Of a DNA stretch of 64,000 nt, positions 1-64,000 are shown piece by piece. Below the pieces are notes generated by a model that saw nothing but the letters and a program-made list of their open reading frames with translations, did no database searches and had not been told where the DNA came from. The stretch lies in contig JBFMDX010000011.1 of assembly GCA_040753795.1 (NCBI GenBank), positions 1 to 64,000 of the forward strand, read 5' to 3'. The position numbers and the translations under genes are program-made. How positions within the stretch are numbered: position 1 is the first letter of the stretch; the number at the start of each line of letters is the position of its first letter. This DNA comes from Thermodesulfobacteriota bacterium. GTDB taxonomy: Bacteria; Desulfobacterota; Desulfobacteria; Desulfobacterales; Desulfosudaceae.

Positions 1-137
1 AGTTCGAATATACAGCTTATCTTTACCGTACTAAAAATCAATCGTTGCGAATTTTCTTAACGCCAATCAAAATCGCAAACAACAAAATCCCTTTTTATAT
101 TCTCTCTTTTAAAAGAAGGCACTTAACAGTGTAATAA
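1..137. other. AT-rich non-coding left edge
   Basis: No convincing open reading frame is visible. The stretch is much more AT-rich than the rest of the window and lies upstream of the integron-type integrase. In integrons the attI site and cassette array normally lie on the 5' side of intI, so this edge could border a cassette array outside the window. No attC-like paired core sites could be recognised by eye. Confidence 0.4.
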
Positions 138-179
138 ATGGAAAATTTTCCATGTTATTGACGCATATAGATGGAAAAA

Positions 180-217
180 TTTCCATTAATTATGGTATTA
201 AACCCCCAAACATGGAA
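180..217 (+). repeat. 38-bp direct repeat, copy 1
   Basis: This 38-bp segment matches 271-308 at 33 of 38 positions by manual alignment. It starts TTTCCATTAATTA and ends AAACATGGAA. The two copies are spaced 91 bp apart, start to start. Confidence 0.75.
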
Positions 218-270
218 AATCTTGCGCCAGTTTTCCATGTTTGACCTTTTCAATATATTTTCCTTGATAT

Positions 271-308
271 TTTCCATTAATTAACATATTAAAGCACCAA
301 ACATGGAA
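271..308 (+). repeat. 38-bp direct repeat, copy 2
   Basis: Second copy of the 180-217 repeat, ending 16 bp before the integrase start codon. Its position means that anything bound here could affect transcription or translation start of the integrase gene. Confidence 0.75.
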
Positions 309-324
309 CGTTGAAAGGGTCATC

Positions 325-1329
325 ATGGAAGATAAACCCAAATTCCGTCCCAATCCCAAACTGAAAATACTGGATCAGGTTCGCCAGGTACTGCGATACC
401 ATCACTACGCCTATCGCACTGAGCACACCTACTGTCACTGGATCAAACGCTACATCTATTACCATGGCGGTAAAACCCACCCCCGGGAATTAAACGAAAA
501 ACACATTGAAAGTTTTTTATCGCATCTGGCCGTCGATGTCAATATCGCGGCCTCGACCCAGCGTCAGGCGTTAAATGCCCTGGTGTTTCTTTACCGTGAG
601 GTGCTGGATATCCCGCTGACGGAAAAAATTTCGCCTGCCAGGACCAAAAGAAGCAGGCGTCCGCCAACGGTCCTGACACAACAGGAGGTCCTTCGGGTTC
701 TTGAGCAGATGACCGGCACCAATGCGCTGATGGCCAGACTGATGTATGGCTCCGGCATGCGCCTGATGGAATGCATCCGCCTGCGCATCCATGATGTTGA
801 CTTCGGTCAGCGGAAAATTTACGTCCGCGGCGGCAAGGGCGGCAAAGACCGGACCACCCTGCTGCCGGCGGGTATCCAGGAAGAACTCCGACGGCATATT
901 GAACGGGTCAAACAAACACACCGGGAGGACCTTGAAGCGGGTTACGGACGGGTATATCTGCCGGGAGCGCTGGACAGAAAATATCCCAACGCGCCTGCCG
1001 AAACCGGTTGGCAGTATGTCTTTCCGGCAAAAGAACTGTCACTGGATCCCCGTTCCGGAGAAAAACGCCGTCACCATGTCATGGAATCCACCCTGCAAAA
1101 AGCCATCAAGATGGCGACGCGCCGGGCCGCTATCGACAAACGGGTCTCCAGTCATACCCTGCGGCACAGTTTCGCCACTCACATGCTGGAAAACGGAGTG
1201 AATATCCGGGTGCTGCAGGAGCTTCTGGGCCATGCCGATGTGAAAACCACTGAAATATACACCCATGTCATGCGCAAAGATATTGATGATCTGCAAAGTC
1301 CGCTGGATCGGTTGCCGGGAGCATCTTAA
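325..1329 (+). CDS. intI: Integron-type tyrosine recombinase (IntI)
   Basis: A 334-residue site-specific tyrosine recombinase. The N-terminal SAM-like DNA-binding domain covers roughly residues 12-105. The catalytic domain shows R146, the HTLR box with H277 and R280, H303 in LLGHADVKTTE, and the nucleophile Y312 in EIYTHVM. The insert around LDRKYPNAPAETGWQYVFPA, before the HxxR box, is the extra segment that separates integron integrases from XerC/D and phage integrases and helps bind folded attC sites. The ATG follows an AAAGGG ribosome site. The dense repeats upstream are described separately. The gene could be a chromosomal integron integrase or an unusual lone relative. Confidence 0.9.
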   Translation: MEDKPKFRPNPKLKILDQVRQVLRYHHYAYRTEHTYCHWIKRYIYYHGGKTHPRELNEKHIESFLSHLAVDVNIAASTQRQALNALVFLYREVLDIPLTEKISPARTKRSRRPPTVLTQQEVLRVLEQMTGTNALMARLMYGSGMRLMECIRLRIHDVDFGQRKIYVRGGKGGKDRTTLLPAGIQEELRRHIERVKQTHREDLEAGYGRVYLPGALDRKYPNAPAETGWQYVFPAKELSLDPRSGEKRRHHVMESTLQKAIKMATRRAAIDKRVSSHTLRHSFATHMLENGVNIRVLQELLGHADVKTTEIYTHVMRKDIDDLQSPLDRLPGAS

Positions 1330-1376
1330 AGCGTCCTGATCATGGCCCGGAGAAACCGCCTTGGAGGACAGCGCCA

Positions 1377-1577
1377 TTACTTTCCGGTCAGCCATAACAG
1401 CAGCGGCAGGCCCAGCAGGGACGCCAGCACGATCAGCCCGGGGAGGCTGATGTAGGCCTTGTACCAGGCGTCTCCCCGGGCATTGGCGGCCCGGGCCTTG
1501 GTCAGAAACCAGTTGCCCAGGGCGATACTGACCATCAGGCAGGCAACCATCTTTGCCAGCAGGATGAGATTGGTCAT
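1377..1577 (-). CDS. Small two-span membrane protein
   Basis: A 66-residue protein with two predicted membrane segments, about residues 5-25 and 45-63, separated by a basic and polar loop. No family is recognised. It is the last gene of the minus-strand ABC transporter cluster and starts 15 bp after the DUF4340 gene, so it is probably co-transcribed. Its place suggests an accessory membrane subunit, which is inference only. Confidence 0.6.
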   Translation of the reverse strand: MTNLILLAKMVACLMVSIALGNWFLTKARAANARGDAWYKAYISLPGLIVLASLLGLPLLLWLTGK

Positions 1578-1592
1578 GGGCGTCTTCCTTTG

Positions 1593-2639
1593 CTATTTCT
1601 CGACTGCCGGGGGTGCGCCCGGGAGAGCATCCGGGGGTATTGCCGGGGGTGCGGCCGGAGCAGCCGGAGCAGCCATCAATTCGGACGGCTTTTTCATGAT
1701 CAGCTCGGCCTGGAAGTCGGACAGGGTGAAGACCGACTTGTTTTCCGAGGAAAGCCCGGCATAACCGTTTTTCTCTTTATCCGCCCCGGCAAACAGGGAA
1801 AGGGTGTAGGTCTTTTTACCGGCCAGGGTAATCGTATAGGCCGGGTTCTTCAGGTCATTTTCCGACCCTTCCGGCAGATACCCGCTGCCTTTAAGAGCGG
1901 ACAACTCACCGAGCAGCTTGTCGATCCGGGCCGGGTCCGGCGGCGACTGGCCGTCAGCAGTCTTCCAGACCGGCTTCTGTTCCGCGGGCGGTGTTGCTGC
2001 CGGCGCTACCTCCCCCTCCTCAGCGACCGGAGCCGGCGCCGCTACCGGCTGTTTTTCCAGTTCCAGCTTCTCGCCGGCCATGTCGATGGCGATCCGCTGG
2101 ATCTCCTGCCGGTCAAAGGCCAGAACCGTCTTGTCCCGCAGGGCCTGGGCGTCCTTGTCAAACGTGTCGTGAATGCTGCCGCCGGCATGATAGACATTGG
2201 GGTCCTGCCCGATCCGGACGAAGGTGTGGTTGTAGGAAGATGCGCGCTTGCCCACCGCCAGTTCCCGGACCGCGGTTTTATCCCCGGACCGGGCGGTCAC
2301 CAGCAGGGCCTTGGCTTCGGAAAGATCATAGCGGTCGTAGTCTTTTGATTCAGATACCAGGGCGGTCAGGGCCAGACCGGAAAGCGCCTCCAGCATGCCC
2401 TTGACCTGGGCCTCATCCGCCGGATACCCGCCGGCGGCAAGGCACCAGCGGCCGTCGACTTTTTCCAGGGTCACCACTTCCCGCCCGGGCCGGCGGATGT
2501 CGATGGCGGTGATGGCCGCCTGTTCCACCGGTTTGACATCCGGCAACTGGTAGTTGACGCGGTCCCTGTCTTTAAGATAGAGATACAGGCAGGCGCCGAT
2601 AATTACCGCCAAAAGAATCAGGTACTCTTTTTTCAGCAT
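1593..2639 (-). CDS. DUF4340 domain protein
   Basis: A 348-residue protein with one N-terminal membrane anchor (about residues 5-22, preceded by MLKKEY) and an extracytoplasmic domain of the DUF4340 type. Phrases typical of the family include the repeated pattern of a short strand, a sidechain-poor turn and a threonine-rich strand, for example VDGRWCLAAGGYPAD. The C-terminus is a low-complexity Ala/Pro tail. DUF4340 proteins commonly sit directly after GldG-like genes, as here, and are thought to belong to the same membrane complex. The start has a clear AAGGAGA ribosome site. Molecular function is not established. Confidence 0.8.
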   Translation of the reverse strand: MLKKEYLILLAVIIGACLYLYLKDRDRVNYQLPDVKPVEQAAITAIDIRRPGREVVTLEKVDGRWCLAAGGYPADEAQVKGMLEALSGLALTALVSESKDYDRYDLSEAKALLVTARSGDKTAVRELAVGKRASSYNHTFVRIGQDPNVYHAGGSIHDTFDKDAQALRDKTVLAFDRQEIQRIAIDMAGEKLELEKQPVAAPAPVAEEGEVAPAATPPAEQKPVWKTADGQSPPDPARIDKLLGELSALKGSGYLPEGSENDLKNPAYTITLAGKKTYTLSLFAGADKEKNGYAGLSSENKSVFTLSDFQAELIMKKPSELMAAPAAPAAPPAIPPDALPGAPPAVEK

Positions 2640-2675
2640 GATCTCTCCTTCTTTTCCGGCCGGCTGGTCATACCG

Positions 2676-4874
2676 CTATTTTGAAAAAAGCATGCGAATT
2701 TGCCGTTTTCTGGACAACCGCCTGGCCCATACCAGACATCCCAGGACGATCACCAGCACCGGCAGTCCGGCAATGTTGCCCCATTTGATCAGGGAACGGA
2801 CCGGGGCGGCGGTTTCATTGATGGGGTTATAGGCCTGCCGTTTGCTTCTCAACTGGGCGATCTTATCACGGTGGTTAAGCGTGTCCAGCAGGTTCATGAT
2901 AAATACGGCGTTGGGCGTCCGGCCTTCCACATCCAGCATGTGATCATACAGCATCTGGGATGAACCCATGACAAATATTCTGGCGCGCTTTCCCTTGGCG
3001 ATGACCTGGCCGCTGGCCGCCACCGGCCGGGCCTTTTCGCCGCCGGCCTTGTTTGTTTCCGCGTCCAGGTTTTCCTCCGTGATGGCCGGGTCTTCCTTTA
3101 CCGGTACCGGCTTGCCGGCAAAATAGCTGGGGAACTCCCCTTCCAGCAGGCAGGCCAGGGGGAAGCTTTTCCGCTCCGCGTCCGGTGAGGGCGGCGGCAT
3201 GAACATGGCGTTCAGGGAAACCGGGCCCTGGTGCTCCCAGGACCGCTTGCTGGAGGAGAAAAGCGTGGTGGCGGTGATACCGTTGGCTTTCAGCGTCTCG
3301 GTCTGCAGTTCCAGCGGCGAAACACTGACCGCCACCAGTCCCTTGATGTTCTTCATGAAGGCGGGCTGATTGTTGATGGTTTCATTTTTAATCAGCGGGG
3401 CGATATATAAAGATTCCTCCCCATCTCCTGTCCGGGGATCCGCCGGACGCTTGAAGCATTCTTCGTCCAGGATTGTCGTCGGCCTGATTTTAACACCGTA
3501 ATGGGCCAGAAGGTTTTCCAGGCCGGTGGAGACGGGAACGGACCGGGGCTGGGCATAGGCCGCCGGCTGACCTTCGGGATAGACCTCCTGGAACTGGTTG
3601 AGAAAAATCGCCAGGTTCCTGCCGCGCATCAGGTACTGGTCGATCTGGAACAGTTCATAATCGGTAAACGGCTCGGTGGGGCTGGCGATGATAAGACATT
3701 CGACGGACTCCCGTCCCAGGTCGTCACCGGCGGGATCGATGTTGAGCCAGGAATAGCTGCGGCCCGTGAGCTGGCGCAGGTTGATGAGGCTGTCATCGGC
3801 GACCGGCTGCTGGCCGAACATGTTGGGCGTGTTGGCGTTGGGCGCGCCGTGGCCGGCCAGGTAACCGAGATCGTCATTGATGCCGACCAGGGATTCCAGG
3901 GACTGATCGATCTGCGCCGACATGTCTTTTTCGTCGGGAAGAGAATAACGCGTGCCGAAAAAAGGCAGGTTCATCACGTTCAGCAGGGGCAGTGTGGCGG
4001 TGCGGCCCTGGTAGCGCATAACCAGGCCGATGACGCCCTGGCCGGCGGCGATGGGGGCCATGTCCGGCTCGGCGATTTCCGGCCACTCCAGCCGGATCAG
4101 ATCCAGGTTTTTGATTTCCTCCTCGCGGCCGGTCGCCTTGACCGGATCGACCACTTCATAATCCAGTTTACCGGCCAGCCGGTCGTTCATGCCGGCCACG
4201 ACCTTGCCGACGCTGTCCGGCAGCCCGGCCAGGTCCTTGAGCCCCATGTAGGGCGCGACCGGATACAGGGAAGACGACAGCACCAGGGAAATATTGATCT
4301 TGCCCGGCAGTCCGGCGAAGGCGCTGACCTTGTCGGCCAGCTTGCGGATAGCGGTGGTGATCTGGTACTCCAGGCCGTCGGTGCTTCTTATGGGGGTGAC
4401 CTTCTCCACCATATCCCCGTAAATGATCACCAGCCCCATGTAGGCTTTTTTCACTTTGACTTCATCGGCTTCTATGTTCTGGACCTGAACGGGAAAAACA
4501 CCGTAATCCTCGGCCAGTTTCTGGTCGGCCGACACCAGGGAATCTTCCTGGCCGTCCCGGGAGGTGACATTGTAAAACTGGTAATTGAAGTTTTTGCCGG
4601 CGCCGGCGGCATACTCCTCCATCAGGTCATGGAGGTACTGCTCGGTGATGTTGTGGGGCGCCGGCAGGTCCCGGGTAAAAAAAATCTTGATGGTCAGCGG
4701 CTCGGATATCCGCGCCAGGGTCTCCCTGGAAGCCGTCGACAGGGAGTACTTGTTGTCGGCCGTCAGGTCCAGGCGAAAGAAGAGAGTGACGCCGACAATA
4801 TTGACCAGCACCACCGCCAGGCAGTAAAGCGCGAATTTGACGTACGGTTGTATTTTCGACTGGGTTGTCTTCAT
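2676..4874 (-). CDS. GldG-like ABC transporter auxiliary protein
   Basis: A 732-residue protein with an N-terminal membrane segment (about residues 12-34), a large extracytoplasmic region and a C-terminal membrane segment near residues 703-722, followed by a short basic tail. The extracytoplasmic part resembles the GldG / ABC-2 associated domain: residues after SLSTASRETLARI and the ITTAIRKLAD segment are typical. The ATG at 4874 is preferred over the GTG six bases upstream because AAGGAG then sits 7 bases away. In Flavobacterium GldG works with GldA and GldF in gliding. In a non-gliding genome the substrate is unknown. Confidence 0.8.
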   Translation of the reverse strand: MKTTQSKIQPYVKFALYCLAVVLVNIVGVTLFFRLDLTADNKYSLSTASRETLARISEPLTIKIFFTRDLPAPHNITEQYLHDLMEEYAAGAGKNFNYQFYNVTSRDGQEDSLVSADQKLAEDYGVFPVQVQNIEADEVKVKKAYMGLVIIYGDMVEKVTPIRSTDGLEYQITTAIRKLADKVSAFAGLPGKINISLVLSSSLYPVAPYMGLKDLAGLPDSVGKVVAGMNDRLAGKLDYEVVDPVKATGREEEIKNLDLIRLEWPEIAEPDMAPIAAGQGVIGLVMRYQGRTATLPLLNVMNLPFFGTRYSLPDEKDMSAQIDQSLESLVGINDDLGYLAGHGAPNANTPNMFGQQPVADDSLINLRQLTGRSYSWLNIDPAGDDLGRESVECLIIASPTEPFTDYELFQIDQYLMRGRNLAIFLNQFQEVYPEGQPAAYAQPRSVPVSTGLENLLAHYGVKIRPTTILDEECFKRPADPRTGDGEESLYIAPLIKNETINNQPAFMKNIKGLVAVSVSPLELQTETLKANGITATTLFSSSKRSWEHQGPVSLNAMFMPPPSPDAERKSFPLACLLEGEFPSYFAGKPVPVKEDPAITEENLDAETNKAGGEKARPVAASGQVIAKGKRARIFVMGSSQMLYDHMLDVEGRTPNAVFIMNLLDTLNHRDKIAQLRSKRQAYNPINETAAPVRSLIKWGNIAGLPVLVIVLGCLVWARRLSRKRQIRMLFSK

Positions 4875-4885
4875 GGACACGCTCC

Positions 4886-5590
4886 TTACTGTTTTTCACA
4901 CAGGGCCAGATAGGCCGCGTACAGGCTGATAAAAACGATACTGGAGAAATAGAGCAGATCCCGGCTGTCCAGAACGCCTTTGGCGATGCTGTCAAAATGG
5001 GATCGAACGGACAGGAACTGGACCACGTCCAGTGCCGGGCCGGGCAGAAAGAACAGCGCGAAATCCAGCATGGTCAACCCGAAGCAGACGGCTGCCGCCA
5101 GGATGAAAGCGATGATCTGGTTCCGGGTCAGGGAGGAGACGAACAGGCCGATGGAAGAAAAGGCCGTGCCCAGCAGCACGGCGCCGATATAGCCGCCGAT
5201 CACCGGCGCCCACTCCAGATCACCGGTTAAGGAAACGGACAGGGCGTAAACAATGGTCGGCATCAGCATCACCGTAATGAAAGCGGCGGCGGCGGCGAGC
5301 TTGGCGATCAGGATCTGCGTCAGGGTCACCGGCAGGGTCAGCAGCATCTCGTAAGAGCCGGTGTTGTATTCCTCGGAAAAAAGTTTCATGGTGACGGCGG
5401 GCGCGATAAAGGAAAACATGTACGGCAGCATTTCAAAAAAATAGGTCAGGGACGCCTGCCCGCGGAGAAAATAGGTGGAAAAAAAAAACCAGCCCGTGAT
5501 CATCAGAAAAATAGCGATGACGATATAGGCGATGGGCGAGACAAAATACGTCTTGAACTCTTTGACGAACATGTTCCGGATCTGGGTCAT
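4886..5590 (-). CDS. ABC-2 type permease, GldF-like
   Basis: A 234-residue integral membrane protein with about six membrane segments. It contains the ABC-2 permease pattern KLFSEEYNTGSYEMLLTLPVT, seen in GldF and NosY-type permeases, near residues 65-85. It lies one base after the ATPase gene and 11 bp before the GldG-like gene, so the three proteins should form one transporter. The start is supported by a GGGAGAG ribosome site. Substrate is unknown; related systems act in export or in membrane remodelling. Confidence 0.85.
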   Translation of the reverse strand: MTQIRNMFVKEFKTYFVSPIAYIVIAIFLMITGWFFFSTYFLRGQASLTYFFEMLPYMFSFIAPAVTMKLFSEEYNTGSYEMLLTLPVTLTQILIAKLAAAAAFITVMLMPTIVYALSVSLTGDLEWAPVIGGYIGAVLLGTAFSSIGLFVSSLTRNQIIAFILAAAVCFGLTMLDFALFFLPGPALDVVQFLSVRSHFDSIAKGVLDSRDLLYFSSIVFISLYAAYLALCEKQ

Positions 5591-5591
5591 G

Positions 5592-6542
5592 TCAACTCTC
5601 CCGGGTCAGTTTTCTGAAGATGTTTTCAAGACTGGGCGTTTCGCTGTAAAACTCCAGCAGATCCCAGTCCTGACGGCGGATGCGGGCATAAATTTCCCGT
5701 CGCGGATCGGAGCCGGCCCGGCACCGGAGCTGCAGCCGGAGTTCACCGGCGGCCTGACCGGTCTCGGCGGGCGGCGCCTCCCGGATATCGCTCACTTCGC
5801 GGACCTCTGCCAGTGCCGGCCGAACCGCTTCCATGACGGCGCCGGTCAGCGTCAGGTGGATATAATAGTCCTGGGACGCTTTCTGCTTCAGGGCGGCGGT
5901 AGGCTCGTCGGCCACGATCTTTCCCTTGTCGATGATAACGATGCGATCGCAGGTGGCCTCGGCCTCGCTCAGGATATGGGTGGAAAAAATGATGGTTTTC
6001 GCCTGGCCGATCCGCCGGATGATGTCCCGGATTTCCACGATCTGGTTGGGATCCAGGCCGGAGGTCGGCTCATCGAGTACCAGCACTTCCGGGTCGTTGA
6101 TCAGGGCGTGAGCCAGGCCCACCCGCTGTTTGTAACCCTTGGACAGTTCCGCCACCGGCTGATGCATGACCTCGCCCAGGGCGCACATGTCGGCCATGGC
6201 GCGGATCCGGTCAAGCCGTTTGCTGCGATCAACGCCCCGCAGCCCGGCGACATAGTCCAGGTAGTCGTACACCAGCATGTCCGGGTACAGGGGGGCCGAT
6301 TCCGGCAGGTAGCCCATCAGCCGCTTGATCGCCAGCATGTCGGTGTCCACGGAAAGGTCCCTGACGCGGATCGAACCCGAAGTAGGCCTCAGAAAACCGG
6401 TCAGCATCCGCAAGGTGGTGGTCTTGCCGGCGCCGTTGGGCCCCAGCAGGCCGAGGATCTCTCCCTGTTGAATGTTCAGATTAATGTGGTTGACCGCGCA
6501 GACATCATCATAATAGCGCGTCAGGTTTTCGACCTGTATCAT
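5592..6542 (-). CDS. ABC transporter ATPase, GldA-like
   Basis: A 316-residue cytoplasmic ATPase. Walker A is GPNGAGKTT at residues 34-42; the signature is ELSKGYKQRVGLAHAL, with LSKGY in place of LSGGQ as is common in ABC-2 exporters; Walker B is VLVLDEPTSGLDPNQ; and the switch histidine lies in IIFSTHILSEAE. A longer reading frame starts upstream, but MIQVENLTRYY at 6542 is chosen because of its AAGGAG ribosome site and because the family begins there. The C-terminal 90 residues are an accessory domain. First gene of the cluster running down to 1377. Confidence 0.9.
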   Translation of the reverse strand: MIQVENLTRYYDDVCAVNHINLNIQQGEILGLLGPNGAGKTTTLRMLTGFLRPTSGSIRVRDLSVDTDMLAIKRLMGYLPESAPLYPDMLVYDYLDYVAGLRGVDRSKRLDRIRAMADMCALGEVMHQPVAELSKGYKQRVGLAHALINDPEVLVLDEPTSGLDPNQIVEIRDIIRRIGQAKTIIFSTHILSEAEATCDRIVIIDKGKIVADEPTAALKQKASQDYYIHLTLTGAVMEAVRPALAEVREVSDIREAPPAETGQAAGELRLQLRCRAGSDPRREIYARIRRQDWDLLEFYSETPSLENIFRKLTRES

Positions 6543-6697
6543 CTTCCGCTCCTTTTCCGAACCCGCGACAAAACGGCCGGATGTTTCGCGATGGGTTGAT
6601 CCGATTCTGCCTGCCGGGGGCAGGCGCCCCCCCGGACGTGGAAAATAGTTAATCATTGTCCGCCGGGATGTCAAGGGGGAGAAAATGATAAAACGGG

Positions 6698-6901
6698 TTA
6701 CGCCTTTCCCGCGCCCACCAGCCGGGCAAAATGTTCAAACGAACGGTCATAGGTTCTTTCCGCCTCATCCGGGAAGCAGCACCCCGGCAGTTGCCGCATC
6801 TTCAGATGATATTGAAGGCACTCACAGCAGGCGCCCTTGCGCGGGCAGGGGTCGTATGAGCAGTTGCAATGTTTCAAGTTCTTTGATTGATGGCATTCCA
6901 T
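6698..6901 (-). CDS. Small Cys-rich protein (DUF6485-like)
   Basis: A 67-residue protein with nine cysteines (residues 3, 12, 14, 19, 25, 26, 28, 41 and 42) and the ordered pattern C-x8-C-x-C-x4-C-x5-CC-x-C followed by LPGCCF and a YDRSFEHF tail. This matches small DUF6485-type proteins of anaerobes as remembered. It probably binds metal or an iron-sulfur cluster, but no biochemical role is known. The start at 6901 has a strong GGAGGAAATC ribosome site; a longer frame upstream lacks one. Monocistronic, divergent from the cyclase gene. Confidence 0.75.
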   Translation of the reverse strand: MECHQSKNLKHCNCSYDPCPRKGACCECLQYHLKMRQLPGCCFPDEAERTYDRSFEHFARLVGAGKA

Positions 6902-7062
6902 GATTTCCTCCTCGATCCGTTGTCTCTGAAATATTTTCAAAATGATCATCAGGGGCCTCATTTTGCGGCGACCATATCACAGCCGGAAAAATATTGACAG
7001 ACAAGGCCGGTATCTGTATAAACAATTTCAATAAAAACAAAATCTTATGCTTCGAGGTCAAC

Positions 7063-8388
7063 GTGTTCATCGACCGTTTCATCGCCGCCCGGCTGAAGGC
7101 GCCTCAGGATTCCTTTGAGGAAGCGTTTCTCTCGGAACTGCTGATCAGCGAAAAACTCCGGCTGACGATTCTGTCCGGGCTGTTTTCCCTGACCGCCGTC
7201 GGCGTTTATTTTTCCCCCGATTTCTTTAAAATCCAGTTCCCGCTCCAGGGCGCCCTTCACGGTCTTCCCCTTCACAAGTGGGTGGCCGGCTTCTGGGCCC
7301 TGGTGGCGCTGTATGAATTTTTCGTCAGTCGCCTGTTCGCCCTGCTGAAAAAAAACAACCGCCAGCCGCCCACCGGCGCGCTTTACATGAACGCCATTGT
7401 CGAAGCCGCCATCCCCACCGGTTGCCTGCATATCGCCTCCCGGCACCTGGGCGCCGACGCCCTGCTCACGCCCCTGCCGTTTGTCTATTTCATCTTTATC
7501 GCCCTTTCGGCCCTGCGGCTGAACTTTATGATTTCCCTGGTCATGGGACTGGTGGCCAGCGTCGGCTATGGCTGGGTCGCCCTGGACATTCTGGCGGGGC
7601 AGCCGGTCACCGGCTGTTTTTCCGCCATGAGCGCCCTTTATATTTACACGGCCAAAAGCGGGGTCCTGCTGATCGTCGGGATGACCGCCGGATTCGTGGG
7701 ATCGCAGATTCGCCGTCGGGTAGTCGGGGTGATGGAGGCCGCCCAGGAGCAGAACCGGATCGAAAAAATTTTCGGCCAGCACGTTTCTCCCGAACTGGTC
7801 GAACGGCTTCTGTCCGGGGAGATGGAGATGGAAAGCGAAACGCGTCAGGTCTGCGTCCTGTTCCTTGATATCCGCGGATTTACCAATTTTTCCCACGCCA
7901 ATACCCCGGAAGCGGTGGTGGCGTACCTGAACACCCTGTTTGACGAAATGATCACCATCATCAACCGGCATCACGGCATCATCAACAAATTCCTGGGTGA
8001 CGGGTTCATGGCGATTTTCGGGGCCCCGGTTTCAACCGGCGACATTCACCGGAACGCGGTCCGGGCGGCCCTGGAGATCACGGCCTGGGTCGACCGGGAA
8101 ACCGCCGCCGACCGGATCCCGCCGACCCGCACCGGCATCGGGATCCATGCCGGCGAAGTCGTCACCGGCCACGTGGGCTCGGAACTGCGGAAGGAGTACA
8201 CCGTCATCGGCGACGCGGTCAACCTGGCGTCGCGGATCGAAAGCCTCAACAAGACCTACGGCACCCGTATCCTGGTGTCGGAAACCGTGTGGGCAGCGGT
8301 CCGGGATGAGGTCAGGTCGACCGGTGAATTCGGCCCCGTTCAGGTCAAGGGACGGAGCGAGCCGATTAAGGTGTATGCGCTGGCCTGA
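7063..8388 (+). CDS. Class III adenylate/guanylate cyclase
   Basis: The N-terminal half has about five or six membrane segments. The C-terminal half is a class III cyclase catalytic domain. Metal-binding aspartates are in LFLDIRGFT and in FLGDGFMAIFG. The base-recognition and transition-state region reads TVIGDAVNLASRIESLNKTYG, with D, N and R present, so the domain looks active, probably making cAMP. A GTG start at 7063 is chosen because GAGGT lies 5 bases upstream; an in-frame TTG at 6994 is the alternative. It is transcribed alone. The membrane part probably senses a signal, but no known sensor domain is recognised. Confidence 0.85.
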   Translation: MFIDRFIAARLKAPQDSFEEAFLSELLISEKLRLTILSGLFSLTAVGVYFSPDFFKIQFPLQGALHGLPLHKWVAGFWALVALYEFFVSRLFALLKKNNRQPPTGALYMNAIVEAAIPTGCLHIASRHLGADALLTPLPFVYFIFIALSALRLNFMISLVMGLVASVGYGWVALDILAGQPVTGCFSAMSALYIYTAKSGVLLIVGMTAGFVGSQIRRRVVGVMEAAQEQNRIEKIFGQHVSPELVERLLSGEMEMESETRQVCVLFLDIRGFTNFSHANTPEAVVAYLNTLFDEMITIINRHHGIINKFLGDGFMAIFGAPVSTGDIHRNAVRAALEITAWVDRETAADRIPPTRTGIGIHAGEVVTGHVGSELRKEYTVIGDAVNLASRIESLNKTYGTRILVSETVWAAVRDEVRSTGEFGPVQVKGRSEPIKVYALA

Positions 8389-8425
8389 CACCTCACCGGA
8401 CATCACGATTTTCAATTCTTGCTAA

Positions 8426-8650
8426 TCAGGCAGAGGCAATCTGATAGATTACCGGGCGATATGAGGGCTGCGGAATGGGCTTACCGTTTGCCTTTGCCGC
8501 CTCCAGCCATGCCCTTTTGGCAAGTTGAACTTCTCGCAATGCGGCGTCAGGTGTCTCTCCGAATGCGGAGCAAGCCTCAAGATCAGGAATATCAGCGATA
8601 TATCCACCGTCATCATCTGAATAAAAAATATTGATGTGATAATCCCGCAT
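8426..8650 (-). CDS. hicB: HicB-type antitoxin
   Basis: A 74-residue protein with the partial RNase H-like HicB fold: the Y-SDDDGGYIADIPDL strand pair, the GETPDAALREV helix and a helix ending KRAWLEAAKANGKPIPQP. It lacks a C-terminal DNA-binding extension, so autoregulation would rely on the N-terminal domain or a partner. Its start codon overlaps the end of hicA, the usual toxin-first order for HicAB. It should neutralise the HicA RNase. Confidence 0.9.
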   Translation of the reverse strand: MRDYHINIFYSDDDGGYIADIPDLEACSAFGETPDAALREVQLAKRAWLEAAKANGKPIPQPSYRPVIYQIASA

Positions 8651-8901
8651 TATGTCTCCTCCAGCGTGAGGTTGTGTTTTTCAACCAGTTTCAGAAACTG
8701 TCGAACCTGATAGGGTTTTGCCTGACCTTTGACTTCCTGAAGATTAACCAGTTCGGGGATGTCGGGTCTGGTTAAAATATGATGGCTGCCTTCAATCCTG
8801 GATATTTCAAAACCAAATCCCGCAGCAAGATTTATCATATCAGAAAATCTGATATTTTTCGACCCACCGATAATTTTTTCCAGTAGTTTTCTTCTGTTCA
8901 T
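8650..8901 (-). CDS. hicA: HicA-type mRNA interferase toxin
   Basis: An 83-residue double-stranded-RNA-binding-like toxin. The FSDMINLAAGFGFEISRIEGSHHI segment carries the catalytic histidine region (H40/H41), and KGQAKPYQVRQFLKLVEKHNL is the C-terminal helix. The ATG at 8901 lies inside the panB stop (ATGA overlap), and the gene then overlaps hicB. A longer frame from 8928 is possible but would run further into panB. HicA cleaves mRNA when HicB is lost. Confidence 0.88.
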   Translation of the reverse strand: MNRRKLLEKIIGGSKNIRFSDMINLAAGFGFEISRIEGSHHILTRPDIPELVNLQEVKGQAKPYQVRQFLKLVEKHNLTLEET

Positions 8902-9734
8902 TTGGGGCCTTGTCCCGTATTCACCCACGCCCGCACCTTTTCAGCCACGTCCTCGGGGAGCTCGGCCGAGTTCTCGGCCGTGGGGAAGCGGCCGGCGACG
9001 ACATCGTCCACATAGGCCGCGAAAATTTCCTCGTAGCGTTGGCCCAGGGCGTCATAGGCCTTGGCGTGTTTGAAGATGCGGGCGGACAGCCCGAGGATGT
9101 CGCAGTAGACCTGGACCTGGCCGTCGCAAAAACGGCCGGCGCCGATACCGATGGTGGCCATGGCCGTCAGGGCGGTAATCTCTCTGGCCAGCAGCTCCGG
9201 GATCAGCTCGAACACCACCATGGCCGCGCCGGCCCGCTCCAGGCCACGGGCCGCCTCGATCAACTCCCGGGCCCGCTCGAAATCACGGCCCTGGACGGCG
9301 GCCTTGCCCCGGGTCTGGGGCGTATAGCCGATATGGGCGCACACCTCGATACCGGCGTCGACCACATGCTTGATCCGGTCCGCCATTTCCAGCTCGCCTT
9401 CGATCTTGACGCTGTGGGCCCCCGCCGCGAGAAATTGCCGGGCATTGTCCAGGGCGAGATCCGCGGTGTCGAACGACCGGAAGGGCATGTCGGCCATGAC
9501 GTGGCCGTTTTTAACGCCCCGGGCCACGGCCCGGACATGATGCAGCATGTCCGCCATGGTCACTTCCAGTTCACTGGCATAGCCCAGCATGTTCCGGCCG
9601 ACGCTGTCGCCGACCAGGATGATGTCCACCCCGGCCCGGTCCTGAAAAACGGCGGTGGGATAATCGTAGGCCGTCAGCATGGTGATTTTGCGGCCCTGCT
9701 GTTTCATGGCGCGAAAGTCCGAAAGTTTTTTCAT
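8898..9734 (-). CDS. panB: 3-methyl-2-oxobutanoate hydroxymethyltransferase
   Basis: PanB, 278 residues, makes ketopantoate from 2-oxoisovalerate and methylene-tetrahydrofolate, the first step of pantothenate and CoA synthesis. Visible signatures are KITMLTAYDYPTA near the N-terminus, the metal-binding VGDSVGRNMLGY, the ADMPF segment, KIEGELEMADRI, and IGYTPQTRGK. Length fits the family (about 265-280). The start at 9734 gives the family N-terminus MKKLSDFRAMK. No panC follows; instead hicA overlaps its stop codon. Confidence 0.95.
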   Translation of the reverse strand: MKKLSDFRAMKQQGRKITMLTAYDYPTAVFQDRAGVDIILVGDSVGRNMLGYASELEVTMADMLHHVRAVARGVKNGHVMADMPFRSFDTADLALDNARQFLAAGAHSVKIEGELEMADRIKHVVDAGIEVCAHIGYTPQTRGKAAVQGRDFERARELIEAARGLERAGAAMVVFELIPELLAREITALTAMATIGIGAGRFCDGQVQVYCDILGLSARIFKHAKAYDALGQRYEEIFAAYVDDVVAGRFPTAENSAELPEDVAEKVRAWVNTGQGPK

Positions 9735-9895
9735 GGCGAACCCCCTGGCGGTTTGGAATGACGGATAAGGCAGCATCCGCCCTTGGCGGAAACAATACAG
9801 ATGCCCTCAAGTTTACCCGTTCCCGGCGTTTTCCGTCAACTGGAAAGACGACGTTGGAAACGCCGGGTGGAACCGGGACGAATCATGGAATCGGT

Positions 9896-11383
9896 TTAAA
9901 AACTGGACAGGCCGGACGCTTCCTGCAGGCGATAAACAAAATATCGTGTTTTGGAATCATCCGCATAGGCCGTGTAATCAAGGGTAAAGGTATTGCCATC
10001 CCGGTTGTTCCAGAGCCGGTCAAAATAGTCGACGGCTTCACGGGCGAGGCCGGATCCGTCATCGGCAATAATAGAGAGGTCGGCCTCAAGGTTGTAGTTG
10101 GCGATATTCCTTCGGGTTAAATTGGCCGAGCCAAGGATCAAATGGGTTTTCCCGCCTTTTCCGACCAGGGTCAGCTTGGAGTGGAATTGCTCGCCGCCGG
10201 TGGCATACCAGCGGACACGGATTTTGCCTTGAGATCCTGTCACCAGTTCGCTTGCGACCGGCCGGTTCGGTATGCCGTTTTTGGTATAGCCGAAGGCGTC
10301 CTTGTTCGGATCCAGAATGATTTTCACGGATACACCCCTGGCCGCGGCCGCCAGCAGGGACCCGATGACATCCCTGTCCGACAGATAAAACATGGCCAGG
10401 CGGATGGCGTCACCGGAAACGGTCGAGCCGATGACATCCAGCAGTTCATCCTTGACGGCCCGTTCGGTAACCAGCCGGACGCTGACCGCGCCGGGGCCCG
10501 CCCGGCCGCCACCGTCCGGCGCCTCGATGACATGCAGCCTGTCGCCGGAGAGCGCCGCCACCCCGGCCTCGCTGACGTAGACCGATTGCCACAGGTCGCC
10601 GCCGCCGACCTCCACCGCCACGTTGGAATGCGCCGAACTGGCGTCATGGGGATTGGCCGACAGGAGAAGGCAGGTATACTCAGGCCCCCTGTCCGCCAGG
10701 AACACCTTGCGGTGGTTGGCTTTGAAATTCAGGAGCGCCAGATAGCTCCGCAAGCCGACCTTTGCTTCCGTTTCCGCGAAGGGGTGTTTCAGGAAGCCCG
10801 GCCGGGAAGAGTTGCCCAGCCATCCGGGGCCGAGTCGCCAGAGGGTGGAATACAGCGGGTTGGAGTCCCTGAGAGGATTCAGGTCGGTGACGATGACATG
10901 AACGCCGGCCCGGCGCAGCCGCTCCAGTTCCACTGAACGGCTGCCACCGTACACGGTGTTGATCGGATCGGTGATAAAATCGATATTCAGTTCCGGGAAT
11001 TTTGCCTTCTGCGCCACCAGCGCGTCGGTCAGTTCCGACGACAACCGCCGGTACGAACCGGCTGCCCGGCCGAGCCAGGGGTTGAACAGGAACATGTCGA
11101 TCAGGATGTATTTCCGGGCGGTATCGATCCGTTTCAGGATGGTGTCGAATATCTCCTGCTCCCGGACCGGAAGATTTTCCGGGTTGCGGTAAGTCAGGTC
11201 GTAAAGAAATTCGATCCGGTCGGCATCGACAGGACAGGCCGGACCGCTTGCGTTCAGATTGGCGGGCATGTGCTTGTAATGGTGATAAAGGCCGGTCAGC
11301 ACCAGGATGAAAAACAGGATCAGGGCAATCGTCCGCCCGGGTCGGGTGCGCACAAAAACATGGGCCTTGACGAAAGAAAGCAT
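9896..11383 (-). CDS. Membrane-anchored phospholipase D-like protein
   Basis: A 495-residue protein with one N-terminal membrane segment (about residues 17-37) and two PLD halves. The first HKD motif reads NHRKVFLAD (H-x-K-x4-D complete) and is followed by SANPHDASSAHSN. The second reads FHSKLTLVG and is followed by LGSANLTRRN; the aspartate is replaced by glycine. The fold resembles cardiolipin synthases and other PLD phosphatidyltransferases acting on phospholipids outside the inner membrane. The incomplete second motif leaves activity uncertain. The start has a GAGGCGAC ribosome site. Single gene. Confidence 0.8.
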   Translation of the reverse strand: MLSFVKAHVFVRTRPGRTIALILFFILVLTGLYHHYKHMPANLNASGPACPVDADRIEFLYDLTYRNPENLPVREQEIFDTILKRIDTARKYILIDMFLFNPWLGRAAGSYRRLSSELTDALVAQKAKFPELNIDFITDPINTVYGGSRSVELERLRRAGVHVIVTDLNPLRDSNPLYSTLWRLGPGWLGNSSRPGFLKHPFAETEAKVGLRSYLALLNFKANHRKVFLADRGPEYTCLLLSANPHDASSAHSNVAVEVGGGDLWQSVYVSEAGVAALSGDRLHVIEAPDGGGRAGPGAVSVRLVTERAVKDELLDVIGSTVSGDAIRLAMFYLSDRDVIGSLLAAAARGVSVKIILDPNKDAFGYTKNGIPNRPVASELVTGSQGKIRVRWYATGGEQFHSKLTLVGKGGKTHLILGSANLTRRNIANYNLEADLSIIADDGSGLAREAVDYFDRLWNNRDGNTFTLDYTAYADDSKTRYFVYRLQEASGLSSF

Positions 11384-11595
11384 GTCGCCTCTACTTTTTA
11401 AATAACCTGCTGTTTTCTAGATCATATTATCGTCGATCCAGCCAAAAGCCCCGGCCCGCCGTCGGCTTTTTCCGTTCATTAATATATATCACGAAGCCGG
11501 TCAGAGTTGAAAGGAGCACCTTCCTTCTCCCCGGTTTTCATGGTATACACCGAAAAAGAATGTGTTGTTTTACTTAACCGCCGGAATAATCGCTC

Positions 11596-13950
11596 ATGAC
11601 CGCCAAACCGAAAAAGAAAAAAGCAAAGAAGAAAAAAACCGTTTCCGCCGGTCGGTCCCTGATGAGAAAGGGCCTGATCGGCCTCTTCCTTCTCGGGCTG
11701 GTCTGCCTGGCCCTGTCTCTGACCTACGGCTGGTATCTTTCCGGCAGGATAGAAACGCGTTTTGCCGGCCGGAAATGGAATATCCCTTCCACCGTCTATT
11801 CCGACGCCGCCCTGCTGTTTCCCGGTAAACGAATCAACCGGTTTGCCCTGGAGAAAAAGCTGCAGCGGCTGAACTACCGGGCCACGGAGGCGCAACCGGC
11901 CAAAAAGGGGGAATACCGCCTGACAGACCGGGGCCTTGAAATTTTTTTCCATGATTTACCCCTGCCGGACAAAAAGCGGGAGGGATTTCCCGCCGACATC
12001 ACCATCCAGCACGGCGCGATCCGGGAGATCCGTCACATCGGCGCCAAACATCTTATTCCCGTGGCGGAACTGGAACCGGAAGTCATCATGCGCTTTCTGG
12101 GACAAGACCGGGAGGTCCGCCGGGTGATTTCTTTTGAAGACATTCCCGACACCCTGGTCAAAGCGGTGATGGCGGCCGAAGACAGCCGTTTTTTTCGTCA
12201 CTTCGGCATCGACCCCATAGGCATGCTGCGGGCCCTCTTCGCCAATGTCCGTTCCGGCGCCGTCCGCCAGGGCGGTTCCACCCTGACCCAGCAGCTGGCC
12301 AAAAACTATTTCCTGACGCCCGAGCGGACCTTGAGCCGGAAGTTTAAAGAATTTTTCATCGCCCTGGTCCTGGAAGCCAAATACAGCAAGGAAAAAATCC
12401 TGGAGATCTACCTGAACGAAATCTATTTCGGCCAGCAGGGATCGGTCTCCATCAACGGCGCCGGCGAGGCGGCGGACTTTTATTTCGGCAAGGACGTAAA
12501 AGACCTGGGCCTGCCGGAATCGGCCATGCTGGCCGGCATCATCAAAGGGCCCAACCTCTATTCGCCCTATACCCATCCGGACAATTGCCGGGAGCGGCGC
12601 GACCAGGTGCTGGCCGCCATGCTGGAGAAAGCGTTCATCTCCCGGGAAGAACATGACCGGGCCGTCAAGGAGCCGGTCAATACCGTGGCCTTCCGCAAAT
12701 ACATGCGGCGGGCCCCCTACTTTCTGGATTACGTCTCCCGCCAGATTCAGGACCTGTACCCTGAAGCCACCCTGTCTTCCCACGGCTTCTCCATCTTCAC
12801 CACCCTGGATGTCGATGTCCAGGAAGCCGCCGAAAAAGCGCTTGGCAACGGACTGACCCGGCTGGAAAAACAAAACCCCTCCCTGACGCGGACGGACCCG
12901 CAAAAAAAGCTCCAGGGCGCCGTGCTGGTGATGCAGCCCCGCACGGGCAATATCCTGGCCATGGCCGGCGGCCGCGACTACGGGGAAAGCCAGTTCAACC
13001 GGGTTACCAGCGCCCGCCGCCAGCCGGGCAGCTGCTTCAAGCCCGTCATCACGGCCTGTTTTCTGGACATGTTCAAGCCTTCCGACCGGTTGTCCAACGA
13101 AAAGCGCACCTACACGGTCAACGGCAAGCCCTGGACCCCGGAAAATTACGAAAACGTTCCGGAGAAGTCCCTGACCGTGCGGGACATGCTGCGGTTGTCC
13201 TGCAACCGGGCGGCCGTGGATCTGGTGGTCCGCGGCGGAGTGGAATCGGTGGCCAACCGCCTCCGCCCGTTCAATTTTTCCACGGATTTCCCCCCCTACC
13301 CCTCCATCGTCCTGGGCGCCATTGACGTCATCCCCCTGGAGCTGGCCCGGGCCTACTGCGCCTTTGCCGCCGACGGGGTCCAGCCCTTTCCCCTGTCGGT
13401 CAGGGATATCAGCGATGAAAGCGGCCATGTCCTGGTGCGCCGTCACATGACCATCTCGCCGGTCCTGTCCCCGGCCAGGGCCTGGCTGATCACCTCCATG
13501 CTCGAATCGGTGGTCGGCGGCGGCACGGCCCGTTCCCTGAAAAAATCGGGACTTGATTTCCCCCTGGCCGGGAAAACCGGGACCACCAGCAATTACCGGG
13601 ACGCCTGGTTTATCGGGTACACCCCGGATTTTCTGGCCCTGGTCTGGGTGGGCTTTGATAACGGCGAGCCGGTCTCGGCCACGGGAGCGGAAGCGGCCAT
13701 CCCCATCTTTGCCGAACTGGTCAAGTCCATGCCCGGCTATGTCTCCGGCAAGGAATTTGCCATGCCGCCGGGAATCGTCAAACAAACCGTCTGCCGTCAG
13801 AGCGGCAAACTTCCGGTTCTGTTGAGCTGTCCGGAAACTGATGATGAATATTTTCTGGAGACAAACCAGCCGAAGGAAAAATGCGATCTCCACGGCGCCA
13901 CCGACGCCTTTAAAAAGGTTTTCAATGGCCTTAAAAAATTATTCCAGTAA
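11596..13950 (+). CDS. mrcB: Penicillin-binding protein 1B-type bifunctional enzyme
   Basis: A 784-residue class A PBP that polymerises and cross-links peptidoglycan. A basic cytoplasmic N-terminus is followed by a membrane segment (about residues 28-50), a UB2H-like domain (about 60-150), the GT51 glycosyltransferase with catalytic E195 in AAEDSRFFRHFGIDP and QGGSTLTQQLAKN, and the transpeptidase with S479-C-F-K482, S535-C-N537 and K660-T-G-T. All catalytic residues are present. The UB2H region and order match PBP1b, which needs an outer-membrane lipoprotein activator. The TPR lipoprotein gene overlapping its 3' end could be related to that need, which is inference. Confidence 0.93.
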   Translation: MTAKPKKKKAKKKKTVSAGRSLMRKGLIGLFLLGLVCLALSLTYGWYLSGRIETRFAGRKWNIPSTVYSDAALLFPGKRINRFALEKKLQRLNYRATEAQPAKKGEYRLTDRGLEIFFHDLPLPDKKREGFPADITIQHGAIREIRHIGAKHLIPVAELEPEVIMRFLGQDREVRRVISFEDIPDTLVKAVMAAEDSRFFRHFGIDPIGMLRALFANVRSGAVRQGGSTLTQQLAKNYFLTPERTLSRKFKEFFIALVLEAKYSKEKILEIYLNEIYFGQQGSVSINGAGEAADFYFGKDVKDLGLPESAMLAGIIKGPNLYSPYTHPDNCRERRDQVLAAMLEKAFISREEHDRAVKEPVNTVAFRKYMRRAPYFLDYVSRQIQDLYPEATLSSHGFSIFTTLDVDVQEAAEKALGNGLTRLEKQNPSLTRTDPQKKLQGAVLVMQPRTGNILAMAGGRDYGESQFNRVTSARRQPGSCFKPVITACFLDMFKPSDRLSNEKRTYTVNGKPWTPENYENVPEKSLTVRDMLRLSCNRAAVDLVVRGGVESVANRLRPFNFSTDFPPYPSIVLGAIDVIPLELARAYCAFAADGVQPFPLSVRDISDESGHVLVRRHMTISPVLSPARAWLITSMLESVVGGGTARSLKKSGLDFPLAGKTGTTSNYRDAWFIGYTPDFLALVWVGFDNGEPVSATGAEAAIPIFAELVKSMPGYVSGKEFAMPPGIVKQTVCRQSGKLPVLLSCPETDDEYFLETNQPKEKCDLHGATDAFKKVFNGLKKLFQ

Positions 13951-14419
13951 AACGAGACGATGTTTCCGTGGCGGGGTCTGTCTGGCGGTGATGCTGGCCA
14001 TGGCCTCCTGCGCCGGTGTCCAGCCTTCTGCTGAAAAAACGGAGACGGTCAGAACAAAGCCGGCCTCCGCTCCAGTGCCCGCAGCCCGCCCGATGCCGGC
14101 GCCTCCCGCTGTTGAACAACCCTCCGCCCCGGGCACAACACCGGATGCCAGGGCCCGGGCCGCCGAAAGTCTGACGCTGGAAGGATCTCGGCTGGTAAAA
14201 GAGAAAAACTTCGACGGGGCCATCCGCGTTCTGGAACAGGCCGTGGGCGTCAATCCCCAGGATGGGCCGGCCTGTTATTATCTGGCCGAAGCCTGGATCG
14301 GTAAGCAGGACCCGGCCCGGGCAACGCAATTCAACGACCTGGCGGCCCTGTATCTGCGCGGGGATAAGGCATGGTCCCAGCGGGTGCGGTCGCAGCGGGC
14401 GCGGATCGACGGAATGTAG
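13925..14419 (+). CDS. TPR-containing lipoprotein
   Basis: A 164-residue protein starting at an ATG 26 bases inside the end of mrcB. A basic signal peptide ends in a lipobox-like VMLAMASC, so it is probably a lipoprotein. A Pro/Ala-rich linker (about residues 35-75) leads to one or two TPR-like helices (ESLTLEGSRLVKEKNFDGAIRVLEQAVGVNP). The overlap with mrcB suggests translational coupling. LpoB-type activators of PBP1b are also small lipoproteins with Pro-rich linkers, but sequence identity with LpoB is not claimed. Confidence 0.75.
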   Translation: MALKNYSSKTRRCFRGGVCLAVMLAMASCAGVQPSAEKTETVRTKPASAPVPAARPMPAPPAVEQPSAPGTTPDARARAAESLTLEGSRLVKEKNFDGAIRVLEQAVGVNPQDGPACYYLAEAWIGKQDPARATQFNDLAALYLRGDKAWSQRVRSQRARIDGM

Positions 14420-14432
14420 GACTCCGCTTCGA

Positions 14433-14519
14433 GGTCATCCCCCGACTTGATCAGGGGATCCAGAATAAAATTGACCCTATTCATTCTTCTGGATCGTCCG
14501 GTCGAGCCGGACGATGACC
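14433..14519. repeat. REP-like imperfect inverted repeat
   Basis: An intergenic 87-bp structure. It opens with GGTCATC and GGGGATCCAGAA and closes with TTCTGGATC and GATGACC, so the outer arms pair. Smaller hairpins (CCCCGACTTGATCAGGGG and GTCCGGTCGAGCCGGAC) lie inside. It resembles the dispersed TCATCCCC...GGGGATCCAG palindromes common between genes in many proteobacteria. It lies between two convergent genes, where it could also end transcripts. Confidence 0.65.
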
Positions 14520-14562
14520 ACTAAAGTTCAATACGCCACCCGGTTTGCGTTCCGCGCCGTCA

Positions 14563-15138
14563 TCATGCGCGGAGCTTTTTCAGCAGCCAGGCCATGTTCT
14601 CGCCCAGCACCTTCATGGTGTTCAAGCCTTCCTCGTCGTCCCGGACTTCCTCCTTTTCCATGCCCACCCCCAGGTTCCAGTACACGGAACCGGGGACGAT
14701 GAGCTGATTAATAAAGAAGAATTTATTGATGGCGTCAAAGGTATTGGTGGCGCCGGCCCGGCGCACGGCCACCACCGCTGCCCCGACCTTGCGTTTCAGG
14801 GCGTAGCCGTTGGCGATGGCCAGCATGCCGGCCCGGTCGATGAGGGCCTTGGTCTCGGAACTGACATTGGCAAAATACGTCGGCGAACCGATGATGATCC
14901 CGTCGGCCGCCAGCATCTTCGCAAAACAGTCGTTCAGGATATCGTCTTTTCTGGCGCAGGTGTTATCGGCCGCGTCATAACATTTTAAACAGGCCAGACA
15001 GCCTTTGATGTTCCGGCCGCCGAGCTGAATCAGTTCGGTTTCAATGCCCTCTTTTTGCAGTTCTTCAAAAACACGGTTGATCAGCATGGCGGTATTGCCA
15101 TTTTTCCTCGGGCTGCCGTTAAACGCGATCACTTTCAT
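14563..15138 (-). CDS. Iron-sulfur flavoprotein (Isf-type NAD(P)H-dependent reductase)
   Basis: A 191-residue flavodoxin-fold protein. MKVIAFNGSPRKNGNTAML is the FMN-phosphate loop. GCLACLKCYDAADNTC carries the compact C-x2-C-x2-C-x7-C motif that holds a [4Fe-4S] cluster in Isf proteins, and GSPTYFANVSSETKALIDR is the flavin-binding loop. Isf proteins of anaerobes reduce oxygen or peroxide or transfer electrons between ferredoxin and acceptors. Its ATG overlaps the stop of the VOC gene (ATGA), so the two are probably translated together. Confidence 0.88.
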   Translation of the reverse strand: MKVIAFNGSPRKNGNTAMLINRVFEELQKEGIETELIQLGGRNIKGCLACLKCYDAADNTCARKDDILNDCFAKMLAADGIIIGSPTYFANVSSETKALIDRAGMLAIANGYALKRKVGAAVVAVRRAGATNTFDAINKFFFINQLIVPGSVYWNLGVGMEKEEVRDDEEGLNTMKVLGENMAWLLKKLRA

Positions 15139-15758
15139 TTCTTTCCTCCTGAAAACGATTGTTCATTTTTCTGTCGGTCGCCGGGCTCTTCGGCGAGCAC
15201 CGTGCCTTCGCCAGGGAAAACGGTACGGTCCGCCGTGGCCGTCGGCCGGATAACCGGCGGCCACTGGCCGGGTTGCGGTTCCGGGCCCTCCCGGGCCGCC
15301 CGGCAGGGGGCTTTGTCCTTCATCTTCGGATGCCGGCGGACATCCACGCCGGGAACGGGGGCGCTGAATTCGATGGGGATGTGGTTGGGGTCAAAGGTAT
15401 AGATGGAATGGATAAAGCCGTGGTCAATGACTTCAGACACCCAGAAACCGGCCGCCTCGATCCGGTCCTTCAGGGCCCAGAGCTCGTCTTCGCTATCGAC
15501 CCCGAAAGAGACATGATCGAAGGCCCGGGGTTCCCGGGACGGTACGCCGTGGTCCTTGGGGGGCAGCGGCTCCGCGTCCGGCCATTCAAAAAAGGCCACC
15601 ATGTCGGTTTCCGACAGGGCGAAAAAATAGTGCCGGTAGCGCCCGTCGCCCAGGCCCGCCACCAGACGAAGCCCCAGCAGGTCCCGCCAGTAGCGGATGG
15701 TCATGTCCATGTCACGGGTAACCAGGGCCAGATGATGGATACCGTTAAATGATGTCAT
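15135..15758 (-). CDS. VOC/glyoxalase-fold protein with C-terminal tail
   Basis: A 207-residue protein. Residues 1-130 form a vicinal-oxygen-chelate domain: FNGIHHLALVTRDMDMTIRYWRDLLG, with a metal-ligand histidine near residue 8, AFDHVSFGVDSEDEL with a second histidine, and DPNHIPIEFS with the acidic ligand. The last 60 or so residues are a Pro-, Lys- and Glu-rich tail with no recognised fold. VOC enzymes include lyases, dioxygenases and resistance proteins; the substrate is not evident. It is translationally coupled to the downstream iron-sulfur flavoprotein. Confidence 0.8.
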   Translation of the reverse strand: MTSFNGIHHLALVTRDMDMTIRYWRDLLGLRLVAGLGDGRYRHYFFALSETDMVAFFEWPDAEPLPPKDHGVPSREPRAFDHVSFGVDSEDELWALKDRIEAAGFWVSEVIDHGFIHSIYTFDPNHIPIEFSAPVPGVDVRRHPKMKDKAPCRAAREGPEPQPGQWPPVIRPTATADRTVFPGEGTVLAEEPGDRQKNEQSFSGGKK

Positions 15759-15957
15759 GTTGCGGCACCGTCCGTAATATTGATATCTTCGGTTATCCTA
15801 TATGATTGTCCCGGTAGGCGCAACCATTGCCCCCGCTTTTTCAAGCCCAAAAATACTGCCGTGTTCCGTCCGGGCAGGCCGGGGACTTTCCCCTTGACTT
15901 ATCCTTATATAAATCCTGAAGATCTGTTAAAATATATTATTTTGTGGATAAAGGACC

Positions 15958-17418
15958 ATGACCCGGCAACGATCACATCCTTTCTGGATCAAACTGCTGA
16001 CAGCGGCGGCCTGCCTCTGCTTGGCCTCATGTATCACGGTGGGACCGGACTATACCGCGCCGGCCCCGGAAACGCCGACGGCCTGGGACCGCCTCGATCC
16101 GGGAGACCGGCCCGCGGCCCTGGCGGACGCGACCGGCGATCTTGGCCAATGGTGGCAGCGGCTGAACGATCCCCTGCTGTCGGAACTGGTGGAGGAAGTC
16201 CTGCGGTCAAGCCCCGACCTGGCCATCGCCCGCGCCCGGCTGCGGGAGGCCCGCGCCCGGCGAACCGCGGCCTCGGCCGACCTGTTTCCCGAGGTTTCCG
16301 CCGCGGGCTCCGCCCGGCAATCACGGTCCAGCGAGGAGGTCGGCAGCGGCGATACCAGCGAGTTCTATTCCGCCGGATTTGACGCCGGCTGGGAACTGGA
16401 TGTGTTCGGCGGCACCCGCCGGAGCATCGAAGCCGCCGAAGCCGATCTGGCCGCGGCCGCGGCCGGCCTGGATCATACCCGGGTTTCCCTGGCGGCCGAG
16501 ACGGCCATCGGCTATATCCAGACCCGCTCCCTGCAAAACCGCATCGCCATCGCCCGGGACAACCTGGCCAGCCAGTCTGAAACGCTGCAACTGACCGAGT
16601 GGCGGGCCCGGGCCGGACTGGTCAGCGAGCTGGACGTGGAACAGGCCCGCGGCAACTGCGAACAGATCCGGGCCCGGATCCCCAGCCTGGAGATCAGCCT
16701 GGCCGAAACCGGACACGCCCTGGATATCCTGCTGGGCCATCTTCCGGGAACGATGCGCCGGCGCCTGGCCGCGGCCGGCGCCCTGCCGGAACCGCCCGCC
16801 GACGTGGCCGTGGGTATTCCGGCCGACACCCTGCGCCAGCGTCCCGATGTCCGCGCCGCCGAGCGCACCCTGGCCGCCGAAACCGCCCGGACGGGCCTGG
16901 CCGAAGCGGCCCGTTACCCCTCCTTTCACCTCTCCGGCTCCATCGGCCTGGAGGCTTTGCACTTCAGCTCCCTGGGTAACAGCGGCGCCGACGCCTCCTC
17001 GCTGCTGGCCGGCATCACCGTGCCGATTTTTGACGCCGGACGGCTCCGCAGCCAGGTAGAGGCGCAGGATGCCGTCCGCGAACAGGCGCAGATAAAATAT
17101 GAACAGGCCGTGCGCAACGCCCTCCAGGAGGTGGAAAACGCCCTGGTGGCCCTGGCCGGCAACCGTGACCGGGTCCGGGCGTTGACCGCCGCCGACCAGG
17201 CAGCCCGCAGCGCGGCCGGGATGACGCGGCAGCGGTACAGCGCCGGACTGACCGATTTCCAGTCGGTACTTGACACCGAACGCACCGCTTTGGCCGTGGA
17301 GGAAAGCCTCGCCATCGCCAGGGCCGACGGCCTTCTCGCCCTCATCCGCCTGTACAAGGCCCTGGGCGGCGGCTGGCCGGCGCCCGACCTTCAATCCACC
17401 GGCAAGGAGACCCCATGA
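15958..17418 (+). CDS. Outer-membrane efflux lipoprotein (NodT/OprM family)
   Basis: A 486-residue TolC-like channel. The signal peptide ends in the lipobox CLASC followed by ITVGPDYTAP, the typical N-terminus of NodT-family outer-membrane factors. Two OEP repeats follow (about residues 60-250 and 270-470), with the family motifs FGGTRRSIEAAEADLAAA and LRQRPDVRAAERTLAAE. It is the first gene of a four-gene efflux operon; ATGA overlaps the adaptor gene. An AAAGGA ribosome site precedes the start, and AT-rich sequence with a TTGACT element at 15894 lies upstream. Confidence 0.93.
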   Translation: MTRQRSHPFWIKLLTAAACLCLASCITVGPDYTAPAPETPTAWDRLDPGDRPAALADATGDLGQWWQRLNDPLLSELVEEVLRSSPDLAIARARLREARARRTAASADLFPEVSAAGSARQSRSSEEVGSGDTSEFYSAGFDAGWELDVFGGTRRSIEAAEADLAAAAAGLDHTRVSLAAETAIGYIQTRSLQNRIAIARDNLASQSETLQLTEWRARAGLVSELDVEQARGNCEQIRARIPSLEISLAETGHALDILLGHLPGTMRRRLAAAGALPEPPADVAVGIPADTLRQRPDVRAAERTLAAETARTGLAEAARYPSFHLSGSIGLEALHFSSLGNSGADASSLLAGITVPIFDAGRLRSQVEAQDAVREQAQIKYEQAVRNALQEVENALVALAGNRDRVRALTAADQAARSAAGMTRQRYSAGLTDFQSVLDTERTALAVEESLAIARADGLLALIRLYKALGGGWPAPDLQSTGKETP

Positions 17419-18710
17419 ACGATATTCCCGCACCCGGAACCCGTCAACCCGCCAGCCTGGAACAACTGCTTGACACCCGCGCCGGGAAACGCTTCGGACG
17501 ACGCGGCCTGTGGCTGGCCGGCGCCCTGACGCTGATCGTCGGCGCGGTCCTGCTTTTTTTCCTGCTCTCCGACGACAACGCCACCGCCGACCGCTACAAA
17601 ACCGAAGCGGTCGAGACCGGTACCCTGGTGGTCAAGGTATCGGCCACCGGCAACCTGCAGCCGACCAACCAGGTTAAGGTGGGCAGCGAACTGTCCGGCA
17701 TCATCGAGCAGGTCTTTGTCGACGACAATGACCGGGTGGAAAAAGGACAGGAACTGGCCCGGCTGGACCTGTCCAAGCTGCGGGACGCGGTGGCCAGATC
17801 GCGGGCCGCGCTGGCTTCCGCCGAAGCGGGCGTCCTGCAGGCCCGGGCCACGGTGGCCGAAAAACAGGCCGGCCTGGCCCGTCTCCGGGAGGTGTCGCGG
17901 ATCTCCGGGGGAAAAGTGCCCTCGGCCGAGGAAATGGACATGGCCGAAGCTGATGTAAAGCGCGCCGAAGCGGACGAGGCTGCCGCCCTGGCCGCGGTGG
18001 CCCAGGCCGGGGCTACCCTCCAGTCCGGAGAAACAGACCTGGCCAAGGCCAGCATCCGTTCACCCATCAACGGCGTGGTCCTGAGCCGTGAAGTGGAGCC
18101 GGGACAGACGGTGGCCGCCTCCTTCCAGGCGCCGGTGCTGTTCACCCTGGCCGAAGACCTGACCCGGATGGAACTCCAGGTGGACATCGACGAAGCCGAC
18201 GTGGGTCAGGTCAGGGAAGGACAGCAGGCCACGTTCAGCGTGGATGCCTGGCCGGGCCGCCAGTACACCGCCGTCATCACCCGGGTCGGCTACGGTTCTC
18301 AGGAAGAGAACGGCGTTATCTCCTATCCCGCCGTCCTGCGGGTCGACAATGATGACCTGAGCCTCCGGCCCGGCATGACCGGTACCGCCGAGATCACCAC
18401 CCTGACCCGCGAGAACGCCCTGCTGGCGCCCAACGCGGCCCTCCGTTTCTCCCCGCCGGAGATTGACGCTACGGAAAAGGACGGAGGCGGAGGGTTAGCC
18501 AGAATGCTGATCCCGCAACGGCCGCGGCAGGCACGCAAGGTGGTGACGACCGATAAGGGCCAGGCCCGCGTCTGGGTGCTGCGGGACGGCCGGCCTGAAG
18601 CGGTTTCCGTCCAGGCCGGCGCCAGCAACGGCCGCTTTACCGAAATCACCGGCGGCGACATCAAGGCCGGTCAGCAGGTTATCACCGAAACCAGCGGCGA
18701 GGCCCCATGA
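17415..18710 (+). CDS. MacA-like periplasmic adaptor (membrane fusion protein)
   Basis: A 431-residue HlyD/MacA-type adaptor. It has a membrane anchor at about residues 33-53, a biotinyl-lipoyl half (VKVGSELSGIIEQVFVDDNDRVEKGQ), a long coiled-coil hairpin (about 110-210), the second lipoyl half (IRSPINGVVLSREVEPGQTV) and beta-barrel domains. It should link the ABC permease pair to the outer-membrane channel. It overlaps its neighbours at both ends by ATGA, so the operon is tightly coupled. Confidence 0.93.
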   Translation: MNDIPAPGTRQPASLEQLLDTRAGKRFGRRGLWLAGALTLIVGAVLLFFLLSDDNATADRYKTEAVETGTLVVKVSATGNLQPTNQVKVGSELSGIIEQVFVDDNDRVEKGQELARLDLSKLRDAVARSRAALASAEAGVLQARATVAEKQAGLARLREVSRISGGKVPSAEEMDMAEADVKRAEADEAAALAAVAQAGATLQSGETDLAKASIRSPINGVVLSREVEPGQTVAASFQAPVLFTLAEDLTRMELQVDIDEADVGQVREGQQATFSVDAWPGRQYTAVITRVGYGSQEENGVISYPAVLRVDNDDLSLRPGMTGTAEITTLTRENALLAPNAALRFSPPEIDATEKDGGGGLARMLIPQRPRQARKVVTTDKGQARVWVLRDGRPEAVSVQAGASNGRFTEITGGDIKAGQQVITETSGEAP

Positions 18711-19411
18711 GCGAGACCGCCCTCATCCGGCTGGCCGGCATCACCAAAACCTACGGCAGCGGGCAGGCCGCCCTGCGGGCACTCAACGGCATCGACCTGA
18801 CCGTGGCGACCGGCGATTTTGTGGCCATCATGGGCCACAGCGGCTCCGGCAAATCCACCGCCATGAACATCATCGGCTGCCTGGACACGCCCACCAGCGG
18901 CAGCTATGAATTTCAGGGCGTGCACGTGGAGCGATTGTCCCGCCGGCAGCTTGCCCTGGTCCGGCGATATTACATCGGCTTTGTTTTCCAGGGGTTCAAC
19001 CTGCTGGCGCGCACCACCGCCCTGGAAAACGTAGAACTGCCTCTGATCTACCGCGGCGAAGCCGCCGCCGCCCGCCACGCCGCGGCGCGTACCACCCTGG
19101 CCCAGGTGGGGCTGACGGGCTGGGAGCACCACACCCCGGCCGAGCTGTCCGGCGGGCAGCAGCAGCGGGTGGCCATTGCCCGGGCCATCGTCACCCGGCC
19201 GGCCCTGCTCCTGGCCGACGAACCCACCGGTAATCTCGACACCGCCACCAGCCGGGAGATCATGGAGCTGATTGTGAATCTCAACCGGGAACTGGGCGTC
19301 ACCGTCATCATGGTGACCCACGAACCCGACATCGCCGCTCATGCCCGGCGCGTGATCCGATTCGTCGACGGCCGGGTGGAAAGCGACCGGGAAAACGGAG
19401 AGGCCGCCTGA
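18707..19411 (+). CDS. MacB/LolD-type ABC ATPase
   Basis: A 234-residue ATPase with Walker A GHSGSGKST, signature LSGGQQQRVAIARAI, Walker B LLLADEPTGNLD and switch histidine in VTHEPDIAAHA. It belongs to the MacB/LolD/FtsE group. In E. coli MacB the ATPase and permease are fused; here they are separate neighbouring genes. It overlaps the adaptor gene before it and the permease gene after it. Confidence 0.93.
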   Translation: MSETALIRLAGITKTYGSGQAALRALNGIDLTVATGDFVAIMGHSGSGKSTAMNIIGCLDTPTSGSYEFQGVHVERLSRRQLALVRRYYIGFVFQGFNLLARTTALENVELPLIYRGEAAAARHAAARTTLAQVGLTGWEHHTPAELSGGQQQRVAIARAIVTRPALLLADEPTGNLDTATSREIMELIVNLNRELGVTVIMVTHEPDIAAHARRVIRFVDGRVESDRENGEAA

Positions 19412-20613
19412 TGATCGCCAATACCCTGCTGCTCTCCATCCGTGCCATCCGGCGCAACCTGCTGCGGTCCTTTCTCACGGTCCTGGGCATCGTCATCGGC
19501 GTGGCTGCCGTCATCACCATGGTTACCCTGGGCAACGGCGCCACCCGGTCCGTGACCGACCAGATCGCCAGCATGGGCAGCAATCTGCTGATCGCCATTC
19601 CGGGCCAGCGGTTCGGCCCCGGTTCCGAAGGCGCCCCCAGCTTCAAAAGCGCGGACATAGAGGCCGTCCGGGACCAGATATCCGGCGTCGAACGGATCGC
19701 GCCCATGGTCAGCAAAGGGGTTACCGCCGTGGTTCAGGCCGGCAACTGGGCGACCGTGGTGTACGGCACCACCAATGATTATTTACCGGCCGGCAACTGG
19801 GAGCTGGCCGCCGGCCGCGATTTTTCCGAAACCGAAGAACGGTCCGGAAAGGCGGTGTGCGTTATCGGGGAAACGGTCCGGGACAAACTGTTCGGCCGGC
19901 AGAACCCGGTCGGCAGCGAAATCCGCATCAAGCAGTTCTCCTGCCAGGTGGTCGGCCTGCTCCGGCCCAAGGGACAGTCGGCCATGGGACACGACCAGGA
20001 CGATATCGTCGTCCTGCCGCTGCGGACCGTGCAGCGGCGCCTGTCCGGCAACCAGGACATCAACCGGCTGATCATTTCCGTACGCGACCCGTCCGCCATC
20101 GACGCGGTCAAGGATCAACTCACCCTGCTGCTGCGGGAGCGGCGCAAGATCGGCATCAACGAGGAAGACGATTTCCGCGTCATGGACACCCGCCAGATCG
20201 CCGAGGCCCTGACCAGCACCACCCGCATCATGACCATGCTGCTGGGGGCCGTGGCCGCGGTGAGTCTGCTGGTGGGCGGCATCGGCATCATGAACATCAT
20301 GCTGGTGTCGGTCACCGAGCGGACCCGGGAGATCGGCATCCGGCTGGCCATCGGCGCCCTGGAGCGGGAAGTGCTGCTGCAGTTTCTGGTGGAAGCCGTG
20401 GCCCTGTCCTGCCTGGGCGGCCTGATCGGCATCGTTCTGGCCACGGTGGTCTCCATTTTACTGGCCGACCTGATGAAGGTTCCCTATCTCTTCAACCCCG
20501 GCATCAACCTGCTGTCTTTTCTGTTTTCCGGGGCCATCGGCGTCATCTTCGGTTATTTTCCGGCCCGCCGGGCGGCCCGGTTGAATCCTATCGACGCCCT
20601 GCGCCACGAATAA
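19411..20613 (+). CDS. MacB-type ABC permease
   Basis: A 400-residue permease with the type VII (mechanotransmission) layout. There is one N-terminal membrane segment after SIRAIRRNLLRSFLTVLGI, a periplasmic MacB_PCD domain (about residues 45-240), then three C-terminal membrane segments containing GGIGIMNIMLVSVTERTREI and the coupling-helix sequence after them. The ending PARRAARLNPIDALRHE is the family C-terminus. Together with the three preceding genes it forms a complete MacAB-TolC-type exporter for drugs, peptides or lipids; the substrate cannot be read from sequence. Confidence 0.93.
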   Translation: MIANTLLLSIRAIRRNLLRSFLTVLGIVIGVAAVITMVTLGNGATRSVTDQIASMGSNLLIAIPGQRFGPGSEGAPSFKSADIEAVRDQISGVERIAPMVSKGVTAVVQAGNWATVVYGTTNDYLPAGNWELAAGRDFSETEERSGKAVCVIGETVRDKLFGRQNPVGSEIRIKQFSCQVVGLLRPKGQSAMGHDQDDIVVLPLRTVQRRLSGNQDINRLIISVRDPSAIDAVKDQLTLLLRERRKIGINEEDDFRVMDTRQIAEALTSTTRIMTMLLGAVAAVSLLVGGIGIMNIMLVSVTERTREIGIRLAIGALEREVLLQFLVEAVALSCLGGLIGIVLATVVSILLADLMKVPYLFNPGINLLSFLFSGAIGVIFGYFPARRAARLNPIDALRHE

Positions 20614-20620
20614 TGAAGGG

Positions 20621-20655
20621 CACCTTGAGATCATCTTTGATCTGGGGTTGGTATC
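20621..20655 (+). repeat. Remnant of the 24541-24664 repeat element
   Basis: CCTTGAGATCATCTTTGATC at 20623-20642 is identical to 24633-24652, and the following bases (GGGGTTGGTAT) loosely match the right terminus of that element. Only the right end remains. It lies just after the efflux operon, between convergent genes. Confidence 0.6.
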
Positions 20656-20675
20656 ATTCAGCGCTTCGGTATGGA

Positions 20676-20691
20676 TCAAGGGGCCCCTTGA
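20676..20691. repeat. Perfect 16-bp palindrome
   Basis: TCAAGGGGCCCCTTGA reads the same on both strands. It lies in the 135-bp gap between the convergent efflux permease and hybrid kinase genes. It has no loop or T-run, so it does not look like a standard terminator; its role is unknown. Confidence 0.5.
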
Positions 20692-20748
20692 ATCCTTGAA
20701 CCCTCCGTACCAACGAAATTTGGAGAAGAACCAAAGATAGGAAGACGG

Positions 20749-22647
20749 TCAATCATCGGCCAGAACGCGCGTGAGCTCGGCCTCCAGGGCGGCCATGGTG
20801 AACGGTTTGACCAGTCCCCCGGCAAAACCATAGTCACGGTAATTGGACAGAACCGGGTCAGAGGAGTAGCCGCTGGAGACAATGGCCCGGGCGCCAGGGT
20901 CAACAGCCAGGATCTTTTGCACGGCTTCCCTTCCGCCCATGCCGCCGGGAACGGTCAGGTCCAGAATCACCAGATCAAAGGGGCTGCCCTGTTCCATGGT
21001 CGCGGTATATTGCGCTACGGCGTCCTGACCATCCCTGGAGACTTCCACGGAATGTCCGAAAGTATTCAGCATGCTTACGCCCAGTTTCCGGATGGCCTCA
21101 TTGTCGTCCATGAACAGGATACGCCGGGGCTTTCGACCGGCGGGTTCTTCGGCCCGGGAAACCTGCCGCGGGGATTCGATCGCGGCCGCCGGATCGGCCG
21201 GGAAAAAAATCGTGAAAATGGTGCCGACATCAGGCGTTGAGTCTACACGGATGAGCCCGCCGTGGCGGGTGATGACGCCATGGGCAACGGCCAGCCCCAG
21301 GCCGCTTCCGTTCTGTTTGGTGGTAAAATACGGATCAAATATCCGGTCGATGATTTTGGCCGGGATGCCGGTGCCTTCGTCGCGGATGGACAGGCGGACC
21401 CATGGACCGGACGGGGATAGCGCCCGGCTTTCCCCGGGATTGTCCATATTGACCGCGGACACATGGAGACAGCCGCCGGCCGGCATAGCCTGGACGGCGT
21501 TGATGATGAGGTTGGCCAGCACCTGGCCGATCTGCCCCTTGTCCGCCCGAACCGGCCAGAGGTCCGGCGGCAGATCAAAATGCGGCAGTACATTGCTGCC
21601 GCTCAAATGAAAAGAAACCGCCTCTCTGACCATTTCCCGGACATCCACGACCTCCCGTACGGGATCGCCGCCCCGGGCAAAGGTCAGCAGTTGTCCGGTC
21701 AGGCGCCGGGCCCGCTCCAGGGCGCCGCCGGCGTTGTCCAGATAGCGCCCGGAGGGGTGGCTGTCCGGCAGGCCCATCCGGGCCATTTCGATATTGCCGA
21801 ACACGCCCATGAGCAGGTTATTGAAGTCGTGGGCGATACCGCCGGCGATGGTGCCCAGGCTTTCCAGTTTCTGCCGGCGCAGCCGTTCCCTTTCGGCGTT
21901 GCGGCGTTCGGTGACGTCGGAAAACAGGCCGATATTGTGCTCCCGGCCGTTTAAATCCACCCGGGCCGTGTTGATATCGGCGTAAATGACGCTGCCGTCC
22001 TTTCGCCGGCAGGCGATGTCCGGAGCAAGTGTTTTCTCTCCGCGGGCCTGGGCTTCGAATTCGGAAATGGTATGGGCCAGGCTCTCCGGCGGATGAATGT
22101 CCTTTAAACCCAGAAGCGTGAGTTCCTGCTCCGTGTATCCCAGCATCCGGCAGATGGCCGGATTGGCATAGACAAACTGCCGGGTCTCAAGGTCCGCCAC
22201 CAGGATGCCTTCGGCGGCATTGTTAAACAGCGCCCGGAAACGGGCTTCGCTTTCCCGCAGTTGATGCTCGATCCGCTTGCGTTCGGTAATATCCCTGACA
22301 ATGGCCAGCAGGAGGTCCCGGTCTCCATGCCGGATGCGGCCGGTAGAGATTTCCACCGGATAAACCGATCCGTTCTTATGGAGGTGCTCGCCCTCGACCG
22401 TGAACCGGTGGCCGTCGTCCCATTGCCGCCACTGGGCCAGAATATCATCCTGGTTGGTTCTGTCCCCGTGAAGGTCAAAAACGGTCAGCCCCAGCAGTTC
22501 CTCCCGGCTGTATCCGGACTGGAGGCAGGCCATGCGGTTGACGTCCAGGATGCGGCCGTCCAGATCGTGAAGATAGATCCCCTCCACGGACTGATCGAAC
22601 AGGGCACGGTATTTGTCTTCGACTCTGTCTTGCTTTTCGTCTGTCAA
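20749..22647 (-). CDS. PAS-PAS hybrid histidine kinase with receiver
   Basis: A 632-residue soluble sensor. PAS1 covers about residues 10-120 (KYRALFDQSVEGIYLHDLDG), PAS2 about 130-245, the HisKA phosphoacceptor is in GTIAGGIAHDFNNLLMG, HATPase boxes are NLIINAVQAMPAGG, DEGTGIP and GSGLGLAVAHGV, and the C-terminal receiver (about 505-630) has the acidic pair DD and the phosphoacceptor in LVILDLTVPGG. No membrane segment or DNA-binding output is present, so it relays phosphate to an unknown partner. The start at 22647 is a TTG without a clear ribosome site and is uncertain. Confidence 0.87.
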   Translation of the reverse strand: MTDEKQDRVEDKYRALFDQSVEGIYLHDLDGRILDVNRMACLQSGYSREELLGLTVFDLHGDRTNQDDILAQWRQWDDGHRFTVEGEHLHKNGSVYPVEISTGRIRHGDRDLLLAIVRDITERKRIEHQLRESEARFRALFNNAAEGILVADLETRQFVYANPAICRMLGYTEQELTLLGLKDIHPPESLAHTISEFEAQARGEKTLAPDIACRRKDGSVIYADINTARVDLNGREHNIGLFSDVTERRNAERERLRRQKLESLGTIAGGIAHDFNNLLMGVFGNIEMARMGLPDSHPSGRYLDNAGGALERARRLTGQLLTFARGGDPVREVVDVREMVREAVSFHLSGSNVLPHFDLPPDLWPVRADKGQIGQVLANLIINAVQAMPAGGCLHVSAVNMDNPGESRALSPSGPWVRLSIRDEGTGIPAKIIDRIFDPYFTTKQNGSGLGLAVAHGVITRHGGLIRVDSTPDVGTIFTIFFPADPAAAIESPRQVSRAEEPAGRKPRRILFMDDNEAIRKLGVSMLNTFGHSVEVSRDGQDAVAQYTATMEQGSPFDLVILDLTVPGGMGGREAVQKILAVDPGARAIVSSGYSSDPVLSNYRDYGFAGGLVKPFTMAALEAELTRVLADD

Positions 22648-22858
22648 GGCGGACTTGATCCTGAATGCTGATAATGATGATGATTTATTGTTATTTTATA
22701 TTATTATTCTGTTAAAAGTCAACCCGTGCGGTCAATTTCCCGCCTGTCCGAATCACGATCGAAAACCGGGTCGCAAAATGAAACGTTTGGCACCTGTCCG
22801 GTTTTGTGATAATTTCTCTTGGCCATACAACCAAAAATCAAAAAGTCCAGGAGCGGAT

Positions 22859-24540
<1,682 letters not shown>

Positions 24541-24541
<1 letters not shown>

Positions 24542-24664
24542 TATCAATTCCGGATCAAAGCGCTCTCTTCGTTGACTGCGTCGTCGGCTCCTCGACGTAT
24601 TACCATACGCCTGCGTCGCCTCCTCCTGGCCGCCTTGAGATCATCTTTGATCCGAAATTGATAT
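24541..24664. mobile_element. MITE-like element with 20-bp terminal inverted repeats
   Basis: The left terminus (24541-24560) and right terminus (24645-24664) are inverted copies matching at 19 of 20 positions (ATATCAATTCCGGATCAAAG against its near complement). About 84 bp lie between them, without an open frame. The left end falls on the last base of the ettA stop codon. A partial copy lies at 20621-20655, so the unit is repeated. It could be a miniature transposable element or a REP-like structural repeat; the family is not identified. Confidence 0.65.
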
Positions 24665-24677
24665 AAACCACGGAAAA

Positions 24678-26060
24678 TCAGATTTTTTCCGAGCAAACCG
24701 GCATGAAAACGCGGAAAGCGCTGCCCTGGCCGGGGCGGCTGTCGATTTCGATTTTCATGTCCGATTCACGGACGATGGTGTGAACGATGGAAAGCCCCAG
24801 GCCGGTCCCCTCGCCCACGGGCTTGGTGGTGTAAAACGGTTCCAGGCAGCGCTCGGCCTCGTCGGCGCTCATGCCGATGCCGTTGTCCCTGACCTCCAGC
24901 ACGACCCGGCCGCTGCCGTTATCGGAAACCAGGCGGACGGCAACGGCCTTGCGGAACTCCCCGCCCGCGTTCTTCTTCCTTGCCTCCACGGCGTACCGGG
25001 CGTTGGACAGCAGGTTGACCACGATCTGCTCCAGCTTCTGGGCGTTGGCGCGGATGTCCGGCAGCCCGTCGGCGATCTCCACCGTCAGGTCGATTTCATG
25101 GATGCGGAACTGTTCCCGGAAAAAGGACAGGGCATCCTCCACCGGCCCGGCCGGTGAAATGATTGCCTCGGCGCTGCTGCCGGCCCGGACAAAGGAGCGC
25201 ATGTTGTCGATGATGCGGGAGGCCCGCTGGACCTGCTGCACGATCTTGCCGGCAGCCCGGGCTTCCATGGATTCCTCGCCTTGCTTTTCAAAATAACGGT
25301 TCAGCCCGTCCGACGCCATGCGGATGATGGCCAGGGGCTGGTTGATCTCGTGGGCGATGCCCGAAGCCATCTCGCCCATGGCCGTCAGGCGCCCGGCGTG
25401 AATCATCTGGGCCTGCTGCTCCAGCAGTTCGGTTTCGGTCCTCTGGATGCGGCGGAGCTGGCCGATCATCAGCCGCCAGATAACGATGAGCACCAGAAAG
25501 CCCCCGGTCAGGCCGATGAAATAGGCAGACCGCACCTCCGCCTTGAACCGCGTGAGAAAGACCCGGGAGTTGTGAATGCGGACAACGCCCATGAGTTCCC
25601 GCCCGCCGGACGAGTACAGGGGGATCTCGGACACGAACACCGCTGTGGCGTCCATCTTCCCCGACTCCATGTCCAGGCTCTTTTCGGACGCCGGGATGAC
25701 GCTGTAGTCCACCGCCAGGGCCGCGCCCTCGACAAAGGGGGTGCCGTCGTCCGGGTCCTGGAGCAGCAGCAGCCGGTCCAGGGCCGTCCGCAGGTCCGCC
25801 TCAATGGCCGGCGGCGCGGGCCGGGTCATGAGGTTTTCCAGGAGGACGGCCAGTTCCTGGGTATGGGACCGGGCCAGGGAACGGGCCGTGACTTCGGCCT
25901 TGCGGGTAAGGAGCGGCTCCAGGATCCGGACCCAGTAGAGGACCATCATGCCTTCCAGGGTCAGGGTCAGCACGAGAAACATGAGTGTCAGCCAGGTCTG
26001 GAGACGCGCCCATCCCGATGAACGCAGTGTTCCGTCCCGGCTTTTCCCTTGTTTACTCAT
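24678..26060 (-). CDS. Membrane sensor histidine kinase
   Basis: A 460-residue kinase. A membrane segment lies at about residues 22-45, an extracytoplasmic sensor of about 120 residues follows, and a second membrane segment lies near 180-200. The cytoplasmic kinase has its phosphoacceptor in MASGIAHEINQPLAIIRMASDG (DctB/NtrB-like group) and the ATP-binding boxes NLLSNARYAVEARKK, DNGIGM and GEGTGLGLSIVH. The start at 26060 overlaps the YfiR-like gene by 8 bp. It has no receiver domain, so it should act on a separate regulator; the regulator at 32100-32930 on the same strand is a candidate. Confidence 0.87.
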   Translation of the reverse strand: MSKQGKSRDGTLRSSGWARLQTWLTLMFLVLTLTLEGMMVLYWVRILEPLLTRKAEVTARSLARSHTQELAVLLENLMTRPAPPAIEADLRTALDRLLLLQDPDDGTPFVEGAALAVDYSVIPASEKSLDMESGKMDATAVFVSEIPLYSSGGRELMGVVRIHNSRVFLTRFKAEVRSAYFIGLTGGFLVLIVIWRLMIGQLRRIQRTETELLEQQAQMIHAGRLTAMGEMASGIAHEINQPLAIIRMASDGLNRYFEKQGEESMEARAAGKIVQQVQRASRIIDNMRSFVRAGSSAEAIISPAGPVEDALSFFREQFRIHEIDLTVEIADGLPDIRANAQKLEQIVVNLLSNARYAVEARKKNAGGEFRKAVAVRLVSDNGSGRVVLEVRDNGIGMSADEAERCLEPFYTTKPVGEGTGLGLSIVHTIVRESDMKIEIDSRPGQGSAFRVFMPVCSEKI

Positions 26061-26637
26061 ACACGACGGCCACTTGCAGGAAGAAGGGTTTGAGACGCAG
26101 GCCCGAAGCGCGGACGGCCTCGAGATTGACATAGGGCTGGATGCGGTCGCTCACGCGGATGCCGGCGGCGGCGCCGTTTTCCACATCTCCCTCGAAGGGA
26201 GAAAAAAGGAGGATGCCCCGTTCCCGGCAGAAGGCGGCCACCCGTTCCAGGTCGTCCCCCGCGGACTGGGTCAGGAAAACCCCGGCCGGCGACAGGGCGC
26301 CCAGGTTGTCCAGGGAGTCCAGCCCCGCTGTTTCAATTCGCAGGGAGAGGCCGCGGACGCGGTCGATCCGGCGCAGGCGGTCGGCCATGTCAAGGGCCGT
26401 GGCCGGGTCGTCCCGGTAAAGCAGGAGAACCGGCAGCGCGCCGGAGGCGTCCTGCCGGGCGGTGATATCCATGTCCGCCGCCAGCAGGGTCGGAAAAAGC
26501 TCCAGGCCGACCCATGCCCGGCGCACGTCCCGCTCGCCGCCGAACCCGGCCGCGGCCCACAGGCAGAGGACAAGGGCCAGGCACAGCGCCTTCAGCGGGC
26601 CCCTTCCTTCATGATATGTGGCATAGCGGTCGGACAT
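26053..26637 (-). CDS. YfiR-like periplasmic protein
   Basis: A 194-residue protein with a signal peptide (about residues 15-33, ALCLALVLCLWAAAGFGG). The mature part resembles the YfiR/DUF4154 family: a Rossmann-like repressor domain ending in a VSDRIQPYVNLEAVRASGLRLKPFFLQVA segment that matches the typical family ending. In Pseudomonas, YfiR sits in the periplasm and represses a cyclic-di-GMP cyclase. Here the next gene codes for a histidine kinase with a periplasmic loop, a plausible partner. It lies 17 bp after the TonB-dependent receptor gene. Confidence 0.8.
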   Translation of the reverse strand: MSDRYATYHEGRGPLKALCLALVLCLWAAAGFGGERDVRRAWVGLELFPTLLAADMDITARQDASGALPVLLLYRDDPATALDMADRLRRIDRVRGLSLRIETAGLDSLDNLGALSPAGVFLTQSAGDDLERVAAFCRERGILLFSPFEGDVENGAAAGIRVSDRIQPYVNLEAVRASGLRLKPFFLQVAVVYE

Positions 26638-26654
26638 GGGTGTCTCTTCTGTCG

Positions 26655-28724
26655 TTAAAATTCAAAACTCAGGCCGGTCCACCACCAGCGGGACAGGCGC
26701 TGCTCACCCGGCGGCAATCCGATCCCGCCGGGCTCATCCGAACGGTAAGCGAAAACGTCGCCGTAGCCGGGGTAACGGATGTCCTCGCCGGTGAGGTTTT
26801 TCACTCCCGCGCGCAGGGTAACGCCCCGCAGCCAGGCCAGGGTCAGCGTCGCCGTCAGGTCCAGCCGGTGGATCTCGTCCATGGCGGCGTCTCCCGTCAC
26901 ACAGGTTCCCGGCAGGAACCGGTGGGGATCCTCGAACCGGTAAAGCAGGGAAAGGGCCAGCGGCCGCCAGGGCCGCGCCGTCAGGATCAGGTTGGTCATC
27001 CAGTCGTTGACCCGGTCCGAGTCGTTCTCCAGGGTGTTTAAGGAAATATTGCCGTCAAAGGTCAGTTTTTCCGGGATCAGGGGGAATTCCACTTCGGCCT
27101 CGACCCCGCTGGAACGGATATCATCGTCTTCGGCAAGGGCATCCACGCCGCGCCCCGGGTCGATGAGCGAGTGATACAGGGTCACCCGGCCGAGACGGGG
27201 CCCGGACCGGCAGATATAGCCGAGCTCCAGGGTGTCGGCCCGGCCGGTCAGTTCGTCGTCCCAGTCGTATCCGTAAGCCCCGGCCAGGGTCATATCCATG
27301 AAGCCGGCCGGCCGGTAGGACCGCGCCACCTGGGCCTTGAGCACGTGGCTTGGGCCCGGCGGACCGCCCGGATCAAGACGCCAGACCGCCGCCAGCCGCG
27401 GCGTGGTGTAATCCCCGATATCGTTGTAATGATCGTAGCGCAGGCCCGCCGTCAGGGTGACAGGCTTTGCCACCCGGATTTCATCCTGGAGCGTCAGGCT
27501 GGTCAGGCGGCGTTGGGCGTCCCCGTAACGGATTTCATCGGCGCCTTCGCCCGCGGTGACGTCATCCAGGTTCGTCCGGATGAAATCGCCCTGGAGCAGC
27601 AGCGTCTGGGACTCCAGCATGTCGGCGGTAACGGAGGCCTGGCCCCGGAACTCGTTTTGGTCATAGTCGTAGCCGTAAAGGCAGGATTCCGACGCCGCGG
27701 CCGGATCAAAGGCGGCATAAAAATCACTGTCGGACCGGAAGCGGTTGACCTGCCACCCCAGGCCCCAGTTGACCCGGACCGTGTCGGAGGGATCAAAAAA
27801 ATGACGGGCGCTGATGCCTTCCAGGCGGGAATCGTAGAAATCGTTCTGCCGGTTGGAAAACCCGTGGGCCTGGACATCCAGGGCGCCCGCCCGCAGGGAG
27901 GCGATTCCGGACCCGTAGGTCTTGTCTTCGTCGGAGGACCCGCCCGGAGACCGGGCCAGGGGCGCCAGGCTTTCCGAAGCGAGGGCGTCCGGCGAGTCTT
28001 CCGATTCGTCCACCATGGCCGACGACAGGCCGGGGGCGGCGATGAGGGCGGCGCCGTCGGCTTTCTGCCCGGCCGCGTTGAGGCTGAAACGGACATCGCC
28101 GGTTTCGTTGTCCGCGCCGACCGCGCCGCCGGCGGTGTAAACGCCGTGATGCCCGACACCGCCGAACACCCGCCGGCCTTCCTTGCGGGTGATGATGTTA
28201 AGGACGCCGGCGTCGGCGAATTCGCCGTGGATGACCGAGACCGGTCCCCGCATGACCTCGATGCGGTCCACCTGCTCGATGGGCATGTTGGGTACCGGGT
28301 CCACGCCGAAAGCGGTGGTCAGGGGCGTGCCGTCCAGGAGGATTTTCACCTGGCCTGACGAGAACGCCCGGGGAACGCCGCGGATGACCATGCGCCAGAC
28401 ATTCTCGCCGGCCAGGGCCAGCCGCATGCCGGGCACCAGGGACACGGCCTCGGCCACGGTGCGGATGCCGCGGTTTTCCAGATCGTCGCCGTAGAGGACC
28501 GTGACCATGCCGGGCGTATCATCGGCGTTTAAGCGGGTGCGGGTGGCGATCTCCGTGAGATAGTCCAGGGTGCGGCAGAGGTCTTCCTCACCGGGGTCCG
28601 CCGCGGCGGGCGGGGTGCCGGCCGGAAGGTCCGGCCCGGCCAGGGACGGGAAAGCCCCGGTCAGCCACAGACCCAGGCAGAGCATCGCCGCCGTTAGCAC
28701 CCGGTGAAAAAGGCCTGGCCTCAT
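26655..28724 (-). CDS. TonB-dependent outer-membrane receptor
   Basis: A 689-residue receptor with a signal peptide (about residues 8-30), a region with LCRTLDYLTEIATRTRLNADDTPG before the plug, a plug domain (about 55-165, including GIRTVAEAVSLVPGMRL and VDRIEVMRGPVSVIHGEFADAGVLNIITRK), and a 22-strand-type barrel ending in WWWTGLSFEF with terminal Phe. It would import a ligand such as a metal chelate or vitamin using TonB energy. It is the first gene of a unit with the YfiR-like protein and kinase, suggesting its ligand or state is sensed. Confidence 0.88.
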   Translation of the reverse strand: MRPGLFHRVLTAAMLCLGLWLTGAFPSLAGPDLPAGTPPAAADPGEEDLCRTLDYLTEIATRTRLNADDTPGMVTVLYGDDLENRGIRTVAEAVSLVPGMRLALAGENVWRMVIRGVPRAFSSGQVKILLDGTPLTTAFGVDPVPNMPIEQVDRIEVMRGPVSVIHGEFADAGVLNIITRKEGRRVFGGVGHHGVYTAGGAVGADNETGDVRFSLNAAGQKADGAALIAAPGLSSAMVDESEDSPDALASESLAPLARSPGGSSDEDKTYGSGIASLRAGALDVQAHGFSNRQNDFYDSRLEGISARHFFDPSDTVRVNWGLGWQVNRFRSDSDFYAAFDPAAASESCLYGYDYDQNEFRGQASVTADMLESQTLLLQGDFIRTNLDDVTAGEGADEIRYGDAQRRLTSLTLQDEIRVAKPVTLTAGLRYDHYNDIGDYTTPRLAAVWRLDPGGPPGPSHVLKAQVARSYRPAGFMDMTLAGAYGYDWDDELTGRADTLELGYICRSGPRLGRVTLYHSLIDPGRGVDALAEDDDIRSSGVEAEVEFPLIPEKLTFDGNISLNTLENDSDRVNDWMTNLILTARPWRPLALSLLYRFEDPHRFLPGTCVTGDAAMDEIHRLDLTATLTLAWLRGVTLRAGVKNLTGEDIRYPGYGDVFAYRSDEPGGIGLPPGEQRLSRWWWTGLSFEF

Positions 28725-28745
28725 AGAAAAATCCGAAAAATGCGA

Positions 28746-28779
28746 TTCCCCGGCTCCCTGATTTGACGGAGCCGGGGAA
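28746..28779 (-). terminator. Strong hairpin, probable terminator
   Basis: A perfect 12-bp GC-rich stem, TTCCCCGGCTCC with its complement, around a 10-base loop, followed on the minus strand by TCGCATTTTT. It lies between the propeller lipoprotein gene and the TonB receptor gene and would end transcripts coming from the former. Confidence 0.75.
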
Positions 28780-28803
28780 ACCGCGTTTTATTTTACGACT
28801 TCT

Positions 28804-31800
28804 TTAGTTCATGCTCTTGACCCACAGGCCGTAATACCCCATGGGCACGTAAGCATTGCCGCCGGCGAACACGATCCGGTTGCCCCACCCGCCCGGGCTC
28901 CGGTATCCATCCAGGGTCAGGACGGCGGGATTGGCCAGGTTGTAGCAGGCGATGCTGTCGGACACCCGCAGGAACACGTCGGTTCCGGAGGCTTCCATCA
29001 GATACATCCAGCTGCCGGCGCTGAAGGGATGGTCATACGTCTTCAGGTTGGCGGGGTCGGCCGTATCGATGACCTTCAGGACGGTCTGGTCGGCTGAGGA
29101 CTGCCCGAAGCCGGTGAAATAAGTCCGGCTGCCGGTCAGCAGGTAATCATAGCCGTAGTACCAGCCGTAATCCGTGGTACCCAGGTCCACCTGGCCCAGG
29201 GCATAGGCGGCATCGCCGTCCAGCTGGATGGTGTTGAAGGAGAAGGCGCGGCTGTCGGTCGTGCCGACCCACTCCATGTTCAGGGTGTATCCCGTGTCGC
29301 CGGCCGCGTTCAGACCCAGGCAAAGACCGGGGATATTGATGCCGGCCAGCTCCGTCGGGACGCTCATGTCGCTCAAGTCAAGGCGGCCCAGGAAGTACTG
29401 GGTCCGGGGACGGCCCAGTTCGTCTTTTTCCTCCTGCTCCTCGAAGTAGCTGTAGCAGAGGGTGCTGCCGTTGACAAAATAACCGGAAGCTTCGGGCCGG
29501 GCCAGAACGGTCTTGGCGGCCACCACCGGGGCGTCGGCGTTGGACAGATCCACCACCGTCACCTCGGTCTCCTGCGGTTCTTCCGTTTCCGGTTCACTGA
29601 TCAGGACCGGCTCTTCCCCTTCGCCGGGTTCGACGTAGGGGCTGATGAGAATGGGTTCTTCTTCACCGGTATCCAGGGTGCTGATCAGCATGGGCACATC
29701 TCCGCCGGCATCACCTTCATCCCCCGCGCCCTCATCTTCTGTCACGGAACGGGCCACGGCAGCCGCCACATCCGTGCCGTCATCGCCGCCTTCGGCGTCG
29801 GCATAGAGGATGGGATAGTCGTTGTTCCGGGGCGGTTTGACGAACACGAAAGCGTTCTGCCCCAGGCGGAGGAATTCGCCCTGGGAGTAGTTGTAGGGAT
29901 AGAGCAGGCCGTAAATGTCCGGCTGCGCGGCCGTGTAGTAGCTGCCCTCCAGTTCAACCCGGCCCCGTTTCACCGGCGCGGCCGCGTTGGCGAAATCGTA
30001 CACCGTCACCCGGGTGGCGCCTTCATAGTAAATATCGTAGCGGTAGATCTGCCCGTCACCGGGATAATTCCAGTAGTTGGAAACCACGTAGATCTTGTCG
30101 CCCGCGCCGTAAAGCGCCACGAAGGAGTCGCCCGATTCCAGGTCGATCTGGCCGGCCACGGTCCCGTATTCCGGATCCCGCATGGGCACTGCCTGAAGCG
30201 TGGTCACGCCCATGTCGTCCTGGACCACCCGGACGCCGTACTGGCTGTTAAGCGGCTCGAAATCAACGATGTTTTCCATCAGGCCCAGGGAGGCCGTAAC
30301 GACCGGTTTATCCCGGTCGGCGGCGTTGATGACCTGGAGCTGCCGGCCGGACACGGAGAAGAGGCGATCATTCACCGTGCGGCTTCGCAGCACGCTGCCT
30401 TCCTGTGTGACCCAGCCCCTGGCCTGGAGATCATCGGCGGTAAAATCCACCAGCTGCAGGCGTTCCTCATAAGCATACTGGTCGTTTGTCCAGCTCGACG
30501 TCGAATAGGGCAGCAGGATCAGGCCCATTTCGTCGATGATGGTCAGGGCCTTGACGTCGTCGTAGGCTGTGGACGAGCTCCAGCCGGTCTGGTCGCCGAA
30601 GGAGACCCGGTCCACCAGTGAGGGGCCGGCCGGATCGGTCACGTCAAACAGGGAGACCGATACCTGCCAGCCGTTTTCGTTGTCCACGCCCAGGGCGATC
30701 AGACGGTCACCCTTGGGCTCAATATAAGTGGACCAGCCCGGCACGGTCAGTTCGCCCGCGATCTGCGGATTGGCCGGATCGCTCAGGTCGATCACCCAGA
30801 GGGGGTCCACCTGCTCGAAGGTAACCATGTAGGCCCGGTTCCCGTCAAAACGGGTGGCGAACAACTGCTCGCCATGGCCGAGTTCAACGGTGCCGGTCAC
30901 GGCCATGTTGTCCGGATCATTGACATCGATCACCCGCAGGCTGCTTTTGCCGCCTTCCTCGTTCCATTCATAGGAGCAGACCCGGAAATAACCGCCGGCG
31001 TAATCCATCTTGAATTTGTCCTGAACGCTGCCCGGGAAGGTAATATTGCCCCGTTTGCGGATGTCGCCGGCCGGGTCGGAAATATCCACGTAGGTGACGG
31101 TGGTCCGGTCGGCTGAATAATAGCCCGCCATGGAAGGAACGAATATGGCCGCATCGGTTACATGGATATAATCGGAAGCGCCTTCCAAAGTTTCCCGGTC
31201 CACTTCCACCGCGCTGGCGGGGTTGGCAATATTGATGGAGGCCACATAGGATTGCCGCCCGTCGGTTTCACCGGTCACGGAACGGATGATGCCGCCGGCA
31301 TCACCCAGCCAGCCGTAGTAAAAATCCTCGGAAGAAACTACATAGAGGATATCGCCCACGATCCGCGAATCGGTGACCCGGCCTTCCAGGGATACCGTGC
31401 CCAGCGCTGAAGGATTGGCCGGATTGCTCACGTCGGCGATGGTCACCCGGCTCCCTTCCGTCGGGATGCCGTTGTTCATGCCGCCGCCGGTTTCCATGAT
31501 GCCGTAGTAAAGGTACTGGGGCAGGGACACGATGACATAGGCCCGGCCGTCCCGGATATACATGTCCACCGGCTCGCCGCTGATGGCCAGGCGGCCCATA
31601 ATGGACGGGCTGTCCGGGTTGGCGATATCGCAGACGTAAAGCCCCCGGTACTGGTTGAGGATGTACAACCGGGTGCCGTCGACCTTGATGATGTCCGCCT
31701 CCTCGATCTCGCGGGCCACGTCCCGGGAACCGTCATCCATTTCATCGGCTGTCGGGGCCATGTCGCCCTCGCCGTTAAGCGAGTACATCTCGTCCCCGGC

Positions 31801-31935
31801 CACGGCCGTGTAATATTCGGGTTTGGCCTGGGACGAATGAGACGAACTGCCGTTGTCGCAGGCGCTGATGCACAGCGACAGGATCAGAAGCGCCGCAAGC
31901 AGCCAGACGTTAATTGATTGACGCCGGTTTGACAT
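28804..31935 (-). CDS. Secreted beta-propeller lipoprotein
   Basis: A 1043-residue protein with a signal peptide ending LILSLCISAC, so it is likely lipid-anchored. Repeated units of the form ADIIKVDGTRLYILNQYRGLYVCDIANPDSP, with VxVVDVSNPxxP-like strands, recur through the chain and define a beta-propeller domain family (PF09826-like and LVIVD-like repeats). An acidic insert of about 80 residues in the C-terminal half carries three P-x-LIS motifs. The start at 31935 has an AGGAGGT ribosome site. Such proteins are cell-surface or periplasmic scaffolds of unknown task. A terminator separates it from the receptor gene. Confidence 0.82.
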   Translation of the reverse strand: MSNRRQSINVWLLAALLILSLCISACDNGSSSHSSQAKPEYYTAVAGDEMYSLNGEGDMAPTADEMDDGSRDVAREIEEADIIKVDGTRLYILNQYRGLYVCDIANPDSPSIMGRLAISGEPVDMYIRDGRAYVIVSLPQYLYYGIMETGGGMNNGIPTEGSRVTIADVSNPANPSALGTVSLEGRVTDSRIVGDILYVVSSEDFYYGWLGDAGGIIRSVTGETDGRQSYVASINIANPASAVEVDRETLEGASDYIHVTDAAIFVPSMAGYYSADRTTVTYVDISDPAGDIRKRGNITFPGSVQDKFKMDYAGGYFRVCSYEWNEEGGKSSLRVIDVNDPDNMAVTGTVELGHGEQLFATRFDGNRAYMVTFEQVDPLWVIDLSDPANPQIAGELTVPGWSTYIEPKGDRLIALGVDNENGWQVSVSLFDVTDPAGPSLVDRVSFGDQTGWSSSTAYDDVKALTIIDEMGLILLPYSTSSWTNDQYAYEERLQLVDFTADDLQARGWVTQEGSVLRSRTVNDRLFSVSGRQLQVINAADRDKPVVTASLGLMENIVDFEPLNSQYGVRVVQDDMGVTTLQAVPMRDPEYGTVAGQIDLESGDSFVALYGAGDKIYVVSNYWNYPGDGQIYRYDIYYEGATRVTVYDFANAAAPVKRGRVELEGSYYTAAQPDIYGLLYPYNYSQGEFLRLGQNAFVFVKPPRNNDYPILYADAEGGDDGTDVAAAVARSVTEDEGAGDEGDAGGDVPMLISTLDTGEEEPILISPYVEPGEGEEPVLISEPETEEPQETEVTVVDLSNADAPVVAAKTVLARPEASGYFVNGSTLCYSYFEEQEEKDELGRPRTQYFLGRLDLSDMSVPTELAGINIPGLCLGLNAAGDTGYTLNMEWVGTTDSRAFSFNTIQLDGDAAYALGQVDLGTTDYGWYYGYDYLLTGSRTYFTGFGQSSADQTVLKVIDTADPANLKTYDHPFSAGSWMYLMEASGTDVFLRVSDSIACYNLANPAVLTLDGYRSPGGWGNRIVFAGGNAYVPMGYYGLWVKSMN

Positions 31936-32099
31936 GGATGACCTCCTCTTGGTTTGTGAGTTACTGGTTTTAAATTTTCTTTCCCCTATGGCTGTCATCC
32001 TGAAGAAAGCGGCCGGTAATGTCAAAAGCACAAACCGGCAATATCCGTCAATTCCGGACAAAAATGGATTGTTTGTAAATAACGGCATGGGTATTGCTG

Positions 32100-32930
32100 T
32101 CATCGGGAAAGGAGTTCCGCCAGATGCCGGACCAGCCGTTCCAGTTCGGTCTTTTCTTCCGGCCCCGTCCGGCAGTTGTTGAGAACGAAATAGCCGGTGT
32201 CCAGCACGTCGTTGAACCGGGGATTGGGCGGCAGGGTGGCGATGCTCAGGTACCGGTCCAGGGTACGGGTACGGTAGGTGCCGCCGTTGTCGACCGAGGC
32301 GGACCACAGGCGGCTTTCTTCGGCCAGGTCGATCTTGGTCTTGCCGGAGGACTGCTTCCAGCAGCGCAGGGCGTGGTTCATCAGTTCCACGGCGGTCTCG
32401 CGCCGGCGGGTTTTGAGCAGTTCCTCCTCCACGGCCCGGCGCTCGGACTTCTCCTTCTGAAGCTCATTTTCCAGTTGGCGCCGGAGCCGGGTCAGTTCCA
32501 GGTTAGCCTTTTCCAGGCGGGCGGTCTTTTCCTGGAGCGCCCGGATGAGGTCGGCCTTTTCCATTCCCTTTTCCACGGCCACTTCCAGTTCCTCGATGCC
32601 CACCGGCTTGCGCAGGTAGTTGATGGCACCCAGCCGCATGGCCGCCACGGCCGTGTCCATTTCACCGTGGCCGGTCATGACGATGCACTGAATGTCCGGC
32701 CGGATTTCCAAAGCCCGGCGGATCAGCTCGATGCCGTCCATGCCCGGCATGCGAATGTCGGCCACCATGACATCGGCGGGTTTGGCGGCCAGCTTTCTGA
32801 TGGCCTCGACGCCGGACAATGCGGATTCAACCCGGAAGGAGCGTTCCTCGAGTTGCCAGCGGACGAACTCCACCAGATCGGGCTCGTCGTCAACGATCAG
32901 CACCGCCCCCCTGCGTATTCCGTCTGTCAT
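32100..32930 (-). CDS. Response regulator with unclassified output domain
   Basis: A 276-residue protein. Residues 5-120 are a receiver (VLIVDDEPDL, phosphoacceptor in VMVADIRMPGMDG, switch T in VMTGHGEMD and K in LRKPVG). A coiled-coil helix (about 125-175) leads to a C-terminal domain of about 95 residues with KTKIDLAEESRLWSASVD and RTRTLDRYLSIATLPPNP, which is not a known helix-turn-helix. The start at 32930 is supported by GGGGGAA. The output may be protein-binding. The histidine kinase at 24678 lacks a receiver and could be its partner. Confidence 0.82.
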   Translation of the reverse strand: MTDGIRRGAVLIVDDEPDLVEFVRWQLEERSFRVESALSGVEAIRKLAAKPADVMVADIRMPGMDGIELIRRALEIRPDIQCIVMTGHGEMDTAVAAMRLGAINYLRKPVGIEELEVAVEKGMEKADLIRALQEKTARLEKANLELTRLRRQLENELQKEKSERRAVEEELLKTRRRETAVELMNHALRCWKQSSGKTKIDLAEESRLWSASVDNGGTYRTRTLDRYLSIATLPPNPRFNDVLDTGYFVLNNCRTGPEEKTELERLVRHLAELLSR

Positions 32931-33071
32931 GCGCGTTCCCCCGTTGTGGTTGGAGATAAGGCCAGTCACCGGTGCGGCCTGTTGAAACCGGCCGGGTCCG
33001 GGCCCGGATATGTCATAAAAAAAGAGGCCTCCATTGCGGCCCCCACCTATAGCAAAAACAGATACGAAGGA

Positions 33072-36000
33072 TCAACTTTTTTCCCAAAGCCGGCCGGCTG
33101 CGGGGCCTGAACCGGAGATGGAACCGTTCAGGCGGCAGGAGCCGACATCGTCCGGCGCCCGGTCCGAGAGCATCTCATCCAGCCGTTCAACCGCCGCCAG
33201 ATATTCAGGGGAATTATCCAGGTAAAACGCCAGGGGTCTTGAAAAATTCCGGCCCAGGACCCCGTCCAGGAGCAGCTGGCTGATTTCGCGCTCCATGGTC
33301 AGCACTTTCTGGGCCTTGACAAGGATCCGGCGCTGGTCAGGGTCCATGGCGCAGAAAAGCTTGTTAAAAGCGGTCCGCGCCCGGGGCTGGTACATCCAGA
33401 AATAAAGCAGGTCCAGGGCGTTGATGATCAGGATGGTGATACTGTGCCGGGCCTCTTCATCGGCGGACTTGAACCATTCCAATGGGCTGTCCAGGAGCTC
33501 GAAGACGTCCTTTTCCGGGAAAAGAATTTCAAGATGGGCATACACATCCAGGAACTGGCGGAACTTCTTCTGGTAGTCGCTGACCCGGTGACGGATGTTG
33601 CGGGTCCGGTCCACCGTGCCTTCGATGAATCCGGCGACGACATCCGAGGCCGCCTTGGAAATCACCGCCGCCCACTGCTGAAGCGTCGCGTCAACAGCCG
33701 CCGCCCCGCAAAACCCCATCACGCCGCCGACCAGCTGGTTGAGGCCGAAAGCGACCGGTATGGACAAGAGGCTCCGGAAAAAATTCGCGAAGGCCGCTTC
33801 CGGGGGCAGGCCGCGGAACAGGTTGTGACTGGTCAGGTACACCCCGTTGACCATGGCCATGACCGCATAAAGAAGGACCGGGTGGGTGGCGGTGGTGATC
33901 CCGAACCCCTGGTTCAACAGAAGCGTCTTGACGAAATAATCGAGCAGGGGGACGGAAAACCCCGTAAAGAACAGGGAGTCGGTCAGCCGTTCCCAGCTGA
34001 TATAGTCGTTCCATCTCAGCAGGCGGGACCTTTTCAACCCGCCCCCGCCCAGGACCATCTGGATAACGTTTCGCAGGCCGGTGATGCCGAACCAGATGAA
34101 CGCGCCGAAGAAACTGAGCACCCACCAGTCATGGGCGAGGAAAAACGTCAGGAACGCCGGGATGAACCCGAAGGTGATTTTAAGGGCGTTTTTCAGGTGG
34201 GTCTGCAGATACCGCCACCGGAGGCGCGGCCGGTAGACCTCCGCTTCGGGCTGGCGCAGCGAAATCCGGTTGGCGTTGTAAGGCTGCAGCCCGCCCAGGG
34301 TGACGATATTCCCGTCCGGCACCATTTTCACCGACCCTTCCCTGGCATACCATTCCCGGCGGCGCTGCATGCCGAGGTGGCCGCAGCCCGGAACGGCACG
34401 GATCACCTTCAGGAGAAGGGCGCTCAACGGACCGGTGGCGGGAACCGGCAGGTAACTGATCCGCAGGTGGGTTTCCACCCGGAAAGGGATGACCAGCCGG
34501 GGGGATTCCCCGCCCTCGACGGCCGCTTTCCGGGCCCTTTTCGGCAGGGAGTCCATGACGACAAGGCCCATGCCGTGAAGGCGGGGGGACTGCCCGGTGG
34601 AGTCGCTGCCGACCCTGGGCTTGAGTTCCCTGACCCGGTACATGTTCTGCAGCGTTTCAAGATCGGAGAGGATCCCGATGAATTTTCCGATCCGGGAGTG
34701 ATCCAGCGGGTCCCGGCTCTGCTTCAGCTCTTCGATCATGCGCAGGATCATCTGTTTGAGCTGGATCACGTTGCCGCTGTTTAAAATCTCCTGCAGCCGG
34801 GCAATGAGGGGAATGTGATCGACCTTGCCGTTGGCGTAGTCCTTCAGGTTGAATATTTCCAGCCGGGAAATGCGCCCCCGGCATTCATAAACGAGCTCCA
34901 GGACGTCATGGGCCTTCATGTTGCTCAGGTTCAGCGTGAAACGGTAACCCGAATGGATCTGGGCCAGCCGGTCCACCAGTTCGCAGGGCGCCAGCCGCAT
35001 CAGCGGCGGCAGGTCCGGGGCATCGGGCCGCCCCGCGTCCGGCACTTCCGGGTTGTCCCCGGGCTCCAGATAAAGATCGTGGAGGAGATCCGTATCCATC
35101 TCGTCCATGCGGTTGATCCGTATCGCGATCTTCCGCCGTCCGGCCTCGTCGGCATCCGCGTATTGCTCCCGCAGCCGGGCGGCCTTTTCCTGCATCAGGG
35201 GAAGAAGGCGGATATGGATGAACTTGGCCAGGTGCAGCAGAGAGGCCTGTCCCATCCCGACAAAGGCCGAGAAATCCGACTCTTCCAGGGGGGGCAGATC
35301 AATGCCCAGGTCCCGGTTGATGTCGGGGCGGTGACGGCGGTTGAAGTGATCCAGCATGGCCATCACATGCCGGCGCTGGAATTCAGACACCTGGCGGCCT
35401 TCACCCATCAGTGACCGGACCGGTGGTGTGTCCAGGAACTTCAGGAAGTCATGGGCGCCCGCGAAACCGCGCGGCACCCAGATGATCTGGGCGAACCGGT
35501 CGTGGAACCGGGCCGAGTATTCAATGCCGATCCGCACGACAATGCCCATGACGGCGGCGGCCTCCAGCAGTTCGGCGGCGGTTTCCGGCCGGATGAAATT
35601 GTAATAGATGACCCGCAGCCGGCGGATCCCCTTGATCCAGGCGTCCATGATCAGGTGGGTGGCCGATTTCCGGCCCTTGGTGTTGGCGTCGTGGACGTGA
35701 TCGTCAAACGCCAGCTGGTTCCACTCTTCCGGCATTTCGAGCAGGTGATATTTTCTCAGGCATTCCCTCACGATGCGGGGCTTGCCGGTGGCGGTCAGCC
35801 GGAAGTCATGGGCGAGTTCCAGCTGCCGGGGATAATTCCCGTGCGCCCTGACCAGGTCCTTCATGATCTCTATCAGCACGCGGCCGGTGTTGATCTGAAG
35901 GTCCTGATTGGTGCTGCACATCACCTCGTCCCGCAGGGCCCGCAGGGCGTTGAGCCGGTGCTCAATCTGACCGCTTTCCAGCGATTCCAGCAGGTGGATG

Positions 36001-36221
36001 ACGGCGTAAGCGATGCGGAGCCCCTGGGTTTCGGCCATCTCCTTTATGCCCCGGGGGTGGAAATCATGAAAGAAACGGCGCTGGGTGTGGGAGTGAACCT
36101 TCTCGGCGGTCATCATGTCGTTGACCATCCGGACGATATAGTGGTCCCTGCTGTCAAAGAACAACCCGCCCGGGAAGCCGGCATCCGGGCGCCTTCCGGC
36201 GACTGGCGTCAATGCCTTCAT
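33072..36221 (-). CDS. Large membrane protein of unknown function
   Basis: A 1049-residue protein that is not recognised. The N-terminal 640 residues are soluble, Arg-rich and mostly helical, with a segment near residues 190-245 (DAWIKGIRRLRVIYYNFIR and AAVMGIVVRIGIEYSARFHD) that resembles alternating strand-helix units of a barrel fold. Three hydrophobic regions follow at about 685-720, 747-797 and 817-847. The last 200 residues are again helical and soluble. No nucleotide-binding or metal motif stands out. The start has a GGGAGAG ribosome site. It is upstream of nothing on its strand for 140 bp and downstream of recD by 52 bp, so it could share the recBD transcript. Confidence 0.7.
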   Translation of the reverse strand: MKALTPVAGRRPDAGFPGGLFFDSRDHYIVRMVNDMMTAEKVHSHTQRRFFHDFHPRGIKEMAETQGLRIAYAVIHLLESLESGQIEHRLNALRALRDEVMCSTNQDLQINTGRVLIEIMKDLVRAHGNYPRQLELAHDFRLTATGKPRIVRECLRKYHLLEMPEEWNQLAFDDHVHDANTKGRKSATHLIMDAWIKGIRRLRVIYYNFIRPETAAELLEAAAVMGIVVRIGIEYSARFHDRFAQIIWVPRGFAGAHDFLKFLDTPPVRSLMGEGRQVSEFQRRHVMAMLDHFNRRHRPDINRDLGIDLPPLEESDFSAFVGMGQASLLHLAKFIHIRLLPLMQEKAARLREQYADADEAGRRKIAIRINRMDEMDTDLLHDLYLEPGDNPEVPDAGRPDAPDLPPLMRLAPCELVDRLAQIHSGYRFTLNLSNMKAHDVLELVYECRGRISRLEIFNLKDYANGKVDHIPLIARLQEILNSGNVIQLKQMILRMIEELKQSRDPLDHSRIGKFIGILSDLETLQNMYRVRELKPRVGSDSTGQSPRLHGMGLVVMDSLPKRARKAAVEGGESPRLVIPFRVETHLRISYLPVPATGPLSALLLKVIRAVPGCGHLGMQRRREWYAREGSVKMVPDGNIVTLGGLQPYNANRISLRQPEAEVYRPRLRWRYLQTHLKNALKITFGFIPAFLTFFLAHDWWVLSFFGAFIWFGITGLRNVIQMVLGGGGLKRSRLLRWNDYISWERLTDSLFFTGFSVPLLDYFVKTLLLNQGFGITTATHPVLLYAVMAMVNGVYLTSHNLFRGLPPEAAFANFFRSLLSIPVAFGLNQLVGGVMGFCGAAAVDATLQQWAAVISKAASDVVAGFIEGTVDRTRNIRHRVSDYQKKFRQFLDVYAHLEILFPEKDVFELLDSPLEWFKSADEEARHSITILIINALDLLYFWMYQPRARTAFNKLFCAMDPDQRRILVKAQKVLTMEREISQLLLDGVLGRNFSRPLAFYLDNSPEYLAAVERLDEMLSDRAPDDVGSCRLNGSISGSGPAAGRLWEKS

Positions 36222-36273
36222 GCTGTCTCTCCCGACATATCAGAAAACGCGCGCTGATCTTTTCCGTCTTTTC

Positions 36274-38199
36274 TCATGCCCGTTCCTCTTGCCCTGTTAA
36301 TGCCTTTTCCCCGGCGGCCGGCGCCGGGGCGCCGATGTCCGCCAGGGCGTCCCGCAGGCCCGAGCGCCGGCTGACGCGGGCGGCAACCGCCGCTTTAAGG
36401 ATATCATCCCCGGCCCAGAGGGTCACCTGTTTTCTGGCCCGGGTCAGACCGGTGTACACCAGTTCCCGGGTCAGAACCGGAGACATTTTCTCCGGCAGGA
36501 TCATCAGCAGGGTATCAAACTCCGACCCCTGGGCCTTGTGAATGGTCAGGGCGTACACGGTTTCGTGGGGCGGCAGCCGCGGAGGCGAAAACGACCGGAA
36601 GCGTCGCCGCGGATCCGGGAAAAAAGCCTGGCGGATACCGGCCGCGTCCGTCCAGAGGATACCCACATCACCGTTATACAGCCTCTGGCCATAATCGTTG
36701 CGGGTAATCATGACCGGCCGGCCGTGGTAAAACGGATCTGACATATCGATCAATCCCCGGACGGCCAGCATCTTTTCCACCAGCCGGTTGACGGCTTCAA
36801 CCCCGTAAGGCCCATGCCGCAGGGCGCAGACAATACGGAACGCATCCAGCGCGGCCAGGGCCGCTTCGACCGTTCCCGCCCCCAGTATGTTTTCAAAATG
36901 ACCGCGGGCGATCCGTTCCAGGCCGGCTTCCAGATTCTGCCGGTCCGGCAGCGGTTCTTTGACCACCATCCCGGAGCCATCCCGGTCGATAACCCGGACG
37001 GTTTCATCGGCGTCTCCCCGGTTGACGGCGTGGCTGACGGCGGCCAGGCAAGAGCCTTCCGGAAAACGGAAGTTGCTCTTCAGTTCCACGACACAGTCCT
37101 CCAGGCGGCTGCCCGGTCCGGATCCCGGCAGCGATTCCCCGCAGACCGTCCGGCAGTCGTTCCGGAAGGAATCGGAAAACCCGCCGGCCGATGCCGCGCC
37201 GCAGATATCACCGAGAACGGCGCCGGCCTCCACCGAAGCCAGTTGATTCTTATCCCCCAGAAGCACCAGCCGGGCCCGTTGATCGGCAGCGGCAAACAAC
37301 CTGGCCATCAGCGACAGGGAGACCATGGAGGCTTCGTCAATGATGATGACATCGGCCGGCAGGCGGCGATGCTCATGATAGCGGAATCCGAACCCGCCGT
37401 CGGATGCCCCCAGCAGCCGGTGGATGGTGGTAACGGTTTCCGGGAACCGGTCGGCCGGGCCGGCGCCCGCTGCCGCCATCTCCCCGCGGACCCTGGCCAT
37501 CGCCTCCTGAAGCCGGGCGGCGGCCTTGCCGGTCGGAGCGCACAGGGCAATGGTGACGCCCGGCCGCTGTTCCAGCATCAGCCGGATGATCCGGGCAGCG
37601 GTAAAGGTCTTGCCGGTTCCCGGGCCGCCGGTAATAACGCAGACGTTCCGGGTCAGAGCCGCGAAGGCCGCTACTTTCTGCCAGTTGACGCCGGCGGCGA
37701 TCCCCGACGCGGGGAAACACCGGTTCAGGGCGTCCCGAAGACGGTCGGCAGGGATATTTCCGGGCGCCTGAGCCAGCCGGTCCCGGAAGCCCGCGACCAG
37801 TTGCCGCTCATACTGCCAGTATCGATACAGGTAAAGCCGCCGGCCCGGGTGGTCGAGAACCAGCGGGGCATAATCGCCGGGCGCTGCCGCCACCGGGCTG
37901 CGGGCGATCTGCCGCATCCACTCCTCCGCGGGCGGCGTCAGGACATCAAGCGGTCCCGCCTTTTCCCGCGCGTCGCGGTCGTCATCCAGAAGCACGGCCA
38001 GGGGCCTGGCCGACCAGGCGTCAAAATCCAGGCAGACATGCTTGCCCCGGACCACCGTGTTGCTGAGCAGCGCGCAGGCCAGGTAAAGGGCGTCGCCGCC
38101 CCGGTCGCCGGACAGCCCGGCCATCAAATCCGCGAAGCGCAGATCGATGTCCGTCAGCAGTCCCCGGTCGTAAAGCTGTTTTACGGGATAACCGTTCAT
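36274..38199 (-). CDS. recD: Exonuclease V alpha subunit RecD
   Basis: A 641-residue SF1B helicase, close to E. coli RecD (608). Walker A is ITGGPGTGKTFTA, motif II is VIIDEASMVSLSLM, motif III is LVLLGDKNQLASVEAGAVLGDIC, and the C-terminal motif YALTIHKAQGSEFDTLLM matches motif V; VYTGLTRARKQVTLW matches motif VI. With RecB and RecC it unwinds and degrades double-stranded ends. Its start is 4 bp after the recB stop, as in E. coli. Confidence 0.93.
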   Translation of the reverse strand: MNGYPVKQLYDRGLLTDIDLRFADLMAGLSGDRGGDALYLACALLSNTVVRGKHVCLDFDAWSARPLAVLLDDDRDAREKAGPLDVLTPPAEEWMRQIARSPVAAAPGDYAPLVLDHPGRRLYLYRYWQYERQLVAGFRDRLAQAPGNIPADRLRDALNRCFPASGIAAGVNWQKVAAFAALTRNVCVITGGPGTGKTFTAARIIRLMLEQRPGVTIALCAPTGKAAARLQEAMARVRGEMAAAGAGPADRFPETVTTIHRLLGASDGGFGFRYHEHRRLPADVIIIDEASMVSLSLMARLFAAADQRARLVLLGDKNQLASVEAGAVLGDICGAASAGGFSDSFRNDCRTVCGESLPGSGPGSRLEDCVVELKSNFRFPEGSCLAAVSHAVNRGDADETVRVIDRDGSGMVVKEPLPDRQNLEAGLERIARGHFENILGAGTVEAALAALDAFRIVCALRHGPYGVEAVNRLVEKMLAVRGLIDMSDPFYHGRPVMITRNDYGQRLYNGDVGILWTDAAGIRQAFFPDPRRRFRSFSPPRLPPHETVYALTIHKAQGSEFDTLLMILPEKMSPVLTRELVYTGLTRARKQVTLWAGDDILKAAVAARVSRRSGLRDALADIGAPAPAAGEKALTGQEERA

Positions 38200-38202
38200 G
38201 CT

Positions 38203-41200
38203 TTATCCCAGCGCCCCATTCAGTTCCTCCACCAGTTCCCGGCCGGGACGGTCAAAATAGACGCCGCTGCCCGGCATGTCGGGACTTACGCCGCGGACAA
38301 ACAGATAAACAATCCCGCCAAAATGGGCGTCATAGTCATAATCCGGCAGGCGCCCGGCCAGATAACGGTGCAGGGCCACGGTATAAATGTAATATTGAAG
38401 ATAGTATGACTCCTCGGCCACGCTGCGGCAGAGGCCGGCATGATCATAATCGTTGCGGTCATATCCCAGGTGGTTGGTTTTCCAGTCCAGCAGATAATAT
38501 TTTCCGTCCTGTTCGAACACCAGATCGATAAACCCCCGCATATATCCGTGGAAAGGCTTGAATTCGAACCTTTCGCCGCTGACGGCAACATCCGGCAGCA
38601 ATCCGCCGCCGACTGCGCGCTCCAGGGCCGCCCGCAAGCGGCCGGGGGAAAGCCGGCGGACCGGATAATAAAATTCCATCTCGGTCATCTTCCGCTCCGG
38701 AGAAAGGGAAGCCAGCGTGAAACCGGGGTCATGGGGCAGCACGGGTGACCGCAGGACGTCCGTCACCATCTGGTAAACGACCGGGCCCCAGGCATCACCG
38801 CCGCCCGGCGCCGGCCCGTTCAATCCATACAGCTTCAGGGCCGCGTCAATCACCTGCCGGGCTTCTTCCGGGGCGGCCAGAGAGAAGTCCAGTCGCTCGA
38901 AAATGGCATGCACGCACAGACCCGGACCGGCACCGGCCGGAAAGTCAAAAATCGTGCGGGCCGGAGCCCGGTCCCCGGCCGGGGCCTTTGTCGAAAATTC
39001 GTCCCGCTTGATATCGCCCTCGTCCGGCAGATAGGCCGCGGCACGGCCGTGGGGAGCCAGACGGGTAAAACTGGCGATGCGCCAGCCCAGGTCGACGCGG
39101 TCGCCGGCCGGCACCCGCCGCCGCAAAGGACTCTCCGGCAGGGCAGCGGACGGTTCATAGGGAGCGGACGGCCCGGGATCATGAAAGCCGCAATGAATCA
39201 GATCCAGAGCATTCTCCAGCCGCCCGGTCACCAGTTGATAAAGGGATCCGGCATCCAGCGACTGGATCCGCGTTTTCAAATCATCCAGCGAAAAGGTTTC
39301 AACGGGCGCCCCGCCGGTCAGGATATAATCCAGGGACGTGATACCCGCTTTCCCGGGCGTGCCGATTCTGCCGTACACCAGATAACAGCGATTGACGGCC
39401 CGGGTCACCGCCACGTAAAGCAGCCGCACCAGTTCGGACAGGTTCTCGCGGACCGCGGCCCGGCGATGGTCTTCATCTCCGGAACCGATGTCCAGGGTCA
39501 GGTCGTGGCCGTCGTGAAACACAATACTGCCGTCTTTTACCGCCGCGCCGTTAGCCCACATGAACGGGCAGAAGACGACCGGATACTGCAACCCCTTGCT
39601 CTTCCATACGGTCACGATCCGGACCGCCTCGTCGTCCCGTTCCAGCCGCAGCTGTTCTTCCTCGGGGGCTTCCTCCGCGGCGCCGCGTCTTTCCGCGATC
39701 CAGTCCAGCAGGCCATTCATGCCCGGCCGGGCGGTGACGTCGGCCTGGTGAATCCGTTCCGACAGGTGCAGGACGTTGGTCAGCCGTCTTTCCCCGTCGG
39801 CAAAACCCAGCAGCCTCACCCGGACGCGGTAATCGGACAGGAACCGGCGGAAAACCCGGATAAAGCCGCCGGACCGCCAGATCCGGTGATACGCCGCGAA
39901 CCGCCCCAGATGCGCCTCGTATTCGTCATGGCGGGCGTCATCCTCGGCAAACGCCCGGATATCCTCCGCGGAGCAGCCGATCAGATCATCGGCCAGGGCG
40001 GCGTTGACCCGTCTCAAATCCGACGGTGAGGCCATGGCCAGCAGCACCCGTTCCACCGCCGAGGCTTCCGGAGTGGAAAAGACGCCGCCCGTTTTCGATA
40101 TGACCGACGGTACGTTCAGTTCCGCCAGCCGGTCCCTGACCCGGCCGGCATCCGCGTTGCAGGTAATCAGCACGGCGATGTCGGCGGGCCCCAGGGGCCG
40201 GTCTCCGAGACGGACCTGGCCTCCGGCGGAACGGTTCAGCAGAGACGCGATCTCCCGGGCGACGGCGTCGATAACCAGATCCCGGGCCCGTTCCCGGCTC
40301 AAGGCGCCGGCGCCGCCCTCTTCGTCCCGCACAAACCACAGCTCGACATGCCCCGCCTGGCGGCCGTCGATCAATAACGGCGACCGGTTGCCGACGTTGC
40401 CGGGATCGGCGGTTACCTCGTGAAACCCGATCGCCGATCCCAGCGCGAAGGGATTGTCGGCCTGGGCGAAGAGATGATTGACCGCCCGCACCAGGCTGGT
40501 TTCCGACCGCCAGTTCCGCGGCAGGGCGTATGTCCGGTCCGGGGAGATCCGGGCCGCGGCCCGGATATAGGAAAAGACATCGGCGCTCCGGAAAGCGAAG
40601 ATGGACTGTTTGGGATCACCGATCAGAAACAGGCGGTGGTCGTCGGAACCGAAAAGGGTCTGGAAAATATCATACTGTACCGGGTCCGTATCCTGGAACT
40701 CGTCGATCAGCACGGCCCTGTATTTCTCCCGGATGGCGGCGGCCAGCGCTCCCCGGTGATCGGCGGCCAGGGCCCGGTGCAGACTGATCAGCAGATCGCT
40801 GAAATACTGGACGTTACAGGCCTGCTTGCGCCGGATCAGCTCATGCTCCAGATACCCGCGGAACTCATGCCGGCAATCGACCGCCCAGGCCTGCTCGGCG
40901 GCCGCGTACCGGCCGCAGCAGTCGAAAAACGGATGCGCCGGTGCGCCCAGGTGTTTTTTGGAGGTCTTGACGCTTGCCGCCAGGGCCCGCGGGGTAAACC
41001 GGTCCAGAACCGCCAGGCCGGCCGGGGTGATGTCGCCCCCAAAAAGCCGGTTCAGGGCGTCCGCGTACGCCGCCACGGATTCGGCCTTGTAGGCATCTCG
41101 GCCGCGGCTGAGTCGCTGATCCTGGTTCAGCATGTCCAGGATCAGGCCATGATCTTCCTGCCACCGGCGCCCGGCGGCCGTAAAAGCGTCTTCCATTTCC

Positions 41201-41847
41201 CCGCGGGCATCCGGAGAAGCCGCCGGGATCAGCCGCAGGGTCGGCTTGTCAATCAATATCCGGGCAAAGGCGGACAGTTGATCGGCGGAGAAGTTTCTTT
41301 TTACGGCCGCGGCGCAGATCAACCGTGAGGCCCGCCCGAACGTCCGCCGCCAGAAATCATCGCAGACCTCCCGGACAAACCGGCTCTGATCGGTAACCAG
41401 TTCGGTGGAAAACGACAGGGAGGATTCAAATGCGAACTGACGCAGGACCCGGTTGCAGAACCCGTGGATGGTGAAAATACCGGCTTCATCAAAGGACAGC
41501 ACGGCTTTCCGCAGGGCTTTCCCCACGGTCCGCCGGTCATGGCGCCGGATGGCCTGATCGAGAATGCCGGCCGCCGCCGGGTCAGGGGCAGGCCCTCCGG
41601 ATTCCGGCTCATCAACCCATATCCGGGCAAGATGGAGAAGGCCCCGGATCCGGTCCCGCAGCTCCCGGGTAGCGGCTTCGGTGAACGTGACCGCCAGGAT
41701 CCGGCCGATATCCAGCCCTTCCTCGGCAATCAGCCGCAGCACCAGGCCGGTGATGGCAAACGTCTTGCCGGTTCCCGCGCTGGCTTCGATCAGACGGGTT
41801 CCCTGCAGGGGAACCGTCAGGACATCAAAAGGAGTCATCCCCGACAT
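38203..41847 (-). CDS. recB: Exonuclease V beta subunit RecB
   Basis: A 1214-residue helicase-nuclease, similar in length to E. coli RecB (1180). Walker A is SAGTGKTFAITG near residue 20; helicase motif II appears in AVLIDEFQDTDPVQYDIF; LIGDPKQSIFAFRSADVFSY is motif III; and VRIVTVWKSKGLQYPVVF is motif V-like. The C-terminal PD-(D/E)xK nuclease is intact, with FIDLVFEQDGKYYLLDWKTN containing D1121 and K1123. It starts at one of two nearby ATGs. RecC is not adjacent; the gene upstream on this strand codes for a MopE-like protein. Confidence 0.93.
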   Translation of the reverse strand: MSGMTPFDVLTVPLQGTRLIEASAGTGKTFAITGLVLRLIAEEGLDIGRILAVTFTEAATRELRDRIRGLLHLARIWVDEPESGGPAPDPAAAGILDQAIRRHDRRTVGKALRKAVLSFDEAGIFTIHGFCNRVLRQFAFESSLSFSTELVTDQSRFVREVCDDFWRRTFGRASRLICAAAVKRNFSADQLSAFARILIDKPTLRLIPAASPDARGEMEDAFTAAGRRWQEDHGLILDMLNQDQRLSRGRDAYKAESVAAYADALNRLFGGDITPAGLAVLDRFTPRALAASVKTSKKHLGAPAHPFFDCCGRYAAAEQAWAVDCRHEFRGYLEHELIRRKQACNVQYFSDLLISLHRALAADHRGALAAAIREKYRAVLIDEFQDTDPVQYDIFQTLFGSDDHRLFLIGDPKQSIFAFRSADVFSYIRAAARISPDRTYALPRNWRSETSLVRAVNHLFAQADNPFALGSAIGFHEVTADPGNVGNRSPLLIDGRQAGHVELWFVRDEEGGAGALSRERARDLVIDAVAREIASLLNRSAGGQVRLGDRPLGPADIAVLITCNADAGRVRDRLAELNVPSVISKTGGVFSTPEASAVERVLLAMASPSDLRRVNAALADDLIGCSAEDIRAFAEDDARHDEYEAHLGRFAAYHRIWRSGGFIRVFRRFLSDYRVRVRLLGFADGERRLTNVLHLSERIHQADVTARPGMNGLLDWIAERRGAAEEAPEEEQLRLERDDEAVRIVTVWKSKGLQYPVVFCPFMWANGAAVKDGSIVFHDGHDLTLDIGSGDEDHRRAAVRENLSELVRLLYVAVTRAVNRCYLVYGRIGTPGKAGITSLDYILTGGAPVETFSLDDLKTRIQSLDAGSLYQLVTGRLENALDLIHCGFHDPGPSAPYEPSAALPESPLRRRVPAGDRVDLGWRIASFTRLAPHGRAAAYLPDEGDIKRDEFSTKAPAGDRAPARTIFDFPAGAGPGLCVHAIFERLDFSLAAPEEARQVIDAALKLYGLNGPAPGGGDAWGPVVYQMVTDVLRSPVLPHDPGFTLASLSPERKMTEMEFYYPVRRLSPGRLRAALERAVGGGLLPDVAVSGERFEFKPFHGYMRGFIDLVFEQDGKYYLLDWKTNHLGYDRNDYDHAGLCRSVAEESYYLQYYIYTVALHRYLAGRLPDYDYDAHFGGIVYLFVRGVSPDMPGSGVYFDRPGRELVEELNGALG

Positions 41848-41882
41848 GGCATGGTCATTTCAGTCCGGCACGGGTCAGGCCG

Positions 41883-43475
41883 TTATTTTCCGCCGCGTAC
41901 CGCGCGCACATAATAGGTGGCGGTCTTGTTGACATGACCGCTGCCGCCGGAGCTGAAGCTGACCAGCCAGGCGTCGTCCAGATAATAGGCGTTGGTCGTG
42001 GACGTCCAGTACGAGGAGGAAACCGTATCCGGGAATAAGCCCGTGTTGATCTTCACAAAACCGCCGTCCCCGTCCACGATGGAGTGCAGTTCCTTGAGGG
42101 TGGGCAGGCGCCAGTCATTATATCCGGCCAGGGAGGCGTTTTCGCACCAGGCCAGGGCCTGCTGCCAGGTCATGGCGTTCGGGGCCGTCACCTGCGACCA
42201 CATCAGGCCGGTGGCCTGGTCGGTCACCGTGGCGTTTCTGTTATCCGTAAACGACGGCGCGGTCTGCTGGCCGCGGACCGCCCGCAGATAATAAGAGATG
42301 GATTCATACAGATCGTGGTCCTGCCCGGTAATGAAATTGACGCTCCAGGGAGCGCCCATGTTGTCGGCGTAAGCCGTTGACGTCAGGTAGTAGGAAAAGA
42401 CGGTGTGGGGAAAATAGTCGGTATTGATGGACGGGCTGTAGACGCCGTAATCGGCCAGACAGATCAGCTCCAGCTTGGAGGGGATCCGCCAGTCGGAAAA
42501 ACCGCCGAACCGGTCGGCGTTGAGGCGGGCGATAAAGGCGTCGGCGGCGTTATACCAGGCATAGCGGTTGTCCTTGTCGTTAAAGCCGCCGTCATCGGTC
42601 TTGGCCTCCCAGATCAGGCCGGTGACATTGTCCCGGACCGTGACCCATTCCGCGGCGTCGTCCGGCAGTTCATTGCCGTCGCCGTCCAGCTTGGCATAAG
42701 AAGGCGGGTGAAGGGTATAACAGCCGTCCTGGCCGTAAAGCGCCGCGCCCGGTGCCGGGCAGGCGGAGACATTGCCGGCGTTGTCGTAGCAGGCGATCTG
42801 TCCGGTATCCGGAAAGAACGGGCAACCGGCGTCCGCCTGGCCGTCGCAGTCATTGTCCGTCCCGTCCCAGCACCTTTCCGGGGCGCCGGGATAAACGGCG
42901 GCATTATCATCGTTGCAGTCCGGCTCTCCGGCGCAATCGCTCTGGACATAGAAACCGTCGCCGTCCGCGTCCGTGCAGTTGGTGTTTTCGTCAATCTCGC
43001 CGTTGCAGTTATTATCGATGCCGTCACCGCCGATTTCCGCTGTCCCGGGATAAATGGAGGCGTTGGCGTCATCGCAGTCCACGACTGAGCCGCAGCCGGG
43101 CTGACCGAAAAAGCCGTCCCCGTCCGCGTCGGTGCAGGGGCAACCTTCGTTGGTCCGGCCGTCACAGTTGTTATCCGCGCCGTCGCCGCAGACCTCCGCC
43201 ACTCCGGGACGGATCTCCGCGTCGGTATCGTCACAGTCGCTGTCGTTGGACACATAACCCTGGGGCAGGGAAGTGCTTCTCATGGTATCAGCCGGATTCC
43301 CGTACCCGTCTCCATCGGCATCGCGGTAATAGGAAACGCCCTCGGTGTCATTCGAATAACCGCCGCCGCTGTTACCGCCACTGCTGGTACCAATGATAGC
43401 CGCCAGGCCGAAAATGACGATTGCCAGCAGGCCGGCCGAACGCAATACATTTAAAAGTCGGGAAGGCTGTTTCAT
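41883..43475 (-). CDS. MopE-like/DUF1566 lipoprotein, paralogue A
   Basis: A 530-residue exported protein. After an N-terminal hydrophobic segment (about residues 12-28), four MopE-type repeats follow (about 45-215), each built on DADGDGYG or DADGDGF, a DCDD pair, IxPGxxEVCGDGxDNNCDGxxDEGC. These bind calcium through Asp-rich loops. The C-terminal 260 residues are two DUF1566 (Lcl-like) domains with the strand GLIWEAKTDDGGFNDKDN and WRIPSKLEL. The gene has a GGAGAACATC ribosome site shared with its twin at 44049. Surface location is likely; function is unknown. It overlaps the small membrane gene by ATGA. Confidence 0.85.
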   Translation of the reverse strand: MKQPSRLLNVLRSAGLLAIVIFGLAAIIGTSSGGNSGGGYSNDTEGVSYYRDADGDGYGNPADTMRSTSLPQGYVSNDSDCDDTDAEIRPGVAEVCGDGADNNCDGRTNEGCPCTDADGDGFFGQPGCGSVVDCDDANASIYPGTAEIGGDGIDNNCNGEIDENTNCTDADGDGFYVQSDCAGEPDCNDDNAAVYPGAPERCWDGTDNDCDGQADAGCPFFPDTGQIACYDNAGNVSACPAPGAALYGQDGCYTLHPPSYAKLDGDGNELPDDAAEWVTVRDNVTGLIWEAKTDDGGFNDKDNRYAWYNAADAFIARLNADRFGGFSDWRIPSKLELICLADYGVYSPSINTDYFPHTVFSYYLTSTAYADNMGAPWSVNFITGQDHDLYESISYYLRAVRGQQTAPSFTDNRNATVTDQATGLMWSQVTAPNAMTWQQALAWCENASLAGYNDWRLPTLKELHSIVDGDGGFVKINTGLFPDTVSSSYWTSTTNAYYLDDAWLVSFSSGGSGHVNKTATYYVRAVRGGK

Positions 43476-43954
43476 GATGTTCTCCTTTTATCCTGACCGG
43501 ATAGTAAAATCAGATAAGCGACAACAGCGCCGATAACGATGGCGATCATATCATGATTGCTGTAAACTCCATGCATAAAATAATCCCGGGTTTTCTCCAG
43601 AAGAAAAACACCGTCAAACCAGTCCGGCACCAGGCCGGCAGCCTGAACGCTGTATTTCTGGCCCAGTTCGAAGCCGCCGTCCACCGCCAGCCAGAACAGA
43701 CAGACCAGGGGGTACCACCGCCGTCCGCAGTTCAGAATTCCCGCCGTCAGCAGAATAAAAGCCACCACATGCAGAAAATCCGGGAGCACATCCCCCAGGG
43801 GGCCGAACAGGGGCGGGTACACCCGGTAAAGACTTATAGAAACAGGCAACACCTGCAGGAAAAAGGTCTGGTCCGGCGGGCGATCGACGAGATAAACCAG
43901 CGTCCCGATCATCAGGGACAAGAGACCGAGCAGTATGTGTCGAAGATTGATCAT
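43472..43954 (-). CDS. Small multi-span membrane protein (possibly VanZ-like)
   Basis: A 160-residue protein with four hydrophobic segments: near the N-terminus (LLGLLSLMIGTLVYLV), around residues 60-80 (FLHVVAFILLTAGILNC), 85-100 and at the C-terminus (MIAIVIGAVVAYLILL). The order and the FLHVVAF segment recall VanZ-like proteins, but the match is weak. The start at 43954 is chosen; an ATG at 44026 in the same frame is an alternative. Its stop overlaps the start of paralogue A, and it lies 95 bp after paralogue B, so the three may be one transcript. Confidence 0.65.
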   Translation of the reverse strand: MINLRHILLGLLSLMIGTLVYLVDRPPDQTFFLQVLPVSISLYRVYPPLFGPLGDVLPDFLHVVAFILLTAGILNCGRRWYPLVCLFWLAVDGGFELGQKYSVQAAGLVPDWFDGVFLLEKTRDYFMHGVYSNHDMIAIVIGAVVAYLILLSGQDKRRTS

Positions 43955-44048
43955 CGCCCCGTTGCGCGCGCCTGATCCCCGACCCTGCCGGACCGGCACA
44001 TATCCGTCAATCGTTCCCGTTGTCATCCCCGTCCATATCGTCTTTTTA

Positions 44049-45641
44049 TCAGAAAGCCGATCCCCGGCCGCCCCGGACCGCACGAACGTAATAGGTGGAA
44101 TTCTTGCTGCCGTGACCGTTGTTGCCCAGGCTGAAACTGACCAGCCAGGCCTGCCCGGGATTGTAGGCACTGGACGTGGAGGTCCAGTAATAGGCCGCCA
44201 TGGTATCCGGGAAATAGGTGCTGTCGACCGCCAGGCCGTCCACATCATCATCCACGATTGACGCCAGTTCCTTGAGGGTGGGCAGCCGCCAGTCTTCGTA
44301 ACCGGCCAGGGAGAGGTCTTCGCACCAGGCCAGGGCCGCCTGCCAGTTCAAGGGCGTCAGATCGGTAACCTGCGACCACATCAGGCCGGTGGCGTTATCG
44401 GTGACCGTGCCGTCGCCGTTAGCGGTAAAGGCCGACGGGGTCTGGTTGCCGCGAACCGCGCGCACGTAATAAGTCGTGGTATTGTCCAGGTCAAAATCAT
44501 GACCGTAGAGGAAGTTGATGCAGGAAGATTCCCCCGGATTGTCGGCATAGGTCGGATAGGCCCAGTAATAGGAGGGGATGGTGTTGGGAAAAGCATTCAT
44601 GTCAATGGCCGGATTATAATTATCGTAATCGACGATGGACAGCAGTTCCCGCTGGGTCGGTATCCGCCAGTCGGAATAGCCGCCGTATTGATCGGCGTTC
44701 AGCCGGGCGATAAAAACGTTGAGGGCGTTATACCAGGTATAGCGGTCATCCTTGTCATGGATCCCGTCGTCATCGGTCTTGAGTTCCCAGATCAGGCCGG
44801 TGACATTATCCTTGACCATGAAATCGTTGGCGTTACCGCGTACCCGGGTATAAGAGGGAGGATTGATGGTATAGCAGGCATCCTGACCGTAAAGGGCCCT
44901 TCCGGCGACGGGACAGGTAATGACATGTCCGTCATTGTCATAGCAGGTGGTCTGGCCGGTATCCGGGACAGGCGACAGCCCGGCCTGGCATTCCTCGTCG
45001 ATCTGTCCGTCGCAGTCGTTATCATGACCGTCCCCGCAGGCCTCCACGGCGCCGGGATGGTCGGCGGCGTTTCCGTCATTGCAGTCCACGGGCGTACCGC
45101 AGTCATTCTGGGCATAATAGCCGTCATCATCCTGGTCCGTGCAGGTGGGGAGGCAGCCCTCGTCAACCTGCCCGTCGCAGTTGTTATCGATATTGTCCCA
45201 GCAGACCTCATTCGCACCGGGACGGATGTCGGGATCGGCATCATCACAATCCACGGCGGCGCCGGTTCCGGTTTCGGCATAGGCGCCGTCGCCGTCCATA
45301 TCCGTGAAGTCGCAATTCACATCAATCCGGCCATCGCAGTTATTGTCGATGCCGTCGCCGCAAATTTCCGCGGCGCCGGGATTGATGCTCCGGTCGCTGT
45401 CCAGGCAGTCCGTATTATCGGTCACATAGTAACCCAGCGGGAGGGTATCAAACCGGGCGGAATCATCCGGATCGCCATATCCGTCGCCATCGCTGTCACG
45501 ATAATAGGTCCGTGACTCGTCACGGTTTGAAAGCCCGCTGCCCCCGCCGCCGGTGCCGATGATGGACACCATTCCCAGGACAAGAATGGCCAGAAAACCA
45601 GCCAGACGGACCGTGTAAAAAAGCCGGGAGGACTGTTTCAT
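44049..45641 (-). CDS. MopE-like/DUF1566 lipoprotein, paralogue B
   Basis: A 530-residue twin of the protein at 41883 with the same architecture: hydrophobic N-terminus (LVLGMVSIIGTGGGG), four Asp/Cys-rich MopE repeats (DSDGDGYGDPD, CGDGIDNNCDGRIDVNC and so on) and two C-terminal DUF1566 domains (GLIWELKTDDDGIHDKDD, WRLPTKELA-like). The identical length and domain order show a gene duplication, though the sequences have diverged. MopE repeats bind calcium, and the MopE parent of Methylococcus binds copper. It carries the same GGAGAACATC ribosome site and is the first gene of this group. Confidence 0.85.
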   Translation of the reverse strand: MKQSSRLFYTVRLAGFLAILVLGMVSIIGTGGGGSGLSNRDESRTYYRDSDGDGYGDPDDSARFDTLPLGYYVTDNTDCLDSDRSINPGAAEICGDGIDNNCDGRIDVNCDFTDMDGDGAYAETGTGAAVDCDDADPDIRPGANEVCWDNIDNNCDGQVDEGCLPTCTDQDDDGYYAQNDCGTPVDCNDGNAADHPGAVEACGDGHDNDCDGQIDEECQAGLSPVPDTGQTTCYDNDGHVITCPVAGRALYGQDACYTINPPSYTRVRGNANDFMVKDNVTGLIWELKTDDDGIHDKDDRYTWYNALNVFIARLNADQYGGYSDWRIPTQRELLSIVDYDNYNPAIDMNAFPNTIPSYYWAYPTYADNPGESSCINFLYGHDFDLDNTTTYYVRAVRGNQTPSAFTANGDGTVTDNATGLMWSQVTDLTPLNWQAALAWCEDLSLAGYEDWRLPTLKELASIVDDDVDGLAVDSTYFPDTMAAYYWTSTSSAYNPGQAWLVSFSLGNNGHGSKNSTYYVRAVRGGRGSAF

Positions 45642-45958
45642 GATGTTCTCCTTGATTAAATATTTATAACCCCCCTAAATAATATTAATAATTTTAAAAT
45701 AAGGAAGAAATGTCAACGATTATTTTGGTTAACCGGCCGGAAAACGGCCTGTTTTCTGGAATGATGCATCCATATTTTTTTCGTTTGAGCGTGGTGGCCC
45801 GGGAGGGGATGAATCACCGGGGCAAACCGCAAGAAAATGATTGACACGGAGGTACCGCCTTGTTACTGAAAATACGAGCAAAAAACAATTCATTCAGGCA
45901 AACCCGTCAAAACAGCCGGGCCTGGCGGTCCCGAACTTATTACCTGGAAAGGAAAATA
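45642..45958. other. AT-rich divergent intergenic region
   Basis: A 317-bp gap between the minus-strand MopE-like gene and the plus-strand omptin gene. It is AT-rich near 45660-45720, which fits divergent promoters, and holds a small hairpin at 45735-45749 (GGCCG, GAAAA loop, CGGCC). No gene, repeat array or clear operator was seen. Confidence 0.5.
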
Positions 45959-46915
45959 ATGCGCCCTTCATTCCGGAAAACGGTTGTTGGCCTGCTGGTC
46001 GCTGCCATTATAGGCCTTCCGGCCGGGGCCGGCGAACTATTCCAGGCGGATGTTTCCGCCGGATGCGGCGCCATCAGCGGGGACACGGAATACCGCATCG
46101 GCGGCAGGGTCAGAAACGCCGGCGGGACCTATGTGACCCATTTCCCCGTCAGCAAGCTGGATTTCCCCATCGACGCCTACGTGCTTTCCCTCAACGCCGA
46201 AATCGCCTTTCTTAACAGCCTGGTCTGTTCCTTCTCCTGGGCAACGGATCTGAGCAGTGATCCGGACGACATGCGGGATTATGACTGGATCGACTCCCCC
46301 GATGAGCTCACCATTTATTCGGAAAGCGATCTGGACATGGAAACGGACACGCTCTCGGGGAAAATTCAGTATCGCTTTCCCGCCATAGGCCTGGGCCGTC
46401 TTCCTCTCTTTTTTTCCGATGCAGACCGCCTGCGGCTGCTGGCCGGCGCCGGATATCTTTACCGGCAGCTCGACTTTGAAGCCGGAGATACCTGGCAGAC
46501 CTATCCGGGCGGAAGCAGACAAGATGTTTTCGTGCCCGGCCGCACGTTGAACTATTCGGTCGAATACCGGATTCCTTTTCTTGAACTGGGCGCGCGACTG
46601 GAAACAGCGGACAACATAACAGTGGAATGTTCCGCCGGGTACAGCCCGTATGTCGACGCCACCGACAAGGACCGTCATCTGACCCGGAACCTGACCTCCA
46701 GGGCCGATTGCGACGGGGACGCGTGGCTGCTCTCATTCCGGGGAAGCTACCCGTTTCTGGAGCGCTGGTACGGCGCCTTATCCCTGTCCCAGATCTACAT
46801 TGAAGCCGACGGAACAGCCGACACCTATATCAACGACAGCTGGAGTTATTCCATTGAGGAAGATATGGAAAGCGACCAGTTCACGGCCCTGCTGGAAGTG
46901 GGCGTCCGGTTCTGA
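45959..46915 (+). CDS. Omptin-like outer-membrane protease
   Basis: A 318-residue beta-barrel protein with a signal peptide ending near residue 25 (LPAGAGEL). It matches omptins (OmpT and Pla) in key places: MRDYDWIDS carries D107 and D109, aligned with the catalytic Asp83 and Asp85 of OmpT, and ATDKDRHLTRNL carries D238 and H240, aligned with Asp210 and His212. The ending LLEVGVRF is a barrel C-terminus. Omptins cleave peptides on the cell surface with lipopolysaccharide as cofactor. The ATG at 45959 follows AAAGGA. The alignment was made by eye, but the conserved catalytic set makes omptin the best call. Confidence 0.8.
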   Translation: MRPSFRKTVVGLLVAAIIGLPAGAGELFQADVSAGCGAISGDTEYRIGGRVRNAGGTYVTHFPVSKLDFPIDAYVLSLNAEIAFLNSLVCSFSWATDLSSDPDDMRDYDWIDSPDELTIYSESDLDMETDTLSGKIQYRFPAIGLGRLPLFFSDADRLRLLAGAGYLYRQLDFEAGDTWQTYPGGSRQDVFVPGRTLNYSVEYRIPFLELGARLETADNITVECSAGYSPYVDATDKDRHLTRNLTSRADCDGDAWLLSFRGSYPFLERWYGALSLSQIYIEADGTADTYINDSWSYSIEEDMESDQFTALLEVGVRF

Positions 46916-46943
46916 CCCTTCCCTGTCAGCCGGTTTCCGCCGG

Positions 46944-47807
46944 TCACACCACCTGCCGGGTGATCTGCTCCTCATGGGGCGCGAACCTTCCGGCCAGCCA
47001 CCTGACGATTACCTCCGCGGGTTTGAGAAATGTCGTGGTGGCGCCTTCCGGACAATACCTGACGCAACTGTAGCAGTAGGTACAGTGTTTCCCGTGAACA
47101 GCCACCCGATCGAGTGCGATATTGCCGGTCGGGCAATTCATCACGCACAGGCCGCATCCCGTACAGGCCGTTTTCTTGACCCGGATGCCCGGCATGCTCC
47201 AGGCGAAGGTCTTCAGGCTGTTGACATGGGCATCAAAAAAATTAAGCAGAAACGGTTTGTCCCGGAACGCCTCCGGAAGATATTTCCTGCCGGTTTTGTC
47301 CGTCAGCCGGGCAACCAGCGTTTTACCGAACTCCCTGATAACCGCAAGGTCCCCTTCCCCGGGACGGCCGCCATGAAAGGCCTCTTTCTCCTGAAACGTC
47401 AGGCAATGCTCGGCCAGCACCTGAATGCCGCCGATCAGGCGATATTTTTTTCCATAAAGCGACCTGGCAAGGTCAAATTGAATCACGCCGCTTGACACGC
47501 CGCCGAAAGTGGAAAGAAAGGCCACGGCCTGGTTCCCACCGGCATCGGGAATGTTTCTGATAAAATCCGTAAACACCGGCGGGGCGTGGTGGAAATAGGT
47601 GGGCGAACCGAAAACGATCAGCGCGTAGGAAGGCAGGCGGAGATACAGTTCCTCCCTGTCGCCCTCGAATTCGCGCATGTCGCGGACATCGGCCGCCACC
47701 CCGTTTCGCGTCAGGGACGCGGCCAGCGCTTCGACCGCCCGCCGGGTGGTGCCGTGGGGAGAAAGATAGAGCACCAGCGCTTCAGGTTGTTTTGCCTCTT
47801 CCGTCAT
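46944..47807 (-). CDS. Flavodoxin-2[4Fe-4S] ferredoxin fusion (EFR1 type)
   Basis: A 287-residue protein. The N-terminal flavodoxin-like domain (LVLYLSPHGTTRRAVEALA, VFGSPTYFHHAPP) covers about residues 10-160. The C-terminal part has two ferredoxin motifs: CTGCGLCVMNCPTGNIAL and CTYCYSCVRYCPEGATTTF. This layout is the EFR1 family. Such proteins carry electrons between FMN and iron-sulfur clusters. It is on the same strand as, and 209 bp after, the radical SAM genes, which need a low-potential electron donor. The start at 47807 has an AAGGA ribosome site; an upstream ATG at 47843 lacks one. Confidence 0.85.
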   Translation of the reverse strand: MTEEAKQPEALVLYLSPHGTTRRAVEALAASLTRNGVAADVRDMREFEGDREELYLRLPSYALIVFGSPTYFHHAPPVFTDFIRNIPDAGGNQAVAFLSTFGGVSSGVIQFDLARSLYGKKYRLIGGIQVLAEHCLTFQEKEAFHGGRPGEGDLAVIREFGKTLVARLTDKTGRKYLPEAFRDKPFLLNFFDAHVNSLKTFAWSMPGIRVKKTACTGCGLCVMNCPTGNIALDRVAVHGKHCTYCYSCVRYCPEGATTTFLKPAEVIVRWLAGRFAPHEEQITRQVV

Positions 47808-48015
47808 GGGTTGCGTCCTTAAGGTAACGATGCGCTGATCCATTGTTATTTTGAAAACGATGCTATACCGGACAGACATACCAGAAAACGCAACACCGGA
47901 CAACCGGCAATCCTATCCTGACACCAGGCAGTTTCCGGTATTGATATGAACATTCCGACTCAACCCCGGGAGACAGGCTGGCCCTGCCAGCGCCCCGGCA
48001 CGAAGGAGGAACGGG

Positions 48016-49545
48016 TTACCGCCGGGCCCAGAGCAGGCGGGCGGTTCCGACCGCTTTCCCGAAACAGGCCACGGCATTGACCAGGGGGCGGGCGTCATCT
48101 CTGCTGATGGAGTAGAGCCGCTCCACGCCGGTCTCATGTAATCGCTCCGCCAGGGAACGGTGAATAACGGCCATGAGATCCACGGGCACGTACAGGTGGA
48201 CCGGCAGGCCCAGCCGGGCCATGACCCCGGCCTTTTCAAGGGCGGAGGCCAGTTCCGCCGGCACATCCGTTTGCGGTTGCGTTGCCGGCGAGGGCAGCGC
48301 CAGAAGAATCTTAACGGCTTCCACGGGAAAGGATCGGAGACGTTCGGCCGTGGCGGCATCAATACCCGGTGGGCCGCAGGCGGTCCAGAGAACGATCTTC
48401 ATGTGCCGGGGCACACGGGCCAGGATTTCCCACAGGGCATCCTGCCGGAAGGCGTCCCCGCCGTAAAATTCGATCCGGGTATAGTCGGGCGGCAGCCTGT
48501 CGATTGCCTGAAGGATATCGTCCGTCGGCCGGCAGGCGGACCGCCGGCCGTAATCGCATTCCGGGCAAGCGGTGGCGCAGGGGGCGCCCAGATCGATCTG
48601 ATTCTCCACGGTAATGGGAAAAAAAGGACGGCCCAGGCCCAGCGGCCGCAGATAGGTGTCGATATACGCCCCGTTTCTCATGGGGCAGTAGTCGCCGCCC
48701 AGGCGGACCAGGGGATGGGACTGGATGCGCTCGAACACATCCACGACCGGTTCCCGGACGGCGTCCCCGAAGACCAGCGGGAAGTATGGACAGGGCGTCA
48801 TCCAGCCGTTGCTCATGATATGGCAGAAGACCTGTTTGGCCGTGCACAGGTTTTTTTCGCCCGGCGGCGTTCCCGGCGTATGAACGTAGATGAACGGATA
48901 GTATTCCGGAGAAACATAGGAGAAGAGGTCCTTTTCTTCTCCGGCGTACAGGGGGCCGCCCTGGTCGCGGATGGAATCACCGGCGAACCGGGGCAGCAGC
49001 ACCCGGACCTGCGCGGCGCCGCGCTCCCGGACAAAACTCATGAACCGGTTCATGTCCCCGCTGAAAAAAAATTCCCGGCTCGGCGGAACGATGGAGACAT
49101 GCATGAGGATGCCCGCCCGGGCGCCCAGCTCCAGGGCCCGCACGGCCCGATCAAAACACCCCTGCCGGCCGCGGACATCGTCATGGCGTTCGGCCCGGTA
49201 GTCATCCAGGCTGACATAGATCTGATCCAGCCCGGCCGACACCAGGCCGGCCATGTAAGCCTCGTCAATAACATACCCGTTGGTCTCCAGAGAGACGAAG
49301 AAGCCGTATGCCTTGCCCCGCCGGATGATGTCACACAAATCATGCCGCAGGGTGGGCTCGCCGCCGAACAGATCGACCACCCGGCACCCGGCCAGTTTCA
49401 GGTCCTGGAAAAGCGCCTCGATCCGGTCCAGGGGGAGTTCCTCCGGCATTTCCCGGCGCAGTTGCGACACACCGCAGTGCCGGCAGCGGCACTGGCAACG
49501 GTTGGTCACCGTCAACTGCACCACGTTGATCGTCGGCAGGCCCAT
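48016..49545 (-). CDS. Tandem radical SAM protein
   Basis: A 509-residue protein. The N-terminal radical SAM domain has C17-x3-C21-x2-C24 and FGGEP, followed by a SPASM-like region with CHIMSNGWMTPCPYF and DYCPMRN. From about residue 305 a second segment repeats the radical SAM order: a strand (FFPITVENQIDLG), C323-x3-C327-x2-C330, a GGDAF turn like GGEP, and a strand ending LWTACG. This suggests a second radical SAM fold, although its cluster might instead be a SPASM auxiliary. It starts 2 bp after the last methylthiotransferase-like gene. Substrate is unknown; a peptide or protein target is possible. Confidence 0.8.
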   Translation of the reverse strand: MGLPTINVVQLTVTNRCQCRCRHCGVSQLRREMPEELPLDRIEALFQDLKLAGCRVVDLFGGEPTLRHDLCDIIRRGKAYGFFVSLETNGYVIDEAYMAGLVSAGLDQIYVSLDDYRAERHDDVRGRQGCFDRAVRALELGARAGILMHVSIVPPSREFFFSGDMNRFMSFVRERGAAQVRVLLPRFAGDSIRDQGGPLYAGEEKDLFSYVSPEYYPFIYVHTPGTPPGEKNLCTAKQVFCHIMSNGWMTPCPYFPLVFGDAVREPVVDVFERIQSHPLVRLGGDYCPMRNGAYIDTYLRPLGLGRPFFPITVENQIDLGAPCATACPECDYGRRSACRPTDDILQAIDRLPPDYTRIEFYGGDAFRQDALWEILARVPRHMKIVLWTACGPPGIDAATAERLRSFPVEAVKILLALPSPATQPQTDVPAELASALEKAGVMARLGLPVHLYVPVDLMAVIHRSLAERLHETGVERLYSISRDDARPLVNAVACFGKAVGTARLLWARR

Positions 49546-49547
49546 GA

Positions 49548-50699
49548 TTATCCCCCCGTTTCGCGGGTCACATTATAGGGAAGGTCGCAGTTAAAATCGC
49601 TGATGACGGCACCGCCGCCGGGCCCGCGGCGGTTGACGTAATCCGAGGCCCGGTCCAGCCGCTTCCGCCGCTCCTCGTCGGACACCTTGGGATAAATGTC
49701 GGCGGCGGCCGTCCCCCGGTTGTCGGAATAGTTCAGAAAAATGGCGGTTTCAAAGGCGTCGGCCAGGACCAGGGAAGCCTGAAAATCCGCTTCGGTTTCC
49801 GTGGGAAAATTGATCATGAGATGAGTGCAGAACCGGGTTTCCGGCGCGGCATCCCGGAGTTGCAGCACTTTCTCCCGGACCGCTTCGGCTGTGTAGCGGC
49901 GGTTCATGAGATCCAGAATCCGTTGAGACCCGGACTGCACCGGGATGTTGACATAGCTGATCCGGCCGGTTCCGAACAGCCCCTTGAGGCGGTCAAAATG
50001 GGTGAGGACAAAGCGCGGGAACAGATATCCCAGTTTCACCCGGAACCCGTCCGCGACGGCAAAAATATCCTCCAGCAGTGCCGCCAGATCCGTCCCGAGA
50101 TCCCGCCCGTAGCTGGCACAGTCATCGGCCAGCAGCGCGAACTCCTTCACTCCGGCCGAAAGGCCCTGCCGGATTTCAGCCCGGATGGTTTCCGGGTGCC
50201 GGCTGCGGACATCCCCCTTGGCCCGCCGGATGTTGCAGTAGGAACAGCCGTTGGCGCACCCCTGGGCGATCATGACAAAATAGTCCCGGTATCCCAGCCC
50301 CTGGCCCGGCTCATAAAAAACCGGCGGCAGTTGATGCGTCTCGATCCGGTCCAGCGGGATCCGGTAAGCAAAATGATCTTGCAGCCGATCCAGGCAATGC
50401 GGACCGATACGGATGAGGTTTTCCGGTTCCGGCCCGTCAGGCGGCAGCTCGGCCAGGCAGCCCAGCAGCACGATCTGTTTTCCTCCGCCCCCGGCCCGGG
50501 CGGCATCTAAAGCCTGCCGCGAGGTCGCGATCTTGTCCTCGGTGACGCAGCAGGAGTTTACCAGGACGATGTCGCTTTCTTCGACATCACCGGCCGGGAC
50601 ATAGCCGTTGGCCAGAAAAAAATTCACCGCCCGGGTAAAAAGATAGGCGCTCGGTTCACACCGTTTGCTGGGATCGATGATGAAGAAAGATGGTGCCAT
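49548..50699 (-). CDS. TRAM-less methylthiotransferase-like radical SAM protein 1
   Basis: A 383-residue protein of the MiaB/RimO/MtaB type. The UPF0004-like N-terminal domain keeps the three auxiliary-cluster cysteines: C14 in KRCEP, C50/C51 in VNSCCV and C81 in LLGCLAE. The radical SAM motif is C148-x3-C152-x2-C155. A conserved LLADDCASYG replaces the usual GQD/N motif. The chain ends about 60 residues early, without a TRAM domain, so tRNA is an unlikely substrate. The start lies one base after the stop of paralogue 2. It probably attaches sulfur or methylthio groups; the target is unknown. Confidence 0.85.
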   Translation of the reverse strand: MAPSFFIIDPSKRCEPSAYLFTRAVNFFLANGYVPAGDVEESDIVLVNSCCVTEDKIATSRQALDAARAGGGGKQIVLLGCLAELPPDGPEPENLIRIGPHCLDRLQDHFAYRIPLDRIETHQLPPVFYEPGQGLGYRDYFVMIAQGCANGCSYCNIRRAKGDVRSRHPETIRAEIRQGLSAGVKEFALLADDCASYGRDLGTDLAALLEDIFAVADGFRVKLGYLFPRFVLTHFDRLKGLFGTGRISYVNIPVQSGSQRILDLMNRRYTAEAVREKVLQLRDAAPETRFCTHLMINFPTETEADFQASLVLADAFETAIFLNYSDNRGTAAADIYPKVSDEERRKRLDRASDYVNRRGPGGGAVISDFNCDLPYNVTRETGG

Positions 50700-50700
50700 G

Positions 50701-51933
50701 TCAGCAGCCCCTTGCTTTCCGGTCCAGGTTGTAAGGCATGTTGCAGTCGAAATGACCGATCACGACACCACTGCCGGGCCGGCGGCGATTGACATAGTCC
50801 GAAGCCAGATCCAGACGACGGCGCACTTCCTGCTCCGGGACCTTGGGCTGGATGCCGGCGGCAATGGTCCCCTGATTGTCGGAGTAGTTGAGAAAAATCA
50901 CGCCATCAAACTCATCGGCCAGGTGCAGGCAGTCCTGGAAATCAGCCTCGGATTCAGTGGGGAAATTAATCATGAAATGGGTACAGAAGGGCGTACGCGG
51001 GGCCGCGGCCCGCAGTTGCCGGACGGCCTGCCGGATTCCGGCGATGTCATAGCGCCGGTTCATGAGGTCAAGAATCCGCTGGGAGCCGGACTGCACCGGA
51101 ATGTTGACGTAGGAGATCCGGCCGGTGGCAAACAGGTCCCGGAGCCGTTCAAAATGACTCAACACCATTCCGGGGAACAAATAGCCCAGCTTCACCCGGA
51201 ACCCGTCCCCGAGGGAAAACATCCTTTCCAGAAGCAGCGTCAGATCGATCCCCAGATCCCGGCCATAACTGGCGCAGTCATCGGCCACCAGGGCGAACTC
51301 CTTCACCCCCAGTGACAGCCCCTGCCGGATTTCATCCAGAATGGTTTCCGGCGGCCGGCTGCGGACGCCGCCCTTGACCCGCCGGATATTGCAGTAGGAA
51401 CAGCCGTTGGCGCAGCCGTGGGCGATCATGACCAGGTAGTCTCCGTACCCCAGCCCCTGGCTGGGCTCATAAAAGACCGGCGGCAGGTGATGCACCTCGA
51501 TCCGGCTCAAGGGGACGTGGTGGGGAAAGTGCCGTTCCAGTTCCAGGAGCGTGTCCGGGTGCTCGGGGCCGATGACGATCAGGTCCTTCCGGTCCACCCC
51601 CGGAAGCGGCAGGCCGGCCAGGCAGCCGAAGAGCACGACCCGCTTGCCCTTTCCCCGGGCCAGGGCGGCGTCCAGGTCCGCCCGCGAGGCCGCCAGCATA
51701 TCTTTGGTGACGCAACAGGAATTGACCAGGATGATGTCGCTTTCGCCGATGTCGCCGGTCATCACATATCCGTTGACCAGAAAAAATTTTACCATCCGGG
51801 TAAACTGGTAGGCGTTGGGCTCGCAGCGTTTGATGGGATCAAAGATAAAAATCCGGCCGCGGCTAACTGAACCGTCGATGTCGGGCGTGACAACAGGCTG
51901 CGCCGGCGGATATGCCGGTGTTCCAGCTTCCAC
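50701..51933 (-). CDS. TRAM-less methylthiotransferase-like radical SAM protein 2
   Basis: A 410-residue paralogue of the gene at 49548 and the closer of the two other copies. It keeps the same marks: DPIKRCEPNAYQFTRMV, VNSCCVTKD, LFGCLAG, MIAHGCANGCSYCNIRRVKGG, LVADDCASYG and MNRRYD. It has a 25-residue N-terminal extension (from a GTG start at 51933 with AGAGGT upstream) and again no TRAM domain. Arrangement in tandem with the same length and motifs points to duplication followed by divergence in substrate or position modified. Confidence 0.85.
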   Translation of the reverse strand: MEAGTPAYPPAQPVVTPDIDGSVSRGRIFIFDPIKRCEPNAYQFTRMVKFFLVNGYVMTGDIGESDIILVNSCCVTKDMLAASRADLDAALARGKGKRVVLFGCLAGLPLPGVDRKDLIVIGPEHPDTLLELERHFPHHVPLSRIEVHHLPPVFYEPSQGLGYGDYLVMIAHGCANGCSYCNIRRVKGGVRSRPPETILDEIRQGLSLGVKEFALVADDCASYGRDLGIDLTLLLERMFSLGDGFRVKLGYLFPGMVLSHFERLRDLFATGRISYVNIPVQSGSQRILDLMNRRYDIAGIRQAVRQLRAAAPRTPFCTHFMINFPTESEADFQDCLHLADEFDGVIFLNYSDNQGTIAAGIQPKVPEQEVRRRLDLASDYVNRRRPGSGVVIGHFDCNMPYNLDRKARGC

Positions 51934-52015
51934 TTCAGAATACCTCTTGCGGGTCAGGGATTGTGTAGAACGTCATCACCAATCAGTCAAGCCGATCTTC
52001 GGATCCGAAACCGCC

Positions 52016-53134
52016 TCACGTACGCGGCACCACGAAGGCGGTCAGCCGGCCTTCCCGGACCAGTCCTTCCAGGCGCCGGGTCTTGGTTTGCAGCTCCCGG
52101 TCATCGCATTTCGGGAAAATGGCCGCCGCCCGGGTGCCGCTGTTTTCCCCGTAGCCGATGAACACGCAATGATCAAAATAACGGGCGAAATTCAGGCTCT
52201 GTTCAAACTCCTCCGGCGTTTCGGTGGGAAAATTATAAATGAAATGAGAACATACAAACAGCTCCGGGTCAAGCGACTTGAGCCGACCGATGGCTTCAGC
52301 CACTTCGCCGGTATCATAGCGCCGGTTCATCAGGTCCAGAATCCGGGGGGCGGCCGACTGAACCGGCAGACACATGTAGGCAATCCGGCGGCCGGCGACA
52401 AACGGCTCAAGCCGCCTCGCCTGTTTCAAAAAAATCCCCGGGAACATGGCGTAAATTTTGTAGTTCATTCCGGGGGTCGTGCGGTTAAGCCGGTCCAGCA
52501 GCGACGGCAGATCCGTGGCCCCGTCCAGTCCATAGGAGCCGCAGTCGTCGGCCAGCAGGGTCACGGTGCGGGTGCCCCGGTCGTAAAGGTCGCGGATTTC
52601 CGAGACGATGGCCGCTTCCGGGCGGCTGGTCACCGCGCCCTTGGCCTTTTTGATGGTGCAGTAACTGCAGTCATTGACGCATCCCTGGGCTATCAGCACA
52701 TAGGCATCGTCGGAACCCATACGGGGCTGATAGGGGACATGCCCCGTCAAATGATTAACGCTGACCGATTCAAAGGGGATTCGGGCGTCGATGATGTTGT
52801 CCAGCGCCCGGCCTTCCCGGACAGGAATGAGGGCGATGCGGTTTTCGGTGGCATCGCCGGTCAGCAGATTTTCCGGAAAGGCTGCCAGGCAGCCGAACAC
52901 CACCACCCGGGCCCGATTCCGGGACGCCGCAAGTTCTCGAATATTTTCCTCGCACCGCTGGCGCATGGCGTCGGTGACGGCGCAGCCGCCAACAAAAATC
53001 ATGTCCACCCCGTCTCCCTGATCCGAATCGTCGATCACATGGTGGCCGTTCAGCTCAAAGTATCGCCGGGCCCGGGATAGGAACAAGGTGTTGTGTTCAC
53101 ACAGGTCATGCAGATTGTAGATGGTAATTTTCAT
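52016..53134 (-). CDS. TRAM-less methylthiotransferase-like radical SAM protein 3
   Basis: A 372-residue, more divergent paralogue and the first gene of the cluster. The N-terminal cysteines are C12 (LHDLCEHN), FVGGCAVTD and VFGCLAAF; the radical SAM motif is in GCVNDCSYCTIKKAKG. LLADDCGSYG and MNRRYD are shared with paralogues 1 and 2; TRAM is absent. The ATG at 53134 gives an N-terminus that aligns with the paralogues; an in-frame ATG at 53161 lacks support as well, so the start is uncertain. The 82-bp gap to paralogue 2 has no terminator. Confidence 0.82.
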   Translation of the reverse strand: MKITIYNLHDLCEHNTLFLSRARRYFELNGHHVIDDSDQGDGVDMIFVGGCAVTDAMRQRCEENIRELAASRNRARVVVFGCLAAFPENLLTGDATENRIALIPVREGRALDNIIDARIPFESVSVNHLTGHVPYQPRMGSDDAYVLIAQGCVNDCSYCTIKKAKGAVTSRPEAAIVSEIRDLYDRGTRTVTLLADDCGSYGLDGATDLPSLLDRLNRTTPGMNYKIYAMFPGIFLKQARRLEPFVAGRRIAYMCLPVQSAAPRILDLMNRRYDTGEVAEAIGRLKSLDPELFVCSHFIYNFPTETPEEFEQSLNFARYFDHCVFIGYGENSGTRAAAIFPKCDDRELQTKTRRLEGLVREGRLTAFVVPRT

Positions 53135-53279
53135 AGTCGGGAATACGGCGGCCGGCCACATCGGTCGGGGGATAAAAACAACCTGCGCTGATGGCCGACG
53201 GAAGGGAAAAACAAAACAACAGGCAACGAACGATCCGGTCCGTGATCGGGATTCTCCGTTTTGGATCTGAAGGGGATGC

Positions 53280-53306
53280 CCGCGCCGGCAGCATCTGCCG
53301 GCGCGG
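53280..53306. terminator. GC-rich hairpin downstream of BamE-like gene
   Basis: A perfect 11-bp stem, CCGCGCCGGCA with its complement, around a 5-base loop. On the minus strand it follows the BamE-like gene and precedes the radical SAM cluster, but no T-run follows it, so it may be a weak terminator or an mRNA structure. Confidence 0.5.
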
Positions 53307-53314
53307 ACCGGTAT

Positions 53315-53641
53315 CTATTTTGTTTTCACCCGAAGCTGGTTGATGTTGGAGTCAAGCAGTCTCTCCCCCCATCCGATCAACTGGCCATTGACCAGAACGA
53401 CCGGGGTGCTTTCATCTTTCAGTGTCAGGATGACCGCGCCCCTGTCTTTCATGCGGTAATAAAGAATGGAAACCATGCTGCCGTCCACCGCTTCGTACAA
53501 CTCGCTCCTTTCCGGAACACCCATGACCGTGATGACCTGCTCCTGGGACATGCCGGTGGTCAACGTCAGCATTTTCTTCTGGGTTGACGCGCATGAACAC
53601 AGGCAAACAAGAATAACGACGCACACGAGAATTTTTTTCAT
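53315..53641 (-). CDS. Small BamE/SmpA-like lipoprotein
   Basis: A 108-residue protein with a basic signal peptide and lipobox VCLCSC (acylated Cys expected near residue 17). The mature part TLTTGMSQEQVITVMGVPERSE is the helix-helix signature of the SmpA/OmlA/BamE fold, and RMKDRGAVILTLKDESTPVVLVNGQLIGWG provides the strands. It may stabilise outer-membrane proteins or act as a small anchor. The ATG has an AAAGGA ribosome site. A hairpin separates it from the radical SAM genes. Confidence 0.75.
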   Translation of the reverse strand: MKKILVCVVILVCLCSCASTQKKMLTLTTGMSQEQVITVMGVPERSELYEAVDGSMVSILYYRMKDRGAVILTLKDESTPVVLVNGQLIGWGERLLDSNINQLRVKTK

Positions 53642-53709
53642 GCCCTGGTCCTTTCTTCAGTTAAGACTTTTTATTATAGTGATGGTATCAATTGGCATTT
53701 ATACTTCAA

Positions 53710-53729
53710 CTTTACCAAGCGTGGTAAAG
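53710..53729. promoter_or_regulatory. Perfect inverted repeat, possible operator
   Basis: CTTTACCA and its exact complement TGGTAAAG are separated by AGCG. The site lies between the divergent BamE-like and cyclase genes, 140 bp before the cyclase start. A dimeric regulator could bind there, but no consensus promoter was matched. Confidence 0.4.
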
Positions 53730-53849
53730 GATGTCAATGTATAATAAAACCGGGTGTCTGGGATATTGACACATCTGCGAATCCTTGCTATTGATACATC
53801 ATTTTATCGAAACCCGTATTTTCTTCAACCCACAAGCGATTGGCTTACC

Positions 53850-55529
53850 ATGGAACCAAAAGACAAAAACCACATGCTCTTCACTTTTCGATTCAGCCTT
53901 TCCAGCGCCTTTGTCGTGCTGGTGGTGATCACCTCCCTTTGCGTCGGACTGGCCACCTATTTCAGCGTCCATTTTTTTATCCGGCAGGACATCAGTGAAC
54001 GGCTTCATGACGCGGTCGGACTGGCAGCCATGCAGATAGACCCGGAAGCCCACGCGGTCCTGCAGACAGTGGTGGATGAGGGCAGCGAAGCCTACCTTAC
54101 CATCAAAAAACGCCTGCAGGAGATTCAGGGCCGGACGACCCATGTCCGGTTCGTATACACCATGAGAAGGAACGTCGCGGGACAAGCCGTGTTTATCGTT
54201 GACGCGGAAAAAGATCCGGAACAGATGAGTCATCTGGGCGATGTTTACGAGGGCGAGCAGTCCCCCGCCATGATGGCGGCGTTTGAAAAACCTTACCGCG
54301 TACAGGTGGAAAATCAGTTCTATTCCGACGAGTGGGGCACCTGGCTTTCCGGTTACGCGCCGGTGCTGGCGGAAAACGGCGACCTGGAATGTATCGTCGG
54401 CATGGATATTTCCGCGGCCCGGATCGTGGGCTATGAGCGCCGGCACCTGTTCATCATTCTGGCCGTAGCCGCCGCGGCCTGCCTGATCTTCGCATTGGCC
54501 GGCGTTCTGTTTTCCCGTTCTCTCAGCAAGCCGCTGGTCCTTCTGCAAGACGAAATGTCAAAAATTCAAAACCTGGAACTGGATGGCAACCCCCGCATCG
54601 AATCCCGCGTCATCGAACTGATCAGAATGAAGACGGCCGTGGCCAACATGAAGAACGGGCTCCGCTCCTTTAAAAAGTATGTCCCGGCCGAACTGGTCTC
54701 GGAACTGATCCGGCTGCAGAAGGAAGCGGCCCTGGGAGCGGAAAAAAAGCAGATCAGCATCTTTTTCTCGGATATTGCCAACTTCACCACCATATCGGAA
54801 CTGCTGGGCCCGGAACGGATGGCGGAAACCCTGGGCGTCTATTTCAAGGGCATGACCGGCCTTATCCACCAGAACAAGGGCACGGTGGATAAATTCATCG
54901 GCGACGCCATCATGGCCTTCTGGGGCGCCCCTTCCCCGGTGGGCAATCATGCCGTCCTGGCCTGCCAAACAGCCCTGCAGTGCCAGCGGCACATCGCCGG
55001 TGTCGCCGAATCGTTTCGGCAAAAAGGACTGCCCACTCTCCATACCCGCATCGGCCTGAACACCGGGGAAGCGGTGGTGGGGAACATGGGCTTCGAGGAG
55101 CGGTTAAGCTACACCGCCATCGGCGACAATGTGAATCTGGCCAGCCGCATCGAGGGGCTGAACAAGTATTACGGAACCGGCATCATCATCAGCGGCTCCA
55201 CTTTTTCCGCGGCGCAGAACGAGATCGAAGCCAGGCTCCTGGATGTCGTGGCCGTCAAGGGGCGGAGCGGCGGGGTCCCCATCTATGAACTGATTTCAGA
55301 GAAAGACAACATTTCCGGGGAAGACAAAGCGTTCATCGCCCGGTTTAATACCGGCGTGTCCCTGTACCTGGACAGAAAGTGGGCCGAGGCCGCCCGGGTT
55401 TTCAAGGAAATTCTGGCTGCCAGGCCGCAGGACAAACCTGCCCAGATCATGGCGGAGAGATGCGAAGCGTATTCCGTCAACCCGCCCCCGGCCGACTGGA
55501 ACGGCGTCATCGTCATGAGAGAAAAATAA
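53850..55529 (+). CDS. Sensor-linked class III adenylate cyclase
   Basis: A 559-residue protein with membrane segments at about residues 16-38 and 205-228 that flank an extracytoplasmic domain of about 165 residues (Cache-like, with LQEIQGRTTHVRFVYTMRR and LSGYAPVLAENGDLECIVGMDIS). A HAMP-like linker follows, then the cyclase domain: ISIFFSDIANFTTI and FIGDAIMAFWGAP carry the metal aspartates, and LSYTAIGDNVNLASRIEGLNKYYG carries the base-recognition and transition-state residues. The C-terminal helices (GVSLYLDRKWAEAARVFKEI) resemble a TPR. Catalytic residues look complete. The chosen ATG begins MEPKDKNHM; a longer frame lies upstream. Confidence 0.87.
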   Translation: MEPKDKNHMLFTFRFSLSSAFVVLVVITSLCVGLATYFSVHFFIRQDISERLHDAVGLAAMQIDPEAHAVLQTVVDEGSEAYLTIKKRLQEIQGRTTHVRFVYTMRRNVAGQAVFIVDAEKDPEQMSHLGDVYEGEQSPAMMAAFEKPYRVQVENQFYSDEWGTWLSGYAPVLAENGDLECIVGMDISAARIVGYERRHLFIILAVAAAACLIFALAGVLFSRSLSKPLVLLQDEMSKIQNLELDGNPRIESRVIELIRMKTAVANMKNGLRSFKKYVPAELVSELIRLQKEAALGAEKKQISIFFSDIANFTTISELLGPERMAETLGVYFKGMTGLIHQNKGTVDKFIGDAIMAFWGAPSPVGNHAVLACQTALQCQRHIAGVAESFRQKGLPTLHTRIGLNTGEAVVGNMGFEERLSYTAIGDNVNLASRIEGLNKYYGTGIIISGSTFSAAQNEIEARLLDVVAVKGRSGGVPIYELISEKDNISGEDKAFIARFNTGVSLYLDRKWAEAARVFKEILAARPQDKPAQIMAERCEAYSVNPPPADWNGVIVMREK

Positions 55530-55534
55530 GACTA

Positions 55535-57112
55535 TTGATTACGGACAACTTGCCGAAGAAGTACCGGCTTTTCATTAACGCCCTGATCGTTTTTCTCTCC
55601 ACCCTTTTTGCATGTTCAATTTGCGAAATAGCGCTTAGATTTTTTCGTCCTGATCTTAAAGAAGTGGTTTATGCCAAATACCAAATAGACCGATTCAGAA
55701 TTTATAAGAACATTCCAAAAACGTGGGGCACGCGTCACCATCCAGATACCGGCAGGAAGCACCTGGTGATTCATAACAGCCTCGGATTACGGCAGCATAG
55801 GGAATTTGCTCAATCAAAAAAGCCTGGGGTCGAAAGAATCGCTTTTTTCGGGGATTCCTTTACTGAAAATCTCAGAGTGGCGGCGCAATATTCCTTCACA
55901 GAACCGCTTGACTACCTCCTGAACAGAACAGGTAACGCCTTTGAAGTCTTGAACTTCGGAGTTGATGGCTACGGAACTGACCAGATGTATCTCCAGTATA
56001 TGGATGATACACGCCAATATGATCTCGATACGATTATTTATGTTTTCGGTAATAATGATCTGATGGATTTGGTTGCTAACAGATTGTGTTATGTTGACAG
56101 GAAATCCAATCTCCGTTTCCGCGAATATGATAAAAATGTTTTTATCACCATCATCAAAAAATTCTATATGACCTATCTGGTTGTAGAAGCGGTTAAGCCC
56201 TTTAAACGTTTTTTAGCATGGGATCAGGAAAAGGGCTGCCTTAACTATGATTACGAAAACCGTGGAGCGCGGCAACTTCAGGCCAGATATCTTTTGTTTG
56301 AAGATTATACGGAAGACACCCAATTGTCTGAAGCGCGTAATTTTTTTTTGATGATCTTAAAAGAATGGAAGAAAGAAGCGGATCGCAGAGGGCAGTCTTT
56401 TTTCGTGGCCATTTTACCCGGTTCTGATTTTAATATTTCTGTTAAAACGGAGTTGGCCAGCATGAAAATCGAGTACCTTGATCTTTTTGAGGCCTTTTCA
56501 TGCCAGACAAAAACTGATCCTGCAAATATGATGGAGAATGAAGCCAACGTATCAACTATCAACGAATTTTATTCAAATATAACGGAGTATTTCAGCGGCA
56601 ACAAAAACGAAGTGGCCCATATGCGAAAAGACTATATCGATACGGCCAGCCGGAAATTACTGGATAGCCTTGATGATCCCGATAAAAATAAACTGATTGA
56701 ATTGATGGACACCTTTAATAGCAAAAAAGACGAAAACGAATACCTGTTTCCTTTAATAATCCATCTTATTGAAACCGCTGACAAAAAAAACATCAAATCA
56801 GTATTGGAAAACGCCATAAAATACCAACGGATATCTGATCTGTGTCATTTCAGGAAAGACGGGCATTGGAATGAGGAGGGCAATAAACTCGCGGCGGTGT
56901 ATCTAATGAAATTTCTCTCGGAAAAACTCCACTTAGGAGAAGTCGATGATCGCTTTATCCGTAGAGGATTAAATGAATATTATAGCGCTTTTGAGCCCGG
57001 GATCGTTTCTGAATCATGGTTAGAACATGAGCCTGTCCCGCCCTATCTGATAAAAATGATTCGGGAAAAGTACTTGAGTATTGAGCAATACATGAGCATC
57101 CAGCATGAATAA
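55535..57112 (+). CDS. SGNH/GDSL hydrolase-like membrane protein, AT-rich
   Basis: A protein of about 525 residues with one N-terminal membrane segment (FINALIVFLSTLFACSICEIA). SGNH marks: AFFGDSFTENLRVAAQYS (block I Ser), VLNFGVDGYGTDQ (block II Gly), VFGNNDLMDL (block III Asn), and DGHWNEEGNKLAA near the C-terminus (Asp and His of the catalytic pair). Enzymes of this type act on acylated sugars or esters, including polysaccharide acetyl groups. Codon use is clearly AT-rich compared with flanking genes, suggesting transfer. The start is uncertain: TTG at 55535 after the cyclase stop, or an upstream ATG at 55460 inside the cyclase gene. Confidence 0.8.
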   Translation: MITDNLPKKYRLFINALIVFLSTLFACSICEIALRFFRPDLKEVVYAKYQIDRFRIYKNIPKTWGTRHHPDTGRKHLVIHNSLGLRQHREFAQSKKPGVERIAFFGDSFTENLRVAAQYSFTEPLDYLLNRTGNAFEVLNFGVDGYGTDQMYLQYMDDTRQYDLDTIIYVFGNNDLMDLVANRLCYVDRKSNLRFREYDKNVFITIIKKFYMTYLVVEAVKPFKRFLAWDQEKGCLNYDYENRGARQLQARYLLFEDYTEDTQLSEARNFFLMILKEWKKEADRRGQSFFVAILPGSDFNISVKTELASMKIEYLDLFEAFSCQTKTDPANMMENEANVSTINEFYSNITEYFSGNKNEVAHMRKDYIDTASRKLLDSLDDPDKNKLIELMDTFNSKKDENEYLFPLIIHLIETADKKNIKSVLENAIKYQRISDLCHFRKDGHWNEEGNKLAAVYLMKFLSEKLHLGEVDDRFIRRGLNEYYSAFEPGIVSESWLEHEPVPPYLIKMIREKYLSIEQYMSIQHE

Positions 57113-57346
57113 TAGGGCAGTCCCCCTCGGTAATCGAACAAAATTTATGCGCCGACCGATCGGCATCGATCACCTGAAGCGTTTTTACCTCTTTGCTTCC
57201 TCCGCGCCTTTTGCTATCCTTAACATCAGAAAATCTCCTTCCGGTTTATGTTTGAGCCGTTTGATGCTACCCAACCATTACCAGTCGAGCGCGACTTTTT
57301 CGTTAAACAATATGCAAGAACATATTATACGCCATAAGGGATCTGT
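57113..57346. other. Intergenic region before molybdoenzyme gene
   Basis: A 234-bp gap without a convincing gene. The segment around 57290-57340 is AT-rich (TTTTTCGTTAAACAATATG, ACATATTATACGCC), which fits a promoter for the following molybdoenzyme operon. No clear -35/-10 pair with correct spacing was fixed. Confidence 0.4.
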
Positions 57347-59854
57347 ATGAAGACAATTCATAAAACCGGCTGCGTGCTCTGCGCCCAGAACTGCGGCCTG
57401 GAAGTGACCGTCGAAAACAACACCATGGTTAAAGTCACCCCGGACAGGGACAACCCCCGCAGCCGGGGGTATATCTGCCGCAAGGGAAAAAATGTGGCCC
57501 ATCACCAGCACCACGCCGACCGGCTCACCCACCCCCTCAAGCGTGTCGGCGACGCCTTTGTCCCCATATCCTGGGACCAGGCCGTGGCCGAGATTTCCGA
57601 AAAACTGCGAGGGATTCTGGCCAAGCACGGCCCGCGTTCCCTGGCCTACATGGGCGGCGGCGGCCAGGGCTGTCACTTTGACGCTTTTTTCGGCATTCAC
57701 CTGATGCGCTCCCTGGGGTCCCGGTACCATTACAACCCCATGTCCCAGGAACTGACCGGTTTCTTCTGGGTCAACGGCCGCATGCTGGGACGGCAGCACC
57801 GGATTCCCATCCCCGACGAGACCAACGCCGACATGATGGTGGCCTGGGGATGGAACGGCATGGCCAGCCACCAGATGCCCCGGGCGCCCATCGTGCTCAG
57901 GGAGTTCGCCAGAGACCCCGAGCGGCTCCTGGTAGCCGTCGATCCGCGCAAATCGGAAACCGCCCGCGAGGCCAATATCCACATCCCGGTTAGACCGGGA
58001 ACCGACGCCCTGCTGGTCCGGGCCATGATCGCCATCATCCTGGAAAAAGGATGGGAGAACAGGGATTACATCGAAAACCGCGTGACCGGCTGGGAAGACA
58101 TCAAACCCCTGTTCAAAGGGTTCGACGTCGACAAGGCCTTGTCGACCTGCGGGCTGGAACGGCCCCAGATCGAAAAATTCTGCCGCCTGCTCTCTACCCG
58201 CAAATGGTGCCTCCACGCCGATCTGGGCATCCTCATGAACCGGCACAGCACGGTCACCTCCTACCTGCTGTCGCTCCTGGTGGCCATATGCGGCCGGTAC
58301 TGCGTTCCCGGCGGCAACGTCATCTCCGGCATCCTTGCCCCCCTGGGATTTCATACCGACGACCGGGATCCCCGCACCTGGCGGACCGTGACCACGGATT
58401 TTCCGGCCATCACCGGATTTCATCCGCCCAATGTTCTGCCCGAGGAGGTCCTCTCCGACCACCCGGGCCGGGTGCGGGCGGTCATCATCAGCAGCAGCAA
58501 TCCGCTACGGTCCTACGCCGACACCACCGCCTATGAAAAGGCCTTTGCCGCCCTGGATCTGCTGGTCACCATCGAACTCTCCCTGACCGAAACCGCCCGC
58601 CTCTCCCACTACGTGCTGCCGGCCCGGTCCGGTTATGAATCCTGGGACGGCACCTTCTTCCCCTGGAGCTACCCCGAGGTCTATTTCCAGCTGCGCCGGC
58701 CCGTGGTCGAGGCTGAGGGTGAACGCCTGGAGTGCGGGGAGATTTTCACCCGCCTGGCCGACGGCCTGGGGCTCATCCCCCCTATCCCCGATTCGCTCCA
58801 TGAGGCCGCGAAAAAAGGCCGCTTTGCCTATGCCATGGAACTGGCCGTGTGCGGCCAGCGGAACCCCGCCCTGTTGAGCCGGCTGCTGTTTGTCATGGCC
58901 AGAACCATCGGCCGGGAAATGGGTTCGGCCCACCTTTCCCAGATGTGGGGGCTGCTGCAGTTGATGATGATTCAATACAAGGGACCCGGCGGCGACAGCC
59001 TGCCCCCGGAAGAAGTGTTCCTCCGGGTCACCGACGGCCATGGCCTGGCCCCTGAACTGCCCGGGTTCCTGAAAAAAGGCATCTTCAAGCCCCTGACCAA
59101 ACACTGGCTCACCGCGTCCGCCCTCCTGCGCCTGCGCCCGGCGCCGTTTCTGCTGGACGCCCACCGGGGCGGCTTTTCCATCAGCCGGGCGCTGTTGAGG
59201 GCCCTGGCGCCCGAGCGGGTCTGGCAGGTTGTCAAGACCGCCTGCCGCCGGTTCAGCTACATGCCCCTCATGCAGCTCTCGCCCATGGCGGTTCTGACGG
59301 AAGAAATTTTCGAAGCACTCATCAACAACCCCCAGGGCCTGTTCATCGGCCGATGCCATGAGGACAACTTCCGGGAAATCACCCTGCCGGGGCGGAAGAT
59401 GGAACTGCATATTCCGGAACTGTCCGCCGCCGTCAAACAATTAACCCCCGAAGCCGAGGAAGAAGCCCTGACGCCCCATCCGGATTTTCCGCTGATCCTG
59501 GTGGCCGGCCGTCATATGAAAACCAACGCCAACACCCTCATGCGCAATCCCGAGTGGAACAAAGATTTACGGGCCTGCACCCTGCTCATGAACCCGGAAG
59601 ACGCCGAACGGATGGCCTTTTCCGACGGCCAGATGGTGACCGTCATCACGGCCGCCGGCCGGGAAAGCCTGGAACTCGAGGTCTCCGGCGACGCCCGCCC
59701 GGGCCAGGTGGTCATGCCCCACGGCTTCGGCCTCTGCTATGACGGCAAAGCATACGGGGCCAATGTCAACCGCCTGACCAGCGCCGCAAACCGTGACCCG
59801 GTCGCCGGAACCCCCCTGCACCGCTATGTGCCCTGCCGGGTGGAGGCGGCCTGA
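57347..59854 (+). CDS. Molybdopterin oxidoreductase, formate dehydrogenase-like
   Basis: An 835-residue enzyme of the DMSO-reductase family. The N-terminal [4Fe-4S] site is C-x2-C-x3-C (TGCVLCAQNC) plus YICRKG, and cofactor-binding segments include LAYMGGGGQGCHF, VVAVDPRKSET-like LLVAVDPRKSETA and the C-terminal RHMKTNANTLMRNPEWN and YGANVNRLTSA. The place aligned by eye with the Cys/Sec ligand of formate dehydrogenase (near MSQELTGFFWVNG) has no Cys, and no in-frame TGA is seen. No twin-arginine signal is present, so it is cytoplasmic. The substrate is unknown. Confidence 0.87.
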   Translation: MKTIHKTGCVLCAQNCGLEVTVENNTMVKVTPDRDNPRSRGYICRKGKNVAHHQHHADRLTHPLKRVGDAFVPISWDQAVAEISEKLRGILAKHGPRSLAYMGGGGQGCHFDAFFGIHLMRSLGSRYHYNPMSQELTGFFWVNGRMLGRQHRIPIPDETNADMMVAWGWNGMASHQMPRAPIVLREFARDPERLLVAVDPRKSETAREANIHIPVRPGTDALLVRAMIAIILEKGWENRDYIENRVTGWEDIKPLFKGFDVDKALSTCGLERPQIEKFCRLLSTRKWCLHADLGILMNRHSTVTSYLLSLLVAICGRYCVPGGNVISGILAPLGFHTDDRDPRTWRTVTTDFPAITGFHPPNVLPEEVLSDHPGRVRAVIISSSNPLRSYADTTAYEKAFAALDLLVTIELSLTETARLSHYVLPARSGYESWDGTFFPWSYPEVYFQLRRPVVEAEGERLECGEIFTRLADGLGLIPPIPDSLHEAAKKGRFAYAMELAVCGQRNPALLSRLLFVMARTIGREMGSAHLSQMWGLLQLMMIQYKGPGGDSLPPEEVFLRVTDGHGLAPELPGFLKKGIFKPLTKHWLTASALLRLRPAPFLLDAHRGGFSISRALLRALAPERVWQVVKTACRRFSYMPLMQLSPMAVLTEEIFEALINNPQGLFIGRCHEDNFREITLPGRKMELHIPELSAAVKQLTPEAEEEALTPHPDFPLILVAGRHMKTNANTLMRNPEWNKDLRACTLLMNPEDAERMAFSDGQMVTVITAAGRESLELEVSGDARPGQVVMPHGFGLCYDGKAYGANVNRLTSAANRDPVAGTPLHRYVPCRVEAA

Positions 59855-59918
59855 ACATCGGCACCGGCAATTTCCCGCGCCGCAGGGAACGGACGCGAGA
59901 AAGGTTTTGCGAAAATCC

Positions 59919-60551
59919 ATGAAAAACTCAGGCAAAAACCAATGGTATGACGGATATCTCTACGGCTGGTTCTTCGATCCCGTGGAAACGGCCAACCGCC
60001 GCATGGTCATGGATTTTATCCCTGCGGGCAGCACGGTTCTGGACGTGTGCTGCGGCACCGGCCGGCTGGCCCTGGAACTGGCTGGAAAATGCAGCCACGT
60101 GACCGGGGTGGACCTGTCCCGGCGCATGCTGGCCTACTGCGAGCGCCAGAAACAAAAGCGGGGCGTCAAAAACCTGGAATACATGTTCGGCGATTCCACC
60201 CGGCTGGGCGAGTACCTCGACCGCCGCTATGACGTGGCCGTCATCTCCCTGGCCCTTCACGAAATGGGACCGGAAGAGCGTCACGCCACCGTTTGCGCCA
60301 TGGCGGCCGTGGCCGATCGGCTGGTGGTTTCCGACCACACCGCGCCCCAGCCCGCCACCATCCCGGGTTTTGTCATCCATCAGATGGAACGCTTCATCGG
60401 CGGACGGGTCATTTTCCCGCTGTATAATGAATACGTCACTTCCGGGGGCATCATCGGCGCGCTGGAACGCTGCGGCCTGGCGCCTGACGGACAGCGACTG
60501 GACAGGCTCGGCATCCGGCAGGTGGTCTCGGCCCGGACCGATCGTCAATAA
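59919..60551 (+). CDS. SAM-dependent methyltransferase
   Basis: A 210-residue class I methyltransferase. VLDVCCGTGRLALELAG is motif I (SAM binding), TGVDLSRRML is the acidic loop, VAVISLALHEMG is motif IV. The N-terminal YDGYLYGWFFDPVETANRRMV resembles the UbiE/methyltransferase-11 group. It follows the molybdoenzyme by 64 bp and precedes the small exported protein by 30 bp, so it is probably in that operon. Target is unknown; a small molecule or cofactor is more likely than RNA. Confidence 0.85.
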   Translation: MKNSGKNQWYDGYLYGWFFDPVETANRRMVMDFIPAGSTVLDVCCGTGRLALELAGKCSHVTGVDLSRRMLAYCERQKQKRGVKNLEYMFGDSTRLGEYLDRRYDVAVISLALHEMGPEERHATVCAMAAVADRLVVSDHTAPQPATIPGFVIHQMERFIGGRVIFPLYNEYVTSGGIIGALERCGLAPDGQRLDRLGIRQVVSARTDRQ

Positions 60552-60581
60552 CCAAGCTAAACTTCAAAAGGAGGCAGCGTC

Positions 60582-61019
60582 ATGAACAAGACCGTATCTT
60601 TCAAAACGCGGGCATTATGGGTAGCCGTTATGTTGGTCATGCTGATTGTCCCGGCGGTCGGGCCGGCCGAGGAAGCTTTCACCCCCCTTCCCCAGGCCGG
60701 GAAAGCTTTCATCATCGGACCCGGCTATTCCGGCATGTGGGAGTTCAGCGAGAAGCCCAAGATGGGAACCGTGGTTTTAAAAATCGTTATTTATAATAAC
60801 AAGGAAGCGCGGGATACCAGCCTTAAGATAACCGGGGAATCGGGCATGCCGAGCATGCGGGGCCACCACGAGTCCGGAGACGTGGAATTTAAACTGAACA
60901 AAAACGGGGATTACCTCATGCCGGTGAACATCGTCATGCCCGGTGAGTGGGATGTCCGGATCAAATTCATCAAGGACGGTAAAGTAATTTACCGCGGCGT
61001 GATCGAGTTTGACGTGTAG
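60582..61019 (+). CDS. YtkA/FixH-like exported protein
   Basis: A 145-residue protein with a signal peptide or anchor (about residues 11-29). The mature domain is an Ig-like sandwich with VLKIVIYNNKEARDTSLKI, GMPSMRGHHESGDVEFKLNKNG and MPGEWDVRIKFIKDGKVIYR, the pattern of YtkA-like/FixH proteins. The M-x-GHH segment could bind copper, as proposed for related proteins. AGGAGG precedes the start. Its last codons overlap the next gene. Confidence 0.75.
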   Translation: MNKTVSFKTRALWVAVMLVMLIVPAVGPAEEAFTPLPQAGKAFIIGPGYSGMWEFSEKPKMGTVVLKIVIYNNKEARDTSLKITGESGMPSMRGHHESGDVEFKLNKNGDYLMPVNIVMPGEWDVRIKFIKDGKVIYRGVIEFDV

Positions 61020-62034
61020 CCGCAATTCACGGCCGGAAGAAATCAGGCGGTCGCCATGGCGGAAACTTTTTGCCGGATGGGCGTTGTGGGTGATTTTATG
61101 CGCCTGCCCCGCCACCGCTTCCGACTATCTGCTCTACCTGGAGGCCCAGGGCGTGGCGGGTTATTCCAGCCGCACGGACGAGGCCAGCTATTATTCCTGG
61201 ATGGCCGACGAGGTGATGCAGAAGCCCTCTCTCGGGGTGGATTTTCTCAAGCGGCTTTCGAGCGAGGCCGGTGATTTCGGGGCCTTTGCGCTCCAGTACC
61301 GGCTGGCCTGGGATGACCCGGAGGACCGGTTTCAATCCCAGCTTTACAATGCCTGGTTCAAATACAAGGCCGGCTGGTCGGACCTGTGGCTGGGCCACAA
61401 CCGGCCGGCCATGGGCCTGTCCTCGATTTTCGACACCCACGGGCTGCTCCTGCCGACCCTGCCCATGTACGGCTTCGGCTTTGACCGGGACTGGGGAGCG
61501 GGCGCGTCCCGGGATCTGGACTGGGGAAACGTCAGCCTGTCGCTGACCACCGGCAGCGGCATGCCCGTCCGCTTTGACGGCAACTATCTGGCCACGGCGC
61601 GGGTCGCCAAAGGCGTGCTCGGCAAGGACAACTACAGCCTGGGCGCGTCCCTGACTTCCGGACAAATTCTGGGAGTCATGGGCTATGAAGTCATAGACAG
61701 GGAACCCCGGCGAACCTTTCTGGGCGGAGTGGACCTGACGTTCCTGCGGGATTTTTTTGAAACCCGGGTGGAGGTTGTGTCCGGTCGGAACCGGGGCGAA
61801 CGGGCCACGGCCATTTTTCTGCGGGAAGGGGTCAATCTCATGGACGAAGGGCGACTGAAGCTGGAAATCCAGCCGGTATCCTGGCAGACGGCCGGGAGAG
61901 ATCAATATTCCCTCGCCAGCGGCGCTTCTTTTCAGGTTAACGGTGATCTGGCCCTGCGGTTCATGCACCTGTATGACGGCCAGACCGGCGAGAACCGTTT
62001 TGTGGTGCAGGCGTATGGCTACAAAAAAATGTAA
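61009..62034 (+). CDS. Putative outer-membrane beta-barrel protein
   Basis: A protein of about 341 residues starting from a TTG that overlaps the stop of the YtkA-like gene. A signal peptide (LFAGWALWVILCACPATAS) is followed by alternating strands such as YLLYLEAQGVAGYSSR, LQYRLAW, AWFKYKAGWSDLWLGHNR and VSLSLTTGSG, and a C-terminal strand FVVQAYGYKKM. The pattern suits an outer-membrane barrel, perhaps a channel or anchor for the neighbouring exported proteins. No family is recognised. Start is uncertain because no ATG is in frame near the signal peptide. Confidence 0.65.
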   Translation: MTCSRNSRPEEIRRSPWRKLFAGWALWVILCACPATASDYLLYLEAQGVAGYSSRTDEASYYSWMADEVMQKPSLGVDFLKRLSSEAGDFGAFALQYRLAWDDPEDRFQSQLYNAWFKYKAGWSDLWLGHNRPAMGLSSIFDTHGLLLPTLPMYGFGFDRDWGAGASRDLDWGNVSLSLTTGSGMPVRFDGNYLATARVAKGVLGKDNYSLGASLTSGQILGVMGYEVIDREPRRTFLGGVDLTFLRDFFETRVEVVSGRNRGERATAIFLREGVNLMDEGRLKLEIQPVSWQTAGRDQYSLASGASFQVNGDLALRFMHLYDGQTGENRFVVQAYGYKKM

Positions 62035-62149
62035 ATAGGGATAAAGGCATTTTTACGCCGGATCACCCGATCAAGTCGGTTGATGGCGAAGGACGCAGCC
62101 GGGAGATGACGAATATAAAACCGGCCGACGAAAATCAGGAGAAAAGGCC

Positions 62150-62794
62150 ATGAAACAAGGGATAATTTTTCTTCTATTTTGTTTGTTCTTGGCGGATCCG
62201 GCGACTCACCCCGCCCTGGCGGCGGTGGGCTGCGACCTCAACGATCCGGACCGGGACGTGAAACGGCTCTTTCCCGGCTCCACCGGCTATAAAACCCACT
62301 ACATGTCCATCGACAAGCAGGGCGGAGACCCCCAGCTCAGACGGATTGAGCAGCGTCTCGGCGATTCCTTTCAGGGCCTTTATGAAACCGTTGATGTGCC
62401 TTACACCATTTACGAAATTTTAAACGGCGCGGAAAAAATCGGGTACATCCACGGTGTCAACCAGAAGGGCCATTACGGCGGCATCCAGGTGTTTCTGGTC
62501 CTCGATCTGGATGGCATCATCAAAAGCTTCTATCTCCAGAAACTGACTTCCAGGGCCGCGACGCAATTCCGGTCGGCCGAATTCGGTAAACAGTTTGAAG
62601 GCCTGAGCCTGGCGGATTTTGACGCCTATGACGTCGTCACCGGCAAAACAACCGCCACCGGCCGGGTGAACCGGATCAACAACCCCGCGCCCGAAGCGGC
62701 GGACGATTTCCGGGCGGTCCTCCGGGCGGCCAAGAAGAACCTGATCCTGATGGATGAGTTTGTTTACGGAAACCGTTTCCTGAACAACATTTAG
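62150..62794 (+). CDS. Exported FMN-binding-like protein
   Basis: A 214-residue protein with a signal peptide (about residues 4-22). The region YTIYEILNGAEKIGYIHGVNQKGHYGGIQVFLVLDLDGIIKSF, then DVVTGKTTATGRVNRI, resembles FMN_bind domains of RnfG/NqrC and ApbE-dependent proteins, although the usual S/T-GAT-S/T flavinylation motif is altered. It may bind flavin non-covalently or be a degenerate relative. AGGAG precedes the ATG. It lies between the barrel gene and the ABC permease gene on the same strand. Confidence 0.65.
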   Translation: MKQGIIFLLFCLFLADPATHPALAAVGCDLNDPDRDVKRLFPGSTGYKTHYMSIDKQGGDPQLRRIEQRLGDSFQGLYETVDVPYTIYEILNGAEKIGYIHGVNQKGHYGGIQVFLVLDLDGIIKSFYLQKLTSRAATQFRSAEFGKQFEGLSLADFDAYDVVTGKTTATGRVNRINNPAPEAADDFRAVLRAAKKNLILMDEFVYGNRFLNNI

Positions 62795-62834
62795 GGGCAC
62801 GGCGCGCCATGCCCCTGCCGGATGGAGGTGCCTC

Positions 62835-64000
62835 ATGTTAAGCCTGTACAAAATCGCCTTCAAGAATCTCCTGCGCAAGCGCACGCGCACCCTCCTGACA
62901 ATCGTGGGCATCGCCCTGTCGTCGTGGGTGCTGGCCAGCCTGCTGGGATTCAACCAGGGGTACGAGGCCTCCCTGAACCGGGACATCGATAATATGGGAT
63001 TCCAGGTAATTCTGACGGCCAAGGGCTGCCCCTACGAAGCCGCCACCCTGATGCTCAAGGGCGGCACCGGCCTGCGTTACATGAGCCAGTCGGTCATCGA
63101 CCAGGTGCGCAACGAACCGGAAGTGTCCCGCATCACCCCCATGCTCATGCAGGCCGTCTTCGATCCCAATAAGGGCGAAAGCGGCGGTATCAGCGCCTAC
63201 CTGGGCGTCGACCCGGTCACCTATCCGCCGATGAAAACCTATCTGGAATTTGCGCAGGGCGGATGGTTCACCGATCCGGAAGCCATGGAGGCGGTCATGG
63301 GTTTTGAAGCCGCCGAACTGGAACAGCGTGAGGTGGGCGACCTGCTCTTGATCCCGGAAAAGGAGGTGGAGATCCGGGTGGTGGGAATCCTGAAGCGCAG
63401 CGGCACCCAGGATGACGGCACCATTTTCCTGCCCTTTCGAACAGTTCAGAAAATTTTTAGCCGGCCCGACGAACTGACCGCTTTGGGCATTCAGACGAAA
63501 AAAGACGCCGACATCATCGGGTTCGAGGAAAAGCTTTATAAGCTGCCGGATGTCCAGGTGGTCTCCATGGCCCAGGTCAAGAACACCATCATGAGCCTGG
63601 TCACCACCGCCAAGATCATGGTCTTTTCCATTGCCGCCATCGCCGTGCTCATCGCCATGGTGGGCGTCATCAACACCATCCTCATGTCGGTCTTCGAACG
63701 TTTCCAGGAAATCGGCATCCTCAAGAGCATGGGCGCCATGCCCGGAGATATTTTCAAGCTGGTCTGGATCGAGACCCTGATCCTCTGCCTGCTGGGGGGA
63801 ATCGTTGGCACCGCCATGGCCCTGGGCCTGTCCAAAATGACGGAAGTTCTGGTACGCAACCTGCTGCCCTACGCCCCGACCGGCTCGCTGATACTGATCG
63901 ACGCGAAACTGGCGGCCACCACCCTGGTGGCGGTGGTGCTGATCGGCTTTGTCAGCGGCGTGTATCCGGCCTGGAGGGCGGCCCGCATCCGGCCCATCGA
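62835..64000 (+). CDS. FtsX/MacB-type ABC permease, cut by window end
   Basis: The first 388 codons of a permease; the frame is still open at the window edge. MLSLYKIAFKNLLRKRTRTLLTIVGIAL is the N-terminal helix of MacB/LolC/FtsX-like permeases. The extracytoplasmic domain follows, and the later helices contain VGVINTILMSVFERFQEIGILKSMGA and the ending PAWRAARIRP. GGAGGTG precedes the ATG. A LolD-type ATPase gene would be expected just outside. It probably works with the exported proteins upstream, for example in moving a lipoprotein or metal complex. Confidence 0.88.
   Translation, partial: MLSLYKIAFKNLLRKRTRTLLTIVGIALSSWVLASLLGFNQGYEASLNRDIDNMGFQVILTAKGCPYEAATLMLKGGTGLRYMSQSVIDQVRNEPEVSRITPMLMQAVFDPNKGESGGISAYLGVDPVTYPPMKTYLEFAQGGWFTDPEAMEAVMGFEAAELEQREVGDLLLIPEKEVEIRVVGILKRSGTQDDGTIFLPFRTVQKIFSRPDELTALGIQTKKDADIIGFEEKLYKLPDVQVVSMAQVKNTIMSLVTTAKIMVFSIAAIAVLIAMVGVINTILMSVFERFQEIGILKSMGAMPGDIFKLVWIETLILCLLGGIVGTAMALGLSKMTEVLVRNLLPYAPTGSLILIDAKLAATTLVAVVLIGFVSGVYPAWRAARIRPI

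Follow-up and report, generated by a model that had tools for sequence, protein, structure and literature searches.

Three methylthiotransferase-like genes (A, B and C) and a neighbouring tandem radical SAM gene (D), found in a 64,000-nucleotide stretch of Thermodesulfobacteriota DNA (the window), may constitute a dedicated cassette modifying a protein or peptide, the substrate of which is most likely handled by a RiPP-like export system. We give this reading a probability of roughly one half. Enzymes of this kind usually place sulfur groups onto tRNA or a ribosomal protein. The three enzymes of the window lack the tail domain and co-travel with a seeming exporter of giant surface proteins, and their target is therefore probably a protein or peptide that is exported. 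Our best reading is thus that the cassette acts on a putative substrate belonging to the export system, and not on tRNA or S12, to give a product that we can only propose.

The initial annotation had described three TRAM-less MiaB/RimO-like genes, a tandem radical SAM gene and a flavodoxin-ferredoxin gene on the minus strand, and this description was confirmed in full, the five ORFs being separated by gaps of 82, 1, 2 and 208 bp (Table 1). The start of gene A at 53134 is backed by its orthologue in genome G153, which has the same first residue, while the Pfam scan of this gene was run with a longer start at 53161. Judged from sequence conservation, chance ORFs can be excluded, because A shares 51-59% identity with its A-type relatives and D 54-58% with its full-length relatives. 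A scan for promoters and terminators gave counts close to those of shuffled sequences.

Table 1. Position of the genes and of one domain of the locus in the window
Feature	Position	Strand	Details
Gene A, TRAM-less methylthiotransferase-like radical SAM protein, A-type	52016..53134	-	372 aa; UPF0004 and Radical_SAM (Pfam)
Gene B, TRAM-less methylthiotransferase-like protein, B-type	50701..51933	-	410 aa, GTG start; UPF0004 and Radical_SAM
Gene C, TRAM-less methylthiotransferase-like protein, B-type	49548..50699	-	383 aa; UPF0004 and Radical_SAM
Gene D, tandem radical SAM protein	48016..49545	-	509 aa; Radical_SAM in first half (Pfam)
Second, divergent radical SAM-like domain of D	48187..48588	-	Invariant CX3CX2C; self-match to first half
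Gene E, flavodoxin and 2[4Fe-4S] ferredoxin fusion, EFR1 family	46944..47807	-	Pfam, NCBIfam

The absence of TRAM is supported by Pfam and by tail length. No Pfam match to this domain was obtained in A, B and C at E<=1, nor was one obtained in any of the nine members of the family. In the control, the three ordinary enzymes of the same genome, Pfam scored TRAM at 59.1 bits in one and at 17.8 bits (below the cut-off of 21) in another, and missed it in the third (441 aa), and tail length is therefore the better test of TRAM loss. Counted from a common landmark, the tail comprises 32-48 residues in 9/9 family members versus 88-123 in all 24 ordinary rows of our tree, with A, B and C stopping about 40-90 residues before the end point of the ordinary enzymes. 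The six Fe-S cysteines, i.e., the UPF0004 auxiliary triad and the radical SAM CX3CX2C, are invariant in the nine family members. A seventh cysteine, within the motif [AG]DDC[GA]SYG, is equally invariant (9/9), whereas none of the 24 ordinary rows has it, carrying V, T, L or I instead. In C, residues 14, 50 and 81 correspond to the auxiliary cluster, 148, 152 and 155 to the radical SAM cluster, and 194 to the extra cysteine. The AlphaFold2 model of C (pLDDT 70.4) had MiaB, MtaB and RimO as its top PDB matches (TM about 0.5), and the best match to the sequence of a solved structure was RimO 4jc0 (E 2.5e-52).

In the tree, A, B, C and their relatives form one clade (100/100) that excludes the MiaB, RimO and MtaB rows, and appear to represent a previously unrecognised TRAM-less branch of the methylthiotransferases. 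The 24 ordinary rows consist of L001-L003 and L037 plus, from a methylthiotransferase search of 25 genomes, the 20 ordinary matches that had been given loci, the other ordinary matches of that search being excluded. L037, the sole relative retrieved when the contigs were searched by peptide pattern, was of ordinary length and MtaB-like by inspection, and had no role other than that of an ordinary row. Across the 25 genomes, the family scored 552-601 bits with its own profile versus at most 187 bits for the other matches listed, and no relatives were found in plasmids and viral contigs. Of the three copies initially annotated, all three genes stand, but they belong to only two subfamilies: A falls in an A-type clade, while C is the sister of B in a B-type group and shares 69% identity with it, so that B and C derive from a recent local duplication.

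We also considered that A, B and C could replace MiaB, RimO and MtaB, and rejected this possibility. One orthodox copy of each is encoded elsewhere in the genome (470.7, 444.2 and 382.6 bits, respectively), each above its NCBIfam equivalog cut-off (357 for RimO), and A, B and C remain below all three of these cut-offs, which argues that they are not replacements. They also score below the 251-bit cut-off of TIGR00089 (172.8, 196.8 and 202.1 bits), which the three ordinary enzymes of the genome pass.

The annotation of D as a likely tandem radical SAM protein holds as well. Its second half matches its first half in a profile comparison (probability 96, E 3.7e-9), and the CX3CX2C of the second half is invariant in the four full-length members. 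The second domain had no significant match to the comparison profiles, and its strands and helices alternate in a low-confidence model (pLDDT 47.6 for the predicted fold of D alone). D falls below every NCBIfam cut-off shown (best, GeoRSP radical SAM, 99.3 versus 400 bits); the families that it matches best are maturases of peptides or cofactors, with no RNA-modifying family in the best 25 shown. Gene E, which passes the EFR1 ferredoxin model NF038196 (81.7 versus 75 bits), is a possible electron donor. The expected conservation of gene order was only partly borne out: a methylthiotransferase gene immediately neighbours D in 5/5 D-bearing genomes, but E is missing from the four other D-bearing loci (0/4), and we discarded it as a conserved part of the cassette.

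The pair of methylthiotransferase and D was found in the window's genome (G000) and in only four others, i.e., G153, G748, G770 and G448. D-bearing genomes make up 2/395 of the phylum set and 3/141 of the order of G153, in large searches that scored the best few candidates per genome, so that misses are possible. The methylthiotransferase family occurred only in the five D-bearing genomes among the 25 searched, which were taken from 40 genomes with M50-HlyD matches, the 15 excluded having weak matches only. In some of the other genomes, genes for further radical SAM enzymes, for an O-methyltransferase and for proteins of unknown function flank the cassette, including a B12-radical SAM gene in G770 and, in G448, a gene of DUF5838, a family of cyanobactin-type prenyltransferases. 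Neither of the companion proteins F296 and PTl occurs in the window's genome, and a prenyltransferase identity for F296 was unsupported when checked. The key context lies beyond the window and comprises these companions in other genomes and a secretion module that the window's own genome carries on a different contig.

All five D-bearing genomes encode this module, which consists of a PqqD-M50-HlyD fusion, a short SecA and usually a GAF-HlyD protein, the M50-HlyD protein being present in 5/5. It adjoins the pair in three of the five (G153, G748 and G770), and in two cases its neighbours include a long repetitive ORF. In the window's genome, the cassette (contig C11) and the module (C22) are not adjacent, and in G448, an assembly with 8% contamination, they lie on separate contigs. 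At the M50-HlyD N-terminus, the match to PqqD, a precursor-recognition (PqqD/RRE) domain of RiPP systems, exceeds the cut-off of 23.4 in the window's genome (26.9), on that other contig, and falls below it in four relatives scanned (16.4-23.2). In G153, a DUF3467 fusion gene, D and A belong to a single run of genes on one strand, and free DUF3467 genes occur within the modules of G153 and the window's genome.

The link between cassette and module is moderately supported. With M50-HlyD at E<1e-100, a line drawn after the lists had been seen, 3/3 D-bearing genomes of the order of G153 fall among 12/141 (chance 4.8e-4) and 2/2 of the phylum set among 10/395 (chance 5.8e-4), and at the looser E<=1e-40 the chances are 3.4e-3 and 2.4e-3, respectively; these figures ignore kinship, count G748 and G770 of one genus separately, include G153 in both sets, and include the window's genome, which prompted the search. 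The M50-HlyD proteins of G000 and G153 share only 29-32% identity with those of G748 and G770, versus 54-58% for D, and thus a single cassette is common to two secretion lineages that have diverged. F296, rSAM307 and OMT also adjoin secretion modules without methylthiotransferases (G752, G740 and G387), tying modification genes to export. On the other hand, 20 of the 25 tested genomes with M50-HlyD matches lack the methylthiotransferase family, which is therefore an accessory at most.

Giant LEPR-XLL proteins, which have a conserved N-terminal motif (NF012209), exceeded the cut-off in 13/14 genomes with the secretion module versus 1/14 control genomes, and the module of G153 is adjoined by a 15,071-aa ORF, one of the long repetitive ORFs mentioned above, whose N-terminus matches LEPR-XLL (29.6 bits against a cut-off of 17). 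The best score in a whole-genome search of G000 was 12.6 bits, below that cut-off. As only about 300 bp separate the DUF3467 gene from the end of contig C22 on its upstream side, a giant gene could fall in the assembly gap; several long frames, some repetitive by eye, run off the contig ends of this genome, and no giant gene was identifiable at the ends covered (all except, on the right, those of C13-C20 and, in C33, the final 554 bases). The suggested check of the neighbourhood for a precursor peptide gave no convincing small gene in the two gaps listed, which do not include the 82-bp gap. The initial proposal of a dedicated pathway, perhaps modifying a peptide, protein or small molecule, is narrowed to a peptide or protein as the best reading, with no precursor peptide found.

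We propose that A, B and C would each follow the mechanism of RimO and MiaB, in which the auxiliary [4Fe-4S] cluster would carry a sulfur methylated by a first SAM, and the radical SAM cluster would generate a 5'-deoxyadenosyl radical that abstracts hydrogen from an unactivated carbon, after which a C-S bond would form, leaving either a methylthio or a bare thio group. D, in which a normal radical SAM domain is followed by a divergent one, may prepare or further process the same substrate, with electrons coming from E or another reductase. The substrate would most likely be handled by the RiPP-like exporter of giant LEPR-XLL surface proteins, comprising a fusion of a PqqD-like recognition domain with an M50 protease and an HlyD adaptor, HlyD-type adaptors and the short SecA, whose cargo could be the modified substrate. 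More specifically, and as a tentative suggestion that we consider rather unlikely, the TRAM-less clade and its tandem partner would put C-S bonds on the LEPR-XLL giants, or on a DUF3467 partner or leader, during PqqD-guided export.

Alternatively, the cassette might make a small molecule or a classical small RiPP, its co-occurrence with export reflecting a shared lifestyle or island. The additional radical SAM, O-methyltransferase, B12-radical SAM and DUF5838 genes beside some cassettes are consistent with this, as are the maturase-like matches of D and the separation of cassette and module in the window's genome. We regard it as unlikely given the lack of a convincing small precursor in the gaps listed and the presence of F296, rSAM307 and OMT beside modules devoid of methylthiotransferases.

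Modification of tRNA, e.g., raising fidelity during the translation of very long repetitive proteins, would agree with the closest known relatives being MiaB, MtaB and RimO, the majority of that family acting on tRNA. The known substrates of this class are tRNA and one ribosomal protein, and telling tRNA substrates apart is reported not to rest on TRAM (PMC10702137). Nevertheless, A, B and C have no TRAM and little room for one, the genome already holds orthodox MiaB and MtaB, and no RNA-modifying family appears in the best 25 matches shown for D, with which they are paired, which makes this explanation improbable. We consider a RimO-like action on a ribosomal or other intracellular protein, with an indirect link to export, similarly improbable: the match to RimO 4jc0 favors it, but an orthodox RimO is present, and the rarity of the cassette (2/395 phylum genomes) is at odds with a housekeeping target.

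In the literature searched, which left subscription journals mostly outside, we found no description of methylthiotransferases in RiPP-like or surface-protein systems, nor of export machinery for giant LEPR-XLL surface proteins, and nothing on LEPR-XLL or DUF3467 beyond occasional mention. If tied to export, as our preferred reading of a protein- or peptide-modifying cassette holds, the TRAM-less clade would add a new target class for methylthiotransferases, would suggest that giant surface proteins of bacteria are chemically decorated in a way not suspected so far, and would offer a natural test of the purpose of TRAM. If the LEPR-XLL version is true, peptide natural-product chemistry would extend to proteins of at least 10,000 residues.

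Compared with known systems, A, B and C resemble MiaB, RimO and MtaB in the order of UPF0004 and radical SAM domains, in both cysteine triads and in a similar predicted fold, and differ in lacking TRAM, in forming their own clade with an extra invariant cysteine and in being paired with D. D is closest to the GeoRSP-type radical SAM/SPASM proteins (TIGR04303), matched through its first half, but lies far under their cut-off and has a second radical SAM-like domain. The LEPR-XLL giants share the co-occurrence with the secretion module, although none exceeds the cut-off in the window's genome. The Daptide and YydH-LiaK systems of RiPP maturation likewise resemble the companion protein, which has a PqqD-like N-terminus and an M50 part matching the HExxH metalloproteases of NF041824 (151.8 and 156.4 bits in the two proteins scanned). 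Unlike those proteases, however, M50-HlyD scores below the 300-bit cut-off and is fused to a HlyD adaptor, and its gene has a short SecA gene as a neighbour, joined in several genomes by ORFs that are long and repetitive.

We found all five genes of the cluster, A to E, on the minus strand as the initial annotation had placed them, with gaps of 82, 1, 2 and 208 bp along the run A-B-C-D-E. The products of A, B and C each carry the UPF0004 and Radical_SAM domains above the Pfam cut-offs, while no TRAM match was obtained with Pfam. In NCBIfam they score highest against the MiaB/RimO family TIGR00089 (172.8, 196.8 and 202.1 bits, respectively), in each case beneath its cut-off of 251 bits. The product of E lies above the NCBIfam cut-off for the EFR1 ferredoxin.

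Coordinates of the radical SAM cassette and of adjacent features in the window
Feature	Position	Strand	Remark
Gene A	52016-53134	minus	
Gene B	50701-51933	minus	
Gene C	49548-50699	minus	
Gene D	48016-49545	minus	
Gene E	46944-47807	minus	
Two adjacent paralogous proteins	41883-45641	minus	530 aa, 55% identical, Asp/Cys-rich repeats
Omptin-family outer-membrane protease homologue	45962-46915	plus	Pfam 46.3 bits; convergent with the cassette
Small DUF3192/BamE-like protein gene	53315-53641	minus	about 180 bp upstream of A, same strand

The searches recovered nine proteins of the A/B/C family, spread over five genomes. When 25 genomes were searched by profile, these nine scored 552–601 bits, with the highest other match at 187, and in a tree of 33 rows (nine family and 24 ordinary MiaB/RimO/MtaB-type rows, archaeal and eukaryotic e-MtaB left out) a branch with 100/100 support separates them from the MiaB, RimO and MtaB rows. 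Within this clade, A-type (100/100) and B-type (91/93) groups are formed, the methylthiotransferase of G448, another D-bearing genome, branches apart, and the B and C of the window are sisters; the three paralogues initially proposed are thus three genes of two types. None of the nine members lacks any of the six cluster cysteines, as expected of enzymes still inserting sulfur, and a seventh cysteine, in the motif [AG]DDC[GA]SYG, is present in 9/9 family rows vs 0/24 ordinary rows. The tail past a shared landmark measures 32–48 residues in the family vs 88–123 in the ordinary rows, in agreement with the TRAM-less state first noticed. An AlphaFold2 model of C, built on an alignment of A, B and C only (pLDDT 70.4), gave MiaB, MtaB and RimO as first PDB matches (E-values from 3.1e-19), and with TM-scores of ~0.5 and an rmsd near 9 it backs the family assignment, not details.

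The tandem radical SAM architecture proposed for D was confirmed. Pfam places an ordinary radical SAM domain in its first half. When the halves are compared as profiles, the second matches the first (probability 96, E 3.7e-9), and all four full-length members keep an invariant CX3CX2C in the second half; the fifth D, of G448, consists of the first domain only. The second half also aligned in register with another radical SAM family, without significance (E 0.077), and profile comparison gave no significant match to an unrelated family. D is rare: strong matches occurred in 2/395 genomes of the phylum (including G000, the genome of the window; the other 58 listed genomes were weak, at 115.6 bits or less), 2/291 of the order, 3/141 of the order of the D-bearing genome G153 and 1/389 of the class, namely G000 itself, these being overlapping sets, with scoring limited to the top few candidates of each genome.

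The methylthiotransferase-D pair recurs at four other loci, but E at none of them (0/4); this possible electron donor, of flavodoxin-ferredoxin type, is not conserved with the cassette. In G153, G748 and G770 the pair adjoins a secretion module of GAF-HlyD, a PqqD-M50-HlyD fusion and a SecA-like ATPase; the contig of G770 breaks off at M50-HlyD, and no GAF-HlyD was seen there. The same module lies elsewhere in the genome in G000 (contig C22) and G448 (C81). The N-terminus of M50-HlyD is PqqD-like; of the five copies scanned, that of G000 exceeds the cut-off and the other four fall short of it.

An M50-HlyD protein is present in all five D-bearing genomes. The chance of finding 3/3 D-bearing genomes among the 12/141 with M50-HlyD is 4.8e-4, and that of 2/2 among 10/395 is 5.8e-4, or 3.4e-3 and 2.4e-3 at a looser cut-off (22 and 20 genomes), figures that take no account of relatedness (G748 and G770 are congeneric, both sets include G153, and the search started from G000). 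Between G000/G153 and G748/G770, M50-HlyD is 29–32% identical vs 54–58% for D, suggesting that the cassette became associated with two secretion lineages that are diverged. As the methylthiotransferase family is absent from 20 of the 25 tested genomes with M50-HlyD matches (four of the 20, namely G105, G386, G312 and G102, match M50-HlyD more weakly), it is an accessory at most.

F296, a protein for which no family was found, and a radical SAM protein stand beside the cassette in all four other genomes, and an O-methyltransferase in three; F296 is absent from G000. These companions also adjoin methylthiotransferase-less modules in G752, G740 and G387 (3/10 such loci viewed). A DUF3467 fusion lies beside the cassette in G153, and beside those of G748 and G770 are large proteins with a C-terminal part in common with it; the fusion is absent from G448 and from G000, which has a free DUF3467 gene only. 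Directly after D in G448 (L042:5535-8305) come a gene of DUF5838, the cyanobactin prenyltransferase family, and one whose product has a Fer4_12 (activase-like) domain. A B12-binding radical SAM gene adjoins the cassette's methylthiotransferase gene in G770 (L044:12526-13743), its best match, the PhpK family, being sub-cut-off.

Beside the G153 module runs one uninterrupted open frame of 15,071 aa (C1:94651-139866; L125/L049/L045), whose N-terminus carries LEPR-XLL, the signal of giant surface proteins. In G748, a 1,800-aa frame runs off the contig end, and the LEPR-XLL match sits on a different contig. Long repetitive-looking frames adjoin the module also in G752, G740, G362 and G333. With a model of only 24 positions, LEPR-XLL passed the threshold in all secretion-module genomes but G000 (13 of 14) and in one of 14 control genomes, others having sub-threshold matches. 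An LE-x-R-x-LLS-type motif is common to 11 of the 13 N-termini, with G747 and G772 outside the pattern.

According to PMC10702137, methylthiotransferases spend two SAM molecules, one in methylating sulfur at the auxiliary cluster and the other in generating the radical, and every known family member except RimO acts on tRNA. For A, B and C we favour a protein or peptide as the probable target, at roughly even odds (about 0.5), since both cysteine triads are kept, TRAM is missing and the companion system has a peptide-type recognition domain. The main rival, in which the cassette would yield a small molecule or a classical RiPP unconnected to the giant proteins, seems less likely. Action on tRNA, or on another intracellular protein, is in each case less probable still, the more so as G000 additionally encodes orthodox MiaB (470.7 bits), RimO (444.2) and MtaB (382.6), each above its equivalog cut-off; TRAM was matched by Pfam in two of these three, once sub-cut-off. 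Their presence upholds the initial view that A, B and C are not plain versions of these enzymes.

The literature searched, mostly abstract openings, yielded no account of methylthiotransferases in this kind of context; PMC8326336 has the word in its reference list only, and PMC13063428 deals here with RimO and a proposed accessory factor of it. The enzyme superfamilies are known ones, and what is new is the branch and the context. The M50 part of M50-HlyD resembles the daptide HExxH protease, with a score beneath its cut-off. With MiaB, RimO and MtaB, the A/B/C proteins have both cysteine triads in common, whereas they lack TRAM, carry a seventh cysteine and form a clade of their own.
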